From positions 992,001 to 1,056,000 of the forward strand of contig NZ_CP032819.1 in the NCBI RefSeq assembly GCF_003991565.1: 64,000 nt of DNA. Direction: 5' to 3'. The position numbers were made by a program, and so were the translations under genes. This stretch comes from Butyricimonas faecalis. Lineage in GTDB: Bacteria > Bacteroidota > Bacteroidia > Bacteroidales > Marinifilaceae. A model generated the notes under the pieces. It did no database searches and was not told the DNA's origin. It saw only the letters and a program-made list of their open reading frames with translations. Position 1 is the stretch's first letter, and each line of letters opens with the position of its first letter. Positions 1 to 64,000 of the stretch are shown here, one piece after another.

Positions 1-277
1 CAAAAGTGAGCGCGACGGCATTCCTGTGTTCGACACACCTGCGGATAAACCGGACAATCAGTGCAGTATCATAGGGAGGATTGCAGAAGACTCGTCCGAA
101 CCAGGGCTGTTGCAGCCCGTCGTCCTCAATGGTATAGTGATGTCGCGCCGTATCCCATGGGCGGTTTACGGGTGAACACGGATCCAGATCGAACGGACCC
201 AGCCTCCGAAGCAGGCAGGGAGGCGTGAGCCATTCGTTCTTTCCGGTAGAAGATTTCCCCTCGAAAGTTACATCCAT
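1..277 (-). CDS. Phage DNA N6-adenine methyltransferase (Dam-like), 3' end cut by window edge
   Basis: Reading the minus strand from the ATG at 277-275 gives 92 codons open to the window edge. The peptide has EWLTPP (residues 15-20), FDLDPCS (29-35) and the methyltransferase motif NPPYD (66-70), the signature of the short phage-type DNA N-6-adenine methyltransferases (PF05869-like). These enzymes methylate adenine in phage DNA, often to evade restriction. The start is 6 nt after the tail-tube stop, so it belongs to the same late operon. The C-terminal part lies outside the window. Family call is firm; target site unknown. Confidence 0.85.
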   Translation of the reverse strand, partial: MDVTFEGKSSTGKNEWLTPPCLLRRLGPFDLDPCSPVNRPWDTARHHYTIEDDGLQQPWFGRVFCNPPYDTALIVRFIRRCVEHRNAVALTF

Positions 278-283
278 GACAGC

Positions 284-739
284 TTAGATTGTATCCCCCG
301 AGCCGATTTGGATATCGAACGGGTTGAGGTCGAATTCATGGGTGATATTGGTATCATCCTGCTGTGACTCGAGACAATCCTCCGTGAAGATGCAACCTTT
401 GAGCGTTACGGTCGTCGTCGTCCAGTCCTCGCCGGCCATCGGGTTGGCAAAGCTGATGATCAGGTCGAACTCTCCGATTTCGAGCAGCGAACCGTACACC
501 GAACGCAACAGCTGCTGCGTGGCATAGTCCATCGTGATGCTCGCCGTATAGGTAATGTTCCCGAAGCCCCTCGACACCGGCCGGCCACCCATGCCGTAAT
601 TACTTTCGACCTTGCGCTTCTTCGACCATTTGATGGCCGACACGCCTTCAAGAGTCGTGGAACCCTCATCGATTCCCAGGGCGGTCGATGACAGGGTTAT
701 CATCGACCACGAGTATGCTACATTGTTGATTATTGCCAT
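284..739 (-). CDS. Phage tail tube protein
   Basis: The protein is 151 aa and is encoded directly after the tail sheath (3-nt gap). Size, beta-rich composition and position fit the tail tube protein of contractile-tailed Mu-like phages, which polymerises inside the sheath around the DNA channel. No catalytic motif is visible. The assignment rests mainly on sheath-tube gene order, which is highly conserved, rather than on a recognised motif. The ATG at 739 is preceded by the sheath stop, suggesting translational coupling. Confidence 0.7.
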   Translation of the reverse strand: MAIINNVAYSWSMITLSSTALGIDEGSTTLEGVSAIKWSKKRKVESNYGMGGRPVSRGFGNITYTASITMDYATQQLLRSVYGSLLEIGEFDLIISFANPMAGEDWTTTTVTLKGCIFTEDCLESQQDDTNITHEFDLNPFDIQIGSGDTI

Positions 740-742
740 ATG

Positions 743-2095
743 CTATGATTTGTTAGCGGTTAATGACAGTCCTTCCTCGACATAAATCTTCACGGCCACG
801 CCCACCGGGACAAGGACATAGGAGATGCGCAGCGTATCGTCCACCAACACGTTCTGGTTAGGATCGATGGTCACGGCATAGCCTGAAATCTCCTGCGCCG
901 CCTGCATCTTGGCCAGTATATCCCCAATGAGTGTTTTGAATGCCGTAATCTTCGACGGGGCGAGAAACCCGGTTGAAGGATTGACCATCAGCGGGGAATT
1001 TACATACGGCAACAGTGCAGCGCGCACGGCTCGGCGGCTCTTGTTGATAGTGCGGTTCCGTGCAATGGTACGGAAATCCCCATGTGAGCATGTCTGGTCT
1101 TTCGAGATGTAGATCCCGTTCTCGCGGCCGGCATACTTGATGGGAAAAATATACCCCTTGTCGTCGAGTTCGTCCAGCAGTGACGGGGAGAGCGACTCGT
1201 ACCGGTTCAGACTGAGGAAGTTCTCTTCCGCCTCGTCGAGGTTGATATCCCCGAACCCCAGTTCTATTTCCTGGAAATCGTCCGCGAAGAGATTGAACTG
1301 CTTGACCCACGCGATGGATTCATGCACGTTGGCCTTTGCTATGGCTCCCATAACCGCTCCCAGAAATCCCACGGGCGTATGGTTCCTGTTGCACATCTGC
1401 ATCGTGGAGATCCTTTCGTGATGCGCCTGGCCGAATATACAGCTGACACGGCTTGATTCACAGATACATGAAGGTATTTTATTCAGGTCAATCTGACGTC
1501 CCTCGGTCGTATCCGCCCCCGTATTGGAAGGATTGGCGGAAAGGATGAGCGAGAGCGGCTGATTCTGTTCCGCAAGCCCCACGGCCACATCATTAAGTCC
1601 CTTTACCAGATTGAGGCTGTACTGCCCCGATACTCCGTTAGCCTTCCACAGCGGCTGCTCCGTCCATATGCCTATCTGGTTGATCATGCCCCCGGCTGCA
1701 CACTGCATGATTTCCAGCGCATTCCAGTTTGCCGAACAGTCCGCGAACATCACGTAGAGTTTCCCCGAACCGCCCGGATTGCCGGACATGCGGAAAAATT
1801 CACGGATATGGTATGCCGGAATGCCATGCAGGAAATTGACATTCATCTCTTCCTCGTCGGTTGCCTCCACACGTTCGATAATGCCGAAATCGTTCACGGC
1901 GGACTTGAACGAGGTGATGTAGCAGACATCGCCGGACTTGAGCTTGGTCTCATTGGTTTTACCGTACCCCTCCGTGAAAAGCGTCGGTTGGAGGGACACG
2001 TCGAACAGCAGTCCCGTCACCTTCTCGCCCGACGAGCCGGTGTCGTAAGGGATATTGCCGTCCACATCCTTGATAAATACATTACCGAGTGCCAT
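743..2095 (-). CDS. Phage tail sheath protein (DUF2586 type)
   Basis: The 450-aa protein resembles the DUF2586 sheath-like proteins of Bacteroidetes Mu-like phages: an N-terminal segment with GNVFIKDVDG, a middle region with conserved Gly/Asn turns, and a C-terminal part (about residues 340-440) with an arginine-rich NRTINKSRRAVRAALLPYV-like stretch followed by an IDPNQNVL segment, as expected for the sheath C-terminal domain that contacts neighbouring subunits. It would form the contractile outer tail. Its stop is followed by the tail tube gene and its ATG overlaps the stop of the 115-aa gene upstream by 1 nt. Confidence 0.8.
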   Translation of the reverse strand: MALGNVFIKDVDGNIPYDTGSSGEKVTGLLFDVSLQPTLFTEGYGKTNETKLKSGDVCYITSFKSAVNDFGIIERVEATDEEEMNVNFLHGIPAYHIREFFRMSGNPGGSGKLYVMFADCSANWNALEIMQCAAGGMINQIGIWTEQPLWKANGVSGQYSLNLVKGLNDVAVGLAEQNQPLSLILSANPSNTGADTTEGRQIDLNKIPSCICESSRVSCIFGQAHHERISTMQMCNRNHTPVGFLGAVMGAIAKANVHESIAWVKQFNLFADDFQEIELGFGDINLDEAEENFLSLNRYESLSPSLLDELDDKGYIFPIKYAGRENGIYISKDQTCSHGDFRTIARNRTINKSRRAVRAALLPYVNSPLMVNPSTGFLAPSKITAFKTLIGDILAKMQAAQEISGYAVTIDPNQNVLVDDTLRISYVLVPVGVAVKIYVEEGLSLTANKS

Positions 2096-2442
2096 TATGA
2101 TTTCTTTTTAAGTTCGTTGTAGAAAGGATTCCTGTAGAGGATGGCCTTGCCCCTGATGGCGGCGGCCGTGTCCGGCGCATAGGTTCCCCCGTGCGTGTCG
2201 ATGTACAGCGACGGATATGCCGGGAACTTTTTCAGCAGGGCCAGGATGTGAGGTTCCGTCGTCTCCTCCGTCTCTGTATCCTCTTTCTTCCCGGTCTTGA
2301 CCGGCTGCCTGTCTTCAGCCTCGCCGCCTGTCCCGTGGTTTTCCGATACCGATTCCGGAACGTCCACCGTCCGGGTCTCCGGTGCAGGAATGTTATTGTT
2401 GTCTGTCTGCGGAGTCTCCTCCGTGTTGATTTTCTTTGCCAT
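2095..2442 (-). CDS. Small phage structural protein, disordered N-terminus
   Basis: 115 aa. Residues 1-65 are rich in Glu, Thr, Pro and Asn and look disordered; residues 66-115 form a compact part with FPAYPSLYIDTHGG. It lies between capsid and sheath genes, the usual place of head-completion or connector proteins in Mu-like phages. I do not recognise a specific family. Start chosen at the ATG 2442; the stop overlaps the next start by 1 nt. Confidence 0.6.
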   Translation of the reverse strand: MAKKINTEETPQTDNNNIPAPETRTVDVPESVSENHGTGGEAEDRQPVKTGKKEDTETEETTEPHILALLKKFPAYPSLYIDTHGGTYAPDTAAAIRGKAILYRNPFYNELKKKS

Positions 2443-2517
2443 AACAGTAGAATGAAAATGGGGAACGGGGCCTTGCCTCCGCTCCCCGGGTGGATATTGT
2501 GAATGAAGAAAGGTGTG

Positions 2518-3567
2518 TTATTCGCTCTTCTTGTAGGCGGTATGCACCACGATCTCCGCCGGACGGACGATGTTCACGTCCATTTTCATGCGCATCTGAA
2601 AAAAGAACAGCTCGGAGTTGGCCTGCAGACGGTCGATTTTCAGGATGTCCGTATCGTTCGCGTAATCCACTCCCATCCACAGGTTGGAGTCCATGCCGGT
2701 GGAGAACTCGCCGAGCACCATCGTGTGTTCGGGGATTCCCACGATCGGGATGACGCGCTTGCCCTTGAAGCGATAGCGGTTGACCTCGGTGTTCTCGGAG
2801 TACTTGACCTGCTTGTCCGAGATATACTGGTCATACGCGTCCCAAGCGTCCCATCCGACCACAAAGGACAAGGATGTCTTCTTTCGTATCTGCTTCGGAC
2901 ATTTCTTCCACATCGCATAGAGTGCCGCTTCCACCGCCGCCCCGTCCGTCAGCTCGGTCGTTCCCGAAACGATACACTGCCCTCCGGCAACCACTTCGGC
3001 ATCGGTGGAGTTCACATTGTCAAGGATGCGCTTGATGACCCCGTCAAAATACTTCTCCTTGTTGGCCCCGATTTTCGTGCAGCCTTCCGGTGCGGTAATC
3101 TTGGCCGCCGTCTCGCCTCCGCGTGCGGAGGTCCAGATGGCATTTCCGATATACTCGTTTTTCTTGTCCATAAGGAGACGGAGCATCGTCGCCTGGATTT
3201 TCGGATCGAGTTCTCGGAACACGAGATTGCCTTCCGGTTGCGCGAAACGCCAGTATTTTTCGTAGTCCCTCGGGTTAAACTCGAGATAGACCATAAAATC
3301 GGACGGTTCGAGGTGACGTTCGGTGAGCTGGTACTCGTTCGTGCCGTCACTGCCCTTGGCCCCGTGGATGGGCTGCGGGGTTGGCATATTGTCCTGAATG
3401 ATGTTGCCCAGCTTGATGGCAGGAAGCGTGTAGCGGTGCTGGATGCCCGTCTTGATATGGATCAGTCCCTCCCGGACCGTATCATTGCCCTGCACGGTAT
3501 AGGTCAGCAAGTCCTCAAGCACTTCGCCGCTATACCCGTTTTGAAGAAAGTTTACTGTATCAGCCAT
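2518..3567 (-). CDS. Phage major capsid protein
   Basis: 349 aa, the usual length for an HK97-fold major capsid protein of Mu-like phages. It follows the protease/scaffold gene, as the capsid gene normally does. The C-terminal third (about 255-345) has the pattern of an axial domain returning to the peripheral domain, with VVGWDAWDAY, then a PIVGIPEH turn and a final MKMDVNIVRPAEIVVH-like strand pair. It forms the head shell. No N-terminal delta domain is seen, which agrees with a separate scaffold. Confidence 0.8.
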   Translation of the reverse strand: MADTVNFLQNGYSGEVLEDLLTYTVQGNDTVREGLIHIKTGIQHRYTLPAIKLGNIIQDNMPTPQPIHGAKGSDGTNEYQLTERHLEPSDFMVYLEFNPRDYEKYWRFAQPEGNLVFRELDPKIQATMLRLLMDKKNEYIGNAIWTSARGGETAAKITAPEGCTKIGANKEKYFDGVIKRILDNVNSTDAEVVAGGQCIVSGTTELTDGAAVEAALYAMWKKCPKQIRKKTSLSFVVGWDAWDAYDQYISDKQVKYSENTEVNRYRFKGKRVIPIVGIPEHTMVLGEFSTGMDSNLWMGVDYANDTDILKIDRLQANSELFFFQMRMKMDVNIVRPAEIVVHTAYKKSE

Positions 3568-3693
3568 TGTCGTTTTAAGTTTTCCGTTGAAGAATGAAAC
3601 TCGGCCGACTGGCGGATACCTGCTGTTTCCGCGCGAGACACTGCGGTCTCCGGCATGTCAGTTAAAATCGGGCGTCTGCCCGCGGGTGGCCTG

Positions 3694-4938
3694 TCAGAGC
3701 TTTCGGAACTTGAAATCCGCGCCGACCACTTCCGCCACCTTCTCGGCCATCAGCTGTTCGGCGGTCTTTGTCGCTTCCGCCGTGGCCTGGATGTTGGCAG
3801 GGTCATCGGCGATTTCCTTCGAGATTTTCTCCCGTGCGGGAATGGAAGCCAGCGTGCTTTCCGCCAACTCGAAGTTGGAACCGGCCATCTCCACCCACTG
3901 CGTTTTCGCCTCACGGTCAATCTTGCCTTCGGCAATGGCGTTCTCCACCAGTGTCTCGATGCGGGAGGCCAGCTCGTCCTTCTCTTTCTGCTCGTAGGCG
4001 GAGAGGCGCGCCGTCGCTGTGTCCAGGTCTTTCTGCAAGTTCCGGATGGCGGCATCCTTGCCGGCGATGACGGTCTGCGCGTCGCTCAGTGATTTCTGTA
4101 TTTCTCTGTATTTGGGCTCTATCGCGGCCAGTTCGGAGATACGTGCCATCACGTCCTTGACCTCCCCGTCCTTCATTCCCAGAGAGGCGGCAATCGCCCC
4201 GTACTCAATGCTCTGTGTCTTGTTTTCGTTTTCCATATCGTTTTCCGTTTCTGTAAGAGTAGGTCCAATGCCGTTGAAAGGTTTATTTCCCGCGCTGACA
4301 CGGCTCATCAACTCCTGGATGGCGGTCGTATCGGTCAATCCTTCTATCTGGTCATGCACTTTACGGCAGAGCTGCTTCGAAGTATGGATGACATGCTCCG
4401 CAGGGATGATACCGGCCTTGACGGCAGCCTGTGCGTCGAAATAGGTTCCGTCCTTGCCGGCCTGTCCGTCCATGATGGTCCGTACATGCTCCGCTTTCAG
4501 GCCGAACCGTTTCCGGTAAATCGTCTCGATCTGTTTGGTAAAAGCCAATACCATGTCCGACGGTTCCCCGCCGTCATCGTCCGGCAACATCGGGTTATGG
4601 ATCATCAGTATGGCATAATCACGCATGAGAGAACGCTTGCCTGCCGCCCAGATGATGGAGGCCATCGATGCAGCGACCCCTTCGATGATACACTCCGTAT
4701 CCACCGTGGCATTGGCGATGGTGGAATAGGTGGACATGCCGTAAAGGACACTGCCGCCCTCCGAATTGATCAACACGCGGATACAGGAGGGACGGACGAT
4801 ATTTTCCAGGAAGTCGAACTCGTCATTGAAACGTGAGGTCGTCTCTTCCGTCACACGTCCGAAGAAACGGATGACAGCCGGCTGGCCTTCTTTCGCCTCT
4901 CCGACGACATATTGAAGTGTGTTCATATCCATATGCAA
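3694..4938 (-). CDS. Prohead protease (ClpP/S49-like) fused to scaffold
   Basis: 414 aa. Residues 1-200 are a ClpP-like serine protease domain: oxyanion GG at 61-62, nucleophile Ser91 in VAASMAS, and His114 in LMIHNP. Residues 230-414 are Glu/Ala/Lys-rich and predicted coiled coil (for example 270-330), typical of a head scaffold. In Mu-like phages such a fusion cleaves itself and the scaffold during head maturation. It lies upstream of the capsid gene. A second ATG (codon 5) is a possible start. Confidence 0.85.
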   Translation of the reverse strand: MHMDMNTLQYVVGEAKEGQPAVIRFFGRVTEETTSRFNDEFDFLENIVRPSCIRVLINSEGGSVLYGMSTYSTIANATVDTECIIEGVAASMASIIWAAGKRSLMRDYAILMIHNPMLPDDDGGEPSDMVLAFTKQIETIYRKRFGLKAEHVRTIMDGQAGKDGTYFDAQAAVKAGIIPAEHVIHTSKQLCRKVHDQIEGLTDTTAIQELMSRVSAGNKPFNGIGPTLTETENDMENENKTQSIEYGAIAASLGMKDGEVKDVMARISELAAIEPKYREIQKSLSDAQTVIAGKDAAIRNLQKDLDTATARLSAYEQKEKDELASRIETLVENAIAEGKIDREAKTQWVEMAGSNFELAESTLASIPAREKISKEIADDPANIQATAEATKTAEQLMAEKVAEVVGADFKFRKL

Positions 4939-4989
4939 GGGTTATTTGAACAAGAGTAGGCGGTGGGAAAAGAAAAGGTTTTGCACCAC

Positions 4990-5067
4990 TATTTATGGAA
5001 GTAAAAATGCGATAATACCCATATTTATGGAAATAATATTTGGAAAAATTTCGTATTTATGGAAATA
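4990..5067 (+). repeat. Three 14-bp direct repeats at an exact 32-bp period
   Basis: TATTTATGGAARTA occurs at 4990-5003, 5022-5035 and 5054-5067. The two spacings are exactly 32 bp, close to three helical turns, so the copies lie on one face of the DNA. The third copy lies between the -33-like and -7 boxes of the promoter of the downstream AAA ATPase gene. This looks like an operator array; the binding protein is unknown. Confidence 0.75.
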
Positions 5068-5079
5068 GAGTTATTTTTG
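5049..5079 (+). promoter_or_regulatory. Bacteroidetes-type promoter of the DUF4143 ATPase gene
   Basis: TTTC at 5049-5052 (consensus TTTG) and TATTTTTG at 5072-5079 (consensus TAnnTTTG) are separated by 19 nt, the Bacteroidetes primary sigma spacing. The gene starts 20 nt further on, leaving a short leader. One operator repeat fills the spacer, which suggests repression by steric block. Confidence 0.6.
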
Positions 5080-5099
5080 CAGTATAATAAAAATGAATT

Positions 5100-6368
5100 A
5101 TGAATACACATACACTACTGTCAATAGTAGCAGACCAGCGTGAGGAGTTGCTGGCGAATGATTACTCGGAACTGTGCCCGCGTCCTGAAGAATCACAACT
5201 TGATCCGAAGAGCAATCGGGCTCAGGTGGTAATAGGAGTCAGAAGATGTGGCAAATCCACCCTATGCGAAATGTTCCTTAAACGAAAGGGGATCGAATTT
5301 GCTTATGTGAATTTTGATGATGACCGGATGAAGGATATGAAGGCAGACGACTTGGACCGTTTGCTCGAAGCATTATATATGACATACGGTGACTTCAAAT
5401 ATCTGTTCCTTGATGAGATACAGAATATAGAAGGCTGGCCGTTGTTTGTCAACAGATTGCTTCGCCAGAAGATGCACCTGTTTATTACGGGTTCTAACTC
5501 TAAATTACTCAGTAAGGAATTGAGCACACACCTGACCGGAAGAAACAATAAGGTGGAACTCTATCCGTTCTCATTCTCGGAGTACAGCGAGATGAAGAGG
5601 ATTGATATGACCTCTCTGTCAACCAAAGCGAAAGGCTTTCGTAAAAGTGCCCTGCACGAATACCTTCAGCAAGGCGGATTCCCTGAACTGTTCAACGAGA
5701 GCAACAGAAGAGGCTATATAAACGGATTATTGGATGCCATTATCAAAAACGATATAGCAAAACGCTTCAAGGTCCGCAATGTGGAGGCTCTGCGAAGAAT
5801 CGCCGCCTATCTTGCCGACAATTACTGTCAGGAGTTTGTTGCCAAGACAGTCGGTGAACTGTTCGGAGTATCAAACCATACGGCGGAGAACTATTATTCA
5901 TACCTCAAGGAGGCATTTTTATTGATAGGTATCAACCGGTTCTCATACAAGAGCAAAGAGCGTGTGAGAAACGAGAAAGTATATGTTGTGGATACGGCAT
6001 TCGTTACAGAACGTGAAGAAAACTTCTCATTGGAGAATCTTGGCTGGAAACTGGAGAATGTTGTATGTATTGAATTGTTGCGTCGCTATAAGCCTCTGTT
6101 CTGCGATGTGTTTTATTACAAGGAGGAATCCTCGCAGGTTGATTTTGTCATAGCGAAAGACGGCAATGTACGGGAGTTGATACAGGTATCGTATGATATT
6201 TCCACTGAAAAGACACGCAATAGAGAGATAAGAGGATTGAAGAACGCTGCCAAGAAATTAAAGTGTAATAATCTAACACTTATAACCTTTGAAGAGCATG
6301 AAACAATTGAAGAGGATGGCTACACCATAAATGTCATTCCAGCTACAGAGTGGTTACTTCCCCAATAA
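5100..6368 (+). CDS. AAA ATPase with DUF4143 C-terminal domain
   Basis: 422 aa. Walker A GVRRCGKST at 46-54, Walker B YLFLDEIQ at 101-108 and a sensor-like ITGSNSKLL follow the AAA_14 order; the C-terminal part has the DUF4143 wHTH plus a restriction-nuclease-like segment (SSQVDFVIAKDG, then QVSYD). These proteins are very common in Bacteroidetes accessory DNA; their function is not established, with defence or toxin-like roles proposed. Here it stands alone, opposite to and inside a phage structural operon, with its own operator-bearing promoter, so it is a moron-type gene acquired by the prophage. Confidence 0.9.
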   Translation: MNTHTLLSIVADQREELLANDYSELCPRPEESQLDPKSNRAQVVIGVRRCGKSTLCEMFLKRKGIEFAYVNFDDDRMKDMKADDLDRLLEALYMTYGDFKYLFLDEIQNIEGWPLFVNRLLRQKMHLFITGSNSKLLSKELSTHLTGRNNKVELYPFSFSEYSEMKRIDMTSLSTKAKGFRKSALHEYLQQGGFPELFNESNRRGYINGLLDAIIKNDIAKRFKVRNVEALRRIAAYLADNYCQEFVAKTVGELFGVSNHTAENYYSYLKEAFLLIGINRFSYKSKERVRNEKVYVVDTAFVTEREENFSLENLGWKLENVVCIELLRRYKPLFCDVFYYKEESSQVDFVIAKDGNVRELIQVSYDISTEKTRNREIRGLKNAAKKLKCNNLTLITFEEHETIEEDGYTINVIPATEWLLPQ

Positions 6369-6444
6369 ACGAATTGTTTGAATTGCAGACTAATTGCACT
6401 GTTTGTCTCAAGGTCAAGGGGCGGGAAAATGCTCTATATGAATT

Positions 6445-7149
6445 TCATTTTTCCGGTCCGGTATCCGAAAAACCGGATACCTCGTCATGTTCCGGACGTG
6501 GATGGAAACCGTGCCCGCCGCTGTCATGCTGCGGTGCATCGCTGTGCTGGGTGAACGGGGGCATGACCACATATCTTTTTACCCAGTCCCTGTATTTCCA
6601 TGCGGAGGACTCCCTGAACCATACCTCGTAGTCTATCCAGTACGCCTGCAACATATTGGTGGAGAGCGGCATGTCAAAGTAGGTCAGGTTGCACCGCTCG
6701 CTCAGCGCCGGTTCATGGTTCTTGGCATCCTGTATGGCTACATTGAGCCGCTGGAAGACCAGAAACGCCTCGCACTCTTTGTCTTCATCCGCATTGTTGA
6801 GTGTATTCAGGACAAACCGCACACGCATGGTGGCGCGTCCTTCTCCGATACGCTGCTGCTGTACCAGGTACCTCACGTTGATAAAGTGGATGAACACGGC
6901 AGGGAACGCGATTTCATACTCCGTGTTGTCGCCACGGACGATGCGGGCGAACTGGCCGTTGTCGATGGCGACGGTTTTGAACAGGGGCGGCGACAACGGG
7001 TCGTCCGGATTCTCCCGCAGGGTCAGGACAGCCCGCTTAACGGCCCGGTATATCTCCACGAAAGGGTTTGCGGAAACTTCTTCAGGCAGGCTCTCCGCCG
7101 GTGTTGACGGTTGTGCGGACTGTGGTGCGGGGTGTTTGTCTTTTATCAT
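6445..7149 (-). CDS. Phage structural protein of unknown role
   Basis: 234 aa, with a proline-rich N-terminus (about 1-25) and a His/Pro/Gly-rich tail (205-234). The core, about 28-200, is mixed alpha/beta. It overlaps the virion morphogenesis gene by 4 nt, so it is part of the same operon. By position in Mu-like phages it could be a head-tail joining or tail-terminator protein, but I see no diagnostic motif. The ATPase gene is inserted just downstream of it. Confidence 0.65.
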   Translation of the reverse strand: MIKDKHPAPQSAQPSTPAESLPEEVSANPFVEIYRAVKRAVLTLRENPDDPLSPPLFKTVAIDNGQFARIVRGDNTEYEIAFPAVFIHFINVRYLVQQQRIGEGRATMRVRFVLNTLNNADEDKECEAFLVFQRLNVAIQDAKNHEPALSERCNLTYFDMPLSTNMLQAYWIDYEVWFRESSAWKYRDWVKRYVVMPPFTQHSDAPQHDSGGHGFHPRPEHDEVSGFSDTGPEK

Positions 7150-7724
7150 AACGGCTGGTGTGGAAATCCTTTAAAAATCATATCTATAAAATGGGCGGCG
7201 ATATAGTCGTCCGTCTTCGGTGAAAATCCGATGAACTGCCGGTGTACGGGACGGCGCGTGGAATACTGGTTTACCGTGTACAACCCGAACTTCGGATCGG
7301 TATTGTGTATGGCGGCATAATGCCCGTAACGCTCCTTACTGCGTCCCCGCTTGCCCTTGACGGGAAAGCTCTTTTCCGTAGTCCACATGCAATACCTGGC
7401 GCCTTTCCGGAAGATGCGCGTACGGTCCGAACGCCGTCCCACTATATCTGTCCGGCCGGCTTCCGACTGTATGCTCCGGGCCAGAGTCCCCGTATCGTTC
7501 ATGGCCGGATGGGTGAACCTCTTTCCCCATTTGGAGGTACGAGGTGCCCATTTGCCGCCGTTGAATCCCCCCGAAGCGAATGAGGACACGAACTGCTGCC
7601 TGGTATAGTCACCGGCAGCCGTTGCGAAATCGAATACATTGAACTCCAGCCGGCTGGCCATGACGCGCGTACTGGTCCTGCTTACCCAGTGGCTGCAGAA
7701 CTCATCAAGCGTTATCTTGGGCAT
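7146..7724 (-). CDS. Phage virion morphogenesis protein (gpG-like)
   Basis: 192 aa. The N-terminal helix region is followed by GGKWAPR at about 53-59, then HPAMNDTGTLARSI (72-85) and HYAAIHN; the W-x-P-x plus 'L-x-DTGxLxxSI' pattern is the hallmark of the phage virion morphogenesis / gpS-gpG family, which acts in head-tail joining. It overlaps both neighbours by a few nucleotides. Confidence comes from the motif plus position after the MuF-like gene. Confidence 0.75.
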   Translation of the reverse strand: MPKITLDEFCSHWVSRTSTRVMASRLEFNVFDFATAAGDYTRQQFVSSFASGGFNGGKWAPRTSKWGKRFTHPAMNDTGTLARSIQSEAGRTDIVGRRSDRTRIFRKGARYCMWTTEKSFPVKGKRGRSKERYGHYAAIHNTDPKFGLYTVNQYSTRRPVHRQFIGFSPKTDDYIAAHFIDMIFKGFPHQPL

Positions 7725-8340
7725 AGGCGAATTTCCCTTTAATGCGTTTCACAATATCATTCATGTAACCCGGAAGCGGGACGGAGAAATAGCGGTGTGC
7801 ATCGGAAAAGATACGCCCGCCTGTAGCCAGGCTCTCCCGGAAGACCGGATCCACCTTTTCCAGATAGCCTCCCTTATCCGGCAAAGCCGCCCGGACAGCG
7901 GCGAACCCTTCCGTGACCAGAAAGCAGCGGCATCCCCATTCGATCGGCGGTATCAGCTCCGGAGGAAACTCCGACTTGCGGAAGGAAAGCCCTTCCAATG
8001 AAAGATGCCAGGCACGTACCCGTTCGTCACCTTGTGTCATGTAGGTCAGGACGCTGTCCATATTCACCGCCATCCACCATGCGGCCATCGAGGCCGCGAA
8101 GAATACCTGGCTGTTCTCTTCCTCCGCATGGACGAGATTGTACCTGCGGCATATCTTTTCGTATGCCTCCATGTCCTGTTCATCCGCCGTATCGGGCAGT
8201 TCCCCGAGCATGGCATACTCCTCTGCCGCAGCAAAATCCACCAGGTTGTCTATGGCTGCAATCAGGATGTCACGCTGCTGCCGTTCCCTCTCTGTTGTAA
8301 AGGAGTTGTGATTTCTCAGTATCTCCAATGCGCGGTCCAT
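7705..8340 (-). CDS. Phage head morphogenesis protein (MuF-like C-terminal part)
   Basis: From the ATG at 8340 the protein is 211 aa. TQGDERVRAWH, PPIEWGCRC and the spacing between them match the MuF/gp30 minor head domain (phage_Mu_F), a portal-associated head protein often injected with DNA. The same frame stays open for at least 75 further codons upstream, back to and into the portal stop at 8565, and those codons look like real protein (a helical segment EYRVIFDAFRRLILYW). No ATG, GTG or TTG occurs between 8341 and 8564, so the true start may be a rare codon such as the ATA overlapping the portal stop, or lie inside the portal gene. Confidence 0.75.
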   Translation of the reverse strand: MDRALEILRNHNSFTTERERQQRDILIAAIDNLVDFAAAEEYAMLGELPDTADEQDMEAYEKICRRYNLVHAEEENSQVFFAASMAAWWMAVNMDSVLTYMTQGDERVRAWHLSLEGLSFRKSEFPPELIPPIEWGCRCFLVTEGFAAVRAALPDKGGYLEKVDPVFRESLATGGRIFSDAHRYFSVPLPGYMNDIVKRIKGKFAYAQDNA

Positions 8341-8564
8341 GTCGATTCGCAGACCTGTCAGCGCACGGTCTATGAGGAAAGAGGCACGCAGGGTGATGAT
8401 GTCCTCTATAATGTCGAGACGTTCCGCACTGTTCTCCCAATAGAGGATCAGCCTGCGGAATGCATCGAAAATGACACGATACTCCTTTCCTGTATCGGAT
8501 TCCGTGGTTGCAGATGCCCTGACAGCCCTGAACGGAGCGTTGTCCGGGAGCGGAAGGCAGGCTT

Positions 8565-9887
8565 CTATTCCGCTCCCCGCAGAAAATTTCCGACCTTCGT
8601 CCCCCGGGGGCGTCCGTAACGCCGGAAATACTCCTCGTCCGACATGATGCCCCGGTCGTTGTGGCTGATACCGGATGAGCCGCCTTCACCCCCAAAACCT
8701 AATCCCGGGATGACATTGAGCTGCCTGCCCACATTGATACCGAACTCCTTCTCGATCTCATCGGCCGCCACCTCGTACTTGTCCGTGATAAGCGAATAGA
8801 GTCTGATGCGGTCCTCGTTGCTCATCTCTATCCGGTTCGAATACCGGAACTCCAATCCTCCGGGGATATACCCGATAGCCACCAGACGGGGTATTATCTC
8901 CTCGTTCATGACGTTTTCGATATACCGACGGTAGACTTCGATACGGTCACGGAAGATGTCCTGGTGAGCTTTCGTGGAACCCACGTACGACTGCATCCCT
9001 CCGGCCATCGATTCTGAGCCGAGTACGAGGTTGGCAACTTCCTTGTTCACAAACTCGATAAGCCCGGTATATATCTTTTCCGAGTTGGACATGGTGAATG
9101 TCTTGATATCGACCTCGTCCTCAATGCCGGTAACCACCACCTTGTTCTGTGCCGCGTTGGCTATCTCGTTAGCCAGCCTCTTGCGGTCGGCATTGCTCTC
9201 GCTTACCGTCTTGCCGTGAATAATCGGCTGTCCATAGGTGTGGGAAAAGTTCACATAGTTGGCCACCGTGAATTTCTTGGCCAGTATCAAAGGGGTCGTG
9301 GCGGAAAAAAGTCCCAAGTCACCGGAGTTTACCAGTACATAACAACGGTAATATGCCGGGTCATGCAAATCCCAATGCGGCTCCCACAGTCCCTGCCGCT
9401 TCAGTACCGTTTTCTGGTCCGGCAACACATTGCGCCGTTCGATGATGTTGACTTCCGCCAGCCTGCCTGTTCTGGGGTCAGTATGCGGCATGATTTCAAG
9501 CAGGGTGTACCCGTACAGTTTGGATTCCACGATACCCTTGATTATCTTGTCGAACTGCGAGCCCTGTATCTTCAGGGAATTCGCCACGTCCTTGATATAT
9601 TTCCCTTTCTCGTTTACACGGGCCAGCATATACCTGTCACCGAGAATCTGGCTTTCCAGTGTCTCGACCACCGAACGTATATGAGCGTCCTGCTGCAGGC
9701 AGGCTTCATACAGGTCAATGAGCCCGGCACGGTCATCGAGGATGTATCCCGAACCGGTATCCTGGCGGCATGAACGGTAACGGTTGTTGCGCTCGATTTC
9801 GCGGACATACTCCTGAATTGTCTTCTTGGAGGTCTTGAAAATACTCTCCAAAAGTTCCCCGCCAAATGAATTGTCCGATGTAGCCAT
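8565..9887 (-). CDS. Phage portal protein (DUF935, Mu gp29-like)
   Basis: 440 aa. The order of motifs (GLIDLYEACLQQDAHI near the N-terminus, a central HGKTVSESNADRKRLA segment, ANLVLGSESMAGG around 280, and FEYSNR-like FRYSNRIEM near 350) is that of DUF935 portal proteins of Mu-like phages. The portal forms the dodecameric DNA entry channel at the head vertex. It is the first gene of the minus-strand module here; the terminase genes that normally precede it are absent, the next gene being divergent. Confidence 0.88.
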   Translation of the reverse strand: MATSDNSFGGELLESIFKTSKKTIQEYVREIERNNRYRSCRQDTGSGYILDDRAGLIDLYEACLQQDAHIRSVVETLESQILGDRYMLARVNEKGKYIKDVANSLKIQGSQFDKIIKGIVESKLYGYTLLEIMPHTDPRTGRLAEVNIIERRNVLPDQKTVLKRQGLWEPHWDLHDPAYYRCYVLVNSGDLGLFSATTPLILAKKFTVANYVNFSHTYGQPIIHGKTVSESNADRKRLANEIANAAQNKVVVTGIEDEVDIKTFTMSNSEKIYTGLIEFVNKEVANLVLGSESMAGGMQSYVGSTKAHQDIFRDRIEVYRRYIENVMNEEIIPRLVAIGYIPGGLEFRYSNRIEMSNEDRIRLYSLITDKYEVAADEIEKEFGINVGRQLNVIPGLGFGGEGGSSGISHNDRGIMSDEEYFRRYGRPRGTKVGNFLRGAE

Positions 9888-10177
9888 AATTTTCTTGTTT
9901 CTTGTTCAAAGAGTAGAGATAATCCCGAAAAGAGGTTTTTACGACCAAAAGAATATATGGAGAACGGGGCTCTTAACGTTTGATTTACAAACCGAAATAA
10001 GCAACCTAAATATATAGATATTTCGGATTGTATTATCACTTAAATATCTTATTATCAATAAATAATAAATTATTAAAAGTGTAATTTATGTATATATTTA
10101 TAGCTTATTTCATTTTAAAAAGATATATCTTTGCACCACGTTAGATACAAATCCAAAAATGAAATGAAAAAGAGAAC
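9888..10177 (+). promoter_or_regulatory. Divergent control region between phage late genes and regulators
   Basis: This 290-bp AT-rich gap separates the minus-strand portal gene from the plus-strand KilA-N gene. On the plus strand TATCTTTG at 10126-10133 fits the -7 box; no good -33 TTTG lies 19 nt upstream. No clear box was found for the minus-strand operon. No gene is visible. Confidence 0.5.
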
Positions 10178-10621
10178 ATGAAAGAAGAAAAGATTCCCTG
10201 CCGGATAATCCGGTACAGGGAGTTCCCCGATCTGCTTTTCGGAACGTTACGGGAAGACGGACCGGTCTATTTCGACGCGACACGCTTCATCCAGGCCAAA
10301 GGAGATGCACGCCGGCACAATGTCCGTGATTTCCGTGTCGCTTTCCATCACTGGATAATGGCGTCGGCAGACGCCTACGGAATAGACAGGGAAAAGATGG
10401 TCATCCGTGACGAGGCGTCGGGACACCTGTTAATTGATGAATGTCTGGCTCTATTATTTGTCGTTTACATCGATCCCGCGTTCGGCATCTATCTTCTGGA
10501 GCGCATGTCCGAACTGCTGTCCGGTGGATTTACTGTTTCAGACACTTGGTTGGTACAGGCTGCCGGTCTTAGATTTACAAAGGAGGAATTAACACAAATT
10601 TTAGAACAACATGAGACGTAG
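10178..10621 (+). CDS. KilA-N-like phage regulatory protein
   Basis: 147 aa. The stretch PVYFDATRFIQAKG (about 28-41) and the later ECLALLFVVYIDPAFGIYLL region (about 89-108) follow the pattern of KilA-N DNA-binding domains, in which a 'VNAT' strand is followed by a helix ending in a 'hP.f...l' segment. Such proteins act as antirepressors or regulators in phages. It begins a plus-strand operon and its stop overlaps the next start by 11 nt. The resemblance is partial, so the family call is moderate. Confidence 0.6.
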   Translation: MKEEKIPCRIIRYREFPDLLFGTLREDGPVYFDATRFIQAKGDARRHNVRDFRVAFHHWIMASADAYGIDREKMVIRDEASGHLLIDECLALLFVVYIDPAFGIYLLERMSELLSGGFTVSDTWLVQAAGLRFTKEELTQILEQHET

Positions 10622-10979
10622 CACATTTAAAAGACCCAAGATGGTGCTCATCTTCAACGGGGCACAGGTTCTTGTAGCCGTCACGCGCTCGCTGCACAGC
10701 GCGGCGGAGCTGACAAAAGGTAACTTGCAGGCCATTTCATTCTGTTGTACGGGCAAGTATGTATGCAGCGGAGGACTCTATTTCAGGCATCTGCATCCGG
10801 ATGTGGAAATCGAGCTGGCCGACCTCGGCACACTGATGCTGAAAGATTATGACGCCCTTTGTGGCGAGAAACGCACGTACTATCCGGTGCGTAAGATGGC
10901 TCACAAAAGAGCCTTGCTTGAAAACAAACGTAAGTCTGATAACCAAAAGAAAGGAGGAAATACCTATGAGGGAGAATAG
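10611..10979 (+). CDS. NUMOD1-like small protein
   Basis: 122 aa. Residues 26-60 follow the NUMOD1 pattern: SLHSAAELTKGNLQ, then AISFCCTGK and a SGGLYFRH-like end, which is the helix-turn-helix-like DNA-contact module found in homing endonucleases and phage proteins. There is no endonuclease domain. It lies between two KilA-N-like genes and overlaps both, so it probably works with them in phage regulation. The C-terminus is Lys-rich. Confidence 0.55.
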   Translation: MRRSTFKRPKMVLIFNGAQVLVAVTRSLHSAAELTKGNLQAISFCCTGKYVCSGGLYFRHLHPDVEIELADLGTLMLKDYDALCGEKRTYYPVRKMAHKRALLENKRKSDNQKKGGNTYEGE

Positions 10980-12099
10980 GAATATTCCGTTCCGGGACTG
11001 GAACATAAGGGTTTCCCGGAACCATAACGGCCAGATCCACATCTGTGCCGTGGACATCTGCGATATACTCAAACGGGGCGAACTGCTTGAAAACGGAGCC
11101 ATCGCCCGTGTCTGCCCGACGGCATTGAAAATCAGTTTCCGGAAAAACGGCAAGGAACAGTGGGGTTTCCGCCCCATCGATATGCGCCGGCTTTTACAAC
11201 TGGTCCGCAAGGAGACTATCATACCCCGTGACCTGCTCGATGAGCTGGAGGTGTGGGGCAACAAGCTTCTGGAGCTGGAAGCCGGGGAGCTGCACGCCGT
11301 CCCCCAGGACGACATCGTCCTGCACTTCGAGGAAGGGTTCCCCGTCACGTTCCGGCGTATCGGTGACAAGCTGATGGTCAATGCCACGCAAATTACGATG
11401 CGCTTCGGGAGAATTCCGTCCGAATGGCTCCGCATCGCTTCCACGGATATGCTCCGCAGGGAAATGGCCGGGAACGGACGTACCGGGAAATACGAGTCGC
11501 AAGTCTTCACCACACGGGGGCGGGGACACGGCGCGACCTGGTTGGAATCACCGCTTGTCATACCATTGGCCAGATGGATTGCCCCGGACATGCTTTTGGC
11601 GGAATGGTTGGGCGAGGCTATCGGAAAACTCTCCGTGAAACGCGGGAAGCCGGTCGTACACGGACGCCCCGGACAGGCGGCACCCGGCATGCCGTGCATG
11701 GATTGTCCCATGCCGCAGGATATGGAATCGGCGACAAGGCTGATCCTGGAACTGCGGAAGGTGGTGAGGGAATCCCTGCCGAAAATCGTATTCTACGAGG
11801 AGTTTATCGAGAACAGGGACTGGTTCAAGAGCACGCGCATCGCTGACGAACTCGGCATATCGCCGCGACAGTTGCACCAGTTCCTTGCCGAAGAGGGCAT
11901 CTGCAAGTACGAGAAGCGGCAATGGGTGGTCTTTCCTTCCTGCCGGGCCTGGCAATGCGATGTGCCTTACACGTGGGAGAACAGCCGGGGCAAGGTATAT
12001 ACTTTCGGATCCACCAAACGATGGACACAGGCCGGACGGGAGTGTATCATAGAACTGTGGCGCAAGAGGAACCCTGAATACGGCCCACCGGGTGCATAG
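10966..12099 (+). CDS. KilA-N / KilAC phage antirepressor-like protein
   Basis: 377 aa from the ATG at 10966, which has a strong ribosome site (AAAGGAGG) 6 nt upstream. Residues 1-90 resemble an N-terminal Bro-like segment; 118-225 is a KilA-N domain (KLMVNATQI, then a variable loop and ESPLVIPLARWIAPDM); 265-350 is a KilAC/ANT domain (FYEEFIENRDWFKSTRIADELG, with ISPRQLHQFLAEEG as its helix-turn-helix). Such fusions relieve repression of phage lytic genes. The C-terminal PYTW-like end is typical of the ANT family in Bacteroidetes prophages. Confidence 0.85.
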   Translation: MRENRNIPFRDWNIRVSRNHNGQIHICAVDICDILKRGELLENGAIARVCPTALKISFRKNGKEQWGFRPIDMRRLLQLVRKETIIPRDLLDELEVWGNKLLELEAGELHAVPQDDIVLHFEEGFPVTFRRIGDKLMVNATQITMRFGRIPSEWLRIASTDMLRREMAGNGRTGKYESQVFTTRGRGHGATWLESPLVIPLARWIAPDMLLAEWLGEAIGKLSVKRGKPVVHGRPGQAAPGMPCMDCPMPQDMESATRLILELRKVVRESLPKIVFYEEFIENRDWFKSTRIADELGISPRQLHQFLAEEGICKYEKRQWVVFPSCRAWQCDVPYTWENSRGKVYTFGSTKRWTQAGRECIIELWRKRNPEYGPPGA

Positions 12100-12101
12100 C
12101 G

Positions 12102-12539
12102 ATGGAAACGGCATTACAGCGGATCATCCGCAAGACAGGAAGACGGCCGGTAGAGTGCCGTTGCCGTCTGTGCAGGCAGCAATGCCGGATACCGTGCCTC
12201 GGTACGCCGGAAGACATCCTCCGGTTGCTGAAAGCCGGATACAGGGAGCGTCTTGCACCCACTCGGTGGGCGGTAGGCCTGCTGTTGGGAAAAATCCCGT
12301 ATATCGTGCCGATGGTACAGGCGAAACAGGAAGCAGGCGGGTGCACGTTCTTTCAGGACGGACTGTGTGAACTGCACGCGGCAGGGCTCAAGCCCACTGA
12401 AGGCAGGTTGTCGCACCATACCATCACCATGGAGAACCTGAAGTTCGGAATGTCGCTCTCGTGGAACGTGGCCAAAGAATGGCTGGACGAGCGGAACTTC
12501 GACACGATACGGGAGATTGTCCGGATAATGGGAAAATAG
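12102..12539 (+). CDS. Cysteine-cluster protein (zinc/iron-chelating, YkgJ-like)
   Basis: 145 aa. An N-terminal cluster, CRCRLCRQQC at 19-28 followed by PC at about 31, and CTFFQDGLCELH at 86-97 give a set of cysteines placed as in small zinc/iron-chelating proteins. It starts 2 nt after the KilA-N stop and is therefore in the same operon. No function is known; a similar Cys-rich gene is common in the regulatory region of Bacteroidetes transposable phages. Confidence 0.6.
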   Translation: METALQRIIRKTGRRPVECRCRLCRQQCRIPCLGTPEDILRLLKAGYRERLAPTRWAVGLLLGKIPYIVPMVQAKQEAGGCTFFQDGLCELHAAGLKPTEGRLSHHTITMENLKFGMSLSWNVAKEWLDERNFDTIREIVRIMGK

Positions 12540-12695
12540 ATGAGGGACGGTTTCATGAATGAAGTATCAGTATAACCGGTTGATTCCTCCTTTGCCGATT
12601 TCATGGAACCGCCTCTTATTAATTCATACCATTTGCAAACAGTTCGTATTAGTCGCGGCTATCCTTTATCAGGAAAACATTTAAACGCGAATGAT

Positions 12696-12935
12696 ATGAA
12701 ACTGAAAAGCAGAATGACCGTCGGGGAGATGTCGGAACACCTGACGGAACATACCGGCAAGTTCGCCAACCGCGTATCCGTGGGGCGTTACGCCAAAAAA
12801 CTGGGATACGCCGTGTATAAACCGATGATAAACGGCAGGATATGCCAGTTCTATGTCAATCCGTCGATTAAGGATGACGGGGAAGCGGAAACATTACGGA
12901 CGAACGAACGCGAAAACGGACATGAAAGGGAATGA
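12696..12935 (+). CDS. Small basic putative DNA-binding protein
   Basis: 79 aa from the ATG at 12696. MTVGEMSEHL, then RVSVGRYAKKLGY has the spacing of a helix-turn-helix of the kind found in small phage regulators. The C-terminus is acidic. It overlaps the next gene by 14 nt. I do not recognise a named family. Confidence 0.5.
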   Translation: MKLKSRMTVGEMSEHLTEHTGKFANRVSVGRYAKKLGYAVYKPMINGRICQFYVNPSIKDDGEAETLRTNERENGHERE

Positions 12936-13365
12936 CGACAAAAGGCAACACGTGATACCGTTTATGAAATGCTTCACCGGGCTGGTCGGCGCGTTCACCC
13001 CGGAAGAGGTCATCTTCATGCTGTACATGGCAGACCGTACACGCCTGCGTGAAAAAGGTTACGACACCTTGCGCAGCAAGCGGTACTACATGGAGAACAT
13101 GGAGATGGGTTCGCGGATTTTCGACAAGTGCGTGGAAAAGACAACGCGTATGGGATTGCTTGAACGGGTGCCGGTCAGCGGGATGTACGATTACCTGTGG
13201 CACATGGATTCCTACAACCGGCTTGTAGGGATATTGGCGGAACTTGGAAATCCTTTTTCTACCAGGGCATTCTGTCATCGGATGTTCGATGTGGAAAAAA
13301 GGACCGTGGCATCCGTCTCTGACGAAGAGGTCAGCCAATGGAAAGAGAGACACCGAAAAGTTTGA
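12922..13365 (+). CDS. Putative winged-helix protein
   Basis: 147 aa from the ATG at 12922. The region about 25-110 (FTPEEVIFMLYMADR, then SRIFDKCVEKTTRMGLLERVP) has the layout of a winged-helix domain with a recognition helix and a wing. It is the last gene of the plus-strand regulatory operon and is followed by a strong hairpin terminator. Role unknown; possibly replication or regulation. Confidence 0.5.
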   Translation: MKGNDDKRQHVIPFMKCFTGLVGAFTPEEVIFMLYMADRTRLREKGYDTLRSKRYYMENMEMGSRIFDKCVEKTTRMGLLERVPVSGMYDYLWHMDSYNRLVGILAELGNPFSTRAFCHRMFDVEKRTVASVSDEEVSQWKERHRKV

Positions 13366-13394
13366 GCGTATCTGTCCACGGAACGTAAATGAAT

Positions 13395-13433
13395 AAAAAC
13401 AGACGGCATCGTTGTGATTTGCCGTCTGTTTTT
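13395..13433 (+). terminator. Bidirectional rho-independent terminator
   Basis: AAAAACAGACGGC at 13395-13407 pairs with GCCGTCTGTTTTT at 13421-13433. The A-tract on one side and T-tract on the other allow it to stop both the upstream plus-strand operon and the converging minus-strand rloA/rloB-like operon. The same stem recurs at 15769. Confidence 0.85.
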
Positions 13434-13516
13434 GTGTTTTTGCGACATAAAATCCGATAAAACCGGAAGGAGGTGGTAGCCGGGTACAATATTATCCGGG
13501 CAAACGACAGAATATG

Positions 13517-14149
13517 CTAAATATACTTATTCAGTTCTTCCACAAGAAGATGCACCGTTGTCGAAGATTCCGCTTGTGCCGGCGGTATTCCCTCCATTCG
13601 GCGCAATACGGCTTTTGCGTTCGTGATGGCCTGAGCCTGTTTACCGCCCAGCTCCCTGAAAACACGACCGCCTGTACCGGCTTCCTTGTTGTAGGAGAAG
13701 CCCAACAAGCCGGATAGCTTTGTTTCATATTGATTTCTGTGCATCGGGCCTTGTACCAGGTTATAGTGCAGCAAGAACCAATACTCGAAAGCCTGGTTGC
13801 TGTATGCCACCCTCATGCCACCGGCTTCCGCCATACCGATAGCCCGGTTGAAATCCCGATCGGGAAAGTCATCCTTGTCAAATACCACCCAGCACTGGTC
13901 ATACTCGCGTCCTTTCTTCCGCTCTTCTTCTTTCATCCGTAAAGCCTTTTGGACAAGACCTACCGTATTGAGTCCCTGGCCTACCGCTTTAATATTGGCG
14001 GAGGTCAGGCGAAACGCATTGAAATAATCCGGTTCCGTATTTACCCCCTCGCAGATGATCAGGAAGGATTGTTTGACCTCACGGACAAAACTGATACGCC
14101 TGAGTGTCCGTGCCGCGCGTGGATCACGCTTGTTCGTCCGTGCTGCCAT
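13517..14149 (-). CDS. RloB-like abortive infection protein
   Basis: 210 aa. IICEGVNTEPDYF at 31-43, VVFDKDDF at about 88-95 and QAFEYWFLLHYN at about 118-130 are the three signature blocks of the RloB family (a toprim-like nuclease fold with acidic residues in CEG.TE and D.DD). RloB is encoded with an AAA ATPase and implicated in phage defence. Its start overlaps the end of the ATPase gene by 26 nt, so the two are translated together. Confidence 0.88.
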   Translation of the reverse strand: MAARTNKRDPRAARTLRRISFVREVKQSFLIICEGVNTEPDYFNAFRLTSANIKAVGQGLNTVGLVQKALRMKEEERKKGREYDQCWVVFDKDDFPDRDFNRAIGMAEAGGMRVAYSNQAFEYWFLLHYNLVQGPMHRNQYETKLSGLLGFSYNKEAGTGGRVFRELGGKQAQAITNAKAVLRRMEGIPPAQAESSTTVHLLVEELNKYI

Positions 14150-15371
14150 ATTCTTCCTCCCTCAGGTCAAATAACCGTTCAAACTGGCCGATGACAGGGA
14201 TACCGCCATATTTCCCCATCAGGTACTCCTTTTCGAAAGGTGCACTGTTGCGAACCTTGTATTCCGCCAACGAATAGAGTTCCGAGGCTCCAAACGAATC
14301 TTTCTGTGTAAACCAGATCTGATCCCTGCGGAACAGGCTTGCATTAAGCAGGTTGGTGTCATGTGTCGTGAAAATCAACTGTGCATTCCTGGGATTTGTC
14401 ACTCTGGAATTGAACAGCCCGATGATGCGACTGGTCAACAGAGGGTGCATTTTCGAGTCGAACTCGTCGACAACCAGCCTTTTGCCATGATCCAACGCGT
14501 CGATTATAGGATAAGCCAGCGAGAAGTATTTGATCGTACCCTCCGACTCGTTTACGCGGAACGGGAAAGTGACCGTCTTCGTGGCGTTGCCCTCCTCGTC
14601 ATATTGCTGGTGTGAACTGATGACTGTATTGTCAACCTTGCGTATGTCGTCGATTCCGAAGTCTGCAAACCGGGCAAACTCCACAATACGCCTTTTCATG
14701 GACGGATCATCGATCTGGGCTATCGCCATTTCCCAAATCCGCTCGTCGCTGCTGCCAAGAACAATCGTGGTGTTGGCCAACCATCCCATGATTTCCACCG
14801 AGACGCTTTCGTTGAACTGTGCTGCCACGGAAAGAAGCAGCGCATTGTCGCGCACCATTTTTTTGGCGACAACCTCTTTGCCGACCGAAAATTTGGGATG
14901 CAGTTCATACTCATCGCCGTCACGCAGGAACAGTTCCACCTCCTTTGCCTTGCGCTTGTTGCCCTTTTGATAAAGCCACTCCCGGTGTACACGTTTTTCA
15001 TCGACTTCAAACCCATAGCGGTATTGGACCGTTTCGTCGGCAAAGACCGCCTCAAAATAACTGGGCTCCTGTTCCGTCCTCCGGTTGAGACGGAAACTTT
15101 CCACCCGTATGCTTTCGCCGGACTGCACGCCTTTGGAGGAATTGATGACAAACCATTTGAAGAAATCGAGCGCTTTGACTAGATTCGATTTCCCGCTGGC
15201 ATTGGCCCCGTAGATGACCGCACTCTTCAGCAAAGAGAGGTTCGTACCTTCAAGCTCAAAAACAATCTCATCGGACCGGGTCTGTTTTTCTTTCAGCGCG
15301 GAAGCAGCCAAAGACAAGGTCGCCGGCTCCTTGAACGAAAGGAAATTTTCGACTGTGAACTGAATAATCAT
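14124..15371 (-). CDS. RloA-like AAA/ABC-class ATPase
   Basis: 415 aa. N-terminal FTVENFLSF (5-13) typical of OLD/AbiLii/RecF-like ATPases, Walker A GANASGKSN (55-63), Walker B LVVDEFD (299-305) followed by KMHP, and H-loop FTTHD at about 324-328. This ATP-binding family (AAA_15/AAA_21) forms a two-gene operon with RloB. The pair probably senses phage infection and activates the RloB nuclease. It is the first gene of the minus-strand operon; no promoter with both boxes was found upstream. Confidence 0.88.
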   Translation of the reverse strand: MIIQFTVENFLSFKEPATLSLAASALKEKQTRSDEIVFELEGTNLSLLKSAVIYGANASGKSNLVKALDFFKWFVINSSKGVQSGESIRVESFRLNRRTEQEPSYFEAVFADETVQYRYGFEVDEKRVHREWLYQKGNKRKAKEVELFLRDGDEYELHPKFSVGKEVVAKKMVRDNALLLSVAAQFNESVSVEIMGWLANTTIVLGSSDERIWEMAIAQIDDPSMKRRIVEFARFADFGIDDIRKVDNTVISSHQQYDEEGNATKTVTFPFRVNESEGTIKYFSLAYPIIDALDHGKRLVVDEFDSKMHPLLTSRIIGLFNSRVTNPRNAQLIFTTHDTNLLNASLFRRDQIWFTQKDSFGASELYSLAEYKVRNSAPFEKEYLMGKYGGIPVIGQFERLFDLREEEYGSTDEQA

Positions 15372-15768
15372 ATTATATCGCAGTTATATGTAAATTTTAT
15401 GCAAATATAGGGGATATTTTTCATATATAGATGTTTTATCGGATCTCTTTTTGCGGTTATTTTCCTGCACGTGAAAATCAGACCGTTTTCGTTCTTGCAA
15501 TGCTGCCCTGCAAAAGGCGACTGCAATTTTCCGAAGCGGCAACATCGGCTTGCGATTCATGCTCCCGATAGTGGAATTTGGGTGGAAAGACGCGAAATTC
15601 GCCACATCTTTCCCCTCAATGTGGTACAAATGTACCGTGTATCTGACAGGAGGGGTGTTACAAATGTAGCAACAATACTATAAGTAGTATTATACAAGAA
15701 GAAAGAAGAAAGATGTACTTTTTTCTTTGACGCAAAGAAAAAAGATACCAAAAAAGAAACAAATCATG
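15372..15768. other. Intergenic stretch upstream of the Rlo-like operon
   Basis: About 400 bp. It must contain the promoter of the minus-strand operon, but I could not identify both boxes. Short open frames on both strands have no ribosome sites and look random. A run rich in GAAAGAA/TTTTCTTT lies next to the terminator. Confidence 0.4.
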
Positions 15769-15795
15769 ACAGACGGCACGCCGTCTGTTTTTTTG
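15769..15795 (+). terminator. Rho-independent terminator, copy of the 13395 stem
   Basis: ACAGACGGC at 15769-15777 pairs with GCCGTCTGT (15780-15788), followed by seven T. The stem sequence CAGACGGC/GCCGTCTG and the T-tract match the terminator at 13395-13433, so the two bracket the RloA/RloB-like cassette. Confidence 0.8.
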
Positions 15796-15905
15796 TTTTT
15801 TTGAATCGGAAAGTGTTGAAAACGGATAAGATGAGGATTAAAGGACCACTTCCTCCCCAGATACAAGAGAGAGAAACAGAACGAATACCTTATACCGTCA
15901 CCCTC

Positions 15906-16697
15906 TTACCGTCTGGCATCCTTGTCGCGGTTCAGCCTTACGACAGAGCGCACGCAGTCACGTACCAGTTCGGCATCCCTCCGCTCCATGAAATAGTTCC
16001 CGCATTCCAACCGTTTCCTGTCCGCCGGCCTGTTGTTGTCCCTGCATTCACGGATTTCCAGTATGTCATTCAGGTAATAGTACTTGTCACCGCGTCTGAC
16101 ACGTGTTGCCAGCCGTTCGAGTTCCTTCAGCCGTCCGTTCCATGCAAGCCCTTTCTGGCGTAGAGCATCGGAAAGCCTGCTACGGCCACTGGTTCCGATA
16201 GGCAGTATCTGGAGATTCACCGCGTACCCGACTGTTTCATGCAGGGAATAGCGCAGGCTCCCGTCTTCGTCCAGCAGGCAATACAGCACAACACGTCCTT
16301 TTGCGTCGATTTCCTTGAAAGCCCCCAGTATTACATGCTCATCCAGGATACTGAGTTTTACCAACTGTCCGTCTTTGGGAGCATAGAGAGATTCCGAACA
16401 TACACCCCGGCGCTTGTCCCATGCAAGATGGCCTTCGTTCAGCAGGCGTTGGAGGGCAATCTTTTGCTCTGCGCTCGCTTCCCGGCAATCATTCAGAAAC
16501 ATGACCGCGTCATCGGTAACGAGTTCTTTGCCCGCAGTCATCCTTACCGGAACCGACACGCAATTACCCGTGACATCTCCCACAAGTCCGGTTTCCGATG
16601 TCCCACCGTTGAAGACGACCATTCCCTTGCGAATGGACGACCCACCCGTGCTGTCTTTCGGAATACTCCCGATTTTCTTCTTATGATATGATTCCAT
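15906..16697 (-). CDS. Conserved hypothetical protein
   Basis: 263 aa. The N-terminal part (about 20-75) is beta-rich with several Gly turns; 76-100 is helical; the C-terminal 60 residues are highly basic (many Arg, Lys) and could bind nucleic acid. No known motif. It stands alone on the minus strand with large gaps on both sides. Proteins of this kind occur in Bacteroidales mobile elements, but I cannot name the family. Confidence 0.55.
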   Translation of the reverse strand: MESYHKKKIGSIPKDSTGGSSIRKGMVVFNGGTSETGLVGDVTGNCVSVPVRMTAGKELVTDDAVMFLNDCREASAEQKIALQRLLNEGHLAWDKRRGVCSESLYAPKDGQLVKLSILDEHVILGAFKEIDAKGRVVLYCLLDEDGSLRYSLHETVGYAVNLQILPIGTSGRSRLSDALRQKGLAWNGRLKELERLATRVRRGDKYYYLNDILEIRECRDNNRPADRKRLECGNYFMERRDAELVRDCVRSVVRLNRDKDARR

Positions 16698-17049
16698 TCT
16701 TTCGATTCTTTATCCAGATATTTCCTGTAACAGCAAAATGCCATACTTCATACATAAGTGGATACAATACGGCAAATATACGTATAATTCACCAAAAAGG
16801 CAGGTAACTGAACCCCATTTCTTCTGCATTTCCACGGTTTCCTGTATAAAGTCACAAAAACCGTACAAATAAGTCGGAATCCATGTGGATAGCTTCGTTC
16901 TGTATATTCTATATGATTAAGGAACAAAACATTACAAGATTGTCCGATTGTGAAAAGCATATCCGAACATACTGAATGACAGGAATACACATCCTCCTTT
17001 TCCGTCGTCCAATCCGGTTAAGAACAGTCAATATACCGACGTGTCTCTA

Positions 17050-17255
17050 TATATTTTTTGATACGTTTTCAGCGTATCTAAAAAACAGCTTCAAGCCGGA
17101 ACCCGGAAATCGTGCAGAAAGTCTGTACACCCGTGAAAATTGAAAGGACAGGCATCCACAAATGAGAATATTTCAAAAATATGGGACATGGTGAACACCA
17201 GCACCTTAAGCAACCATGATAAATACAAGTACTTTACTGTATATTTTTTGATACC
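17050..17255 (+). repeat. Duplicated motif TATATTTTTTGATAC
   Basis: The 15-mer is identical at 17050-17064 and 17241-17255 (191 bp apart). Downstream of each is a related second block: ACAGCTTCAAGCCGGAACC after the first and ACAGTTTCAATCCGAAAGCC after the second. Two linked conserved blocks suggest a duplicated regulatory or replication site. Confidence 0.6.
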
Positions 17256-18436
17256 TGCTTACAGTTTCAATCCGAAAGCCGCATTTTGAGCCGTTTTGGA
17301 AAACCGGACTTGAAAAAACGGCCCGAGGACAGAGACCGAATCCGCACCCGAGGGTACACCCTCCCCAATCTTTTTATTTTTATTACACCATTGAATATCA
17401 ATAATTTATTAGGTTTACTTTTGTATAAAGTAAGCCTAAAAACGTCTTTTACATTATCTTTGCTTACAAATTGAAAGTAAAAAATCTTTTCAGTCCTATT
17501 TTATCCATTTTAAGCAGCTAATAATCTGATAATCAATAGACAAAACTGATTTTGATTTTATACATACGTTGAAACGGGGCTTTTTTGATTTTTGCAAAGG
17601 AAAAATTTTTTTCAAAGAAAATCATTTTTTTCTATTTTATTGATATTCAACTATTTACAAATTCACTTCGCGCGCGTGCGTTCCATATTCGCAAAAAGGC
17701 TGTTTTTGGAACGTTCCAAATTTTTTTTCTCAAAAAGTTTTGCAGTTCTGAAAAACGGTTTTATAATAGTCATGTACTCGAAAGCCAAACAAACGGCAAA
17801 CAAGTACGGAGAAAAACGAATAAAAAAATAGATAGTAAAAAACAGAATTAAAAAACAGAAAAGCAAAGACCGCCGAGAGCGAGAAACAAAAAGCCCTTTT
17901 TGTGGGAAACCTATTTTTGAGGCTTGGAAAATCAAAAATTCGCCTGTTCGCTTTGGAGCGATTAAATAGGGTGTTAAATAACCACACCGAGCAGGACTAC
18001 AGACCAATGTAGCAAGTTGGAACGGCTAAAAACGTGTTTTTAGTCCGCATACGCAAAGCACGCAAATTTGGGAGTGCGAGAGTTGTATGGAAAAAGGACG
18101 TGTAAGAATAATGCCATAATTGCGCCCTTGTGCGCTCGGAATAAAATGCACGATAGCGGTAAAAACTATCCGCATAGAGGACGCTGGTAAATGTATATGC
18201 CAATGCTATACCCAATACCCAGCTCGGTGGTAACGCCTAAATGCCTCACCTTACAGTTAGCTGCCGGATTGGGAAAGATCCGGGACGTGCCAGAGAAGCG
18301 TCTTGCCGAAATTGGAGTAAAGCAGCGCAGAGCCACGACACGAGTGATGCGTGAGTAAGCCGATACACGATATGCCGAAAATGCGCTCATTTGGATAGCC
18401 TGCTATGGGGTACGTTTTAAGTGCGACAAAGTTACG

Positions 18437-18477
18437 AAAAATTTTGCCGTGCAGGGTGAAATGCACGGCAAATTTTT
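18437..18477 (+). terminator. Strong hairpin ending in T-run
   Basis: AAAAATTTTGCCGTGCA (18437-18453) pairs with TGCACGGCAAATTTTT (18462-18477) around the 8-nt loop GGGTGAAA. It can work as a terminator in either direction and closes the gene-poor region before the cargo block begins. Confidence 0.65.
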
Positions 18478-18520
18478 GGGCGCGTGGCAGGAAATGCCAC
18501 ACTTTGCGCTATGGTGCAGA

Positions 18521-18550
18521 GTTCGGGGTTCGACTCCCCGAGTGCCCGCA
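18521..18550 (+). other. tRNA 3'-end-like sequence, possible attachment site
   Basis: TCGGGG, the loop TTCGACT and CCCCGA (18523-18541) form a canonical T-arm, followed by GTGCCCGCA like the 3' acceptor strand. No matching 5' acceptor strand (GGGCAC) or anticodon arm is found in the preceding 80 nt, so this is not a whole tRNA. Integrases often leave such 3' halves at element ends. No second copy was found in the window. Confidence 0.45.
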
Positions 18551-18589
18551 ATGCGTGATTTTGCGCAGTGTTTCTAAAATTTTATCATT

Positions 18590-19162
18590 ATGGCAACTTC
18601 TAAATTGAACAAGGAACAGTATGCAAACATCGGTTCGTTTGCAGGTATCATGTTGGTTTACAACTCTACCAACAAGGACGGTGAACTCGTGCAGACGGCA
18701 CAGCACTTTTTCGGTGCGGACTTTGAGCCTGCCGACAAGTCGGACAACGAGATTTTCCGTGTGATTAAAAACATGGTCGCAACTATGTGGCACACCATTG
18801 CGGAGGAAAAGAAACTGCGTGCCGATGCCGACGGCATACGCTCGAAATTCCGTGCCACAACCCCTGCGGAAATCATCATCTGCGAGAAGTCGGGAAATCG
18901 TATCAAGAAGTACGACCTTACCGACAGCGTTTGGGCGCGTATCGGTCTTGTGCCGACCAAAGTAGACCTCGAGAAGTCAAACCGTGATTTCCAAAAGACA
19001 ATCCATGCCGCTGCAAAGGCTATCCGCAACGCCATGGATTTCGCCCCGAACCTCGCCAGCCTCGAAAAGCCAACCGAGAAAACGACCAAGACCGGCAAGG
19101 CTGAAAAGGTGGCGGAACAGCCTGCCGGAACGGTTGCCGACGAAAGCAAAAAGGCGGCATAA
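18590..19162 (+). CDS. Conserved hypothetical protein, first gene of the cargo block
   Basis: 190 aa. Mixed alpha/beta, with MLVYNSTNKDG, then AQHFFGADFEP, and a Lys/Thr/Ala-rich, probably disordered tail (155-190). It starts 40 nt after the tRNA-like sequence and is followed by a terminator, so it is a monocistronic unit. I do not recognise a named family. Confidence 0.6.
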   Translation: MATSKLNKEQYANIGSFAGIMLVYNSTNKDGELVQTAQHFFGADFEPADKSDNEIFRVIKNMVATMWHTIAEEKKLRADADGIRSKFRATTPAEIIICEKSGNRIKKYDLTDSVWARIGLVPTKVDLEKSNRDFQKTIHAAAKAIRNAMDFAPNLASLEKPTEKTTKTGKAEKVAEQPAGTVADESKKAA

Positions 19163-19206
19163 GGGCAACGGAGTAACTGAAACCTGCCCGAAAAAGGCAA
19201 AAGGAC

Positions 19207-19247
19207 GGCAGGCAGCCCGCTGAACGTGTGGGACTGCCTGCCCTTTT
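19207..19247 (+). terminator. Rho-independent terminator
   Basis: GGCAGGCAG (19207-19215) with CCC pairs with GGG and CTGCCTGCC (19234-19242), followed by CTTTT. It ends the transcript of the 190-aa gene. Confidence 0.75.
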
Positions 19248-19329
19248 CGTATCTGCCGTCGTAAGCGCGTGTTCTTGTGACGTATGCCACGGATACGCGC
19301 TTTTCATTTCGGGCGAAAGCAACTGTAAC

Positions 19330-19599
19330 GTGATAGGCGAAAAGAATTTCCCGGCAAAAAACGGTGCCGGGACTGTACCTCCGCCGCAGGACGGGGAGTA
19401 CACCGTGGACGACCTGAAGACCGCTCTGGAAGAGTCCGAGCGGTCGCTGCATGATGCCGTCTTCATAGCCCGCCAAGTGTGGGAGAAGGACTGCGATGCC
19501 GTGAAGTTCGACATCGACGACCTTGTGCAGATAGAATCGGCATTGCAGGAGATATGCAACATCACCGCAGGAATTGACAGCGGGGACGATGGCGAGTGA
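19330..19599 (+). CDS. Small hypothetical protein
   Basis: 89 aa if translation starts at the GTG 19330. The frame is open back to a GTG at 19228, but that part overlaps the terminator and reads as unlikely protein. The kept part (TVDDLKTALEESERSLHDAV onward) is helical and acidic, with one Cys-containing segment. No family recognised. Start uncertain. Confidence 0.4.
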   Translation: MIGEKNFPAKNGAGTVPPPQDGEYTVDDLKTALEESERSLHDAVFIARQVWEKDCDAVKFDIDDLVQIESALQEICNITAGIDSGDDGE

Positions 19600-19869
19600 C
19601 ATGACGCGCACACGTGCTGCGGAAACTGCGGGGCGTGCGCGCTTTTTCGGGCATTGATATACACTGTGTCAGGATTGCACCCTGAAATGCCCGCACTTTT
19701 CTAAAATTCCCTCCGATATGACTTCCTTGCGCCGTGAGGCGTTGTGCCTACCTTGTATATAACACGGTTAAGCACGGTCTGGCGTTCTGCGGAACCGCCT
19801 GCCGTGCTTCCGCTGTTATCCTGTGCGGGGAAGCGGAGAACGGATGTGCCAATAATAAAACGAATAAAT

Positions 19870-20262
19870 ATGATAGAAGTGTTTGACGCAAAGCGCACCC
19901 GCAGTTACGGGTGCTTTGCCAGTTTCAAGGCTGCCACCGATACGCTTGACAGCCTTGCCGCGACGGGACAGCTCGGAAGTGTGCCCGCTGTCAGCGTGGC
20001 GGCGTATTGCAGCGGCGTGTTACAACGGGAATATGAAGCGGTGTTTGTCGGTGGGAAATGGCGTGTGCCGAAATCTCCGAAAAGGCGGATGCCGGAAACG
20101 AGACCTGCCCGTGGGAGACGTCGGCGGAAATGGTGCAAGGAGTACGCTACGGCGGAGCTGATGTTCCGAGAAGGGTTTCCCGACCATTTGAACCGCAGTT
20201 ATCCGCTCTCGGCGGACAGCCTGAGACGGTGCAACCGGAAATGCAGAATTTATATGCAATAA
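19870..20262 (+). CDS. Hypothetical protein with basic C-terminus
   Basis: 130 aa from the ATG at 19870. The N-terminal 70 residues are beta/alpha (MIEVFDAKRTRSYGCF, SVAAYCSGVLQREYEAV), resembling small regulators with a 'what to do with each locus' helical core; 70-130 is strongly Arg/Lys-rich (KSPKRRM, RGRRRRKW). The basic tail suggests nucleic-acid binding. No family known. Confidence 0.5.
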   Translation: MIEVFDAKRTRSYGCFASFKAATDTLDSLAATGQLGSVPAVSVAAYCSGVLQREYEAVFVGGKWRVPKSPKRRMPETRPARGRRRRKWCKEYATAELMFREGFPDHLNRSYPLSADSLRRCNRKCRIYMQ

Positions 20263-20272
20263 TAAAAACGCA

Positions 20273-20536
20273 ATGAGTATGAAAACATTAGCAGACGTGA
20301 AACGGAAAATGACGCTTGGCTCGAAGTGGCGGTGTGTCCGGCTGTTCGAGGGCGGAAAAGACCTCGGCGTGCGTGAGGTCGGGAAAGTGCAGGGTAATGC
20401 CGTGGCATTCCTCAAACCCGACGGGAAACTCTCGTGGCTATGGTGGCCAAAGGCAAAGGACGTGCAGGTGGAAGAAAACGCCTTCACCGTGCTCCAGAAC
20501 GGAGTGCCCAAGCTCAAGTACATCTATGCCGGATAG
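20273..20536 (+). CDS. Small hypothetical protein
   Basis: 87 aa. Beta-rich with several short strands (KWRCVRLFEGG, AVAFLKPDGKLSWLWWPK). It follows the 130-aa gene by 10 nt and ends 40 nt before the IS110 left end, so the insertion did not break it. Function unknown. Confidence 0.55.
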   Translation: MSMKTLADVKRKMTLGSKWRCVRLFEGGKDLGVREVGKVQGNAVAFLKPDGKLSWLWWPKAKDVQVEENAFTVLQNGVPKLKYIYAG

Positions 20537-20576
20537 GTGTTCCGGAAAAAATCATGCAAAATAATATGAATTAATA

Positions 20577-21884
20577 ATCCCTATGTTTACAATCAGGGTA
20601 AGCCGCGATGATAGCGGATAAATGAAAAAGCTATCGAGATTTTGGTTAGATTAAAGCTGCAAAACCTTTACTAACTAAAACGACGATAGCCATGAGAGAG
20701 CAAAGAAACAAAATTAGTTTCAGAGGACAAAAGATTTATGTAGGAATCGACGTCCATTTGAAGAGTTGGTCGGTTACGGTCTTGTCCGAAACCTCCGTAT
20801 TGAAGAAGTTTAGCCAGCATCCGAGCCCAGAAGCGTTGTACGGATTTTTAACTCGGAGTTATCCGGGCGCCGAGTATCACTCGGTGTACGAAGCGGGCTT
20901 CTGCGGATTTTGGATACACGAGCGTCTGACGGCCTTAGGGATCGACAACATCGTGGTCAATCCGGCCGACGTGCCGACCAAGAGCAGCGAAAAGCTGCGT
21001 AAGACCGACACCGTGGACAGCGGTAAGCTGGCGCGGAGTTTAAGAGCCAACGAGCTGAAAGGCATTTATACGCCGGACAGCGTATCGTTGGAGATGCGTT
21101 CCTTGATAAGATTGAAGAACTCGATAACCAAAGACACGACCCGTCAGAAGAATCGGCTCAAGTCTCAACTTCGGTATTTAGGCATCGAGATTCCGCAGGA
21201 GTTTCTCACTCCGTTTTCCAACTGGTCGAAGCGCTTTTTCGCCTGGTTGAAGGAGATAGAGACGCTCACCCCGAGCGGCCGTCAGGCCCTCGACATTCAT
21301 ATCCGGCATCTGGAAGAGTTACGCCGTCAGAAACTGGAGATGACACGGGCTTTACGGACATTGGCCAAGACGGATCGATTCCGCGAACCGCTGCGGTTGA
21401 TTATGAGCGTTCCGGGGTTCGGGCAGGCTACGGGAATGGCGTTCCTCTCCGAGATATGCGACATAACCCGCTTCCGCAATGCCGAACAACTGGCTGCCTA
21501 TATCGGAATGATCCCGATGTGCCACTCCAGCGGAGAGAAAGATGGGACGGGGGATATTACCATACGAAAACACGCCGTTATGCGCTGTAACCTGATAGAA
21601 GCGGCATGGGTGGCGGTACGTCAAGACCCTGCGATGAACCTGTTCTATACGGAACAATGCAAACGGATGCCCAAGAGCAAAGCTATCGTAAAGGTCGCCC
21701 GCAAACTGGTAAACCGTCTATTCTTTGTGCTGAAACATCAGACCGAATATGTCAATAGTATCGTGTCATAGAGAAACCCTTCCGGTAAACGGATTTTCCC
21801 AGAGAGAATACTACATAGTTGTTGCGGCGTTAACGTCCGCTTAAAATAATCTGCTCCTCTGGCCTTTGTAAACTAATAAGGGAT
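20577..21884 (+). mobile_element. IS110-family insertion sequence
   Basis: The element holds one transposase gene and ends in related subterminal inverted motifs: ATCCCTATGTTTACAA at 20577-20592 and, on the other strand, ATCCCTTATTAGTTTACAAA ending at 21884. There is no obvious target duplication, as expected of IS110 elements, which use a DEDD transposase and in known members a structured bridge RNA from the non-coding end. The 115 nt before and 110 nt after the gene are the candidate places for it. Ends are estimates. Confidence 0.7.
20692..21771 (+). CDS. IS110-family DEDD transposase
   Basis: 359 aa, full length. N-terminal RuvC-like domain with GID at 18-20 (Asp20), Glu67 in VYEAG, and Asp106/Asp109 in TDTVDSGKLA; C-terminal Tnp20 domain with SVPGFGQATG at about 234-243 and the serine motif CHSSGEKDG near 280. 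All catalytic positions are present and the frame is intact, so it may be active. It works with a guide-like RNA in studied relatives. Confidence 0.92.
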   Translation: MREQRNKISFRGQKIYVGIDVHLKSWSVTVLSETSVLKKFSQHPSPEALYGFLTRSYPGAEYHSVYEAGFCGFWIHERLTALGIDNIVVNPADVPTKSSEKLRKTDTVDSGKLARSLRANELKGIYTPDSVSLEMRSLIRLKNSITKDTTRQKNRLKSQLRYLGIEIPQEFLTPFSNWSKRFFAWLKEIETLTPSGRQALDIHIRHLEELRRQKLEMTRALRTLAKTDRFREPLRLIMSVPGFGQATGMAFLSEICDITRFRNAEQLAAYIGMIPMCHSSGEKDGTGDITIRKHAVMRCNLIEAAWVAVRQDPAMNLFYTEQCKRMPKSKAIVKVARKLVNRLFFVLKHQTEYVNSIVS

Positions 21885-22251
21885 ATGCGGCAGAGAGCTG
21901 ACCGCTAAGGAAAATCTGTTTATCGAAGGATTTTTTCGGGTTCTGAAATCTCGGCTTTCGAGAGAGCCAAAGGTGTTAAGCACGATGTGCCTCCGCACCG
22001 GCTCGATCAAAGGCCGGCGGAGGCTCTCGTGCCTTGACCTTTGGCCGAGAAGTTCACCAAGAAATGCAATACGCTGTAAATAAGATAAAAACAAATTTAA
22101 CCGAAAACTTTGATCCAATTTTATTTGGATTGTAACAGGAAAACAACTATGGGGGCGGAATGCCCCTATGCTTTTATAAACGGATAAAGAAAATGACAGA
22201 AATAACGAGAAAGCAGATATCTGGTCTGCGGGTAAAGATGTATTAACGGCT
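21885..22251 (+). other. Structured intergenic region after the IS110 element
   Basis: No gene. It contains an 80-nt near-perfect hairpin (21966-22045) in two stacked stems, GCCAAAGGT...ACCTTTGGC outside and GCCTCCGC...GGAGGC inside, and a smaller stem around 22149-22170 (ATGGGGGC/GCCCCTAT). A short frame beginning with ATG at 22193 stops after 17 codons. The long hairpin resembles those in the RT array in size but the array box is not beside it. Confidence 0.5.
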
Positions 22252-22464
22252 ATGGGAGAGGAACATAGAATCAACGAGATAAAAGGTGTCATCATCAGCC
22301 GTGCCCTGCTCAAGGAATACGGGTATGATGGCGATATGCCCACCGACAAACAGATGCAGGTCATCGGCAACGGGTTACTTGAATACTGGGGCGTAAGCGA
22401 CGGTTTCAAGGAAGCCCTCGCCAGTACAATGGAGAACATGTTCGGTGTAAAAGCAAAAGATTAG
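22252..22464 (+). CDS. Small hypothetical protein
   Basis: 70 aa, mostly helical (INEIKGVIISRALLKEYG, QMQVIGNGLLEYWG, FKEALASTMENMFG). Followed after 4 nt by the next gene. The IS110 element and a hairpin lie upstream; the start of the operon may have been altered by the insertion. Function unknown. Confidence 0.5.
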   Translation: MGEEHRINEIKGVIISRALLKEYGYDGDMPTDKQMQVIGNGLLEYWGVSDGFKEALASTMENMFGVKAKD

Positions 22465-22468
22465 GTCT

Positions 22469-22708
22469 ATGGAAACGAAAGAACTTACTACCCACCAGCG
22501 TGGTGTTATTCTACGCGGCATCTGCGGCGGGGCTGCATTGAAAGACAAGTCGCCGCAAATATCTGAAAACAATACCGTCATAACCTGCGCCGGAGGGTTG
22601 GAGATTTGGGACATCTGCTGCATCAGCAGTGATGCCGAAGCCTTCGGCCTGAAACCGTCCTTCGGTTATGACGGGCACACGAGAATCACTTTCACCCCCA
22701 AAGAATAA
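22469..22708 (+). CDS. Small hypothetical protein
   Basis: 79 aa. A helix-turn segment TTHQRGVILRGICGGAAL leads into beta strands ending TRITFTPKE. Four cysteines (CGG, TCA, CCI) are spread through the protein without a zinc pattern. Packed with neighbours by 4-5 nt. No family recognised. Confidence 0.5.
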   Translation: METKELTTHQRGVILRGICGGAALKDKSPQISENNTVITCAGGLEIWDICCISSDAEAFGLKPSFGYDGHTRITFTPKE

Positions 22709-22713
22709 GCGGA

Positions 22714-23241
22714 ATGAAATCATATTACTACTTGGACTACCTGCACCGTGAAATCTTCCTTGAAGAGGAGGATATTCAGACCGTTCCGGAATCAGGCAGG
22801 GCGGACGATGCCTGTTCCGCCATTGCCGAAAAGCCGTATGTCGTGGAGCAGTTCATGGCGGACTCTTTCCGGACACTCAAAGATGTGGCCAGCCGCCTGT
22901 GCGATTCCCCTGATATTAAAAGCCGCCACGATGCGCTGATGTATATCGTGTGGAGGGTGGCACTGGACATCAAGGAGTGGCGGACTCTGAGCCATAGCGA
23001 AGCCGCCGTCAAGGTAACCCGTGAGGACGGTTTCGTGTGGCTGCTTGTATCGGCGGAAAATGCCCGGAAGCTATGGGAGGCAGACGTATTCTCCCTGTAC
23101 AGGCTTTATGCCGATGATTCGGAATCCCTGATCGAAAGCGAGGCGGAGCTGGAATCGACCATCAAGGGCGGATACCAGATAGGTATCGAGGTGGGGTTCG
23201 CCTCTGTAATGGACCATGCCGCCCGGATGAAGCAACAATAA
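22714..23241 (+). CDS. Hypothetical protein
   Basis: 175 aa, acidic, with a helical centre (KDVASRLCDS, HDALMYIVWRVALDIKEW) and the acidic SEAELEST segment near the C-terminus. It begins 5 nt after the previous gene. No known domain or catalytic motif could be found. Confidence 0.5.
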   Translation: MKSYYYLDYLHREIFLEEEDIQTVPESGRADDACSAIAEKPYVVEQFMADSFRTLKDVASRLCDSPDIKSRHDALMYIVWRVALDIKEWRTLSHSEAAVKVTREDGFVWLLVSAENARKLWEADVFSLYRLYADDSESLIESEAELESTIKGGYQIGIEVGFASVMDHAARMKQQ

Positions 23242-23281
23242 AAATCGGAAACAATCAAATAACGAAATCAAGAAGAAAGGT

Positions 23282-24379
23282 ATGGAAACAACATTATTGA
23301 CAAAGGAAAATGCCCATCGTGTGACCATGGTGCGGCGTGTGGATGCCCCGGAAAGCGAACCGGTAGCGTTTCTTTTCAGGGGAAAGAGACACGGGTATTG
23401 CAGCTATTCCCATCTTGTAGGGAATCCGGGCAAGGAAGAAATCCTCGCCCCGGCGGACTTCAAGGACTGGGAAGTTGTGGAAGTGGCGCACCCGGGCTAT
23501 CTGGAAGAATATTTCAAGCAGGCGTGCAGCTCCTACAACCTCACCTCCTTCTCACCCGACGAGCGGGGTGAGTCAGACATCGCCTCGCACGAAAAGGAAC
23601 TGCACGAGGATTTGCAGTCGATGCCCGAGCAGCAGCGGGAACGTTACATGGAAAACTACAAACGCTATTTCTCTGCCATGATCGCCGCCAACAGCCGTTG
23701 TGCCAGCGCGATGATTACGGGACCTGCACGCTTCAACACGGGCCGCAACGAAAAGGCCTGCAACAGCCACGCCAAGAGCGTCACGGCGTTCCGGGAATGG
23801 CGAGAACGTGCACTCGAAGCGATTCGCAAGGCTACCGAAGCGGCCAAGCCCGAAGAACAGCGTCTCGAGGAGGAGTGGCAGAAGGTCAAAGCCTTTATCG
23901 ACGATGCCGCCTCGACCATTCACGGTATCGATACGGGTACGGCACGAGGCTATAGCCGGGCTCTCTTCGTCAGCAACCTCGCCGGGCGACTCTCCACCTA
24001 TGTCAACCATGGCAACGTGGAAATCATCGACCGTGCCGTCGCTCGTCTGCGAGAGTGGAACGACAAAGTCAAGAAACCTGTCGTCACGGCACGCCATTCA
24101 ATCTTCAAGTATCCCGAACTCGTCCGCAAGGTGCGGGAAAAGCAGCAGGAACGGGCAAGCCGTGAAAATCGTGAGATTCCGTTCGATGGCGGCAAGGTGG
24201 TCTACAACTTCGAAGAAGACCGCCTGCAAATCCTCTTCGACAAAATACCCGATACCGATATGCGTACGACCTTGAAGCGTAACGCTTTCAAGTGGGCGCC
24301 ACGCAACCAGGCATGGCAGCGCCAGCTCACCCGCAATGCCGAATATGCCGCCGGTCAGGTGTTGAAAATAACCATTTAA
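23282..24379 (+). CDS. Large hypothetical protein with polyvalent-type C-terminal domain
   Basis: 365 aa. N-terminal 75 residues are beta-rich; 85-240 is long-helical and charged (EKELHEDLQSMPEQQ, RALEAIRKATEAAKPEEQ). The last 70 residues (FDGGKVVYNFEEDRLQ, then ALKRNAFKWAPRNQAWQRQL) match the strand-helix module found at the ends of DUF3560-like and other polyvalent proteins of phages and conjugative elements. Such modules help proteins that enter a new host. The call is by pattern only. Confidence 0.6.
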   Translation: METTLLTKENAHRVTMVRRVDAPESEPVAFLFRGKRHGYCSYSHLVGNPGKEEILAPADFKDWEVVEVAHPGYLEEYFKQACSSYNLTSFSPDERGESDIASHEKELHEDLQSMPEQQRERYMENYKRYFSAMIAANSRCASAMITGPARFNTGRNEKACNSHAKSVTAFREWRERALEAIRKATEAAKPEEQRLEEEWQKVKAFIDDAASTIHGIDTGTARGYSRALFVSNLAGRLSTYVNHGNVEIIDRAVARLREWNDKVKKPVVTARHSIFKYPELVRKVREKQQERASRENREIPFDGGKVVYNFEEDRLQILFDKIPDTDMRTTLKRNAFKWAPRNQAWQRQLTRNAEYAAGQVLKITI

Positions 24380-24389
24380 TCCAGTGCCC

Positions 24390-25280
24390 ATGAGATACAT
24401 CATCGATTCACGTTATTTCGACGGGACATGCCTCACGTCGATGTCGGATGACATGCACAGCGACTACGGCGGCGAGACGCTGGAAGCACTGCGCGAAAGG
24501 GAGAAGAACCCGTACCTGGTCGCTGTATCACCGGTACGCATGACACTGCTTGTGAAGCGTTATACCCGGGCACTTTGCAAGCCCTTCCATGAAATTACGG
24601 AGGAACGTTATTACGAACTGCTGGAATGCCTGCCTCCGGCCCGCATGCAGAGCGACTGGTTCTTTGTCGGGGAACCGTATTACCGAAACCTGTACGCGCT
24701 CTGTTTCGAGTCGGACGGCAGGTATTTCCGGGCGGAACGTCCCATACGTCTTTCCAATGCGGAAATCTACCGCCAGATTCGGGAACACATGGAGAAAGTA
24801 AACCTGCATCCCGCCATCGTCAAGAAGGCTTCCTTTGTCAAATATGTCAATTGGTACAAAAAGACGGTCACCTACATACCGTACTATTTCGAGTATGGAG
24901 GTAAAATATATTTCCTGAAGAACCTCGCCACTCGGACGGGATCCGAATTTGGCGACCGCCGGGAACGGAACGAGATGGCGGCATTGCTGAGGAACCTGCG
25001 CGGAAACCGCTACGAATACTGCACTTTCTACTCCCAAAAGAAGGACATCTTCGAGTTTTTTGACTGGCTACGGAAGAACAAATACACGCTGGAAATCCAG
25101 GGCGACTTGTTCGACTTTGCGGATGACCGCTCCCACGTGGACTTTCACGGCAATGTATGCGAGTATTCGGCTGTGTTCCATTACCGCATCTATTCACGCG
25201 AGCTTTTTGGCCATATCATTAACCAGCTACGCACCGTGAAACGGTATCACGCGTGGCATAAAAGGAGGGAAATACGATGA
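24390..25280 (+). CDS. Hypothetical protein
   Basis: 296 aa from the ATG at 24390 (an ATG two codons earlier is possible). Tyr/Phe/Arg-rich, mixed alpha/beta; segments such as KPFHEITEERYYELLECLPP and FCDYSQKKDIFEFFDW-like FYSQKKDIFEFFDWL are present. It overlaps the next gene by 4 nt (ATGA). No known family; typical of Bacteroidetes ICE cargo. Confidence 0.55.
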   Translation: MRYIIDSRYFDGTCLTSMSDDMHSDYGGETLEALREREKNPYLVAVSPVRMTLLVKRYTRALCKPFHEITEERYYELLECLPPARMQSDWFFVGEPYYRNLYALCFESDGRYFRAERPIRLSNAEIYRQIREHMEKVNLHPAIVKKASFVKYVNWYKKTVTYIPYYFEYGGKIYFLKNLATRTGSEFGDRRERNEMAALLRNLRGNRYEYCTFYSQKKDIFEFFDWLRKNKYTLEIQGDLFDFADDRSHVDFHGNVCEYSAVFHYRIYSRELFGHIINQLRTVKRYHAWHKRREIR

Positions 25281-25735
25281 AAATCTCAAATGAACCTACC
25301 CCATACCTCCTGCTCAAGGCAGGAACTGACAGTGCATGGGATTGCTGCGACTTTGCAATCGTGTACCTGTCAAAAGAGTGGAGACAGACACAGTCCGGCA
25401 GGCTGGAAGCCGTCAAGCCATTCAAGGATGACATCAGTTTCCAGTCTTTGAACTTTTATGACATATCGGTTGGTTTTTACCAGCCGGACGAGGACGGGAT
25501 ACTGGGCAGCGAGGACTTGCCGGAAGACAATAACTGGTGCTTCGTGGAACTGACCGAAACGGAACTGGAAAGGTTGGTTCCGCCGGACAATGTGCTGGTC
25601 AGCCATATCTTGGCGGTATTTGCAAACGGGGAAGCCAGATACCGGGCGTACGGCAAACATACCGACGAGCGATTCTGGACTGAAAAATTCCCTTTGCAAC
25701 AGATTTTGGATATACTGGCGAGTCATGAATCTTAA
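25277..25735 (+). CDS. Hypothetical protein
   Basis: 152 aa, acidic, alpha/beta. The start overlaps the previous stop by 4 nt, so translation is coupled. The middle has a beta strand FVELTETELERLV. No known motif. Function unknown. Confidence 0.5.
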   Translation: MKISNEPTPYLLLKAGTDSAWDCCDFAIVYLSKEWRQTQSGRLEAVKPFKDDISFQSLNFYDISVGFYQPDEDGILGSEDLPEDNNWCFVELTETELERLVPPDNVLVSHILAVFANGEARYRAYGKHTDERFWTEKFPLQQILDILASHES

Positions 25736-25750
25736 AATTTCAAAGCAACT

Positions 25751-26026
25751 ATGACAGAAATCATCAAAACGGACGGAACACGCCAACCCGTGCAGCCAGC
25801 CAATGGCTCAGACTTCACGCTGGAGGAGATGCAGGCGATTGTCGGCGGCTACATCGAACTGGTGGAACTGGACGGGAGCACGACAATGGTCGTCAACGAG
25901 GAAGGCAAACTTATCCCTCTGTCCCTCAATCTTGAAGCGAGCAGGATATTCCGTGCTCATCACCCGGCGTCGAAAGACTTCATCGTTGGGGACGTACTTG
26001 TGTGCAATAACAATCAAATCAGATAA
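25751..26026 (+). CDS. DUF3846 family protein
   Basis: 91 aa, full length for the family. IVGGYIELVEL, then MVVNEEGKL and the end FIVGDVLVCNNN give the DUF3846 pattern (a 'Y-E-V...V-dEeGkl' core and a 'GdvlV' end). The family occurs in phages, plasmids and ICEs; its role is unknown. It is one of the few recognisable families in this block. Confidence 0.8.
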   Translation: MTEIIKTDGTRQPVQPANGSDFTLEEMQAIVGGYIELVELDGSTTMVVNEEGKLIPLSLNLEASRIFRAHHPASKDFIVGDVLVCNNNQIR

Positions 26027-26030
26027 AATT

Positions 26031-26510
26031 ATGGATAAAGAGAAAGCAAAAGCGCTCAGCAAGACCCTCGCATGCTACAAAGAATTACAAGAGAATAACA
26101 GTGTAAACCTGATCGAGTTCCATACCGCTGACGGGCAGAAACACGGTATCGGCAACCCGGAAGCCATCAAGCTGTTGCTTTCGGTGGCCGTCATCGAACT
26201 GGAACGCCAGCTCCGGACCGCACAGTTCGGTGATATTCCGGAAAGCCTGGAGAACAGCCGCGAGTACAAGGCGGCCAAACAGCTGGAATACGCCATGAAC
26301 GATTTGGGATTCAAGTCCGAACGTTTCGCCCAGGCTCTTCCTTATTTCCACAAGACACTGGAACAGACATTCTTCAGAACGGTAAAGGCTTCCATTACCG
26401 CTATGGCAGGGCGTGATTCACGCTGCATTGACGACCGCAACCGTGCTTCATACGAGATGTGTCAAATGCTGGCCTCCATGCTGGAAGATACCCGTCTGCC
26501 CTTTATCTAA
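26031..26510 (+). CDS. Hypothetical protein
   Basis: 159 aa from the ATG at 26031, 4 nt after the DUF3846 stop. Helical throughout (EAIKLLLSVAVIELERQL, LEYAMNDLGFKSERF). The N-terminal FHTADGQKHGIGNPEA segment is the only beta part. No known motif. Confidence 0.5.
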   Translation: MDKEKAKALSKTLACYKELQENNSVNLIEFHTADGQKHGIGNPEAIKLLLSVAVIELERQLRTAQFGDIPESLENSREYKAAKQLEYAMNDLGFKSERFAQALPYFHKTLEQTFFRTVKASITAMAGRDSRCIDDRNRASYEMCQMLASMLEDTRLPFI

Positions 26511-26515
26511 ATGCC

Positions 26516-26836
26516 ATGTTCATAGACGAGAGGACACAAAACCGCCTCCATGCCGTGCCGGGAGAGAGTATCTCCCACGGCACGATGCGCACGCAGGACC
26601 TGATTCCGGCGTTCTTGGACGTTATCCGTGACACACCGGAGTACGTGCAGGTGATGAATGCCATCCCCGCCCATGCCATGGAGGACAAAGAAGCAGACTG
26701 GTGGAACAGCGATGACGCGGCGGGATTGCTGGAATCGCTGTTCGACACGCTCGATAGTTACTCACCGGAGGGGTACTATTTCGGTGCTCATCTCGGTGAC
26801 GGGTCCGATTACGGATTTTGGAAAATGGACAAGTGA
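26516..26836 (+). CDS. Hypothetical protein
   Basis: 106 aa from the ATG at 26516. Acidic, with a LFDTLDSYSPEGYYFG end typical of these small cargo proteins (a conserved 'PEGYYFGAH' stretch). It follows its neighbour by 5 nt. Function unknown. Confidence 0.5.
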   Translation: MFIDERTQNRLHAVPGESISHGTMRTQDLIPAFLDVIRDTPEYVQVMNAIPAHAMEDKEADWWNSDDAAGLLESLFDTLDSYSPEGYYFGAHLGDGSDYGFWKMDK

Positions 26837-26846
26837 ATGTCGGAAC

Positions 26847-27026
26847 ATGGTACGGATTACAAAAGACAAGCGGCATGACATTCTCAAAGACGGGATTCGT
26901 ATCGGGCAAATCTATCTTGCCCGTGCCGAAAGCAGGAAATTAAGATACTGGGCAATCTCTTGCATGAGTGGAATCGGCTTCAACACTTTCAATGAAGCCC
27001 GCAGTTATGCCAAGGATTTCCTTTAA
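26847..27026 (+). CDS. Very small hypothetical protein
   Basis: 59 aa from the ATG at 26847, 10 nt after the previous stop. Basic, with MVRITKDKRHDILKDGIRIG and an aromatic GFNTFNEARSY end. The frame is in line with its packed neighbours, which supports it being real. Function unknown. Confidence 0.45.
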   Translation: MVRITKDKRHDILKDGIRIGQIYLARAESRKLRYWAISCMSGIGFNTFNEARSYAKDFL

Positions 27027-27038
27027 TAAAAGAATCGC

Positions 27039-27284
27039 ATGAAAAATTGGATACAACAGATGCTTTTGTGGCGTAAAAAGACGGACAAGGGCAGAATGAC
27101 ACTCGGAAAGGTGCAGAAAGAGTATCGCGAGAATGACGTATGCATGGGAGAACTCCTTGATGCCCTTCCCGCCGACGGCCTTTCCATAGAGGAAGCTTTC
27201 GAGCTGGCTATCACCGCCAAGAAGTGGGCGGACGGAGACCGTTTCTACCGGAGTATCAACGATGGAGAACCGGAAGAATTGTAA
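27039..27284 (+). CDS. Small hypothetical protein
   Basis: 81 aa. Basic N-terminus (WRKKTDKGRMTLGKVQ) and an acidic helical C-terminal half. Gap to the preceding gene is 12 nt. No known family. Confidence 0.5.
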   Translation: MKNWIQQMLLWRKKTDKGRMTLGKVQKEYRENDVCMGELLDALPADGLSIEEAFELAITAKKWADGDRFYRSINDGEPEEL

Positions 27285-27312
27285 GGTAAATAACAATAAA
27301 CAATAATGACAA

Positions 27313-27960
27313 ATGAGCAGATATGATTTTATAAGATTCGGCGGCTTTGTCAACTGGGCGGACGAGGACACGGACACGTTCCGGAAAATGAAAGTCTGCC
27401 TGCCGGTAAAGGAGCCTGTCGAAGATGACACGAAAATAGGACTGATTTCCACGGACGAGGACAATCCGGAAGAAATCGCGGTTTCCTATTCCGTCAGGGC
27501 AGCCGAACTCATCCCTTGGACGGACTCATTCCAGGAAGGATACTGGAAAGCCCTGATAGTGGCAGAGGCAAACGGAGCAGGCACGGACGTATTGCTGCCC
27601 ATGCTCAAAGATGCCGGACTATGCCTGATGGAATGTGTCTTCCTGATGCTCCGGAGCGATGCCTGCAAACTGTTTCCGGTCCTGTGCCGGCTGTTCCCGG
27701 AAGTGGAGGAAATGTTTGAGATTATCACATGGAATGACAGGGAATATTTTGTCAGGGAACTGACGCTGTTCCGTGGAACGGGCGGGGAATACAAAACCCT
27801 GGTCTCTGTAACGGGTCTGCAAGACGTGCTGGTCGGCAAAGACGGCGCACCCATATCGGACGAGGCGGAGGCCGTGGACCGGAAAATCTGCTATTACTTC
27901 ACGGACGAGGAGTTCCTGCTGCCGGAAGAGCGGCTTGTGGCCCTTGCGGAGGATGCGTGA
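27313..27960 (+). CDS. Hypothetical protein
   Basis: 215 aa, acidic, alpha/beta. LLPMLKDAGLCLMECVFLML and RSDACKLFPVLCRLFPEVEEM are the helical middle; the ends are beta-rich (EVSLTLFRG-like ELTLFRGTGGEYKTLV). No known motif. It precedes the gene into whose 3' end the RT module appears to be inserted. Confidence 0.5.
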   Translation: MSRYDFIRFGGFVNWADEDTDTFRKMKVCLPVKEPVEDDTKIGLISTDEDNPEEIAVSYSVRAAELIPWTDSFQEGYWKALIVAEANGAGTDVLLPMLKDAGLCLMECVFLMLRSDACKLFPVLCRLFPEVEEMFEIITWNDREYFVRELTLFRGTGGEYKTLVSVTGLQDVLVGKDGAPISDEAEAVDRKICYYFTDEEFLLPEERLVALAEDA

Positions 27961-27973
27961 GAAATCATAATGT

Positions 27974-28642
27974 ATGTACAAAGACCAGAAAATGAATAAA
28001 AGAATGAACAAACAGCAAACCACTCCCGTTACCGACACTTTTAAGGGGATGCTACTTATGTCAATGGGTGTCCCTGTAGGAAACATCCGTCCCTACCGTT
28101 TGAAGTCGGCACCTTCCTGCCTCGGCGGTTTCGAGCGCATGAGCGTAGCGGCAGCACGAGCCTCGGGAATGGATATCCCGGAGACGGAGAAAGAGAACGA
28201 TGAAGTTTACATATGCCGCTTGGGACCCGCCGTCTTCCATAAATGGATGCCTGTCTGGATGTTCGAAACCGCTTTCGAACCGGTTCCCGAGCAGAGACGC
28301 GGTGACCGCATCCGAACACTTACGGAAGAGATGAACAACCATCACGTGGCGGAGAAAGCCCTGAATGAAAAATGTTACGCCCTGTCCGTGAAGCTGCTTT
28401 CCGAGTGTGGCGGCAGCCTTGATGACAACGGTGAACAATCCTCGACCTATCTCCATGTTGTGGACCGTGACCCCGTGGAACTGGTCATCACGAACGCGTC
28501 GCTCCGGAAAGACGGGAAAATCTTCATCATGGGTTACAGTTACTACACGGGCGAGGAGTACGAGCAGGAATGTGACGTAGAATCCGGCATGGACATACTG
28601 AATTTTATCCTTTCCCAAAAAAGTTTTGAGTGCCATGAATGA
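27974..28642 (+). CDS. Hypothetical protein whose 3' end was probably remodelled by the RT module
   Basis: 222 aa, alpha/beta, with MMLLMSMGVPVG-like LLMSMGVPVGNIRPY near the N-terminus. It ends FECHE followed by TGA (28640-28642). A copy of the last 16 bp occurs at 30734-30749, where the same frame reads FECH and then TAA. The likely original end is therefore FECH-stop, with the RT gene start now overlapping this gene by 8 nt. Function unknown. Confidence 0.6.
   Translation: MYKDQKMNKRMNKQQTTPVTDTFKGMLLMSMGVPVGNIRPYRLKSAPSCLGGFERMSVAAARASGMDIPETEKENDEVYICRLGPAVFHKWMPVWMFETAFEPVPEQRRGDRIRTLTEEMNNHHVAEKALNEKCYALSVKLLSECGGSLDDNGEQSSTYLHVVDRDPVELVITNASLRKDGKIFIMGYSYYTGEEYEQECDVESGMDILNFILSQKSFECHE
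28625..28640 (+). repeat. Left copy of 16-bp direct repeat bracketing the RT and array
   Basis: TTTGAGTGCCATGAAT here matches TTTGAGTGCCATTAAT at 30734-30749 with one mismatch. The repeat spans the RT start codon and the end of the upstream gene, and the right copy lies after the last array box. Confidence 0.8.
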
Positions 28643-29897
28643 AGACAAGATATTGCAAATGTTCTTCGACATAGGCCGGTGGACGAAGGCCATTGAGAAA
28701 GGCGTGCTGAAAGACATTAGGAAAGACCAACTTATTCGGCTGACCGACGAGCATACCCGTATGGCGATGGCCTATGCCATGCGCCGGGGAAAGTACGAGA
28801 TTTCCCCTCCCCACACGGCGCAGATACCCAAGGACAACGGTGAGTTCCGCACAGTGTACGTAAACGAGCCGATGGACCGCGTAGTACTGGGTATCGCCAA
28901 CGACCTGCTCTTCGAGTTGATGCCGGAGATGCTGCACTCTTCGTGCAAGTCCTACCAGACCGGTATAGGGTGCGGCAAGGTAGTTACGGAAGTCAGCCAC
29001 CGGATGACAGAAACCGGCAATAGCGGCTGTCTGGGCTGGAAGTCCGACCTTTCCAAATACTTCGACAGTGTTCCGATACGGTTCATCGACGAGGCGTTCG
29101 ACAAGGTGGAGGCCAAACACGGCCAGTCTGCCCTGATAGACGTACTTAGGAAATATTACCACTCGGACCTCTATTTCGATGAAGATAACCGGTTGCAAAG
29201 CAAGTATCAATCCTTGAAACAGGGTTGTGCTGTGGCTAGCTGGCTGGCGGATGTACTGCTCTACGACCTAGACAGGGAACTGTCACAAATGAACGGCTAC
29301 TACGTCCGGTATTCCGACGATATGCTTTTTATCGGCAAGGATTATGAAAAAGCGATGGACACACTCCAAAAACGCCTGGAAGATAAATCCATGAAGCTAA
29401 ATCCCAAGAAAGTGGAATACCTGGCAGCCGATGTCTGGTTCAAGTTCTTAGGATTCAGTATCAAGGGCGGCATGGTCTCGCTCTCGTCATCACGCATCAA
29501 GACCTTCCAGCACGAGATCGAGCGGCGGACAATCCGCTGCCGGGACACGACACTGGCAAAAGCCGTGGACGCCGTGAACCGTTACCTGTACAAGGGCGAG
29601 TTCAGCTGGGCGATACAGGTATTGCCGGTCTGTAATGTGAAGAGTGACCTCAACGAGCTGAACAAGTTCGTGATGGACTGCTTTAGAGCCGTTCAGACGG
29701 GCAGGTGCAAGATCGGCGGTCTGGGATATGTCCGAACCAAACCGGATGGCTGCATCGTCCGGGGACGGGGACGCAACGTGAAGGCCAACCGCGATAAAAC
29801 AGACCGGGACATACCGGGTTACCTGACTGTCGGCTGCATGCGTAACGCCCTTCTGACCAGCCGGGCGGTGTACAACACGCTGGTGGCATCGCTATAA
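28635..29897 (+). CDS. Reverse transcriptase, array-associated
   Basis: 420 aa from the ATG at 28635 (a TTG three codons earlier is also in frame). An N-terminal helical part leads to QIPKDNGEFRTVYV (motif 1/2), then motif A SDLSKYFD (residues 137-144, Asp138), motif B LKQGCAVAS (194-202), motif C YSDD (226-229, catalytic Asp228/229) and motif D LNPKKVEYL with the FKFLGF hinge. The last 130 residues are a helical thumb-like part without an extra nuclease. Motif B is QG, not the DGR I/V-G-N type. No group II intron ribozyme is beside it. Its start overlaps the upstream gene and its last codons form the first array box, so gene and array were joined as one unit. It probably uses the array RNA as template, primer or cofactor; this is inference. 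Confidence 0.9.
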   Translation: MNEDKILQMFFDIGRWTKAIEKGVLKDIRKDQLIRLTDEHTRMAMAYAMRRGKYEISPPHTAQIPKDNGEFRTVYVNEPMDRVVLGIANDLLFELMPEMLHSSCKSYQTGIGCGKVVTEVSHRMTETGNSGCLGWKSDLSKYFDSVPIRFIDEAFDKVEAKHGQSALIDVLRKYYHSDLYFDEDNRLQSKYQSLKQGCAVASWLADVLLYDLDRELSQMNGYYVRYSDDMLFIGKDYEKAMDTLQKRLEDKSMKLNPKKVEYLAADVWFKFLGFSIKGGMVSLSSSRIKTFQHEIERRTIRCRDTTLAKAVDAVNRYLYKGEFSWAIQVLPVCNVKSDLNELNKFVMDCFRAVQTGRCKIGGLGYVRTKPDGCIVRGRGRNVKANRDKTDRDIPGYLTVGCMRNALLTSRAVYNTLVASL

Positions 29898-30034
29898 GTT
29901 ACGCCGGGCACACGGCAGAACGGGTGGACGGGCAGGCTATTCAACGTTACAGGCTTATAACCAGAATCCATATCGAGATTAACCGGTCTAACACCCGGTT
30001 AATCCCATCTCGATTCTGGCTGCGCCTGTAATGT
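29888..30034 (+). repeat. Array unit 1 with 89-nt hairpin
   Basis: The degenerate box (ATCG, CTATAAG, TTACGCC) uses the last RT codons and the RT stop. The hairpin 29945-30033 has an outer stem CGTTACAGGC/GCCTGTAATG, a middle stem CCAGAATC/GATTCTGG and an inner stem GATTAACCGG/CCGGTTAATC. Confidence 0.75.
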
Positions 30035-30202
30035 ATCGGGAAATTAAAGTCATGTGCCGTCTGTCCCGTACCCGTTACCGGAGCACACCGGGAAAGTTCA
30101 AGGAATAGGTTTGGGCATCCCGCGTACCAACGTCTTCTTTCCGAGTCTGAAGGCGGCTGACCGTCGCCTTCGGACTCCGCAGAAGACCCATACGCGGGAT
30201 AC
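30035..30202 (+). repeat. Array unit 2 with 84-nt hairpin
   Basis: Box 30035-30059 (ATCGG, TAAAG, ATGTGCC). Hairpin 30117-30200 with three stems in register: ATCCCGCGTA/TACGCGGGAT, GTCTTCT/AGAAGAC and CGAGTCTGAAGGCG/CGCCTTCGGACTCCG. Confidence 0.8.
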
Positions 30203-30375
30203 ATCGGAAGCATAAAGCCATGTGCCGGTATTATGAGAACTTTCAGTCTTTTCCAGCACGGGAACGTGCGGTTCGGGGGAATGGATTCAGCCTGCTGTCC
30301 CCGATAAGCCCGTCTCGCGCCGTCGTATCCCTAACGTTATACGACGGCGCCATTCCGGCTTCCGCCACAGCAGAC
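30203..30375 (+). repeat. Array unit 3 with 34-nt hairpin
   Basis: Box 30203-30227 (ATCGG, TAAAG, ATGTGCC). Near-perfect hairpin 30317-30350, GCGCCGTCGTAT/ATACGACGGCGC, flanked by a weaker stem GCTGT/ACAGC (30294, 30367). Confidence 0.8.
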
Positions 30376-30547
30376 ATCGGACCTGTAAAGGAACGTGCCG
30401 GCATTCCGGGAACCGCAAAAAGAACAGCACAGGGCAAAGGGGGCAAGGCCGGGATTTCAACAGAGCCGCAATTCACACGGCTGGAGCCTGTGTTATCTCC
30501 TGCTAACACGACAGATGACACAGGTTCCAGCTGTACTCGCGGCCCGT
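30376..30547 (+). repeat. Array unit 4 with 52-nt hairpin
   Basis: Box 30376-30400 (ATCGG, TAAAG, ACGTGCC). Hairpin 30480-30531: GCTGGAGCCTGTGTTATCT pairs with AGATGACACAGGTTCCAGC with only G-T wobbles, loop about 14 nt. Confidence 0.8.
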
Positions 30548-30704
30548 ATCAGGTTTTTAAAGGGATGTGCCGTCCGGATGAGTCCCCTGAACAGAAGGTA
30601 GCGCGACCGCATATGCACGAGGGACCCAAATTCAAGATACAGTATTCAAGCTTGGTCCTGAGCCAGGCAACTACCTGGTTCAGGACCGAAGTCCTACTGT
30701 ATTT
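30548..30704 (+). repeat. Array unit 5 with compound hairpin
   Basis: Box 30548-30572 (ATCAG, TAAAG, ATGTGCC). TTGGTCCTGAGCCAGG pairs with CCTGGTTCAGGACCGA (30652-30689, loop CAACTA), enclosed by ATACAGTA/TACTGTAT (30637-30644, 30695-30702). Confidence 0.8.
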
Positions 30705-30729
30705 ATCAGGACTATAAAGATACGCGCCA
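30705..30729 (+). repeat. Terminal box of the array
   Basis: ATCAG, TAAAG, ACGCGCC with the standard spacing but no hairpin after it. The right copy of the flanking direct repeat begins 5 nt later, so the array ends here. Confidence 0.75.
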
Positions 30730-30733
30730 GGGG

Positions 30734-30749
30734 TTTGAGTGCCATTAAT
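30734..30749 (+). repeat. Right copy of 16-bp direct repeat bracketing the RT and array
   Basis: TTTGAGTGCCATTAAT. In the frame of the 222-aa gene upstream of the RT this encodes FECH and a TAA stop, which looks like the original end of that gene displaced by the inserted module. Confidence 0.8.
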
Positions 30750-30766
30750 TGTAAACAGGTGAGAAA

Positions 30767-31246
30767 ATGGAAGATATTTACCGAGAAACCGTCACCGCCA
30801 TAGAGAACGGCGCAAATTTCCGGATTGATTTCCAGTCCAGAAGTTTAAAAGTAAACGGGAGACACATGATACGGAACGGCAGGTATGATGGCGCTCCGTG
30901 GTTGCCGGAGTACGGCTGCGGGGATTTTTTCACGGATGTGGAGGAGCTGTACCGCCGCTATAAACATTCGATACCATCGGAGCGCAGCCAGAGCAAGTCC
31001 CGCCGGTATTTCATGGCATTGCCCGAAAGTGACCTCGAGGACGGGGACATGCTGTACGGGCAACACCGGGATACCGCGCAATTCGAGCTGGAATTCTATA
31101 TCCTCTGCCGGATTATAGGCGGGTTCACATGGAATCCCGAAACGATGGGCAAATGGTTCTGGCAAAGCGAAAAAGACAAGGACCTGGTGATACTCAGAAA
31201 ATGGGTGGAACCCGGAAGTAATCAATTATTAACAAATTCACAATGA
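30767..31246 (+). CDS. Hypothetical protein
   Basis: 159 aa, first gene after the array, with its start 17 nt after the right direct repeat. Tyr/Arg/Trp-rich, with the helical YGCGDFFTDVEELYRRYK segment and a WFWQSEKDKD stretch near the C-terminus. It overlaps the next gene by 4 nt. I see no domain linking it to the RT; it probably belongs to the host cargo operon rather than to the RT system. Confidence 0.55.
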   Translation: MEDIYRETVTAIENGANFRIDFQSRSLKVNGRHMIRNGRYDGAPWLPEYGCGDFFTDVEELYRRYKHSIPSERSQSKSRRYFMALPESDLEDGDMLYGQHRDTAQFELEFYILCRIIGGFTWNPETMGKWFWQSEKDKDLVILRKWVEPGSNQLLTNSQ

Positions 31247-32331
31247 GTAGAAAGAAACAAGAAACAAAAGTCCTGTGCCCCGGATGCGGCACGGAATTCG
31301 CCATCGCGGACAAGGAATTTGCCGCCACGGGCACCGTTATCGGCAAGAATTCGGATTTGGGCACCGTCTATCCGGTGGTGGCCGGCCATAATTCTCCTGC
31401 CGGACTTCCCAAAGGGGCGCGGGAGCGTATCGAGGCACTCCGCGGTGCCGGTGTGGACGTGAGCTGCCTGTTCGCCATGCAGGGAGCCGAGGGCGGCGAG
31501 TATATCGCCTCCAACAAAGACGGGAAACTTACCATCCTGGATGACAACGACCCGATATTCGGCAGCATCATGGCACAGGGTACCGTTCCCAACAACCGAC
31601 TCTTCCGCCGGTGGGTCATGGCACAAATGTTCCATATGATGTCATACACGCATTACCGTGAAAAAGAGCCGGCAGGGGTGACCGAGATGATTCACCGGAA
31701 AGGCTATGATTACCAGTGGAAAATGCTCTTGAACGAGCTGCACGCCCAGATGAAGATGGAACACAAGGACATCACGGGTTTTGCCGAGAGAAACCGCTGG
31801 TTCAACCGTGATGTGGTTTTGGCCATCGCGAGCGACTATGTCAACGCGCTGAAAAAACACGTGGGCAACCTGGAAACAAGAAAATGCAAGGGAGTTCCCT
31901 ACAAGCGTATACACGGCCGTAATATTTTCGTGGAGGACCTGCAATCCAAACTGTACTACCCGCTTTCCATCGCGATAACCCACATCAGGCACGCGTTGGA
32001 CGCCACACAGCTTTACAACGCGGTCAGACAGTTCAATGACCGTCGTATCCGGCTGCCATGGGGCACTCCTCAAAGCAAGGCATGGATGGATGCCTATAAG
32101 GGAGCCGGGGCGTTCTTTACCATGCAGAACCTGATTCGTTTCCACGGTTGCACGGCTGTCAATGACCGGGGTCGGCGTCTGGACAAGTACCAGTCACTGA
32201 CGTTCCTGTCAGCCAAGGCGGAAGAGTATAAAAACGGAGAAGGCTGGCGGTTGCTGGCAGTCCTGAAAAAAATGCTGGCGGACAACAATATCAACATCAA
32301 AAAGAAGATGGCGGCATGGCGTAAGAAATAG
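31243..32331 (+). CDS. Hypothetical protein with CxxC zinc-ribbon start
   Basis: 362 aa. LCPGCGTEFAIADKEF at 10-25 is half a zinc ribbon; the rest is mixed alpha/beta with MTEMIHRKGYDYQWKMLLNE-like and LQSKLYYPLSIAITHIRHA segments. Its last codons (GGCATGGCGTAAGAAATAG) resemble the degenerate first array box, and an orphan array unit follows. Function unknown. Confidence 0.6.
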   Translation: MSRKKQETKVLCPGCGTEFAIADKEFAATGTVIGKNSDLGTVYPVVAGHNSPAGLPKGARERIEALRGAGVDVSCLFAMQGAEGGEYIASNKDGKLTILDDNDPIFGSIMAQGTVPNNRLFRRWVMAQMFHMMSYTHYREKEPAGVTEMIHRKGYDYQWKMLLNELHAQMKMEHKDITGFAERNRWFNRDVVLAIASDYVNALKKHVGNLETRKCKGVPYKRIHGRNIFVEDLQSKLYYPLSIAITHIRHALDATQLYNAVRQFNDRRIRLPWGTPQSKAWMDAYKGAGAFFTMQNLIRFHGCTAVNDRGRRLDKYQSLTFLSAKAEEYKNGEGWRLLAVLKKMLADNNINIKKKMAAWRKK

Positions 32332-32393
32332 GCCGTCATCACCATCCGCCCGGTAGGCGGCGCGGTGTGGCGGGTCAGAATAAATTAGTACTC

Positions 32394-32482
32394 CCTCCAT
32401 TGAAATGATGCTCATCCCTGTTAACACAAGATGAGCATCTTTCAATGGAGGCATTACATCGAAAACGTAAAGAGATGCCCCT
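32394..32482 (+). ncRNA. Orphan array-type unit (hairpin plus box)
   Basis: CCTCCATTGAAA (32394-32405) pairs with TTTCAATGGAGG (32440-32451), and inside it GATGCTCATC with GATGAGCATC. Six nt later the box ATCGA, TAAAG, ATGCCCC (32458-32482) keeps the 10-nt ATC to TAAAG distance of the RT array. A degenerate box may lie at the end of the preceding gene (TAAG at 32322, 146 nt before). So a single unit of the same design stands away from the RT. Confidence 0.65.
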
Positions 32483-32533
32483 GTTTGACGACCACACCGC
32501 TATTCTAATCAAAACGACATAATCCTTTATACG

Positions 32534-32719
32534 ATGAGCAAGAAACAACTACGACGCAGGGCCTACCTGCTGTACCGGTTACGAAAACAGGGTATCCGAT
32601 GCCTGACACGTTGCCGGACCATCTTCTACCTTTACGGGGAGGATCCTAAATCAGTACCGCAGATTTGCAGCCTGATAAGCGAATTCCATTTCCATGTCCA
32701 GTTTGAAATACCCGCCTGA
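32534..32719 (+). CDS. Very small basic protein
   Basis: 61 aa, Arg-rich N-terminus (KKQLRRRAYLLYRLRKQG) and two cysteines. It overlaps the next small gene by 26 nt. Placement in a packed operon supports it; function unknown. Confidence 0.4.
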   Translation: MSKKQLRRRAYLLYRLRKQGIRCLTRCRTIFYLYGEDPKSVPQICSLISEFHFHVQFEIPA

Positions 32720-32873
32720 CATGAAACCGGGAGACATTGCAACGCTGAAAGTGCCCTACAAGGGCTATCGCCGTATAGAACTGTTGGAACGGCTCCAATA
32801 CACCTGGCTGGTACGCATCTGCGAGAGCAGGAAGGAGATCGAGGTCTATGAAGACGAGTTCGAAACGGATTAA
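32694..32873 (+). CDS. Very small hypothetical protein
   Basis: 59 aa from the ATG at 32694, with an internal ATG at codon 10. Contains PGDIATLKVPYKG then RRIELLERLQYTWLV, which looks like a small SH3-like beta barrel. Ends 12 nt before the next gene. Confidence 0.5.
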   Translation: MSSLKYPPDMKPGDIATLKVPYKGYRRIELLERLQYTWLVRICESRKEIEVYEDEFETD

Positions 32874-32885
32874 AGGCACGGAACA

Positions 32886-33173
32886 ATGAAAGGAGAACAA
32901 CAGGAAGAACGCGTACCGAACTTCATCGGCAATGCCGTCATTATCCTCACGGCCAGCCATCTGGGCTGCGAGGTGGAGATGCTCGCCACCGCACAGGAGG
33001 TGTGGCGGACGAAACGCCTGCCCGAGGCGGTACTGCTGGGCATGTACGAAAAGGCCGCACGCGATGCCGTGTCGGCTGTCCGGAAGAGAGGTCTGGCGGA
33101 ACAGGCTGACCGTCTCGGAGAGATATTTTACAGGACGGGGGAATTTCCCCCGCCGGAAGAAGACAATACATAA
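32886..33173 (+). CDS. Small hypothetical protein
   Basis: 95 aa, helical (FIGNAVIILTASHLGCEVEML, then LPEAVLLGMYEKAARDAVSA), acidic C-terminus. No known motif. Confidence 0.5.
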   Translation: MKGEQQEERVPNFIGNAVIILTASHLGCEVEMLATAQEVWRTKRLPEAVLLGMYEKAARDAVSAVRKRGLAEQADRLGEIFYRTGEFPPPEEDNT

Positions 33174-33186
33174 AAAGGAGTAACAA

Positions 33187-33912
33187 ATGAAAACAAGGAC
33201 TTTTCAGGAAATATATGATTTCTGCCGTACGGACGATACCTACCGGAGCTATTTCGAGGCATCGGACGAGTCCCGCATTACCGGAGCAAGGGCAAGAAAG
33301 TACTATTACGGCGACATCCGCCGAGGCCAGTGCCGCGTGGGGACATTCATCTACCGCCAGTCGATGCGGCAGCTTGAAAGGTTCCTCGGGGGCGCAAGGC
33401 AGGACCACTACATCCATGTTGACCCGCCGGCCTGCCGGGGAGTGAGCCTCAAGGACGATATGTTCCCCGGCCAGACCGCCTATATCGTGGTACATGTCAG
33501 GAGGCAGGGTGTGCAGATTGAAATCGAACACCCGTTGCATGGTGGATGGGTGCATTTCACGGCACGCTCCCACCGTCCCTTCACCAGGGAGGGAATCATA
33601 GCCGAGGCGAAGTCCTACATTGACAGCCACATCCTGCTGGCACCGGGAAGATACCGGGACTTGCAGCTGGAAAATATGGTTTCCAAGGAACAGTTCCCCG
33701 CATGGTACAGGCTGTATAAAATGAGGCTGCACGACCGGGCGGAAGCCGAACATCGGGACATGGTGGACAGATACAGGCACAGGAACGACCTTACCTACGG
33801 GGAAGCCCGTGACATGCTCGCGGCTTCGGGTATATTCTTCGACCTGAACTGCGACGAGTTCGAGCGGGACGAGATTACGGAACAATTTGTAAGACTTTGT
33901 AACAAGACATAA
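33187..33912 (+). CDS. Hypothetical protein
   Basis: 241 aa, His/Arg/Tyr-rich, alpha/beta. The middle (DPPACRGVSLKDDMFPGQ, then AYIVVHVRRQGVQIEIEHP) is beta-rich; the C-terminus is helical. No recognisable domain. Confidence 0.5.
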   Translation: MKTRTFQEIYDFCRTDDTYRSYFEASDESRITGARARKYYYGDIRRGQCRVGTFIYRQSMRQLERFLGGARQDHYIHVDPPACRGVSLKDDMFPGQTAYIVVHVRRQGVQIEIEHPLHGGWVHFTARSHRPFTREGIIAEAKSYIDSHILLAPGRYRDLQLENMVSKEQFPAWYRLYKMRLHDRAEAEHRDMVDRYRHRNDLTYGEARDMLAASGIFFDLNCDEFERDEITEQFVRLCNKT

Positions 33913-33923
33913 TACCCAGGCAA

Positions 33924-34508
33924 ATGAATCTATATAATCAAATCAAATATAACGGGTACCGCATCAACATCTATTATGATGATGACGCCCGAAGCCCGCG
34001 TGAAGCATATGACAATCTCGGTACGCTTTATACGGCACATCGTCGCTACCGCCCGGAGAAGGAGTTTGATGACCACTTCGATATCGACAAGGTTTTTGAA
34101 GGGCATATCGGAAATTTCCGGGAATCGTTCCTGAAGGAATATATCGCCCTGCCGGTCTACCTCTACGACCATGGCGGCATTACAATATCCACCTCGCCGT
34201 TCAGCTGCCCGTGGGATTCCGGATTTTTCGGAATCATCGCGGTACCGTTGGACAAGGTGCGCCGGGAATACGGGTGGAAGAACATCACCGCGAAACGCAG
34301 GAAGCGGATCGAGGGATACCTGCAAGACGAAATCAGTACCCTTGACAACTACTATACCGGGGAAGTTTTCGGGTATCGCATCATGCCGGAAAGTGACGAT
34401 GACAATGAACTGGACAGTTGTTGGGGATTCTATGGTACGGAATGTATGAAAGAACTGGAAGCCGAATGCAGGCATATTATCGACGGGCAGAACAAAGCGG
34501 TAGCATAA
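33924..34508 (+). CDS. Phage/plasmid conserved protein with CPWDSG signature
   Basis: 194 aa. The blocks DDDARSPREAYDNLG (20-34), YLYDHGGITISTSPFSCPWDSGFFGII and DSCWGFYG near the C-terminus are the conserved parts of a widespread phage and plasmid protein family with 'DNLG', 'SxxPFxCPWDSG' and 'DSCWGF' motifs. Its role is unknown. It marks the block as phage/plasmid-derived. Confidence 0.75.
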   Translation: MNLYNQIKYNGYRINIYYDDDARSPREAYDNLGTLYTAHRRYRPEKEFDDHFDIDKVFEGHIGNFRESFLKEYIALPVYLYDHGGITISTSPFSCPWDSGFFGIIAVPLDKVRREYGWKNITAKRRKRIEGYLQDEISTLDNYYTGEVFGYRIMPESDDDNELDSCWGFYGTECMKELEAECRHIIDGQNKAVA

Positions 34509-34541
34509 AATAGAAAAATACGCATAATAACTGGAAATACA

Positions 34542-34778
34542 ATGAAGACATCATACGGACTTGAATTTGACACGGTAACAGAAATCAATCCTGAATGGAG
34601 CGGCTATGACAAGACGATAGCAGGATGTCACCTGGCCAATGCCAGGGTGGTCATCGTGGATACGGAATACGGGCAACCGATAGACAATGAGCATGACCTT
34701 GAAGAAATCTACCGGATTCTCGAAAAGAAAAAGACAGGCCATACTAAAAATGAACGACATGGAAGAAAAACGAGATAA
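34542..34778 (+). CDS. Small hypothetical protein
   Basis: 78 aa, beta-rich with a KYRILEKKKTGH-like basic tail that overlaps the next gene by 29 nt. No family recognised. Confidence 0.45.
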   Translation: MKTSYGLEFDTVTEINPEWSGYDKTIAGCHLANARVVIVDTEYGQPIDNEHDLEEIYRILEKKKTGHTKNERHGRKTR

Positions 34779-35691
34779 CAAGGAAATCAGGGTACGCCTG
34801 CACCATATCGACCGTGGAAACTGCACGGAAGTGTGGGAGGTGCAGACAGAGAAGGGTAAGCCCAAACGCTATCTGGGACGTGACGACGGTTATGGACCGA
34901 AGGAGTGGTACACGCTCTGCGATGCTCCCTACGGCTATTGCGAACGCGACTGCCATGTGAGGGAGGACCTCACCCTCATTGTCTGCGACAAAGATTGGAA
35001 CGAGGTGTTGCGAGACGGAACGGACAGGGAACGCTTTCCTGAAAGTTTCCCTTCACTGGATGAAGCCTGCAACGAGGCATGGAGCAAGGTCGTGAAAGTG
35101 CTTCCGCATGTCACGCACAAAGGTTTCGGGCAGTGGATCACCAAACAGTCATTCCTCCCGCTCAGCCAGACCGAAGAATTGAATTGGCGGGATAGCTACT
35201 ATGAGGAAGAAGCGAGTGAGATACTCTCACGTTTTACATGGATCGGTGAAGAGTATGCCATATTCAAGGTTACCCAGAGGCACACCAAGTGCGACGCCCA
35301 ATGGTACGAGTATTACGCGGGGAAGACAAACCGGCAGGAACACGAGTGGTATACCCGTTTCTTCGGTTACGAGTACCATGACCGGCATATCAGCGACGTA
35401 CTCCGGACACTCGGAAGGCGGTGCGACGACATCATCCGTACTGCGGTGGAAACCCGCACGGACCACTATTACGGGCGTACGGTTTCCTGTTTCATGGACG
35501 AGTTCATCGGTTACGACCTGTCCCATGAACAGGTCCGTGACGCCAAGGAATGCAGATTGCGCAAGGCACGGGAAGACTACGACGAAGCGAACGCCTACTA
35601 TTACAAACTGAAAGAGAATGAGGAAAGCATCCGTGGTATCGAATTGATGCTGCACTGCATAAGACAACAAATCCGAAAAATGAAAAGATAA
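34750..35691 (+). CDS. Hypothetical protein
   Basis: 313 aa from the ATG at 34750. Strand-rich N-terminal half (VRLHHIDRGNCTEVWEVQ), and a helical, charged C-terminal half ending YYYKLKENEESIRGIELM. Several Tyr/Trp and Cys residues. No known motif. Confidence 0.5.
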   Translation: MNDMEEKRDNKEIRVRLHHIDRGNCTEVWEVQTEKGKPKRYLGRDDGYGPKEWYTLCDAPYGYCERDCHVREDLTLIVCDKDWNEVLRDGTDRERFPESFPSLDEACNEAWSKVVKVLPHVTHKGFGQWITKQSFLPLSQTEELNWRDSYYEEEASEILSRFTWIGEEYAIFKVTQRHTKCDAQWYEYYAGKTNRQEHEWYTRFFGYEYHDRHISDVLRTLGRRCDDIIRTAVETRTDHYYGRTVSCFMDEFIGYDLSHEQVRDAKECRLRKAREDYDEANAYYYKLKENEESIRGIELMLHCIRQQIRKMKR

Positions 35692-35746
35692 TGGCCAGAA
35701 ACTACATGTAGCCAGAGTTTGGCAAATCGAATACAAATATCCGGGT

Positions 35747-36037
35747 ATGTATGGCGGGGGCGGTCAGGATATCTTTTATGATATCCTGACAATGTTCGAA
35801 GTTGATAACTCCGCAGAAGACGCCTATACCGATGACTTCGAAATAGCCCGTTCGGGTCTGCAGCAGCTAAGAAAACATATCTCAGAACAGGATGAAACCT
35901 TCCGGCAGAATGCCGAAGAATTTTATTCCTGCCTGGCAAAGGCCGGGATGGACCGGGAAAAGTTTATCGAAGTACTTGATTGTCTAATCAACGGCAGTGA
36001 CCAAAGCGATGCCTATGTGCATGTCTCATGGTTTTAA
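35747..36037 (+). CDS. Small hypothetical protein
   Basis: 96 aa, Gly-rich start, then acidic helices (RSGLQQLRKHISEQDET, CLAKAGMDREKFIEVL). Starts 55 nt after the previous gene. Unknown function. Confidence 0.45.
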   Translation: MYGGGGQDIFYDILTMFEVDNSAEDAYTDDFEIARSGLQQLRKHISEQDETFRQNAEEFYSCLAKAGMDREKFIEVLDCLINGSDQSDAYVHVSWF

Positions 36038-36088
36038 TGATATGCCATGAAGGCGTTTCGAGCAAACCTGCCGTAACATCAAACCTGT

Positions 36089-36307
36089 ATGAAACCTAAA
36101 GATAACGGGCTGGCCAACCTTCATGACCGGAAACGTGAGGAACGCGGTTTCTGCTGCATGCAACTGATCATATTCCTTACAGACAATGGAGTGAAGAGCT
36201 GGGATGAATGGCACCGGGCGCATACCGACGCGGCCCGGGGCGAATGCAGATACCGCAAGCGGTGCCCGGTTTATGGACGTAGCAAACATTTAATGAACAA
36301 TAAATAA
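36089..36307 (+). CDS. Small hypothetical protein
   Basis: 72 aa; basic and Cys-containing (FCCMQLIIFLTDNG, ARGECRYRKRCPVYG). Ends 1 nt before the next start, so it is coupled to it. No family known. Confidence 0.45.
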   Translation: MKPKDNGLANLHDRKREERGFCCMQLIIFLTDNGVKSWDEWHRAHTDAARGECRYRKRCPVYGRSKHLMNNK

Positions 36308-36308
36308 T

Positions 36309-36518
36309 ATGGTACTTAATATTGTAAAAAACGACCTGCCTGCCTCATGCATTGCAGAATATGTAAGATGCGTGTTTGACAATGCCAAAGTAAACATCAA
36401 AGATGAAAATGCAGTATCCGTCGACATCGAAGTGACCGGAAAGAACGAGCTGCACTCTTTGGAAGGATTAAAAGAGTTGGAATACTATTTTAAAGATTAT
36501 GACATAAGAATATGGTGA
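36309..36518 (+). CDS. Small hypothetical protein
   Basis: 69 aa, acidic, beta/alpha (IVKNDLPASCIAEYVRCVF). Coupled to the gene before. No family known. Confidence 0.45.
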   Translation: MVLNIVKNDLPASCIAEYVRCVFDNAKVNIKDENAVSVDIEVTGKNELHSLEGLKELEYYFKDYDIRIW

Positions 36519-36577
36519 CCGCCATGCAACGGGCGGCAAACCGGAAATTGTTCAACTACAGATAAAAAACAAGCAAC

Positions 36578-37600
36578 ATGGAACAGGAAAAACCTACAAA
36601 GCCGGAAACAGACAGAACCTTTCCGGAAGACGATGACACACTTTACCGTGAAATGACAGTGCACATGCCCCGCTGCTATTTTCCGACTTCGCTAGGCGAG
36701 AACAGTATCCTCAAATTTGCCGGAGAGGAATTCCGCCGCGTCAAGAATATTGTCTGCCGGCGCTACAACTTTAACGAGGACAAATATATCCGGGAGAACG
36801 CCGGCGTATCCCCTTTCGACTCTGTTCGAGGCAACTTCGAGCAGGAAGTGTACAGACGTCTCCGTAAGGATTATGCGCACCTCAGTATCATCTCCATCAG
36901 AAGATCACTTATGGAGAAAATCCGCGACGCCGTGAAGAAGGAGAACAACATCATCGGCACGTTCTACCGCAACTGCGGCGTACATTACCGGGAGGCGGAA
37001 TCAGCGGAGTATGAAACCTCCCCGATAGTGGTGGTCCACAATTCCGCTTTTTACGGATACGGCGGTTATGAAAGTGCGACCGTTTATGAACTTTTCATCG
37101 ACGGGAACGGCAAACTGCTCTGCACGCTCAACGGCGAAGCCGGCGAGGATTTCGATGAGCCCATCGGACAGGTACAGACCGAGGGATTGCTTGAGATTGC
37201 CCACTGGCTGGAAGAACACGGGTTCATCTCCGCTGATGTCAATGACGACGAGATTGTCGTATGCGAGGGGTGCGGTTCAGACAATATACAGACCCAGGCA
37301 TGGGTGGATCCGAATGCCCGTACATTCATCGGTACCACGGGTATAGACCGCTATGATAACTGGTGCGACGAATGCGAGGACCATCAGCCATTCTGTACTT
37401 TAAAAGAGTTCAAAGAACGCATGGAGGAATGGTGGAACTCGTTGGACGCAAATCAAATGGAACAGATCACGGGTTGCCGTCAGGACAAGTGTCCGGCCGG
37501 AGACAACCATCAGGGGTTTGCCGAAACCTGCAATGAATGGTGGGAAAACAAGGGCTATGACGAGAAACGTAAAATCTGGAAAGAACATAATGACTGCTGA
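36578..37600 (+). CDS. Zinc-binding hypothetical protein
   Basis: 340 aa. The C-terminal part has CEGCGSDNI, WCDECEDHQPFC and GCRQDKCPAGD, a set of CxxC-type sites for zinc. The N-terminal half is helical with a YGYGGYESATVYELF segment. It may bind nucleic acid through the zinc sites. Followed after 2 nt by the next gene. Confidence 0.55.
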   Translation: MEQEKPTKPETDRTFPEDDDTLYREMTVHMPRCYFPTSLGENSILKFAGEEFRRVKNIVCRRYNFNEDKYIRENAGVSPFDSVRGNFEQEVYRRLRKDYAHLSIISIRRSLMEKIRDAVKKENNIIGTFYRNCGVHYREAESAEYETSPIVVVHNSAFYGYGGYESATVYELFIDGNGKLLCTLNGEAGEDFDEPIGQVQTEGLLEIAHWLEEHGFISADVNDDEIVVCEGCGSDNIQTQAWVDPNARTFIGTTGIDRYDNWCDECEDHQPFCTLKEFKERMEEWWNSLDANQMEQITGCRQDKCPAGDNHQGFAETCNEWWENKGYDEKRKIWKEHNDC

Positions 37601-37602
37601 TT

Positions 37603-38139
37603 ATGATTTACAATCTTCTTAAACGCATACAGAACCTGTTGGCTTCCAAGCCGTCCGGGACAAAGGAGGAACAGGAAATCCTGAGTCTGGTCAGCCAGGC
37701 GCTTCCTGCAATGCTCAATGGGCATGATACGGAAACACTTGCCGCCAATGAGCTGCTGGTACGGATATGCCCCGACACCAAACGGCCGGTCCTCGTATGC
37801 CATAACGGCAACGGGCAGTGCCTGTGCCTGCACAATGGGACGACGGAAGAGGATGCCGTCGACGTGGACTTATGGCTGCGTTCCAACGGTAGAGAGTGTA
37901 ACGGCTACAACAAGTTGCAGGAGGCTGTCGTGGACCTTGCCTACAATGCCGGGGCGGACAACCTGTGGGAGGACAGGGACTCCCGTGCCGTCAATGCCGA
38001 GATCGTCCAGTGGGCGGAAGAATTCGAGACTGAGCATGCGGGCACTGATTGGGATGCGGAGGACTACTTCCTTGCCATCGACAGGTTTTACAAGGAAAAG
38101 ACAAAACAAATGAATCCGGTTACAATACCGGCGAACTGA
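37603..38139 (+). CDS. Hypothetical protein
   Basis: 178 aa, helical, with a Cys/Asn turn (LVCHNGNGQCLCLHNG) and a strongly acidic region around 128-165. Follows the zinc protein by 2 nt. No family known. Confidence 0.5.
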   Translation: MIYNLLKRIQNLLASKPSGTKEEQEILSLVSQALPAMLNGHDTETLAANELLVRICPDTKRPVLVCHNGNGQCLCLHNGTTEEDAVDVDLWLRSNGRECNGYNKLQEAVVDLAYNAGADNLWEDRDSRAVNAEIVQWAEEFETEHAGTDWDAEDYFLAIDRFYKEKTKQMNPVTIPAN

Positions 38140-38154
38140 AAAAATGGCAACCGA

Positions 38155-38370
38155 ATGGACAAGGAAATTGCAGAAGAAATCATCCGGGAAAACCGTTATC
38201 CGTCCGGATATGACATACAAGACTATCTGTTTGACAATGAGGATACTGTGCTTTCTCTGGAGGACGGAACGGAGCTGCTTGATGACTTCGACCTCTGGAA
38301 AGAACGTTCCGACCTCGAACTTGAAAAAATCATGGACCGGAACTACTGGTCCTCGACTGGTGGATATTAG
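38155..38370 (+). CDS. Small hypothetical protein
   Basis: 71 aa, acidic, helical; EIAEEIIRENRYPSGYDIQ at the start. Separated from its neighbours by about 20 nt. Unknown. Confidence 0.5.
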   Translation: MDKEIAEEIIRENRYPSGYDIQDYLFDNEDTVLSLEDGTELLDDFDLWKERSDLELEKIMDRNYWSSTGGY

Positions 38371-38391
38371 ATTAAAAACAGGAATATAATT

Positions 38392-39204
38392 ATGGTAAGA
38401 GAACTTTATCAACGGCTCAGGGAATATTTCAACAACTTACCCGAACCGACAGAAGAGGAAAGACAATTTATCCGGGAGCTGAACGCCGGGTATTTCCCTA
38501 TCACGTCCGTCCACCGCGATGACCTGGAAGGACAAGGTTTCGATGTGGAAAAGATCAGCGATGACGACATGCAGAATCTGGCGGAAAAGATGGCCGACGA
38601 TTACTGCGAACAGTTGTTCTGGCCCAGCATGGAAATCATTGCCGGAGAAATCCTGAGTTTCCCGAAAGTAAAAACAAAAGACATTATCTGTCCGAAATGC
38701 AATTCGGAAAATATCCGTTATGATATTCACGAAAGTCGGTTCCACTGCGGCGAGTGTTCCCTGGCATGGGATGACAAGTTATATGCACTCGTGGAATTTC
38801 CCGAGGAAAGTGCTCCTTTCGAGGAAGAAGGAACCGGTTATCCGGCATGGGGAAGCGGGGAGAACGGGGCGCTTTACGTGCCCGAGGAAGACTATATACG
38901 CCATACCGGCAAATCTCCCGAACGGGACAAGTGTTACCGTGCCGTGTGTTGGCCGGACTCCCAGAAATACATGGGAACGAAAGGTTGTGAACCCATACAG
39001 GATGAAAACGGGATACGGGATTTCGGCACATCGGCATACTGGGTGCCGCTGCTTCTGACGGAAGAAGCGGCAGAGCGACGAATGGACAAGAAAAAGGTAC
39101 CGGTATGCCCCGAATGTGGGGGCACAGATATTGACATTCTGAGTGACGAGGGCGTGGCCGTATGCAATGACTGCTGCCTTGAATGGCCTTACGCGGAGGA
39201 TTGA
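38392..39204 (+). CDS. Double zinc-ribbon protein
   Basis: 270 aa. CPKCNSENI...CGEC (about 102-126) and CPECGGTDI...CNDC at the C-terminus (about 240-263) are two zinc ribbons separated by an acidic region rich in Glu and aromatic residues. Nucleic-acid binding is likely; no enzyme domain is seen. Confidence 0.6.
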   Translation: MVRELYQRLREYFNNLPEPTEEERQFIRELNAGYFPITSVHRDDLEGQGFDVEKISDDDMQNLAEKMADDYCEQLFWPSMEIIAGEILSFPKVKTKDIICPKCNSENIRYDIHESRFHCGECSLAWDDKLYALVEFPEESAPFEEEGTGYPAWGSGENGALYVPEEDYIRHTGKSPERDKCYRAVCWPDSQKYMGTKGCEPIQDENGIRDFGTSAYWVPLLLTEEAAERRMDKKKVPVCPECGGTDIDILSDEGVAVCNDCCLEWPYAED

Positions 39205-39206
39205 GA

Positions 39207-39968
39207 ATGGAAACGGTAGATGTTTATACGGAACGAGGCGACCTGGTCACCTGTTCCGATTGCGGCAAGGTGATGCTCCTGCCGTATGGAGCGGATAAAT
39301 GTCCCGCCTGCAAGAAAGAAGGTTGCCTGGTATGGACGGACGAAAGCTTGCGGGAAGCCGACATCGACTCCCTGCTCGAGAGGCACTGTAACCTGCACCA
39401 GAAGAGCGAACTGCAACCGGAGGAGTATCTTTCACTTTCCATACTGGTGACCGAGTATATTCCATATCTGGCCGATAAACCGCAGACAGCGCGTGAAACC
39501 CTGTTCCTACTCCTTGAAACCGGCTCTCTTTTCGAGAAATACTGGCGGGATACAAGATGCTTCCAATCCGAAAATATCTACACGCCCGCCATCAAGACAC
39601 TGCTTGACAAACTGGACGTGAAACTGCGAGAGGGCGACACGATTCCGGTAGAATACCAGGATTGCCGCTCCCTGGAGGACTTCTTCAGGGTCGTTGCCGG
39701 CGAGCGTCCGGCAAAGGAAGAGGTATCGTTTTCTTCAGATAAGGAGGGAAACTATTATTTCAACGGACGCAAGGTCAAGGTGGAAAATTCTGACGAGTAC
39801 GCCTACCGCCTGCTGAAAACCAAAATACAGACGAGCTACCGGCGTCCGGTAGATTTTTACTTCCGCTTCCTTGCCCGTTTCGGACCATACGGAACTTATG
39901 GCAACGTGTATTACCCGAGTATCACGGACCTGATATGCAGGCGTTACCTGCCTGAAACCGCAAAATGA
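39207..39968 (+). CDS. Zinc-ribbon hypothetical protein
   Basis: 253 aa from the ATG at 39207, 2 nt after the previous stop. CSDCGKVMLLPYGADKCPAC (16-35) is a zinc ribbon of the same type as in the gene before, so the two may act together. The rest is helical (ADKPQTARETLFLLLETG). The next 30 nt form a terminator hairpin. Confidence 0.6.
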   Translation: METVDVYTERGDLVTCSDCGKVMLLPYGADKCPACKKEGCLVWTDESLREADIDSLLERHCNLHQKSELQPEEYLSLSILVTEYIPYLADKPQTARETLFLLLETGSLFEKYWRDTRCFQSENIYTPAIKTLLDKLDVKLREGDTIPVEYQDCRSLEDFFRVVAGERPAKEEVSFSSDKEGNYYFNGRKVKVENSDEYAYRLLKTKIQTSYRRPVDFYFRFLARFGPYGTYGNVYYPSITDLICRRYLPETAK

Positions 39969-39974
39969 ATTCCG

Positions 39975-40006
39975 GAAAGGCGATGGACAACGGTTCACCG
40001 CCTTTC
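39975..40006 (+). terminator. Hairpin terminator
   Basis: GAAAGGCG (39975-39982) pairs with CGCCTTTC (39999-40006) with a T-rich tail further on. It ends the operon of the two zinc-ribbon genes. Confidence 0.65.
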
Positions 40007-40037
40007 TTATTGTATAACTTTTTTAATATCAATCATT

Positions 40038-40937
40038 ATGGCAACAGCATTAGCAACAACGGCCGCCCCCGTGCAGTTCGATTTCCAGAACAACAACGTC
40101 GAGGTGATGACGCTCGACACGCTCCGGCGCACACACAAGGAAAATGACATCTATGGCAACCCGCTCAAGGGAATCTACCATTACGAGGTGATAGAGCGCA
40201 TGGCGGACATCTGCCAGAAACACAACCTGAATTACGAGGTGGAGGAAATCTTCGCCGCCCAGAACAAGAACAAGGCACAGCCCGGCGTGGTCGTCCTGCC
40301 CCAGGTGGAACAAAAGTACGGGGCGATGGCCGTCGAGGCGCATATCCTGCGCCGCGTTTATACGACCATCCGCATTAAGGAATGGGAAACGGACGAGCTG
40401 ACCACGACGCTTGTCATCGCCTTCCATCAGGACGGCATCCAGGCGGCCATCGGCCCGTGCGTCAGGGTGTGCCACAACCAGTGCATCCTCTCCCCCGAAC
40501 GCAGTGTGTCGAACTACGGGAAAGACAAAGTCACCACCGAAGAGCTTTTCGGTCGTGTAGACGAGTGGCTCTCGAACTTCGAGGTACAGATGAACGAGGA
40601 CAGGGAACGCATCCGCCGCCTGAAAGCGAAAGTAATTACCCCGGTGGAGATGTACGCCTACATCGGATTGCTGACAGCATTGCGCGTATCGCATGACAGT
40701 TCCGACAAGCGTCTTTCGTCCAAGGTGGAGACCTATCCCCTGAACCAGTCCCAGATTTCCATCTTCACCGAGGACCTGCTCAAACTCACCGAAGAGAAGA
40801 AGACGCTCACGGCGTGGGATATCTATAACGTGGCAACCGAAATCTACAAGCCCGGACGTACGGACATTCCGGCCATGATTCCCCAGAACGGGGCGCTGGC
40901 CGAGCTGATGCTCTCGGAAGGGTTGCCGGAATCTTAA
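40038..40937 (+). CDS. DUF932-like plasmid/phage protein
   Basis: 299 aa. The segment from about 15 to 215 (LRRTHKENDIYGNPLKGIYHY, then TTLVIAFHQDGIQAAIGPCVRVCHNQCILS) has the layout of the DUF932-like proteins of plasmids and phages, with a central beta sheet. It is the first gene of a new operon with the recombinase, separated from it by 11 nt, so it may assist DNA maintenance or recombination. Family assignment is by pattern. Confidence 0.65.
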   Translation: MATALATTAAPVQFDFQNNNVEVMTLDTLRRTHKENDIYGNPLKGIYHYEVIERMADICQKHNLNYEVEEIFAAQNKNKAQPGVVVLPQVEQKYGAMAVEAHILRRVYTTIRIKEWETDELTTTLVIAFHQDGIQAAIGPCVRVCHNQCILSPERSVSNYGKDKVTTEELFGRVDEWLSNFEVQMNEDRERIRRLKAKVITPVEMYAYIGLLTALRVSHDSSDKRLSSKVETYPLNQSQISIFTEDLLKLTEEKKTLTAWDIYNVATEIYKPGRTDIPAMIPQNGALAELMLSEGLPES

Positions 40938-40948
40938 AAGGCTGCCAC

Positions 40949-41539
40949 GTGACAAGAATCAAGGGACAACTGACGACAGCCGACTACCTGCCCATAGCGG
41001 AATATAACAGGCTGGTCCGCGGGCTTGAGAAGGACGGCGAGTACCTGTGGGAGACCTACTGCTGGCTGTCGTTCTGCACGGCATGCAGGGCCTCCGACGT
41101 GAGGACCCTGCGCTGGAAAGACATCTTAGGAAAAAGCACCATGACCCGCATCGAGCAGAAAACAAAGAAAAACCGCCTGATCAAGTTCAACAGGGACGTG
41201 CAGGAGAAGAACCGTTTCCTGTACGAGATGCTCGGACAACCCGCCCCCGAACAGTACATCTTTCTCAGCCCGCGTACCGGGAAACCTTACTCGCTGGAAT
41301 ACATCAACAGGCTGCTCAAGGTATTCAAGGTAAGGTACAGGCTGCCGATCAGGGCATTCTCCACACATACCTTCCGCAAGACTTTCGGGCGCTATGTCTA
41401 CGAGCTGATGGGACGCTCGGCCGAGGGCCTGATCCTGCTCAACCAGATATTCCGCCATTCCAACCTGGAAACCACCCGGCGCTACATCGGGCTGGCGCAG
41501 GAGGACATCGACAAAGTGTTCGATTCCATACGTCTATGA
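40949..41539 (+). CDS. Tyrosine recombinase/integrase catalytic domain
   Basis: 196 aa from a GTG. The full catalytic set is present: Arg47 (CRASDVRTL), the KKNRLIK beta-hairpin lysines, His140 and Arg143 (THTFRK), His170 (RHSNLETTRRYIG) and nucleophile Tyr179. The N-terminal SAM-like core-binding domain normally found in integrases is absent, so it is a minimal catalytic domain, as in some Bacteroidetes element-encoded recombinases. It likely acts on an element-internal site or with a partner protein. Confidence 0.85.
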   Translation: MTRIKGQLTTADYLPIAEYNRLVRGLEKDGEYLWETYCWLSFCTACRASDVRTLRWKDILGKSTMTRIEQKTKKNRLIKFNRDVQEKNRFLYEMLGQPAPEQYIFLSPRTGKPYSLEYINRLLKVFKVRYRLPIRAFSTHTFRKTFGRYVYELMGRSAEGLILLNQIFRHSNLETTRRYIGLAQEDIDKVFDSIRL

Positions 41540-41555
41540 GAATATTTTCAACGAT

Positions 41556-41584
41556 GCCCGGAACCCGAGCGGGAGGTTCCGGGC
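41556..41584 (+). terminator. Hairpin terminator after the recombinase
   Basis: GCCCGGAACC (41556-41565) pairs with GGTTCCGGGC (41575-41584). A short T-rich run follows. It closes the DUF932-like/recombinase operon. Confidence 0.7.
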
Positions 41585-41620
41585 TATGCTTTATATAACA
41601 TATCAAAATCAGAACTGTAA

Positions 41621-42289
41621 ATGGACACACCGATATATATCGACACATACTTCCGCGTCGAGTCCGGCTATGACGGCGGTCGCATGCCGGAAGAGAAAGC
41701 CGGACGCTTCTTCGACGAGGTAAAGCGCCTTTTCACGGAAACAGGGTTCAGCATCAAGGAAAACAAATACAAAGACGGTTGTCCCGAGGTGTATCTCGGA
41801 AAGACATGCCTGTACTGTCATCCCCAATCGTTATCGGGCCCTGTTCTTAAAGAGCACATGGAGCTTATCGAGAAGATTCTGGCACAAGGAACGACCTTCC
41901 GGTACCTACGTACTGACACTTACGGCGAGATTCTCGACCTGACGGAGGAGGAAGAACTCGCGTATTACCACAAGACTCATGACATGACTATCGGGGGTGT
42001 CTTTCTCGACGCCTTCCGCACCAAGCGCCGGAACCTGTACAAGAGCCGGGAGCAGGTGCTGGAAATACTCGTCGAAAAGCTGCGTGTCAAGACACTCCGT
42101 GGGAAGTCCGTTTATTCGAACACCTCCCCGGCATACCGTTATATCAGGGAAATGTACGGGAAAATGGTGTCCGAAGGACGGCTCGTCGAGGGATGCAAGC
42201 AAACCGCTTCCGGGAAACTGCCGCTCTGCCGCACGGCAACCGGCAGGGAACTGAAAATGAAAAGACGGGAAGACGACAGGACGGAATGA
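41621..42289 (+). CDS. Hypothetical protein
   Basis: 222 aa, alpha/beta in the first half (DTYFRVESGYDGGRM), helical and basic in the second. No known family. It starts a new run of genes after the terminator. Confidence 0.5.
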   Translation: MDTPIYIDTYFRVESGYDGGRMPEEKAGRFFDEVKRLFTETGFSIKENKYKDGCPEVYLGKTCLYCHPQSLSGPVLKEHMELIEKILAQGTTFRYLRTDTYGEILDLTEEEELAYYHKTHDMTIGGVFLDAFRTKRRNLYKSREQVLEILVEKLRVKTLRGKSVYSNTSPAYRYIREMYGKMVSEGRLVEGCKQTASGKLPLCRTATGRELKMKRREDDRTE

Positions 42290-42419
42290 CACGCGGTTCC
42301 GTACCGGACATGGCCGGATACCAGTCCGAAGACTTCTGTAAATCATAATTTTCAAGCCGGACTGTCAATCGAAAGAAGGACGACCCGGCTATACTTCAAC
42401 AACAAGAGATAGCACTATT

Positions 42420-43010
42420 ATGAGCATACAAATCGGAAAACTGTTGCCGGACGGCAGTGTCCGGCACATCAAGGCGCTCCATGAGACGCTTTCAAAAGAC
42501 CTTGTGAGGAAACTCCGGGTGTTCTATCCCAATGACAGACGGGTAGATGCCCTGCTGTCGCTGGGCGACATACAAAAACTGGGACCGTCACCCTATGGAA
42601 AATGGACAGGAACCGGCGATACCGTCCACTGTTTTTCAAAGATCCGTGACGGACGGGAAACACCGCGGCAATCCGCATCACGCATCGCGGACAACGCAGA
42701 CATTTTCGGCCGCATGGAGGACACGTGCCTCCTGTTCGATAACGGCAGATGGCATGTCATGGACAAGGGAGAATACTGTGAACTGCCGCTCTTCGTCGAA
42801 GATACGCCCTCCCATGACAGCATGAAACCGATCACGGTATATGTGAACAACCATGTCCGACTCGAAAAGATAAATACACCGCAGCACTGGCAGGGACTTG
42901 AGGAACTCGCCGAACGGGAATCCAGGATACTCTATGTCTACCGGGGGTGCCGCCTTGTGAGAATCGTCCGTTCGTCCAACCTTAAAAAGAAACTGTATGC
43001 GGCACAATAA
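42420..43010 (+). CDS. Hypothetical protein
   Basis: 196 aa, beta-rich, with a basic C-terminus. FCYGKWTGTGDTVHCFS-like and CLLFDNGRWHVMDKGEY segments suggest a small beta fold. Overlaps the 634-aa gene by 14 nt. Function unknown. Confidence 0.5.
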   Translation: MSIQIGKLLPDGSVRHIKALHETLSKDLVRKLRVFYPNDRRVDALLSLGDIQKLGPSPYGKWTGTGDTVHCFSKIRDGRETPRQSASRIADNADIFGRMEDTCLLFDNGRWHVMDKGEYCELPLFVEDTPSHDSMKPITVYVNNHVRLEKINTPQHWQGLEELAERESRILYVYRGCRLVRIVRSSNLKKKLYAAQ

Positions 43011-44901
43011 CATCGTATCGGCCATAGAATGGCTGCCGGAACACCTGTTCACGGAAGAGATCGTGGAAGCAGCCGTCGAAAGCAAGGAAATAGAGGTGCT
43101 GAGCCATATTCCGGGACGTTTCCTCACACCCGGACGTATAGAACGAATCATCGCGGGCAGCACGGAGAGCTGGCACAGCTTCGAGCTGCGCAATATTCCG
43201 GAGGCGTACCGTTCGGGAGCAGTCTGTGACTACGCCATGCGCAAAAAACCGAAGAATATCACGGCCGTTCCCGAAGCAATGGTTACCCGAGAAATGGCAG
43301 AAGCGGTCATCCGAAACGGACGCGGGGATTTCGACATTCTCGCCTTCATACCTGAACGCCTTTGGGACGCGCAACTGGCATACCTGGCCTTGCGCAGCTA
43401 TATTTACGACCCGTATTACACGGACAGCAGGACAGACGCCGTCATGAAAACGGGGCTTATCCTCGGATATGTCCCCGTTGAGGTAAAGACTCAAGAGTTC
43501 TATTACGGGATGCTCGACGGGATGAAAATATTGAGCACGGTTACCGATGCCGTCGTGCCGTCCCGTTTCAAGACTGCGGCATACTACCGCAAGATGGCGG
43601 AACATGACCTCTCGCTTGTTCCCGCCCGGTTCTATTCCTATGAGATTCTCCATGCGGCTGTCTGTTCGACCGAAGGAAAAAACTTCATCACAGACCCCCA
43701 GTTTTTCAAGCCGTTGTCGGTATATCTGGACGACATGCTGGCGGACCGGCTGATGGAGAAACACCCTTACATGTTCGGGGAGTTGCCGAAGCGGTTCAAG
43801 ACACCGGAAAGACTGGTCATTGCCATCGATAACAGCAAACGGGAGACGAACTGCTATATCGACGAGGAAACTGAACAATCCCTGCTCTCGGTGGAAGTGT
43901 GCAAGGCATTCATCCGAAGAAACGGCAACTGTCCCGAATTTCCTGAAAATGTATGGACGCGAGAATTTGTCGACTACTGCATGGAGCACGGGACGAGTTT
44001 CCGCTGGTTCCGCCAGATGCCCAAAAAGTTCCAGAGCTCCGCGAACACGCAGGCGGCGTATGATTACGGTCATTACCATATCTGTGACTTTGCCAAACGG
44101 TTCATCACCCCGCAAATGGCGAAGGAGTGCTACCAGGAGCGCAGTTATGCACATGCCATCCCCGGACATTTCCTCACGGAGTTCTGCCGACAGACCGGAC
44201 TGCCCGAGAAGTTCTACGGCGGGGAAACCACGATGCTGTCGCTGAAAAACAGCCGTGACGACTATACTTACTGCAAAGTCGGCAATACCTGTCTGGCCTT
44301 TTACCTGAAAGAACAATACGAGCCGTCCTCGGCACATCTGATGATGACGCGGTCGGATTCAAAATACTGCACGCCGGAGAAGGTGTTCGACGTGCCTGTC
44401 GGAACCTTCCACCGCACGTGGCTGGAAAAGATCGTGGCGGAAAACGACCCCCGCTTTGTCAAACCCCGTGTGGACAAAGCGTTGAAAGCCGTACAGGCGG
44501 TCTGCTATTACGGTGTCGAGAAGTTGAAGGACCTGAACCGTACGGAAATCTTCCGCAACACCTTCATGGGTGAGACCATCGGTTACTGCGCCCGCCGCAG
44601 GGACCTGACCTACCACAGCGACAACTGCGGGACCCTTATCGAGGGCTTGAAGTTCAAGATCCGGGGAATGGCTGTCCCCGTAACCTTGGCGGAAGACATG
44701 ACTCCTTATACGGCCGACATGCTGCACCGGAAGTTCGGCTTCTGCTATATCGGAATGACGGCATTCGCCACGGACTACGGCCTGGACATGGAGAAGGCAT
44801 ACACCTTTGCACAGATGCGCCAGATCGTAAGGGAGAAAGGGCACAAGCCGTCATTGAGAAACTACAAACGTGAACTGAAACAAATAAACATCATACAATG
44901 A
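42997..44901 (+). CDS. Large helical-repeat protein
   Basis: 634 aa, the largest cargo protein. About 20 diverged repeats of 24-30 residues run through the first 450 aa; each has the form 'hP..h.T.E....A' (IPGRFLTPGRIERIIAG, IPERLWDAQLAYLALRS, LPKRFKTPERLVIAID, MPKKFQSS). This is the pattern of helical-pair repeats such as DUF4116. Such proteins give protein-protein scaffolds. Overlaps both neighbours. No catalytic motif; role unknown. Confidence 0.6.
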   Translation: MRHNNIVSAIEWLPEHLFTEEIVEAAVESKEIEVLSHIPGRFLTPGRIERIIAGSTESWHSFELRNIPEAYRSGAVCDYAMRKKPKNITAVPEAMVTREMAEAVIRNGRGDFDILAFIPERLWDAQLAYLALRSYIYDPYYTDSRTDAVMKTGLILGYVPVEVKTQEFYYGMLDGMKILSTVTDAVVPSRFKTAAYYRKMAEHDLSLVPARFYSYEILHAAVCSTEGKNFITDPQFFKPLSVYLDDMLADRLMEKHPYMFGELPKRFKTPERLVIAIDNSKRETNCYIDEETEQSLLSVEVCKAFIRRNGNCPEFPENVWTREFVDYCMEHGTSFRWFRQMPKKFQSSANTQAAYDYGHYHICDFAKRFITPQMAKECYQERSYAHAIPGHFLTEFCRQTGLPEKFYGGETTMLSLKNSRDDYTYCKVGNTCLAFYLKEQYEPSSAHLMMTRSDSKYCTPEKVFDVPVGTFHRTWLEKIVAENDPRFVKPRVDKALKAVQAVCYYGVEKLKDLNRTEIFRNTFMGETIGYCARRRDLTYHSDNCGTLIEGLKFKIRGMAVPVTLAEDMTPYTADMLHRKFGFCYIGMTAFATDYGLDMEKAYTFAQMRQIVREKGHKPSLRNYKRELKQINIIQ

Positions 44902-45770
44902 AAAAATACCGGATAGCTATCGAAGAGACGCTCCGTAAGGTCGTGGAGATCGAGGCAGAAACGCCCGGTCTGGCCGTCTGCAGGGCGGAAGACGAATACA
45001 ATGAAGAGAAACACGTGCTGTCAGCCGACAATTTCGCAGGAGCTGACATCGCACTCTCGACTGATGACAGCACGGTCATGGAGACTCTGGAAGACGTGGA
45101 TTTCATCGGATACGTGCAACGCCGTTTCGAGGAATGCCGGGAGTCCATATCCGTCGAAGACAAAGTCCGGCTGGCATTCGGAAGTTTCGACAACGCCCTG
45201 TATGAGTTCGGCGAATACCGTAAGGAGGCGGCCCGGAACCGCCCGCAGGTCTACCTGCTGTACCGGAGCGATGCCTGGCACAACCGTTCTTCCATGGAGC
45301 TCATAGCCCCGTTCTCCTCCCTCGAAAACATGATGGAGTACCTGCGGCGTAAGAAGAAGGAATTCCGCCTGACGGAAAGTGATCTGGAAGAGTTCAAGAA
45401 CAACCGGCAGACGAAGGGGCGCGACGAAAACTACCTGTACGAGTCGGATTATTTGGATGTGCTGCCGGAACAGGAACCCGAACTGCCGCCGAAAGATGAC
45501 GCTTTCTATGACAAGGTTTTCACCTGCGGGCAATCCGAGCTGTCACGCAGGGAGTTGGAATCTCTGCCGGAGCCGTTCGATACCTACCATGTTACGGACG
45601 AAGAAATGGAACAGATTGTGTACGAAACGGAAATGGAGACACGGGACCGGCTGCGGCTCGGTAAAAGAAAGCCCATAGATTTTGACAATGACCGCCATAG
45701 TGAAATCTGGTGGGAAGAAATGGAAAAAGCAGTGGTAAGGCACGGCGTACCGTACTACGAGGCCGAATAA
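44898..45770 (+). CDS. Hypothetical protein
   Basis: 290 aa, very acidic, helical. ATGA overlap with the preceding gene. Ends with TRDRLRLGKRKPIDFDND. A terminator follows. No family known. Confidence 0.5.
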   Translation: MKKYRIAIEETLRKVVEIEAETPGLAVCRAEDEYNEEKHVLSADNFAGADIALSTDDSTVMETLEDVDFIGYVQRRFEECRESISVEDKVRLAFGSFDNALYEFGEYRKEAARNRPQVYLLYRSDAWHNRSSMELIAPFSSLENMMEYLRRKKKEFRLTESDLEEFKNNRQTKGRDENYLYESDYLDVLPEQEPELPPKDDAFYDKVFTCGQSELSRRELESLPEPFDTYHVTDEEMEQIVYETEMETRDRLRLGKRKPIDFDNDRHSEIWWEEMEKAVVRHGVPYYEAE

Positions 45771-45810
45771 CGAAAATAGAACCTGTTCATCACATGCCAT
45801 AATGATGACG

Positions 45811-45846
45811 GGCCGTCGCGGCTACGGCTGCGGCGGTCTTTTTTTT
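45811..45846 (+). terminator. Rho-independent terminator with T8 tail
   Basis: GGCCGTCGC (45811-45819) pairs with GCGGCGGTC (45830-45838) and is followed by eight T. Ends the 42420-45770 operon. Confidence 0.85.
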
Positions 45847-45910
45847 CAAAACGAGGTGAGTATTCCACCCCTTATACAAAACGATTACCTACTCTTAAAA
45901 AAACGGATTT

Positions 45911-46582
45911 ATGAAACAGACAAGACAGGATTTCTTCACGGCGAACGGGGAAGGAATCAAAATCATGACATTTACGGAGTTCGCCCGGCATATCCTGCGT
46001 ATGGAATGCGGGGAAAGTCTGGAACTGTATGCCGTTGTGAACCGGCAGACACGGGAATGCTCCCGGCCGCTCTCTGTCAGAAAGGAACAATGGAACGGTA
46101 CGCCCTTTTACCTGCTCGGCGGGCACGGGCAGGAAGTTCGTACCATCAATTTTGCGGGTCGTCCGAAAGAGGAGTTTGAAACGACCTGCCATGATGCCTT
46201 GGACAGCTACGATGCCGTGGAAAGTATCGGGGCGGTCGTGTCAAGACTGCGTGAATTATCTCCTGAAGAACTGCATAAGCGGATTGCGGAAGAGATGAAG
46301 ACCGGCTGTAAATACCTGTTGGTCTACCGCAGCGAGGAGGAGATGACGGCCGCACTCGACGGCAAGATATACGCCATCAGCGATACGGACGGCAAATTCC
46401 TTTGCGACCTGTATCAGCCGGATTATCTCCATCTGGAAAACGGGGGCGATATTGTGGACACCGCATCCATTCCGGACATGCATTTCCATTCCGATTGGGC
46501 AATCGCCAACCCCACGGTACGCGACAAGGTGCTCTCCTCCCGGATGGTGATTATATATACCCACGAAACGGTAACGCTATGA
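45911..46582 (+). CDS. Hypothetical protein
   Basis: 223 aa, alpha/beta, with an N-terminal ARHILRMECGESLELYAV segment and a helical middle. Ends overlapping the next gene by 4 nt (ATGA). Function unknown. Confidence 0.5.
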   Translation: MKQTRQDFFTANGEGIKIMTFTEFARHILRMECGESLELYAVVNRQTRECSRPLSVRKEQWNGTPFYLLGGHGQEVRTINFAGRPKEEFETTCHDALDSYDAVESIGAVVSRLRELSPEELHKRIAEEMKTGCKYLLVYRSEEEMTAALDGKIYAISDTDGKFLCDLYQPDYLHLENGGDIVDTASIPDMHFHSDWAIANPTVRDKVLSSRMVIIYTHETVTL

Positions 46583-46929
46583 TAGAGATTGGCAACAGGA
46601 TAGAAACGCCGGAAGGTGTGTTCTATGAACTGGAATACGGAGGGGAAGGAAACATCTACAAGAACGAGGATGCCTTTCTCAACCGCCCCGATGAAGTGTG
46701 CTATGTACCTGAATACGCGGCAGAAGACCGTGAGGACTGGCGTGTGTCGGAGAGCAGTGACGGCTGTTTCACGCATAACTCACTGCTCGCCCTGTGCAAG
46801 GGTAATGAAGAGGTGTGCCAGGATCTGTTTTACAGCCTTGAATGGACGTACCCGACCACCTTGCTGGAAGAATGGGACTCGAACGGCTATTTCGATGAGA
46901 TCGAGGGCTGGTATGACAGTAACGATTAA
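46579..46929 (+). CDS. Small hypothetical protein
   Basis: 116 aa from the ATG at 46579, coupled to the previous stop. Acidic; LEWTYPTTLLEEWDSNGYFDE towards the end is an aromatic/acidic helix. No family known. Confidence 0.5.
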   Translation: MIEIGNRIETPEGVFYELEYGGEGNIYKNEDAFLNRPDEVCYVPEYAAEDREDWRVSESSDGCFTHNSLLALCKGNEEVCQDLFYSLEWTYPTTLLEEWDSNGYFDEIEGWYDSND

Positions 46930-47250
46930 ATGGAACGGCATATCATGGACAGGAAATACAAAATCACATACTCGGGAAAAATCACGGGCAAGACCCCGAA
47001 CTACATATTGAGCCTGCGGACGCATCTGAAAGGCATCTTCCCTGAAATGGAACGGTATGGTAAGGAAGAATTCGACCACGTGCTTCATTGCATCAGCTCG
47101 TTCATTGATGATTTTACCTTCAAGGTACGCAATTCCCGATACCGGGGAGACATCCTGAAAAGGACTATCAGTAACGACTGCCTGAAAGTGTTCAACCTGG
47201 GTGACGAGAAAGTGATACTGACCGTCTCCTTCACCCCGCTGGAAACATGA
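46930..47250 (+). CDS. Small hypothetical protein
   Basis: 106 aa (or 101 aa from the ATG at 46945). Basic, beta/alpha; KYKITYSGKITGKTPN. Starts directly after the previous stop. Function unknown. Confidence 0.45.
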   Translation: MERHIMDRKYKITYSGKITGKTPNYILSLRTHLKGIFPEMERYGKEEFDHVLHCISSFIDDFTFKVRNSRYRGDILKRTISNDCLKVFNLGDEKVILTVSFTPLET

Positions 47251-47260
47251 AACCAACAAT

Positions 47261-47689
47261 ATGACAGATATGGATAAAATACAGAAAGACAATGCGGAGC
47301 CGGGCAAAGCCCCGGACAAAATGAGCGCCGACAAGCTGCATCTGTTCGCCACCCAGTACGCCTTTATCGACGGACGGCTGCACGAGGCCGAGCAAGCCAT
47401 GCTGAAATTCATGCTGGAGTTCCTGGCACAATATGGCCGCGTATCACTCGGCCTTACAGAAGAGGAGGAACTCGATGACAACAACTTCCCCGTCACGACA
47501 ACCTTGTACGGGAAGCACGACACGTCCCGTATCAAGCTTACCGATGTCTACCTGACGGATGACGGGGAATATCTCCTTGCTGACGGAATAGATGCGGAGA
47601 CCGGGGAAAAACGGGACGGATTCTATATCTACAGCGAACAATACGCCGATATCTTCCAGTTCGTCGGCCACGCTTCGGAGATGAACTGA
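47261..47689 (+). CDS. Small hypothetical protein
   Basis: 142 aa, acidic, with helices at about 25-60 and strands after 70 (TLYGKHDTSRIKLTD). No known motif. Confidence 0.5.
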   Translation: MTDMDKIQKDNAEPGKAPDKMSADKLHLFATQYAFIDGRLHEAEQAMLKFMLEFLAQYGRVSLGLTEEEELDDNNFPVTTTLYGKHDTSRIKLTDVYLTDDGEYLLADGIDAETGEKRDGFYIYSEQYADIFQFVGHASEMN

Positions 47690-47721
47690 CGAATGAGGAA
47701 CAACCATAAAACGAAATATCA

Positions 47722-48240
47722 ATGGACTGTATCAAAGATTTACAAGACGCCATCCGCAACATTCTCGTGAACAACGGCCTTACGGAACTCTGTCTGGGAG
47801 AGCCTGACGAACTGGACGATCCCACCTATATCATCTGGTATGACAGGCACTGTGAGCCTCACGAAGACCCGGTATTGAAGGTTTACCTTGAAGATGAGGG
47901 CATTGCCGTTGAGGTCGAAGCCCGCAGTTTCGGGAACACGATAACCGTCTACGATTATGACATAGACCGTATTGAATGGTGGAAAGGCATTCATGCCAAT
48001 ATTCTGGAAGTGCTGGAGCGTGACGGCAAGCGCCGGTGTCCGGCCTGTGGCAGGACGGTCAAGGGGAAGCAGCGGTATTGCGGTGTCGGATGCCGTGATT
48101 TCATGACTCCCGGACCGACAGTGGAGCAGGTCGCGGAAAAAGCCAACCGGAATATCCGCAAACTGGCAAGCCTTGCCGCCGGAAAAGACAAGGCGTACCG
48201 GAAGCGGCTGATAGAGAAATATACCGTCGGTCCGTCATAA
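47722..48240 (+). CDS. Hypothetical protein with C-terminal zinc knuckle
   Basis: 172 aa. Residues 1-95 are acidic alpha/beta; CPACGRTVKGKQRYCGVGC (about 109-127) is a zinc finger of the CxxC type, followed by a basic helix. Suggests nucleic-acid binding. Confidence 0.6.
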   Translation: MDCIKDLQDAIRNILVNNGLTELCLGEPDELDDPTYIIWYDRHCEPHEDPVLKVYLEDEGIAVEVEARSFGNTITVYDYDIDRIEWWKGIHANILEVLERDGKRRCPACGRTVKGKQRYCGVGCRDFMTPGPTVEQVAEKANRNIRKLASLAAGKDKAYRKRLIEKYTVGPS

Positions 48241-48274
48241 GCCGGCTTTGTTACACTAAAAAATGTATGATATT

Positions 48275-48454
48275 ATGGCAACAAGAACCATTTACCTGAC
48301 CGTACGGCTCGATATCGACAACCCGAAGGCTGATGAAATAACGGACGAAGAGGTTGACGAAATTATCAGCGAAGTGGACTATGAATTCAAAAATTACGGG
48401 GACTATGAAATCGACACGGAAATCTGCGGGAAAAATGACGAAGGTGGTCTTTAG
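48275..48454 (+). CDS. Very small acidic protein
   Basis: 59 aa from the ATG at 48275 (frame open from 48263). Strongly acidic, beta/helix; TRTIYLTVRLDIDNP at the start. Overlaps the next gene by 20 nt. Confidence 0.5.
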   Translation: MATRTIYLTVRLDIDNPKADEITDEEVDEIISEVDYEFKNYGDYEIDTEICGKNDEGGL

Positions 48455-48698
48455 ACGCTATCCCGACGGACAGGTCATCGCCCTGTTCCCGGACATACCG
48501 TGGAGCGGACGGCGGGGTGAAATAACCTCCTACATGCATGTCGGCCAGCATGGTGCAGCCGACTATGCGGGCGTGATCGCCATGACACGGCCAGCCCATG
48601 AAAAGGAGTACCGCAACCCGCTTTCCGAACTGAGAGCCATCGGTTACGATGACCTACACATCATGCGGCGTGCAAGACCGAAATTCATAAACAGCTAA
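48435..48698 (+). CDS. Small hypothetical protein
   Basis: 87 aa from the ATG at 48435. Beta-rich (VVFRRYPDGQVIALFPDIP), with a HVGQHGAAD segment. Conserved in appearance with Bacteroidetes ICE proteins of this type; function unknown. Confidence 0.55.
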   Translation: MTKVVFRRYPDGQVIALFPDIPWSGRRGEITSYMHVGQHGAADYAGVIAMTRPAHEKEYRNPLSELRAIGYDDLHIMRRARPKFINS

Positions 48699-48709
48699 AA
48701 ACAAATCTT

Positions 48710-49213
48710 ATGTCTCATAAACCGAATGCCGTTCCTGTCTTGCAGGAGGGAACGGCCTATACAATTATACTTGACAACGGACGAAAGGTCCACGACGTAA
48801 TCTATCATGCCTGTGTCGCCTCCGGCAAGTCGTATTTCGCCAAAGGCGATAAGACCTATCCCGCCGAAAAGGTGCGGAACCATTCAATCACCGGACATGC
48901 CGCATCGGACGGCTCTAGAAGGAACGGCACACCCAATCCCGACCGCTTCGCCATCACGGATGAAGTGTGCGAGGTCGTTGATGTAGTTACCACGCCGGAA
49001 ACCAATCCGGAAATGTTCCGGTGTCGTGTCAAATGCCTGATGTATTCAGGCCTGTCACAAGCCGAGGCTGAGAAAGTCATCGCTTCAACGCCACTAAAGC
49101 TGGAACTCTTCTACGACGTAGGCCGTGGCAGTTTCGCTATTGACGCCGAGGCAGTTGGCAACACACCGCTGTATAATCCTTACACGGGAAAGGAAATCCC
49201 GGATGAAACTTAA
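48710..49213 (+). CDS. Hypothetical protein
   Basis: 167 aa, mixed fold; IILDNGRKVHDVIYHACV then a Pro/Gly-rich end. Frame and packing support it. Unknown. Confidence 0.5.
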   Translation: MSHKPNAVPVLQEGTAYTIILDNGRKVHDVIYHACVASGKSYFAKGDKTYPAEKVRNHSITGHAASDGSRRNGTPNPDRFAITDEVCEVVDVVTTPETNPEMFRCRVKCLMYSGLSQAEAEKVIASTPLKLELFYDVGRGSFAIDAEAVGNTPLYNPYTGKEIPDET

Positions 49214-49230
49214 GCCGAACTACATCGAAT

Positions 49231-49935
49231 ATGAGAGAACTATATATCAAGAATCTCTGCATCGAGATTACCCGACGTTGCAACATGCGCTGTACCCATT
49301 GCATGCGGGGAGATGCCGAATCCGTGGATATCCCTTTGAAACATATAAGCAACCTGCTGCGGCATGTCAGGCATATCCACCATTTCAACATCACGGGCGG
49401 CGAGCCGTCGCTTAACGTCCGGGCTATCCGTCATATACTCGGACGGGTACGTGCATACGGCATTACAGTCAATGATTTCTATATCGTGACCAACGGAGCG
49501 GCTACCTCCCGTTCCGGGGAATTCATAGCAGCCTGCGCCGCGCTGTACGAGTATCAGGAGGAAAAGGAGCAGGACTCCGGCCACATGCTCGAAATGAGCG
49601 ACGACCGCTTCCATGATCCGGCAGAGCATGCCGCCACGCTCGCGGCACTTTCCCCGTATCCCTTTTTCGGAGTCCGGGGACAGGCCGAGCGTATCTTCCT
49701 TTTCCGGGAAGGCCGCAGCACGGAGGGGTTTCCGAACCCTGTTCATGGGATTTATCTTACGGAGGAGAACTACGTTTACGGCGACCTCTGTCTCAATGCT
49801 GAAGGCATGGTTCTCTCCAACGGGGACCTGAGTTATGCCCGCCAACGGGAACATGCCCTGTGTCCCTGCGGGAAACTGATGCAATATCTCCGGATGACCT
49901 TGAAAAAGCGTCAAAAAGAAAGATTGTACGAATAA
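49231..49935 (+). CDS. Radical SAM protein
   Basis: 234 aa. CNMRCTHC with Cys17, Cys21 and Cys24 holds the 4Fe-4S cluster; the GGEP motif at 56-59 binds S-adenosylmethionine. The barrel is shorter than usual and the C-terminus has CPCGKL. A second Cys pair at the end may bind metal. Substrate not evident; no precursor peptide or partner enzyme lies next to it. Its presence in phage-plasmid cargo may point to modification of a host or element product. Confidence 0.88.
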   Translation: MRELYIKNLCIEITRRCNMRCTHCMRGDAESVDIPLKHISNLLRHVRHIHHFNITGGEPSLNVRAIRHILGRVRAYGITVNDFYIVTNGAATSRSGEFIAACAALYEYQEEKEQDSGHMLEMSDDRFHDPAEHAATLAALSPYPFFGVRGQAERIFLFREGRSTEGFPNPVHGIYLTEENYVYGDLCLNAEGMVLSNGDLSYARQREHALCPCGKLMQYLRMTLKKRQKERLYE

Positions 49936-49955
49936 ATACACAAATCAAAAAACTT

Positions 49956-50858
49956 ATGTCAATCGTATGCAGTATCTGCGGCGGCACTGGAGTGAAATGT
50001 ACCGCCGTCATCGACCCGAACACCAGACAGTTCCTCGAATTTACCCGCAACGCCTTGTCGGACGGCCGGTGCAGCCAGTGCGGCAACGTTGCCCTGACCG
50101 ACCCTGACGAAGTAAAAGCCGGGCTGGACAAGCTTTGGACGGAATATACGGCGCGGCATCGTGCCGCCCCTAACTACACCTGCTGCGACATTGTCCGGCA
50201 TGGTGATTACGACGGGTGTGAAAAGGCGTATATCCGCATCGGAGGCCCGTCAGACGTGGTCGAGAAGTATCCGGTCGTGGCCGTGTGCCGCGACCTCGAA
50301 GAGCTCAAATCACTTGCGCTCCCTGACCCGACGCGAGAATTTACCCTCATGGGAATTCAAGGGTTCGAGTTCCACGACGTGTTGGAAAACAAGACCTACG
50401 AGATCGGGGTGGACGACCTGAAAATTCCCGTCACGACGAAAGAGGTGCTGGACTTTTACCCGGCGGAACATCGGCTGAAAGAAACGGACATCGAACAATA
50501 TGCCGCGGCTTACACGGCCCGTATCAAGGCGTACAGGGAGTATACCCGTCAGCTCGACGCCACACTCGTGCGGCGGCTTCTCGACGAAGAGCGGCTGATG
50601 AAAGTCGGCGAGAGCGACGGTTTCCGCTTGAAACTCCATTTCGACTGGTTTGTCATTTTAAAGCGGGAGAACGAAAGGATGTACGCGCCTTTCAAATACG
50701 CTGTAAATGCTTATTGTCTGGATAATATCCAAACTTTCGACCGTCGTTATGTCACGCTCGAAGATGCCTTGCTCCACTGCCTGAACGGTTTCAACGAGAA
50801 CGCGAACATTCCTAACCGTTACAAGTCCATCGGGCATTACCTGTCGGGGAAATCCTGA
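49956..50858 (+). CDS. Zinc-containing hypothetical protein
   Basis: 300 aa from the ATG at 49956. CSICGGTGVKC and CSQCGN at 5-51 form a zinc site; the middle part (PVVAVCRDLEELKSLALPD) is alpha/beta, and 200-270 is helical. Function unknown; it follows the radical SAM gene by 20 nt and could be co-expressed. Confidence 0.55.
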   Translation: MSIVCSICGGTGVKCTAVIDPNTRQFLEFTRNALSDGRCSQCGNVALTDPDEVKAGLDKLWTEYTARHRAAPNYTCCDIVRHGDYDGCEKAYIRIGGPSDVVEKYPVVAVCRDLEELKSLALPDPTREFTLMGIQGFEFHDVLENKTYEIGVDDLKIPVTTKEVLDFYPAEHRLKETDIEQYAAAYTARIKAYREYTRQLDATLVRRLLDEERLMKVGESDGFRLKLHFDWFVILKRENERMYAPFKYAVNAYCLDNIQTFDRRYVTLEDALLHCLNGFNENANIPNRYKSIGHYLSGKS

Positions 50859-50959
50859 CGACGGGCAGTGTATCGACGGGTTACCGGAGGCCACGGGTGC
50901 TTTCCCCTTGACCGGAATACCGTCGGAACAAGTAACAATGTAACCAAAGAATAAAAAAT

Positions 50960-51436
50960 ATGATGAATGATTATAAAATCAAGAACATTCTCGAATCCCT
51001 GAAAGAGGAGGTCGAGAACGGGAAGGTATCCCTGCGGGAAGCTGCTGTCGAACTTCATAAAGCCGGCTGGACGAATTTCATCGACATCGACGCCACGAGG
51101 AACCTACTGAAGACCCGGAATGTAACGGGGAACGGAAATGTCCCGGGAGTTTCCGACATGATGGGAAAATACCGCGAGATGAAAGCGGCGCACCCGGATG
51201 CCCTGTACATTTTCCGAAACGGGGAATCTTGTGAATTGTATGAGGATGATGCCATCGCCGCTTCCGGCATTTTGGGCATTGCCACCGCCGAACGCGTCGA
51301 CGGGCAAGGGAAAGGCGTCAAGGAACTGCGGTTTTCTTTTCGTGACCTGGACGTGTATCTCCCCAAACTGATACGCGCCGGAAACCGGGTGGCTGTCTGC
51401 GAACCGAATCAAACCGGTTCGGGCAAACGAGTTTGA
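50960..51436 (+). CDS. MutS domain I-like small protein
   Basis: 158 aa. Residues about 55-150 follow the MutS mismatch-recognition domain I: MGKYREMKAAHPDALYIFR, then CELYEDDAIAASGILGI, and YLPKLIRAGNRVAVCEP, the last being the conserved 'yi..li..GykVaicEq' strand. The N-terminal 50 residues are extra helices. There is no MutS clamp or ATPase. A second such protein lies at 54937. Role unknown. Confidence 0.75.
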   Translation: MMNDYKIKNILESLKEEVENGKVSLREAAVELHKAGWTNFIDIDATRNLLKTRNVTGNGNVPGVSDMMGKYREMKAAHPDALYIFRNGESCELYEDDAIAASGILGIATAERVDGQGKGVKELRFSFRDLDVYLPKLIRAGNRVAVCEPNQTGSGKRV

Positions 51437-51474
51437 TAACCATTAAATAACAAATATTCAAAACCCAAAGACAC

Positions 51475-51921
51475 ATGATAAAGATAACAACGATTTTCGG
51501 CGAGGACGCCGTACGGGAATATGAAGAGAACAATGAACTGCCTTCTGAAGAATGGCTGGCGGATAACGGGGGCGTCGTGGACGAGAAAGAGTTCGAGACT
51601 GAGGCGGAGTACAATGCCTACATCGCCGGGGTAAACGATGCCGACGGATGGAGTGATTATCATATCATACGCCACCGGTCGGAAGAGGCGGACACCTCGA
51701 GAGAGGAAAATCTCTGGCTACGTCTCGGAATTAGCGTCCGGGGCAGCCGGGAGGACATCGAAAGGATTCTAAACGGGGACACCGAAACCCTTCGGAAACT
51801 GCTCGATGCCGGACGTTATGGGATTGGCGGAGAGACCTATGTCCCTGGTTCGACCGTCGAGGGGTACAACGAGGACCACGACACGGAGTTCGAGGAGGAA
51901 GACGTGGAGTTCCATTTATAA
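51475..51921 (+). CDS. Hypothetical protein, paralogue of the next gene
   Basis: 148 aa. The first 65 residues (IFGEDAVREYEEN..., FETEAEYNAYIAGVNDADG) are clearly related to the protein at 51944, so the two genes arose by tandem duplication. Acidic. No known domain. Confidence 0.55.
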   Translation: MIKITTIFGEDAVREYEENNELPSEEWLADNGGVVDEKEFETEAEYNAYIAGVNDADGWSDYHIIRHRSEEADTSREENLWLRLGISVRGSREDIERILNGDTETLRKLLDAGRYGIGGETYVPGSTVEGYNEDHDTEFEEEDVEFHL

Positions 51922-51943
51922 TAAAACCACACCATCTGCAATA

Positions 51944-52450
51944 ATGATAACAGTAAAAGTTCTACTCGGTAAGGATACTGTAAGCATATACAGGAAAACC
52001 GGGGATATCTCGTCGGTGGAGAGCACGGCCGAATCCGGGGGATATGTGATAACCCGACATTTCGAGACCGAAGCTGAATACAAAGCCTACGCAATGGCTG
52101 TGGAAGACCTGGACGGACATGAAGACTGGCAGATGCTGGCTCCTGCCGTTACGCCGGAAGCTCCGTTCCGCAAAGGGGAATTTGTCCGGCTGACAGACGA
52201 TGCAATTAAGCGGATACGTGAAAGTTTCGGGGACGGACCGGCTGACTACAGAAAGGAAATGATTTTGGAGGTGATTGCCTGGTGCCGCTATGAAGGCACA
52301 TGGATCATTGAAGTCCGAGATATCCGTGAAGACGATACTCAGGAGTTCGATGCCGTTTTTCTGCGCCCCTTGACGGCACGGGATCTCGTGGCTATTTCCG
52401 CACCCCGACACCCGCTATCCACTGCGATATATCCTATTCACATCCGATAA
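51944..52450 (+). CDS. Hypothetical protein, paralogue of the previous gene
   Basis: 168 aa from the ATG at 51944. The N-terminal 65 residues (KVLLGKDTVSIYRK, FETEAEYKAYAMAVEDLDG) match the gene before; the C-terminal half (WCRYEGTWIIEVRDI) differs. Function unknown. Confidence 0.55.
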   Translation: MITVKVLLGKDTVSIYRKTGDISSVESTAESGGYVITRHFETEAEYKAYAMAVEDLDGHEDWQMLAPAVTPEAPFRKGEFVRLTDDAIKRIRESFGDGPADYRKEMILEVIAWCRYEGTWIIEVRDIREDDTQEFDAVFLRPLTARDLVAISAPRHPLSTAIYPIHIR

Positions 52451-52462
52451 CTTAAATGATGC

Positions 52463-53056
52463 ATGATGGAAAATATATTCATACTGCCCGGAAACGAACA
52501 GGAACTGTTTAACCGGTATTTAGATAACAACGAATACGGCCCTCTGAAAGAACGGCTGGAACTGGTCAGGAAAGCCTTGAGCAACAAGCTTTCCCCGGAT
52601 GAACGCAATAAGCACGGGCTGAACGTGGGTGTGCATGAACTGTCCATGGAACGTAAGGAACTGGAAAGAAAGATATTCCAAATGGCACTCAAATCCTTTG
52701 CAGAACGGGTTTGTGACGAGCAACGCGCTCTTTGCGAACAGGGGTTCTGGCAGGCACCGTGCGGCAAAGAGGCGGAATATATCTCCTCCGCTCCGGTTCC
52801 GGACCTTGTAACGGACGTGAAGCAGTACAAGACCATTTGCCGCTGGTGGGAGAAGCTGTCCGATACCAGGAGGCTGAAGGTAGCGGCGATGTTTGCAAAC
52901 GAACTGGGACCGATATACGGGCACGACACCGAAACGCTGGAACGGATTTATAGCCGCTGGTTTCTACTCTCCTTAGATGGCAAACAACGCATCTACCATT
53001 CATGGACCACAAACGAAAAACAGACTTCACCATGCCATACAAAAGCTCGGGAATAA
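52463..53056 (+). CDS. Hypothetical protein
   Basis: 197 aa, helical, Arg/Lys-rich. An ATG at codon 2 is an alternative. Ends inside the next gene (55-nt overlap). No recognised motif. Confidence 0.5.
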   Translation: MMENIFILPGNEQELFNRYLDNNEYGPLKERLELVRKALSNKLSPDERNKHGLNVGVHELSMERKELERKIFQMALKSFAERVCDEQRALCEQGFWQAPCGKEAEYISSAPVPDLVTDVKQYKTICRWWEKLSDTRRLKVAAMFANELGPIYGHDTETLERIYSRWFLLSLDGKQRIYHSWTTNEKQTSPCHTKARE

Positions 53057-53367
53057 TCATCAGCGGGACACAATATGACCGCAGGCAGAAGCTCACTCCT
53101 TTTCAGAAGGCTGAAATTTTCCACCGTTACATGACAGAAGCTGTCAGCCAGCGCCAGCTTGCCCGGGAATACGGTGTCAGCCGCAGGCTGATAACCTTCA
53201 TTGTGAACCCAGAAAGCGAAGAGCGGAACAAGGAACTGCTGAGAGAGAACAAGGCAAAAGGCTTGTATAAATATGACCGGAAGAAACATACCGAAAATAT
53301 ACGCAACCACCGTCGTTACAAACAGAGATTATTTCAAGAAGGTAAAATCATACTAAAAGATGGATAG
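53002..53367 (+). CDS. Small helix-turn-helix protein
   Basis: 121 aa. SQRQLAREYGVSRRLITFI at about 50-68 is a clear helix-turn-helix of the transposase/regulator kind. The C-terminus is basic. Overlaps its upstream neighbour; the ATG at codon 11 could also be used. Confidence 0.6.
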   Translation: MDHKRKTDFTMPYKSSGIIISGTQYDRRQKLTPFQKAEIFHRYMTEAVSQRQLAREYGVSRRLITFIVNPESEERNKELLRENKAKGLYKYDRKKHTENIRNHRRYKQRLFQEGKIILKDG

Positions 53368-53370
53368 ACA

Positions 53371-54027
53371 ATGAGAATACAGGAGAAACAAAAAGCGTTG
53401 GAACAGGAAGTTATAGCCAACCTGTGTGCGATACCGAAAATGCCGGAAAATATGTTGCCCCATACGGTATATGTCGAGGAGGAAGGGGAAGACGGGTATG
53501 GCCACGGGATACCGGTATACACCATGTACCGGTTGGAGGAGATACGCACGGACGGAAGCTGCACGCTTTACAACGCGGAAAGCCGGGAGCGTTTCACCTG
53601 CCGCCACCTGCATGAGATTAACATGGACTGGCTGGTGACAGTCTGGGAACGTTATCTGGAACTCTGTGTCGAGCAGGATATCTGGAAAGGGAATGCCGTT
53701 GCATTCCTGAAAGACCGTACCGGCAAACCGGAAGAGGAAATCATTTCATTCGTGGAAACCTCGTGGGACAAATGCCAGGCTTATACAGACAACCTCAAGG
53801 CGTTTCTTGGGGAAGATAAAGACCGGGAAATATGGATATTCTCTTTCCCGCTGGACGAATTTGAACGTGACGTTCCGGCCGGGAAAATCATCGTTGATTA
53901 CGAAAATAACCCCGCAACGCGGGTTGAGAAGATGACACCGCTGGAATTTACGGCCAACATCAATGATGAATGTTTTGATGACCGGAACAATTGGGTAAGA
54001 GCCATTGAACTTCCCAAGCAGGAATAA
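53371..54027 (+). CDS. Hypothetical protein
   Basis: 218 aa, acidic, alpha/beta; SCTLYNAESRERFTCRHLHEI and a helical end. Starts 3 nt after the previous stop. Unknown. Confidence 0.5.
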   Translation: MRIQEKQKALEQEVIANLCAIPKMPENMLPHTVYVEEEGEDGYGHGIPVYTMYRLEEIRTDGSCTLYNAESRERFTCRHLHEINMDWLVTVWERYLELCVEQDIWKGNAVAFLKDRTGKPEEEIISFVETSWDKCQAYTDNLKAFLGEDKDREIWIFSFPLDEFERDVPAGKIIVDYENNPATRVEKMTPLEFTANINDECFDDRNNWVRAIELPKQE

Positions 54028-54049
54028 TAAACTATTTGAATCAATAAAT

Positions 54050-54358
54050 ATGATTACAAAAGAAAACATTGGCAACGAGACCTTTGAGTCTATGACCATC
54101 AATGACACGCCTGCATTGTTTACGGATATGCGGATTGACCGGAATGCCGTTCCGGAGGGACTGTACGCATACGATATCCGGGAGTCGGATGACGGGGACC
54201 GTCTGGCGACCATCGAACCGACGGTGATGGTAAATCATGGCGGAACCATCCTGACCAGGAAAGAGTTTATCACGGAAAAGGACGGCTATGTACAGATTGA
54301 CGAATACGGTTTCGAGGCCTCCATGACACTGGAAGAGTGGCTTGAGGAAAACAATTAA
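54050..54358 (+). CDS. LPD28-like protein
   Basis: 102 aa from the ATG at 54050. FTDMRIDRNAVPEGLYAYDI, then a DDGD turn and VMVNHGGTILT follow the LPD28 domain pattern (an 'RIDr..vPeGlY.YDiR' core and a 'VNH.Gt' strand) found in large polyvalent proteins and as single-domain proteins in mobile elements. Function unknown. Confidence 0.7.
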   Translation: MITKENIGNETFESMTINDTPALFTDMRIDRNAVPEGLYAYDIRESDDGDRLATIEPTVMVNHGGTILTRKEFITEKDGYVQIDEYGFEASMTLEEWLEENN

Positions 54359-54371
54359 ATGTATAAAGGAT

Positions 54372-54782
54372 ATGGATATTAAGGAACTGACAGAAAGGTA
54401 TCGGGATCGTTTCGATGCCCATTACCTGCAAGACGATAACGGAACCGGCAGAAAAGGTCGGAAACGGAAAAAGGAAGTTGAGACCCCGAATTTTCTCAAG
54501 GATGTTATCCGGCCGATCCTGGACACTTTGCCGGACTTGTTGCCGGAGTACGGGTTCACCAAAACTACGGATGATTACGCCATGTACGGCGAGTATTACC
54601 GTATCAAGGCGGGTATCGTCCTCGTGGGAGGTTTTTCCATCGATGAGGATTTTAACCTGTACTTCACGCCATTGTTCCATGGCAAAGCCTGCGGTAAGAG
54701 TCACAAAATCGACAGCATCGGACAACTCGTTGAAATCATCCGCGAACAATTTGAAAGAAGGGAGGTGAAGATGAAAGGATAG
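54372..54782 (+). CDS. Small hypothetical protein
   Basis: 136 aa from the ATG at 54372. Lys/Arg patch GRKGRKRKKEVE, then a beta domain (DEDFNLYFTPLFHGKACGKS) and a helix. Unknown. Confidence 0.5.
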   Translation: MDIKELTERYRDRFDAHYLQDDNGTGRKGRKRKKEVETPNFLKDVIRPILDTLPDLLPEYGFTKTTDDYAMYGEYYRIKAGIVLVGGFSIDEDFNLYFTPLFHGKACGKSHKIDSIGQLVEIIREQFERREVKMKG

Positions 54783-54820
54783 TTTCATGCAATAGACATG
54801 GGTCGTTCCGTAATTTATTG

Positions 54821-54828
54821 TATATTTG
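54821..54828 (+). promoter_or_regulatory. Candidate -7 box TATATTTG in a 154-bp gap
   Basis: The gap 54783-54936 has TATATTTG at 54821-54828 but no TTTG 19 nt upstream. A 25-codon frame from the ATG at 54833 has no ribosome site and is not called. The box may drive the MutS-like gene at 54937. Confidence 0.4.
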
Positions 54829-54936
54829 TCAGATGAAGAAAGTCTGTATATGTATTTCGGACGAAAGCCCGGCAGTTGAACGGATTACAGGCACTTTCAT
54901 GTTTGGCTGACATCAAACCTAATATATCTATTTGAT

Positions 54937-55260
54937 ATGAAAAAGGAAGAGATTATTCGCCGCTGTTACGGCGGCATGAAGGAAAGGCATGGCGTGGAAA
55001 CCATCATCCTTTTCCATGTCGGAGATTCATTCGAGGCGTATTTTGATGATGCCGAAACGATTACCCGGATCACGGAAGTGCCCCGGTTCAAGATGACGGC
55101 GGCAGGTATACCTGCCATCAGGATTTCCGACGCCGCCTTGGAAGAATGTAGAAACCGGTTGCTGGATGCAGGATGCAAGGTATGCGTGTCCGAGGTCCGG
55201 GGGGTATCCGGCCGCCACATTCTCAAAATCAATGAAACAAATACGGAAACGGGCCGATGA
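54937..55260 (+). CDS. MutS domain I-like small protein
   Basis: 107 aa. IILFHVGDSFEAYFDDAETI (22-41) matches the MutS domain I motif (the 'lllfrvGdFYElf.dDA' block), and the end (CRNRLLDAGCKVCVSEV) the 'li.aGyrVaicEq' strand. No other MutS domain is present. Its stop overlaps the next gene by 29 nt. Confidence 0.75.
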   Translation: MKKEEIIRRCYGGMKERHGVETIILFHVGDSFEAYFDDAETITRITEVPRFKMTAAGIPAIRISDAALEECRNRLLDAGCKVCVSEVRGVSGRHILKINETNTETGR

Positions 55261-55888
55261 ATTGATATTGATAGCGGCAGCAATAGGTCCTTGGACACTG
55301 TTGGTGGTAGCGGTATTAATCATCGGAACGCTGAAATGCTGTCTGACCACGGACTCGGACAGCATTGACGAAAGTATCAACAAATCACCGGGGATAGTCG
55401 CGCATGTCATGGTACTGGACAGTACGGATAATGGTTTTCGGGTGGTTTATGCGACGGCTGCGCCGGTAACGGATGAAAGGTTTGCCGAGATATGCGACAG
55501 GCCGGGTATTTTGGAGGGGTTCGAGAACCTGAAACGGAAAGCTCCCGAACACTTTGGCGGCAACCTGCTGGAAACCGACATCTGTGACTTCGCGTTGTAC
55601 GCCTACCGGTTTCCTATCGATAAGGACGTACGGATACACAATATCTTTGTCGCCGGTAAAGAGAAAATGGACTTCTATGTCCGGAACAACCCGGACCTGC
55701 CCGGGTGCGCTACATGGATGCACCACGGTACGGAACAAGGGAACCAATATCTGAATGCTGACGATATAAATCACTGTATACCCAACGGAAGGCGGATTTA
55801 CCGTTATTGGAAATGCCGTTATCTACTGCAAACTTCTGATACTGACGAGCGTTTCAGTCATTTTACAGAGGAGGAAAGGCTGTACTGA
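55232..55888 (+). CDS. Single-pass membrane protein
   Basis: 218 aa from the ATG at 55232. A basic N-terminus (KQIRKRADE) is followed by a 20-residue hydrophobic segment LILIAAAIGPWTLLVVAVLI (residues 12-31), then a long, Asp/Arg-rich extracytoplasmic or cytoplasmic domain with a WMHHGTEQGNQ motif. Overlaps the MutS-like gene. Role unknown. Confidence 0.6.
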   Translation: MKQIRKRADELILIAAAIGPWTLLVVAVLIIGTLKCCLTTDSDSIDESINKSPGIVAHVMVLDSTDNGFRVVYATAAPVTDERFAEICDRPGILEGFENLKRKAPEHFGGNLLETDICDFALYAYRFPIDKDVRIHNIFVAGKEKMDFYVRNNPDLPGCATWMHHGTEQGNQYLNADDINHCIPNGRRIYRYWKCRYLLQTSDTDERFSHFTEEERLY

Positions 55889-55948
55889 ATGCAGCCTTTT
55901 CTCTATATATATTACACATAACCATCTGAAAATTAATAACTAAAACGT

Positions 55949-55979
55949 TTTGTTGGCGTGAAAAATTGGCATATATTTG
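55949..55979 (+). promoter_or_regulatory. Perfect Bacteroidetes promoter
   Basis: TTTG at 55949-55952, 19 nt, then TATATTTG at 55972-55979, the consensus for the Bacteroidetes primary sigma factor. It drives the 56051-57190 operon with a leader of about 70 nt. Confidence 0.85.
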
Positions 55980-56050
55980 TATGGAAAAGTGACCCATTGA
56001 AAACAGATTGTCAATTGAAAGCAATAGATTGAATATGAAAGAACAGTAAT

Positions 56051-56581
56051 ATGACATCGGAAAAATCGCAACTGAAGTTTGCGAGATCGGAAGAGACGGG
56101 CGAACTGATAGGGTTCGTTTCGCGCCATTCCAAGACACGTAAATTGATGGGAGTCCGTGAAGACTCAAGATTCGGCAAGCAGATTTGTGTCCTTTCGGAA
56201 GACCTGAAAGGAACTCTCGAGCCAAACATACTATACTCGGTAGAGTTGAAACCCATGCACAAAGCCAACGGGTATGTAGTCGTTGCCGCTACCCCCGTGT
56301 TATTTCAGGCGCATGTGGAAACAGTGATCGTCCCGAAGACATTGTATCAAGTAACTGTGACGTTCGGCAACAAAAAGATTTTCTTCGACCCGAAAGACGG
56401 CAAGAGCGTAATGAGCCGCACAATAGACGGTGTGCTGGAAATCCTCAAGGGACGCAAGGATATCAAGTACAAGGAAGGTGTCATCACCGACTATCTGAAT
56501 CAGGCGCGTGCTCTGGTACGACGTATGGAATCCGACGGGTTCATCTATACGGGAGACAGACATCAGGGAGGAATTCAATGA
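56051..56581 (+). CDS. Hypothetical protein in an RNase H operon
   Basis: 176 aa. The N-terminal half has GELIGFVSRHSKTRKLMG; 85-120 has a hydrophobic VPKTLYQVTVTFGNKKIFF core; the C-terminal half is helical. It overlaps the RNase H start by 4 nt (ATGA). Function unknown. Confidence 0.55.
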   Translation: MTSEKSQLKFARSEETGELIGFVSRHSKTRKLMGVREDSRFGKQICVLSEDLKGTLEPNILYSVELKPMHKANGYVVVAATPVLFQAHVETVIVPKTLYQVTVTFGNKKIFFDPKDGKSVMSRTIDGVLEILKGRKDIKYKEGVITDYLNQARALVRRMESDGFIYTGDRHQGGIQ

Positions 56582-56976
56582 AAGAAAAACCGGTCGTGGG
56601 TATTGCGACCGACGGTGCCCATTCTGCAAAAGAGAGGTTGACACGCTTCCGGGCTGTCGACCTCTCTTCAGGAAAAGAACTCTTTTCCAAAGCTATCGGT
56701 AACTGGACGAACAATATCGGGGAGTTTCTCGGCATTGTCGAGGCGGTCAGATATGTCATGGAACATCCGGAAAGTCCGCGAACAATCTACTCGGACAGCA
56801 TTACAGCCATCACGTGGTATCGTAACAAACAGACAGCCTCTTCACGCAGATGCCCGGCATTGCAGAAAGCGGAGATATTCCTCAAAGTGATGGAGGCAAG
56901 AATCAAGGACATCGAAGTGCTGCACTGGGACAACCGCCTGTGGGGTGAGATTCCTGCCGACTTCGGAAACAAATAA
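56578..56976 (+). CDS. Ribonuclease H (RNase HI fold)
   Basis: 132 aa from the ATG at 56578, which overlaps the previous stop. The RNase HI active-site layout is visible: Asp12 (IATDGAH), Glu49 (NNIGEFLGIVEAV), Asp73 (YSDSI) and Asp128 (PADF). These cut RNA in RNA/DNA hybrids. It is encoded in the same element as the RT but 27 kb away in another operon, so a link is only possible, not shown. Confidence 0.85.
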   Translation: MKEKPVVGIATDGAHSAKERLTRFRAVDLSSGKELFSKAIGNWTNNIGEFLGIVEAVRYVMEHPESPRTIYSDSITAITWYRNKQTASSRRCPALQKAEIFLKVMEARIKDIEVLHWDNRLWGEIPADFGNK

Positions 56977-56986
56977 CAACATCAAT

Positions 56987-57190
56987 ATGGCAAAATTAAA
57001 ATCACAGTCACAGAAATATGTTGAGCTGAAGGAGGAAGACTACCTGTTGCTCATCGAGAATACCATCAAGATGGAAGCCCTGAAGATTGCCGGTATCGAA
57101 AAGATGCCCATATACAAGGCTATGGAACATATCCTTGAACACGAGCACATCGACCTGCTCGTCAAACCCGTTTCAAGGAGATATTCTTGA
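56987..57190 (+). CDS. Very small basic protein
   Basis: 67 aa from the ATG at 56987. KSQSQKYVELKEEDYLLLIEN and a basic end RRYS. Last gene of the cargo block; a hairpin follows. Unknown. Confidence 0.5.
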   Translation: MAKLKSQSQKYVELKEEDYLLLIENTIKMEALKIAGIEKMPIYKAMEHILEHEHIDLLVKPVSRRYS

Positions 57191-57301
57191 TTTTTTTAGG
57201 TGGACAATAATACACCCCACAAGCAAAATCAATGCTTATCAGTACCAAATGATAGTATATAATAACAATTAATGTAAATCAATGCAAATCAGATGATTAA
57301 G

Positions 57302-57348
57302 AAAGTGGCGCATGTACGGAATTATCTATACCATACATGCGCCACTTT
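57302..57348 (+). terminator. 15-bp perfect stem after the cargo block
   Basis: AAAGTGGCGCATGTA (57302-57316) pairs with TACATGCGCCACTTT (57334-57348). No T-run follows, but it lies downstream of the last cargo gene and may stop transcription or mark the element border. Confidence 0.5.
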
Positions 57349-57570
57349 GCTCTATACACTTTTTGATTTCCTTGATTGATAAAAGAAGGTTCTTTTCCAG
57401 TGTTTTACAATCCGACTTTTTTATATACTTTTGTCTTCAGTATCAGTTGGTTATTGAAACCCTCTATGTATGCTTATAAGTAGAGATTAGCTTTTTTAAG
57501 CGAAACTAACTACTGGTTATCAATCAATTATCAAACAAAAAAAGTTTGCCCATAGTCAGTCTTTTAATGA

Positions 57571-57658
57571 CTACCACCCCTAACCCCTCCTTGCACAGGA
57601 GGGGAAACCGCTTGGTAATCAACCCTCCCCCTGTGTAAGGGGGAGTTGGAGGGGGTAG
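57571..57658 (+). repeat. Palindromic MITE/REP-like element
   Basis: The arms CTACCACCCCTAACCCCTCC... and the inverted ...TTGGAGGGGGTAG are about 34 bp each and nearly complementary (the left arm contains CACAGGAGGGG, the right CCCCCTGTGT). Such C/G-rich palindromes are common dispersed repeats in Bacteroidetes genomes and mark chromosomal DNA. Confidence 0.7.
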
Positions 57659-57723
57659 CTTGTTGATAGGAATAAGACTTGTTAGATAGTCCCTTTTTAT
57701 ATCGCAATTTCCGCTCAAACAAC

Positions 57724-60700
57724 CTACTTCACCTTCACCCATTTTACTGCATCCGCCACCACCACTTGAGCGTACTTGTCGTTTCCCCATTTCTCTGTCA
57801 CCTCAAACGAAGACATACCCCTATCATCCAAAACCACTCGAGATTTCCCTGCAGACAAATCAAATACCCCCAACGACCCCCATCCGGTATCGTCCCTTGT
57901 CCTCTCCAGCTCGATTTCTTTGCTTCCCTCCGGGGTGTCAACAGTATAATAATTTTTCATTCCCGGATAATTTGATTCATAGCTACATTCCCAAGCTCCG
58001 GCACTAACACGAGATTGATAAACAAAGATCTCGTATTTACCCGTTTCCGGAAGATCTGTTGTCCATATCGCCTTACAATTCCCATTTCCGGCGATCTTGA
58101 TAAAGGCACTCAGAATCTCCTCTCCGTAAACCCCATCTTGCTTTATAAACGGTCTTCCCCACGACCCCTTCTTGAAATCCGACCCCGTCCTATATTCCTC
58201 CTCGTCCTCTTTCGCTAACCGCTCTGCCAACCGCTTCAACTTGCTACCCGCCGAATCGATCAAATGAAACCCCTCGTCCTCGTTATCAACGATAATCTCC
58301 CCGGGAGGATAAAACTGATCCCTGTCTAGAATTTCGACACGCTCCCCCGGAAGGTCTCCCTTCCACAAGGGGACTCCATGAGAGCCAAACATAAATCGTT
58401 CCGGTACGCTCCTCGCAAAATTGGTGGTTAAGAAAAGATTCATTTCTCTCGGCTGGCAGGCAACAATCCGTTTGTATTCTCCCGGCTTGACCAAGTAGCC
58501 TCGCCAATTTTTAATAACCCATTTTCCATTATCATCTGAATAAGATTCAATTACAGAAACCAGGCCATCCACCTTACCCATATTGCCCACCATGAAATCA
58601 ATCGACTTTATCTCCTTCGTCTGCCGGAATACCAAATCCTTTATCACCAACCGCGGGATCTCGCGTGTCGTGTACCATTCATCCACGAATGGCTGGATGT
58701 CCTGACCAAAACGCTCGCGGAATCCCTCCATGAACACATCAAAATCCACTTCCCGGAAACGGGCACTCTCGTAAAACTCCCGCGTGTAAGCACACACCGA
58801 ATCCCAAGTGGTAATTGTCGTCAGGTAAGCCAGCAACTGATTAACTTTCATGCCAACCAGCTTATCGTATCCCCAAAAATACTCCCCCCGGATTATCCCT
58901 TCCAATCCTCCCGGTGCGATACTATCCAACATCGACGGGAACAGTGGCAACTTATCAAGCGTCGGATTTGCCATTTTACCAAACAACATATCTATCCCCG
59001 CGTACCTGTCGGAAGCAACGCTCCAGTGAAAATCCGCAAAAAGTCGTTCCACTCCTGCACTGGCAAGAAAAGGAGGAAAATCATGAAATAACATATGTTC
59101 CTGCACGCTTTCCTCCCTCAATTTATCAAGAGAAAGATCCCCCGGTTTATCATAACTCTCCCACATCCGTTCCCCGAAAAACACCATTTCCGGTTGCACG
59201 TTATTATGAAACGAATAGTCATGCAGGAAAGAAGAAGGAGCCTCCACGATTTTCAGGAATTTGAACGGATAAGCGTTGGGCATATTTTCCTCCACGCGGT
59301 CGCGACACTTGCCCACCAACTCCTTCCAGTACTCCCCCGTGTTCGGTTTTGTCGCGATTTTATCCATCCAACCGTCGAATGGTTTCAAGTAAAAATCATT
59401 CCCCGGGTAAGTGTAGAACTCCAGCGTGACGGAATCCACAACCACCGACCGCTTCACGTAATCACCCATGCAAAGTGACAATCCGGTTAATGCTTGCAAA
59501 TTGCGAAACATCACCTCGTCGTGCCGCCTTTCCGTCACGCCTTGCGACAACACCATCCGCCCCTTGGGATTCTTCACGCGCAAGGTGTAATCCGTGAAAT
59601 CCGTCTCTCTTGACGGCTGCAATGCTACCGGGGCCACCGCTGCCGGGTACCATAGCACCTCCGGGATGAGCAACGTGTAATTCCCCGACACGAAGGCCGA
59701 ACCTTTCCCGAGGCGTTCCACCCACCTTGTTTGCCGCCTAGGAGCGAAATACCTATCATCATCGATATCCACCTGGTAAACATCCTGGTCTATATATCCC
59801 CCGTACTTCATTTCCAGCACCACGCTATCCCCGGGAGCCAGCGACCGCTCGACCACCACTACCTGTCGATCCCTCCGGAAAGGAACATCCCCGTCCTCCG
59901 ATGTCAAATTACTGATTTCCAAACCGGGATTCAGGAACAGGATCAAACGTTCCAACTTTTCCGCCTTTCGATTCACCACCGTCATCCAGCTCTCCGCCGA
60001 AAATCTATTGCCCTCGGACTTATACGTGATGTCATGCGTCTCGATTCGCACCTTGGGATACTCCTCGTACCGCGAGAAAGCCTCCCGGTATGCCTTCCGA
60101 TTCTCCTGTCGTATCCGGAATTTTTCGACATAAGCGTATCCCATCCCCACCGCCAATACCAGCAACACGCCACCCATGACGTGATAGAACGCATGTCGGG
60201 ACGGCACGTCACACAACCGCCTCGCAAAAGGAACCGCCACGCACAACAATCCCAATCCCAGCAACAAGAACACGCCTCGTTGCAATAAGCACGCTTCGGA
60301 ATGCACAAACCCCACTATCGAGGAAAAAGACTCCGGTAACAGGCTTCCCCTGAAATCCAGTATTCCATGTAAGGGTTCCACCAAGTAAAGATACGACACG
60401 CCAAAAAAAACAGTCAGCACGACCCAGCTTAAGAAAAAATGTCGTAATACCCTGTTCACCAACAGCGATAACCCCGTAACAAACGCTAACGTCGGCAACA
60501 CATCCCTTACCAAAAAAGAGAAGTACACCCACAGGTTTGTCGGCGAATCCGGAATCACCAAATTAATAAACAGGCAAAATGCCATGAAAACCACGTCTAC
60601 CACCAAAAAAGGGAGAGCCATTCCCACCAACTCCGCCCAAAACATCCGAGCGTTAGTTAACGGTCGCACGAAAAGCACCTCCCGACTCTCTGCCTTATTC

Positions 60701-60945
60701 CGCCTCCTTTGAATATCACAAACGAGAAATACGACCACCAATGACTGCAACAAATTCAAAAAATAGACTCCTCTCATCGGAATAGAAGAGGCAAAAACGA
60801 TCCTAGACCACCACCCCCGATGAATGTCCCACGGGATAAGAAAAACCGACGCATACCCTAGTACTCCCACGACGAAGAGGTAGAATAACCAATTTCGCCT
60901 TACTAGTTTACCTTCATAACTTACAACAGTTTGCCATGTTTCCAT
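57724..60945 (-). CDS. ABC-2-type permease fused to M1-like peptidase domain
   Basis: 1073 aa. Residues 1-280 contain at least six hydrophobic segments, an ABC-2-type permease region; 290-600 are a beta-rich M1 N-terminal domain; 600-800 correspond to the metallopeptidase domain. The zinc motif HExxH is degenerate: at the expected place it reads HMLFH, so the glutamate is replaced by Met and the protein is probably not an active peptidase. Such proteins occur with an ABC ATPase in Bacteroidales; none is adjacent in this window. Likely membrane located. Confidence 0.75.
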   Translation of the reverse strand: METWQTVVSYEGKLVRRNWLFYLFVVGVLGYASVFLIPWDIHRGWWSRIVFASSIPMRGVYFLNLLQSLVVVFLVCDIQRRRNKAESREVLFVRPLTNARMFWAELVGMALPFLVVDVVFMAFCLFINLVIPDSPTNLWVYFSFLVRDVLPTLAFVTGLSLLVNRVLRHFFLSWVVLTVFFGVSYLYLVEPLHGILDFRGSLLPESFSSIVGFVHSEACLLQRGVFLLLGLGLLCVAVPFARRLCDVPSRHAFYHVMGGVLLVLAVGMGYAYVEKFRIRQENRKAYREAFSRYEEYPKVRIETHDITYKSEGNRFSAESWMTVVNRKAEKLERLILFLNPGLEISNLTSEDGDVPFRRDRQVVVVERSLAPGDSVVLEMKYGGYIDQDVYQVDIDDDRYFAPRRQTRWVERLGKGSAFVSGNYTLLIPEVLWYPAAVAPVALQPSRETDFTDYTLRVKNPKGRMVLSQGVTERRHDEVMFRNLQALTGLSLCMGDYVKRSVVVDSVTLEFYTYPGNDFYLKPFDGWMDKIATKPNTGEYWKELVGKCRDRVEENMPNAYPFKFLKIVEAPSSFLHDYSFHNNVQPEMVFFGERMWESYDKPGDLSLDKLREESVQEHMLFHDFPPFLASAGVERLFADFHWSVASDRYAGIDMLFGKMANPTLDKLPLFPSMLDSIAPGGLEGIIRGEYFWGYDKLVGMKVNQLLAYLTTITTWDSVCAYTREFYESARFREVDFDVFMEGFRERFGQDIQPFVDEWYTTREIPRLVIKDLVFRQTKEIKSIDFMVGNMGKVDGLVSVIESYSDDNGKWVIKNWRGYLVKPGEYKRIVACQPREMNLFLTTNFARSVPERFMFGSHGVPLWKGDLPGERVEILDRDQFYPPGEIIVDNEDEGFHLIDSAGSKLKRLAERLAKEDEEEYRTGSDFKKGSWGRPFIKQDGVYGEEILSAFIKIAGNGNCKAIWTTDLPETGKYEIFVYQSRVSAGAWECSYESNYPGMKNYYTVDTPEGSKEIELERTRDDTGWGSLGVFDLSAGKSRVVLDDRGMSSFEVTEKWGNDKYAQVVVADAVKWVKVK

Positions 60946-61176
60946 AAATACACTTTTACAGGTTTATTTTTCAAGTACACATTTTTTCACTCTCCACTAA
61001 AATCTCCTCCCTTTTCAAAGATAGGTAAAAAAAATGCTACATTGCAAACATTTGATATATAAGTAGAAATTTAATTGTACAGTATATCTATTGGACCATA
61101 ACGTTATAAACGTTTTTCCATGATATCATTCGCTAGAAAAGCATTGAATTGACAAACTGATACGTTCTCTCTCTAT

Positions 61177-64000: not shown

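Follow-up and report, generated by a model that had tools for sequence, protein, structure and literature searches.

On balance, the reverse transcriptase (RT) of the UG27 group described here probably serves several non-interchangeable RNAs, likely as templates, within a multi-RNA ribonucleoprotein system. Its gene lies in the window, the whole stretch of 64,000 nucleotides of Butyricimonas faecalis DNA that was analysed, and is followed on the same strand by an array of five units spanning 29898-30728, ahead of the gene for the partner protein p159. What is new is that the array consists of separate RNAs, one per unit and each with its own pseudoknot. The features are as follows.

28635..29897, plus strand: UG27-group reverse transcriptase, 420 aa (PADLOC RT_UG27, Pfam RVT_1)
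29898..30058, plus strand: RNA unit 1, loop GGCACA 29907-29912, long hairpin 29944-30034
30045-30049, plus strand: TAAAG of the unit 1 box, pseudoknot strand in 30052-30058
30059..30226, plus strand: RNA unit 2, loop GCACA 30083-30087, hairpin 30110-30208
30213-30217, plus strand: TAAAG of the unit 2 box, pseudoknot strand in 30220-30226
30227..30399, plus strand: RNA unit 3, loop GCACG 30256-30260, hairpin 30292-30373
30386-30390, plus strand: TAAAG of the unit 3 box, pseudoknot strand in 30393-30399 (ACGTGCC)
30400..30571, plus strand: RNA unit 4, loop GCACA 30427-30431, hairpin 30465-30543
30558-30562, plus strand: TAAAG of the unit 4 box, pseudoknot strand in 30565-30571
30572..30728, plus strand: RNA unit 5, loop GCGCG 30601-30605, hairpin 30635-30704
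30715-30719, plus strand: TAAAG of the unit 5 closing box, pseudoknot strand in 30722-30728 (ACGCGCC)
30734..30739, plus strand: sequence element TTTGAG past the last box
30767..31246, plus strand: partner protein p159 (PADLOC RTas346, 227 bits)
31243..32331, plus strand: partner protein p362 (PADLOC RTas337, 515 bits)

The RT reading frame runs from an ATG at 28635 to a stop codon at 29895-29897, and the 420 residues and the motifs SDLSKYFD, QG (within KQGC) and YSDD reported in the preliminary description were all found, with the catalytic YSDD intact in the sequence. Over residues 3-420 the protein matches the PADLOC RT_UG27 model with 766 bits, far above the runner-up group UG26 (123 bits); UG17, with 83 bits, ranks after UG26 and the generic RT model. 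The proposal that this RT falls outside known groups is not supported as stated: it belongs to UG27 in the PADLOC DRT set, where the families of both partner genes are also listed as RT-associated. Judged by profile matches, the protein set of RT, p159 and p362 is already catalogued in PADLOC; the PADLOC-DB entry of UG27 with RTas337 and RTas346 is this same set and models proteins only. No description of a UG27 RNA array was found in the open papers searched, which did not include the 2022 UG survey. The closest folds to the RT are a group II intron RT and the DRT9 RT, with structural matches to retron RTs lower. Membership of the group II introns is not indicated, as the maturase model scored 93.5 bits against a cut-off of 300; no intron RNA family was detected within 28000-32000 at E values up to 1, nor any long near-identical repeat pair of the DGR type within 28000-31500. 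Sequence collections hold 4430 proteins related to the RT at E ≤ 0.001, and the host genome carries a second near-identical copy. No UG26 RT to serve as outgroup appeared among 395 genomes at E ≤ 1e-40, which is no proof of absence.

The three proteins form a conserved gene set. All 72 entries holding DNA past the RT have RT, p159 and p362 together; they belong to a set of 74 entries, some sharing a contig, that excludes L046 (a 25-residue match), L047, L048, L050 and the second copy in the host genome. The 13 other genes around the RT in the window are each present in 1-9 of 40 loci, the farthest of them lying beyond the flanks of many loci. In 7 homologous entries the C-terminal part of p159 is fused to the RT. 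p362 is a likely candidate for an effector or sensor; its AF2 model has a mean pLDDT of 78, the fold search returned no strong or convincing structural match and no known fold, and domain and structure searches recognised no effector domain.

The preliminary description spoke of five diverged units of 147-173 bp and a closing box, and cutting just past each box indeed gives five pieces, of 157-173 nt. The boxes with TAAAG were placed by a position-weight scan. A repeat search independently recovered the box in part, as family D1 with copies at 30033, 30201 and 30546 and, beyond the array, a weak copy at 31254. A TGAG element trails most of the boxes, among them the last one. Local folding gave the long hairpins of units 2, 3 and 5 as listed; those of units 1 and 4 (29932-30055 and 30445-30557) were trimmed to the listed limits, the trim of unit 4 being our own reading. 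The units do not qualify as repeats as usually understood: Tandem Repeats Finder has no entry at the array, and within one array no pair of units is similar at E 1e-4. A box at the RT stop codon was considered as a start signal and dropped, unit 1 starting just past the stop; in our judgement the resemblance is explained because unit 1 has its own stem-loop there. A mobile insertion flanked by TTTGAGTGCCAT repeats was likewise rejected: the downstream copy matches a conserved element past the last box, and the upstream copy turned up in the window and L006 and in none of the other eight loci scanned.

The array is most simply taken as non-coding because near-identical copies diverge within it through indels of 8 nt and 2 nt; most of the differences from the second copy in the host genome fall in unit 4. 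Searched against its own genome, the array matched only this second copy, apart from two weak matches of arrays to their own reverse strand (E 0.08). In phage records the same array occurs at 100% on one fecal phage contig that lacks annotation.

The loci of RT homologs support the array being part of the RT system. Of 42 arrays, 41 have one box or more by the scan, the exception being L058, where hairpins with diverged boxes are visible by eye. Of a further 25 loci, 23 have a box, and boxless L055 and L061 again show hairpins by eye. A consistent lack of boxes or hairpins beside RT homologs, which would have spoken against the system as first described, was thus not seen. Homologs counted have one to eight units, L093 and L095 being single-unit loci, and mobile elements and phages keep the layout. 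The units are collinear across comparable loci with no shuffling of their order; one cluster in the unit clustering holds both unit 2 and unit 3, which had been fused in L023 where a box was missed. At L059 the gap between RT and p159 is without an array and the hairpins come after p362. Such variation in position between related gene sets makes it hardly likely that the array merely supplies hairpins that stabilise or attenuate the mRNA of an RT-p159-p362 operon, as its location among three same-strand genes might suggest. The plus strand of 28500-31000 has only two matches resembling terminators, no more than occur in shuffled sequence, and up to eight pseudoknotted units would seem beyond the needs of attenuation.

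In most units the two ends can pair with each other. In 102 of 117 units from 21 loci, the loop of the 5' stem-loop can form at least 5 base pairs with the 3' box of its own unit, against a mean of 26 and a maximum of 38 in 200 shuffles. These units come from 21 of the 42 arrays, with near copies, L044, L045 and L058 excluded and only boxes 110-230 nt apart used; box detection made no use of the pairing. Where the two flanking boxes differ (88 units), 78 loops pair to the 3' box and 23 to the 5' box. The result was repeated in 25 loci outside the box model, where 69 of 81 units have a pairing of 5 bp or more (shuffled mean 21, maximum 31) and, among 52 informative units, 43 pairing with the 3' box versus 8 with the 5' box. 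The 5-bp pairing is missing in 15 of the 117 and 12 of the 81 units. Since loops prefer the 3' box, each box is assigned to the 3' end of the preceding unit; the earlier view of one box and one long hairpin per unit stands with that correction in placement. The pairing words are of 23 distinct kinds, mostly alternating purine and pyrimidine; of the 32 possible alternating words 23 were seen, with some bias from the search pattern; alternation in 116 of 117 boxes is similarly biased, the box pattern having demanded it at several positions. The single-unit loci L093 and L095 use GGATA/TATCC.

Covariation supports both the loop-box pseudoknot and the long hairpin structure. In the sets for unit 5 and unit 1 (10 orthologues each), cells changed on both sides numbered 22 versus 8.0 in shuffles and 27 versus 10.8, and neither value was reached in any of 500 shuffles. 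Another measure, the number of further pair types, was not above shuffles in unit 5, 120 of 500 reaching the observed value, and across loci the pairing is poor in parts of the long hairpin (60% in one helix). The common parts and the pseudoknot are conserved while the hairpin sequences are free to vary.

The units also fold beyond chance. Against shuffles, units 1-5 of the window have folding z-scores of -3.4, -5.5, -1.9, -3.3 and -4.5, with 17 neighbouring coding tiles ranging from -1.9 to +1.3; unit 3 by itself is not below the lowest coding tile (z -1.9). Across 21 loci, z is below -2 in 107 of 116 units compared with 16 of 126 RT-coding tiles (means -4.2 and -0.6). These scores replaced two local-folding hairpin counts per kb that did not separate arrays from coding DNA (6.24 vs 6.67, and 4.71 vs 4.00). 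A generic unit finder was noisy and left unused (hits per kb: arrays 4.31, reverse strand 2.23, RT genes 1.78).

Small counts suggest that the RNA is the plus strand. A strict count of mismatches inside helices gave 13 G.T versus 3 A.C, favouring plus; a loose count was dominated by chance. The strand evidence is weak because folding z is alike on the two strands (-4.28 and -4.31) and about 15 of the 39 mismatch places underlying the count are expected by chance. The minus strand as the folded one was discarded: its energies are lower in 97 of 116 units, an effect gone against shuffles. There is a slim chance that the hairpins act instead as DNA, as recombination, replication or mobility sites resembling attC or retroelement ends, a reading that suits hairpins strong on both strands and a system found in a phage and predicted viral contigs. 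Speaking against it are the kept order of units in comparable loci, the covarying loop-box pairing and, in small counts, the excess of G.T over A.C.

Excerpts of the literature describe RTs with one ncRNA, namely DRT2, DRT3, DRT9 and DRT10. As in Class 2 UG/DRT systems, a cis-encoded, conserved structured RNA is found here, presumably transcribed as an ncRNA. DRT2 (UG2) likewise pairs an RT with a cis-encoded pseudoknotted RNA; passages of PMC12039810 give a single 280-nt ncRNA, least conserved in its template part of 120 nt, with flanking ACA repeats and a cDNA-encoded ORF, whereas the present locus has several units and no repeats flanking the hairpin. DRT9 (UG28), also an RT with an ncRNA, is close in RT fold (Foldseek E 3.7e-13), but the PADLOC Drt9 model scores 82 bits against 766 for UG27; its product is RNA-templated poly-dA according to part of PMC13174585. 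DRT10 (UG17), as outlined in passages of PMC12632851, combines an RT with one ncRNA bearing an A-B-A' template and a SLATT partner; here too RT, RNA and partner protein occur together, but the units are several and no SLATT model matched p159 or p362. The template-cycling signature of DRT10 and DRT2 is not seen at the hairpin, since the longest direct repeats flanking it average 4.50 nt versus 4.52 in shuffles (113 units, hairpin flanks only), and template cycling by repeats at that position was set aside. Assembly of cDNA from several units was dropped as well, because within an array the units show no excess of complementarity or identity to one another (6.31 and 6.30 nt, versus 6.49 and 6.66 between arrays).

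In the msr-msd of retrons a short stem-loop precedes a long hairpin of variable sequence, a layout that the units resemble. That the locus is a retron-like system of several msr-msd units, each hairpin yielding a branched msDNA that guards p362, is nevertheless improbable: structural matches to retron RTs exist at lower rank, but the St85 model scores 40 bits against a cut-off of 235 and the PADLOC Ec107-like model 39 bits against 766 for UG27, and the several units here have their ends joined by the loop-box pseudoknot.

We favour a mechanism in which the transcript of the RT operon would carry successive RNA units, five here and one to eight in homologs. Each would fold independently, its 5' stem-loop kissing its own 3' box and enclosing the long hairpin, often as three stems, with distinct pairing words that match every loop to the box of the same unit. 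p159 would be a subunit of the RT, which may bind the units through the parts they share: the stem-loop, TAAAG, TGAG and the sequence leading up to the hairpin. If Class 2 UG RTs are a guide, the variable part of the hairpin could be the template, giving different cDNAs, and p362 may act as effector or sensor. The likely role would be defence, or competition among phages and mobile elements; host defence is not the sole possible role because the system lies in a phage and predicted viral contigs.

A rather unlikely but weightier rival is that the units are uncopied RT-binding RNAs, either scaffolds for several RTs or sponges restraining the RT or p362 until a trigger, any cDNA being untemplated or copied from something else. 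Conserved common parts and pseudoknot beside freely varying hairpins would suit such a role, as would the lack of template-realignment repeats around the hairpin and the DRT9 RTs solved as tetramers and hexamers with ncRNA, to go by structure entry titles. Single-unit loci, however, make a multi-unit scaffold unnecessary, and a plain scaffold should need no distinct, position-conserved hairpin in every unit. We put somewhat less than even weight on a stronger version of the template reading, in which each unit yields its own defined cDNA, up to eight DNA hairpins in all, with the pairing words as an address code that matches ends; each DNA hairpin would perhaps watch for or block another target.

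With RTs using one template RNA already known, one enzyme serving several different RNAs, each conserved in its own right, would amount to a multi-channel form of such a system. Its logic would recall that of a CRISPR array, except that the units are fixed and structured. Should the units prove to be templates, a single transcript would be a natural source of several defined single-stranded DNAs, and the system would illustrate how new DNA products arise in the evolution of UG RTs. Pairing between loop and box is an immediately testable rule, through compensatory mutation of five base pairs, and numerous relatives and the occurrence in a Bacteroides phage should make the system easy to test in laboratory strains. 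Restriction-site decoys were also considered for the hairpins and rejected, palindromes not being enriched as a class in the 5' arms (4-mers 340 vs 333.8 expected, 6-mers 57 vs 83.8). Separately, CCWGG occurs 15 times in these arms versus 7.5 expected, an expectation given without a spread.

Comparison of the window with homologous loci showed a conserved set consisting of an RT, the partner proteins p159 and p362, and discrete pseudoknotted RNA units. In Butyricimonas faecalis the locus is as follows:

28635-29897 (+): RT gene, 420 aa by ORF reading (ATG at 28635, stop at 29895-29897)
29898-30728: array of five RNA units
30767-31246: p159, first partner-protein gene (PADLOC RTas346, 227 bits)
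31243-32331: p362, second partner-protein gene (PADLOC RTas337, 515 bits)
G000 C1:3679157-3681284 (-), same genome: second copy of the locus, with array differences mainly in unit 4

Among the 74 entries gathered, the window and its homologous loci with some being copies of one contig, both p159 and p362 were found by profile in all 72 that do not stop at the RT. Tblastn against 40 loci detected the RT in all 40, p159 in 39 and p362 in 40. The 13 other genes surrounding the RT of the window were each detected in 1-9 loci, the farthest of them lying past the available flanks of many loci. The array is also part of the system. The boxes and hairpins reported in the preliminary description are in place in the window. 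When arrays at RT homologues were scanned for boxes, a check suggested in that description, 41 of 42 had one or more, as did 23 of 25 further loci. In the exceptions hairpins were visible by eye, along with diverged boxes in L058 of the first set and box-like stretches in L055 and L061 of the second.

The RT carries the motifs first described for it, and its best PADLOC profile is RT_UG27 (766 bits), followed by UG26 (123), generic RT (88), UG17 (83) and Drt9 (82 bits). Scores against the retron St85 model and the group II maturase model each fell under the cut-off, and the single Rfam match in 28000-32000 was at chance level. Seven entries (L054, L055, L056, L057, L061, L089 and L097) encode the C-terminal part of p159 fused to the RT. 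The AlphaFold model of one such fusion (L057; mean pLDDT 85) is nearest to group II intron RTs (E 1e-13) and the DRT9 RT (E 3.7e-13). The locus had been put forward as a candidate new RT system; both its RT group and the families of its partner proteins have catalogue entries, but no description of the RNA array was found in the literature searched. Searches on UG27 returned no paper on this RT, and those on RNA arrays with RTs, whose coverage did not extend to a 2022 UG/Abi survey, returned none describing this array. An earlier mention of RNA at UG27 in that survey is possible.

Alignment of the 5' parts of 96 units gave a common layout of box, usually TGAG, small stem-loop, variable stretch with a TT-rich end (often ATTTA), and long hairpin. 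After the hairpin come ATCR, a spacer of about six bases, TAAAG, two further bases and the box word. Each small stem-loop has a loop complementary to the 3' box of its own unit. In 102 of 117 units (21 loci) the two can form a Watson-Crick helix of 5 bp or more, against a mean of 26 and a maximum of 38 when boxes were shuffled among the units (200 shuffles); as units share descent, neither this count nor those below represent independent events. Where the 5' and 3' boxes differ (88 units), the loop pairs with the 3' box in 78 and the 5' box in 23. In a fixed register, 101 of the 117 units pair perfectly over 5 bp, using 23 different words. The rule held in 69 of 81 units from 25 loci outside the building of the box model (shuffled mean 21, maximum 31), with 43 of the 52 informative units pairing to the 3' box versus 8 to the 5' box. 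Loop words of units 1-5 in the window (GCACA, GCACA, GCACG, GCACA and GCGCG) are each matched by their own box (ATGTGCC, ATGTGCC, ACGTGCC, ATGTGCC and ACGCGCC). Boxes alternate pyrimidine and purine in 116 of 117 cases, though the search pattern itself favoured alternation, and the single-unit loci L093 and L095 use the word pair GGATA/TATCC. In the hairpin 5' arms of the 117 units, CCWGG occurs 15 times versus 7.5 expected by a Markov model, about twofold, with no spread measured.

Folding also set the units apart: mean z was -4.2 over 116 units, of which 107 scored below -2, whereas 126 RT-coding tiles averaged -0.6, with 16 of them under -2. The z-scores did not separate the strands. As to strand, within helices G.T was seen 13 times versus 3 for A.C, where about 15 of the 39 underlying places are expected by chance. 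Across ten orthologues, unit 5 had 89.3% of its cells paired, with both-side changes in 22 cells versus 8.0 in shuffles, and pairing fell to 30-36% when the partner was slid 1-3 columns; further pair types (20 versus 18.2) were not above shuffles. For unit 1, also in ten orthologues, the values were 81.4% paired, 27 versus 10.8, 24-42% slid, and 28 versus 22.2 further pair types; in both sets the structures came from single set members, which gives them an advantage over slid versions. The pseudoknot helix was 100% paired in both sets, with both-side changes at two positions in each. Stretches of the long hairpin were ill-paired in these alignments, at 60% for helix 4 in unit 1, which misalignment may explain.

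No similarity was detected between units of one array at E 1e-4, and the window array is not a tandem repeat at the sequence level. What is repeated is a plan and not a sequence. Unit number ranges from one (L093 and L095) through about two to four by eye (L043, L044, L058, L062 and L090) and five in the window to eight in phage BS-TP1, L035, L051, L052 and L060; higher numbers may occur, as boxes can escape the scan and the arrays of L059 and L078 (1627 bp) are only partly mapped. Unit order is collinear among loci similar enough for comparison. Placement varies: hairpins lie 3' of p362 in L059, between the fusion and p362 in loci with fused RT-p159, and, with two boxes, after the RT in L087, where p159 and p362 precede it. 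Downstream of p362 in L059/L108, hairpins accompany a box of the form ATATGAAACTTTTATAG. L008, L009 and L011 have an additional small ORF, about 75 aa long, in the interval from the last box to p159.

We infer that the RT would bind every unit through the shared parts, with p159 as a putative RT subunit given the natural fusions. The hairpin of each unit may then be copied by the RT, as the template of DRT2 is the least conserved part of its pseudoknotted ncRNA (PMC12039810) and the Class 2 UG RTs characterised to date use an adjacent ncRNA as template (PMC13174585). That units are conserved in position and mutually different argues for separate roles, and the existence of one-unit loci argues that each works alone. 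An array supplying several templates is, by a modest preference, the reading we adopt. Units acting as a scaffold or sponge would be an unlikely alternative, and any other reading is individually improbable.

Across seven near-identical copies, the array (29898-30766) has 27 variable columns and the RT (28635-29897) has 3; L050, an eighth record, is divergent where the RT begins. The second copy in the B. faecalis genome is 99.5% identical across 4.26 kb, and its unit-4 changes lie mainly within the hairpin, some reinforcing pairs (U-G to C-G) and some breaking them. In the otherwise near-identical array of L005, 8 nt inserted in hairpin 3 (ATACGACG) repeat one of the hairpin arms, which may reflect slippage or array editing. 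A 12-nt direct repeat, TTTGAGTGCCAT, lies before the RT start (28625-28636) and after the array (30734-30745); its upstream copy, found only in the window and L006 among ten loci scanned, may mark past recombination with an array end.

Loci came from Bacteroidota genomes, predicted viral contigs of up to 161 kb and Bacteroides phage BS-TP1. In the latter, gp79 (PQ571274.1 79351-80613; L049 9995-11257) is a UG27 RT annotated as a tail protein, and a 1350-bp stretch 3' of it contains the unannotated array of eight RNA units. Protein search returned 4430 relatives at E <= 0.001, one cluster holding 2180 sequences, and the best 120 of the 4430 were all at least 80% identical. In drawn genomes the RT is rare, occurring in 1 of 395 from the phylum (E <= 1e-60) and 3 of 56 from the family (E <= 1e-25), the B. 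faecalis genome being the one and among the three. Left of the RT region, the window holds Mu-like phage genes (DUF2586, Mu portal) and a KilA-N/ANT antirepressor-type gene (743-2095 (-), 8565-9887 (-) and 10849-12099 (+)), and an IS110-family transposase gene (20692-21771 (+)) lies 7 kb upstream of the RT.
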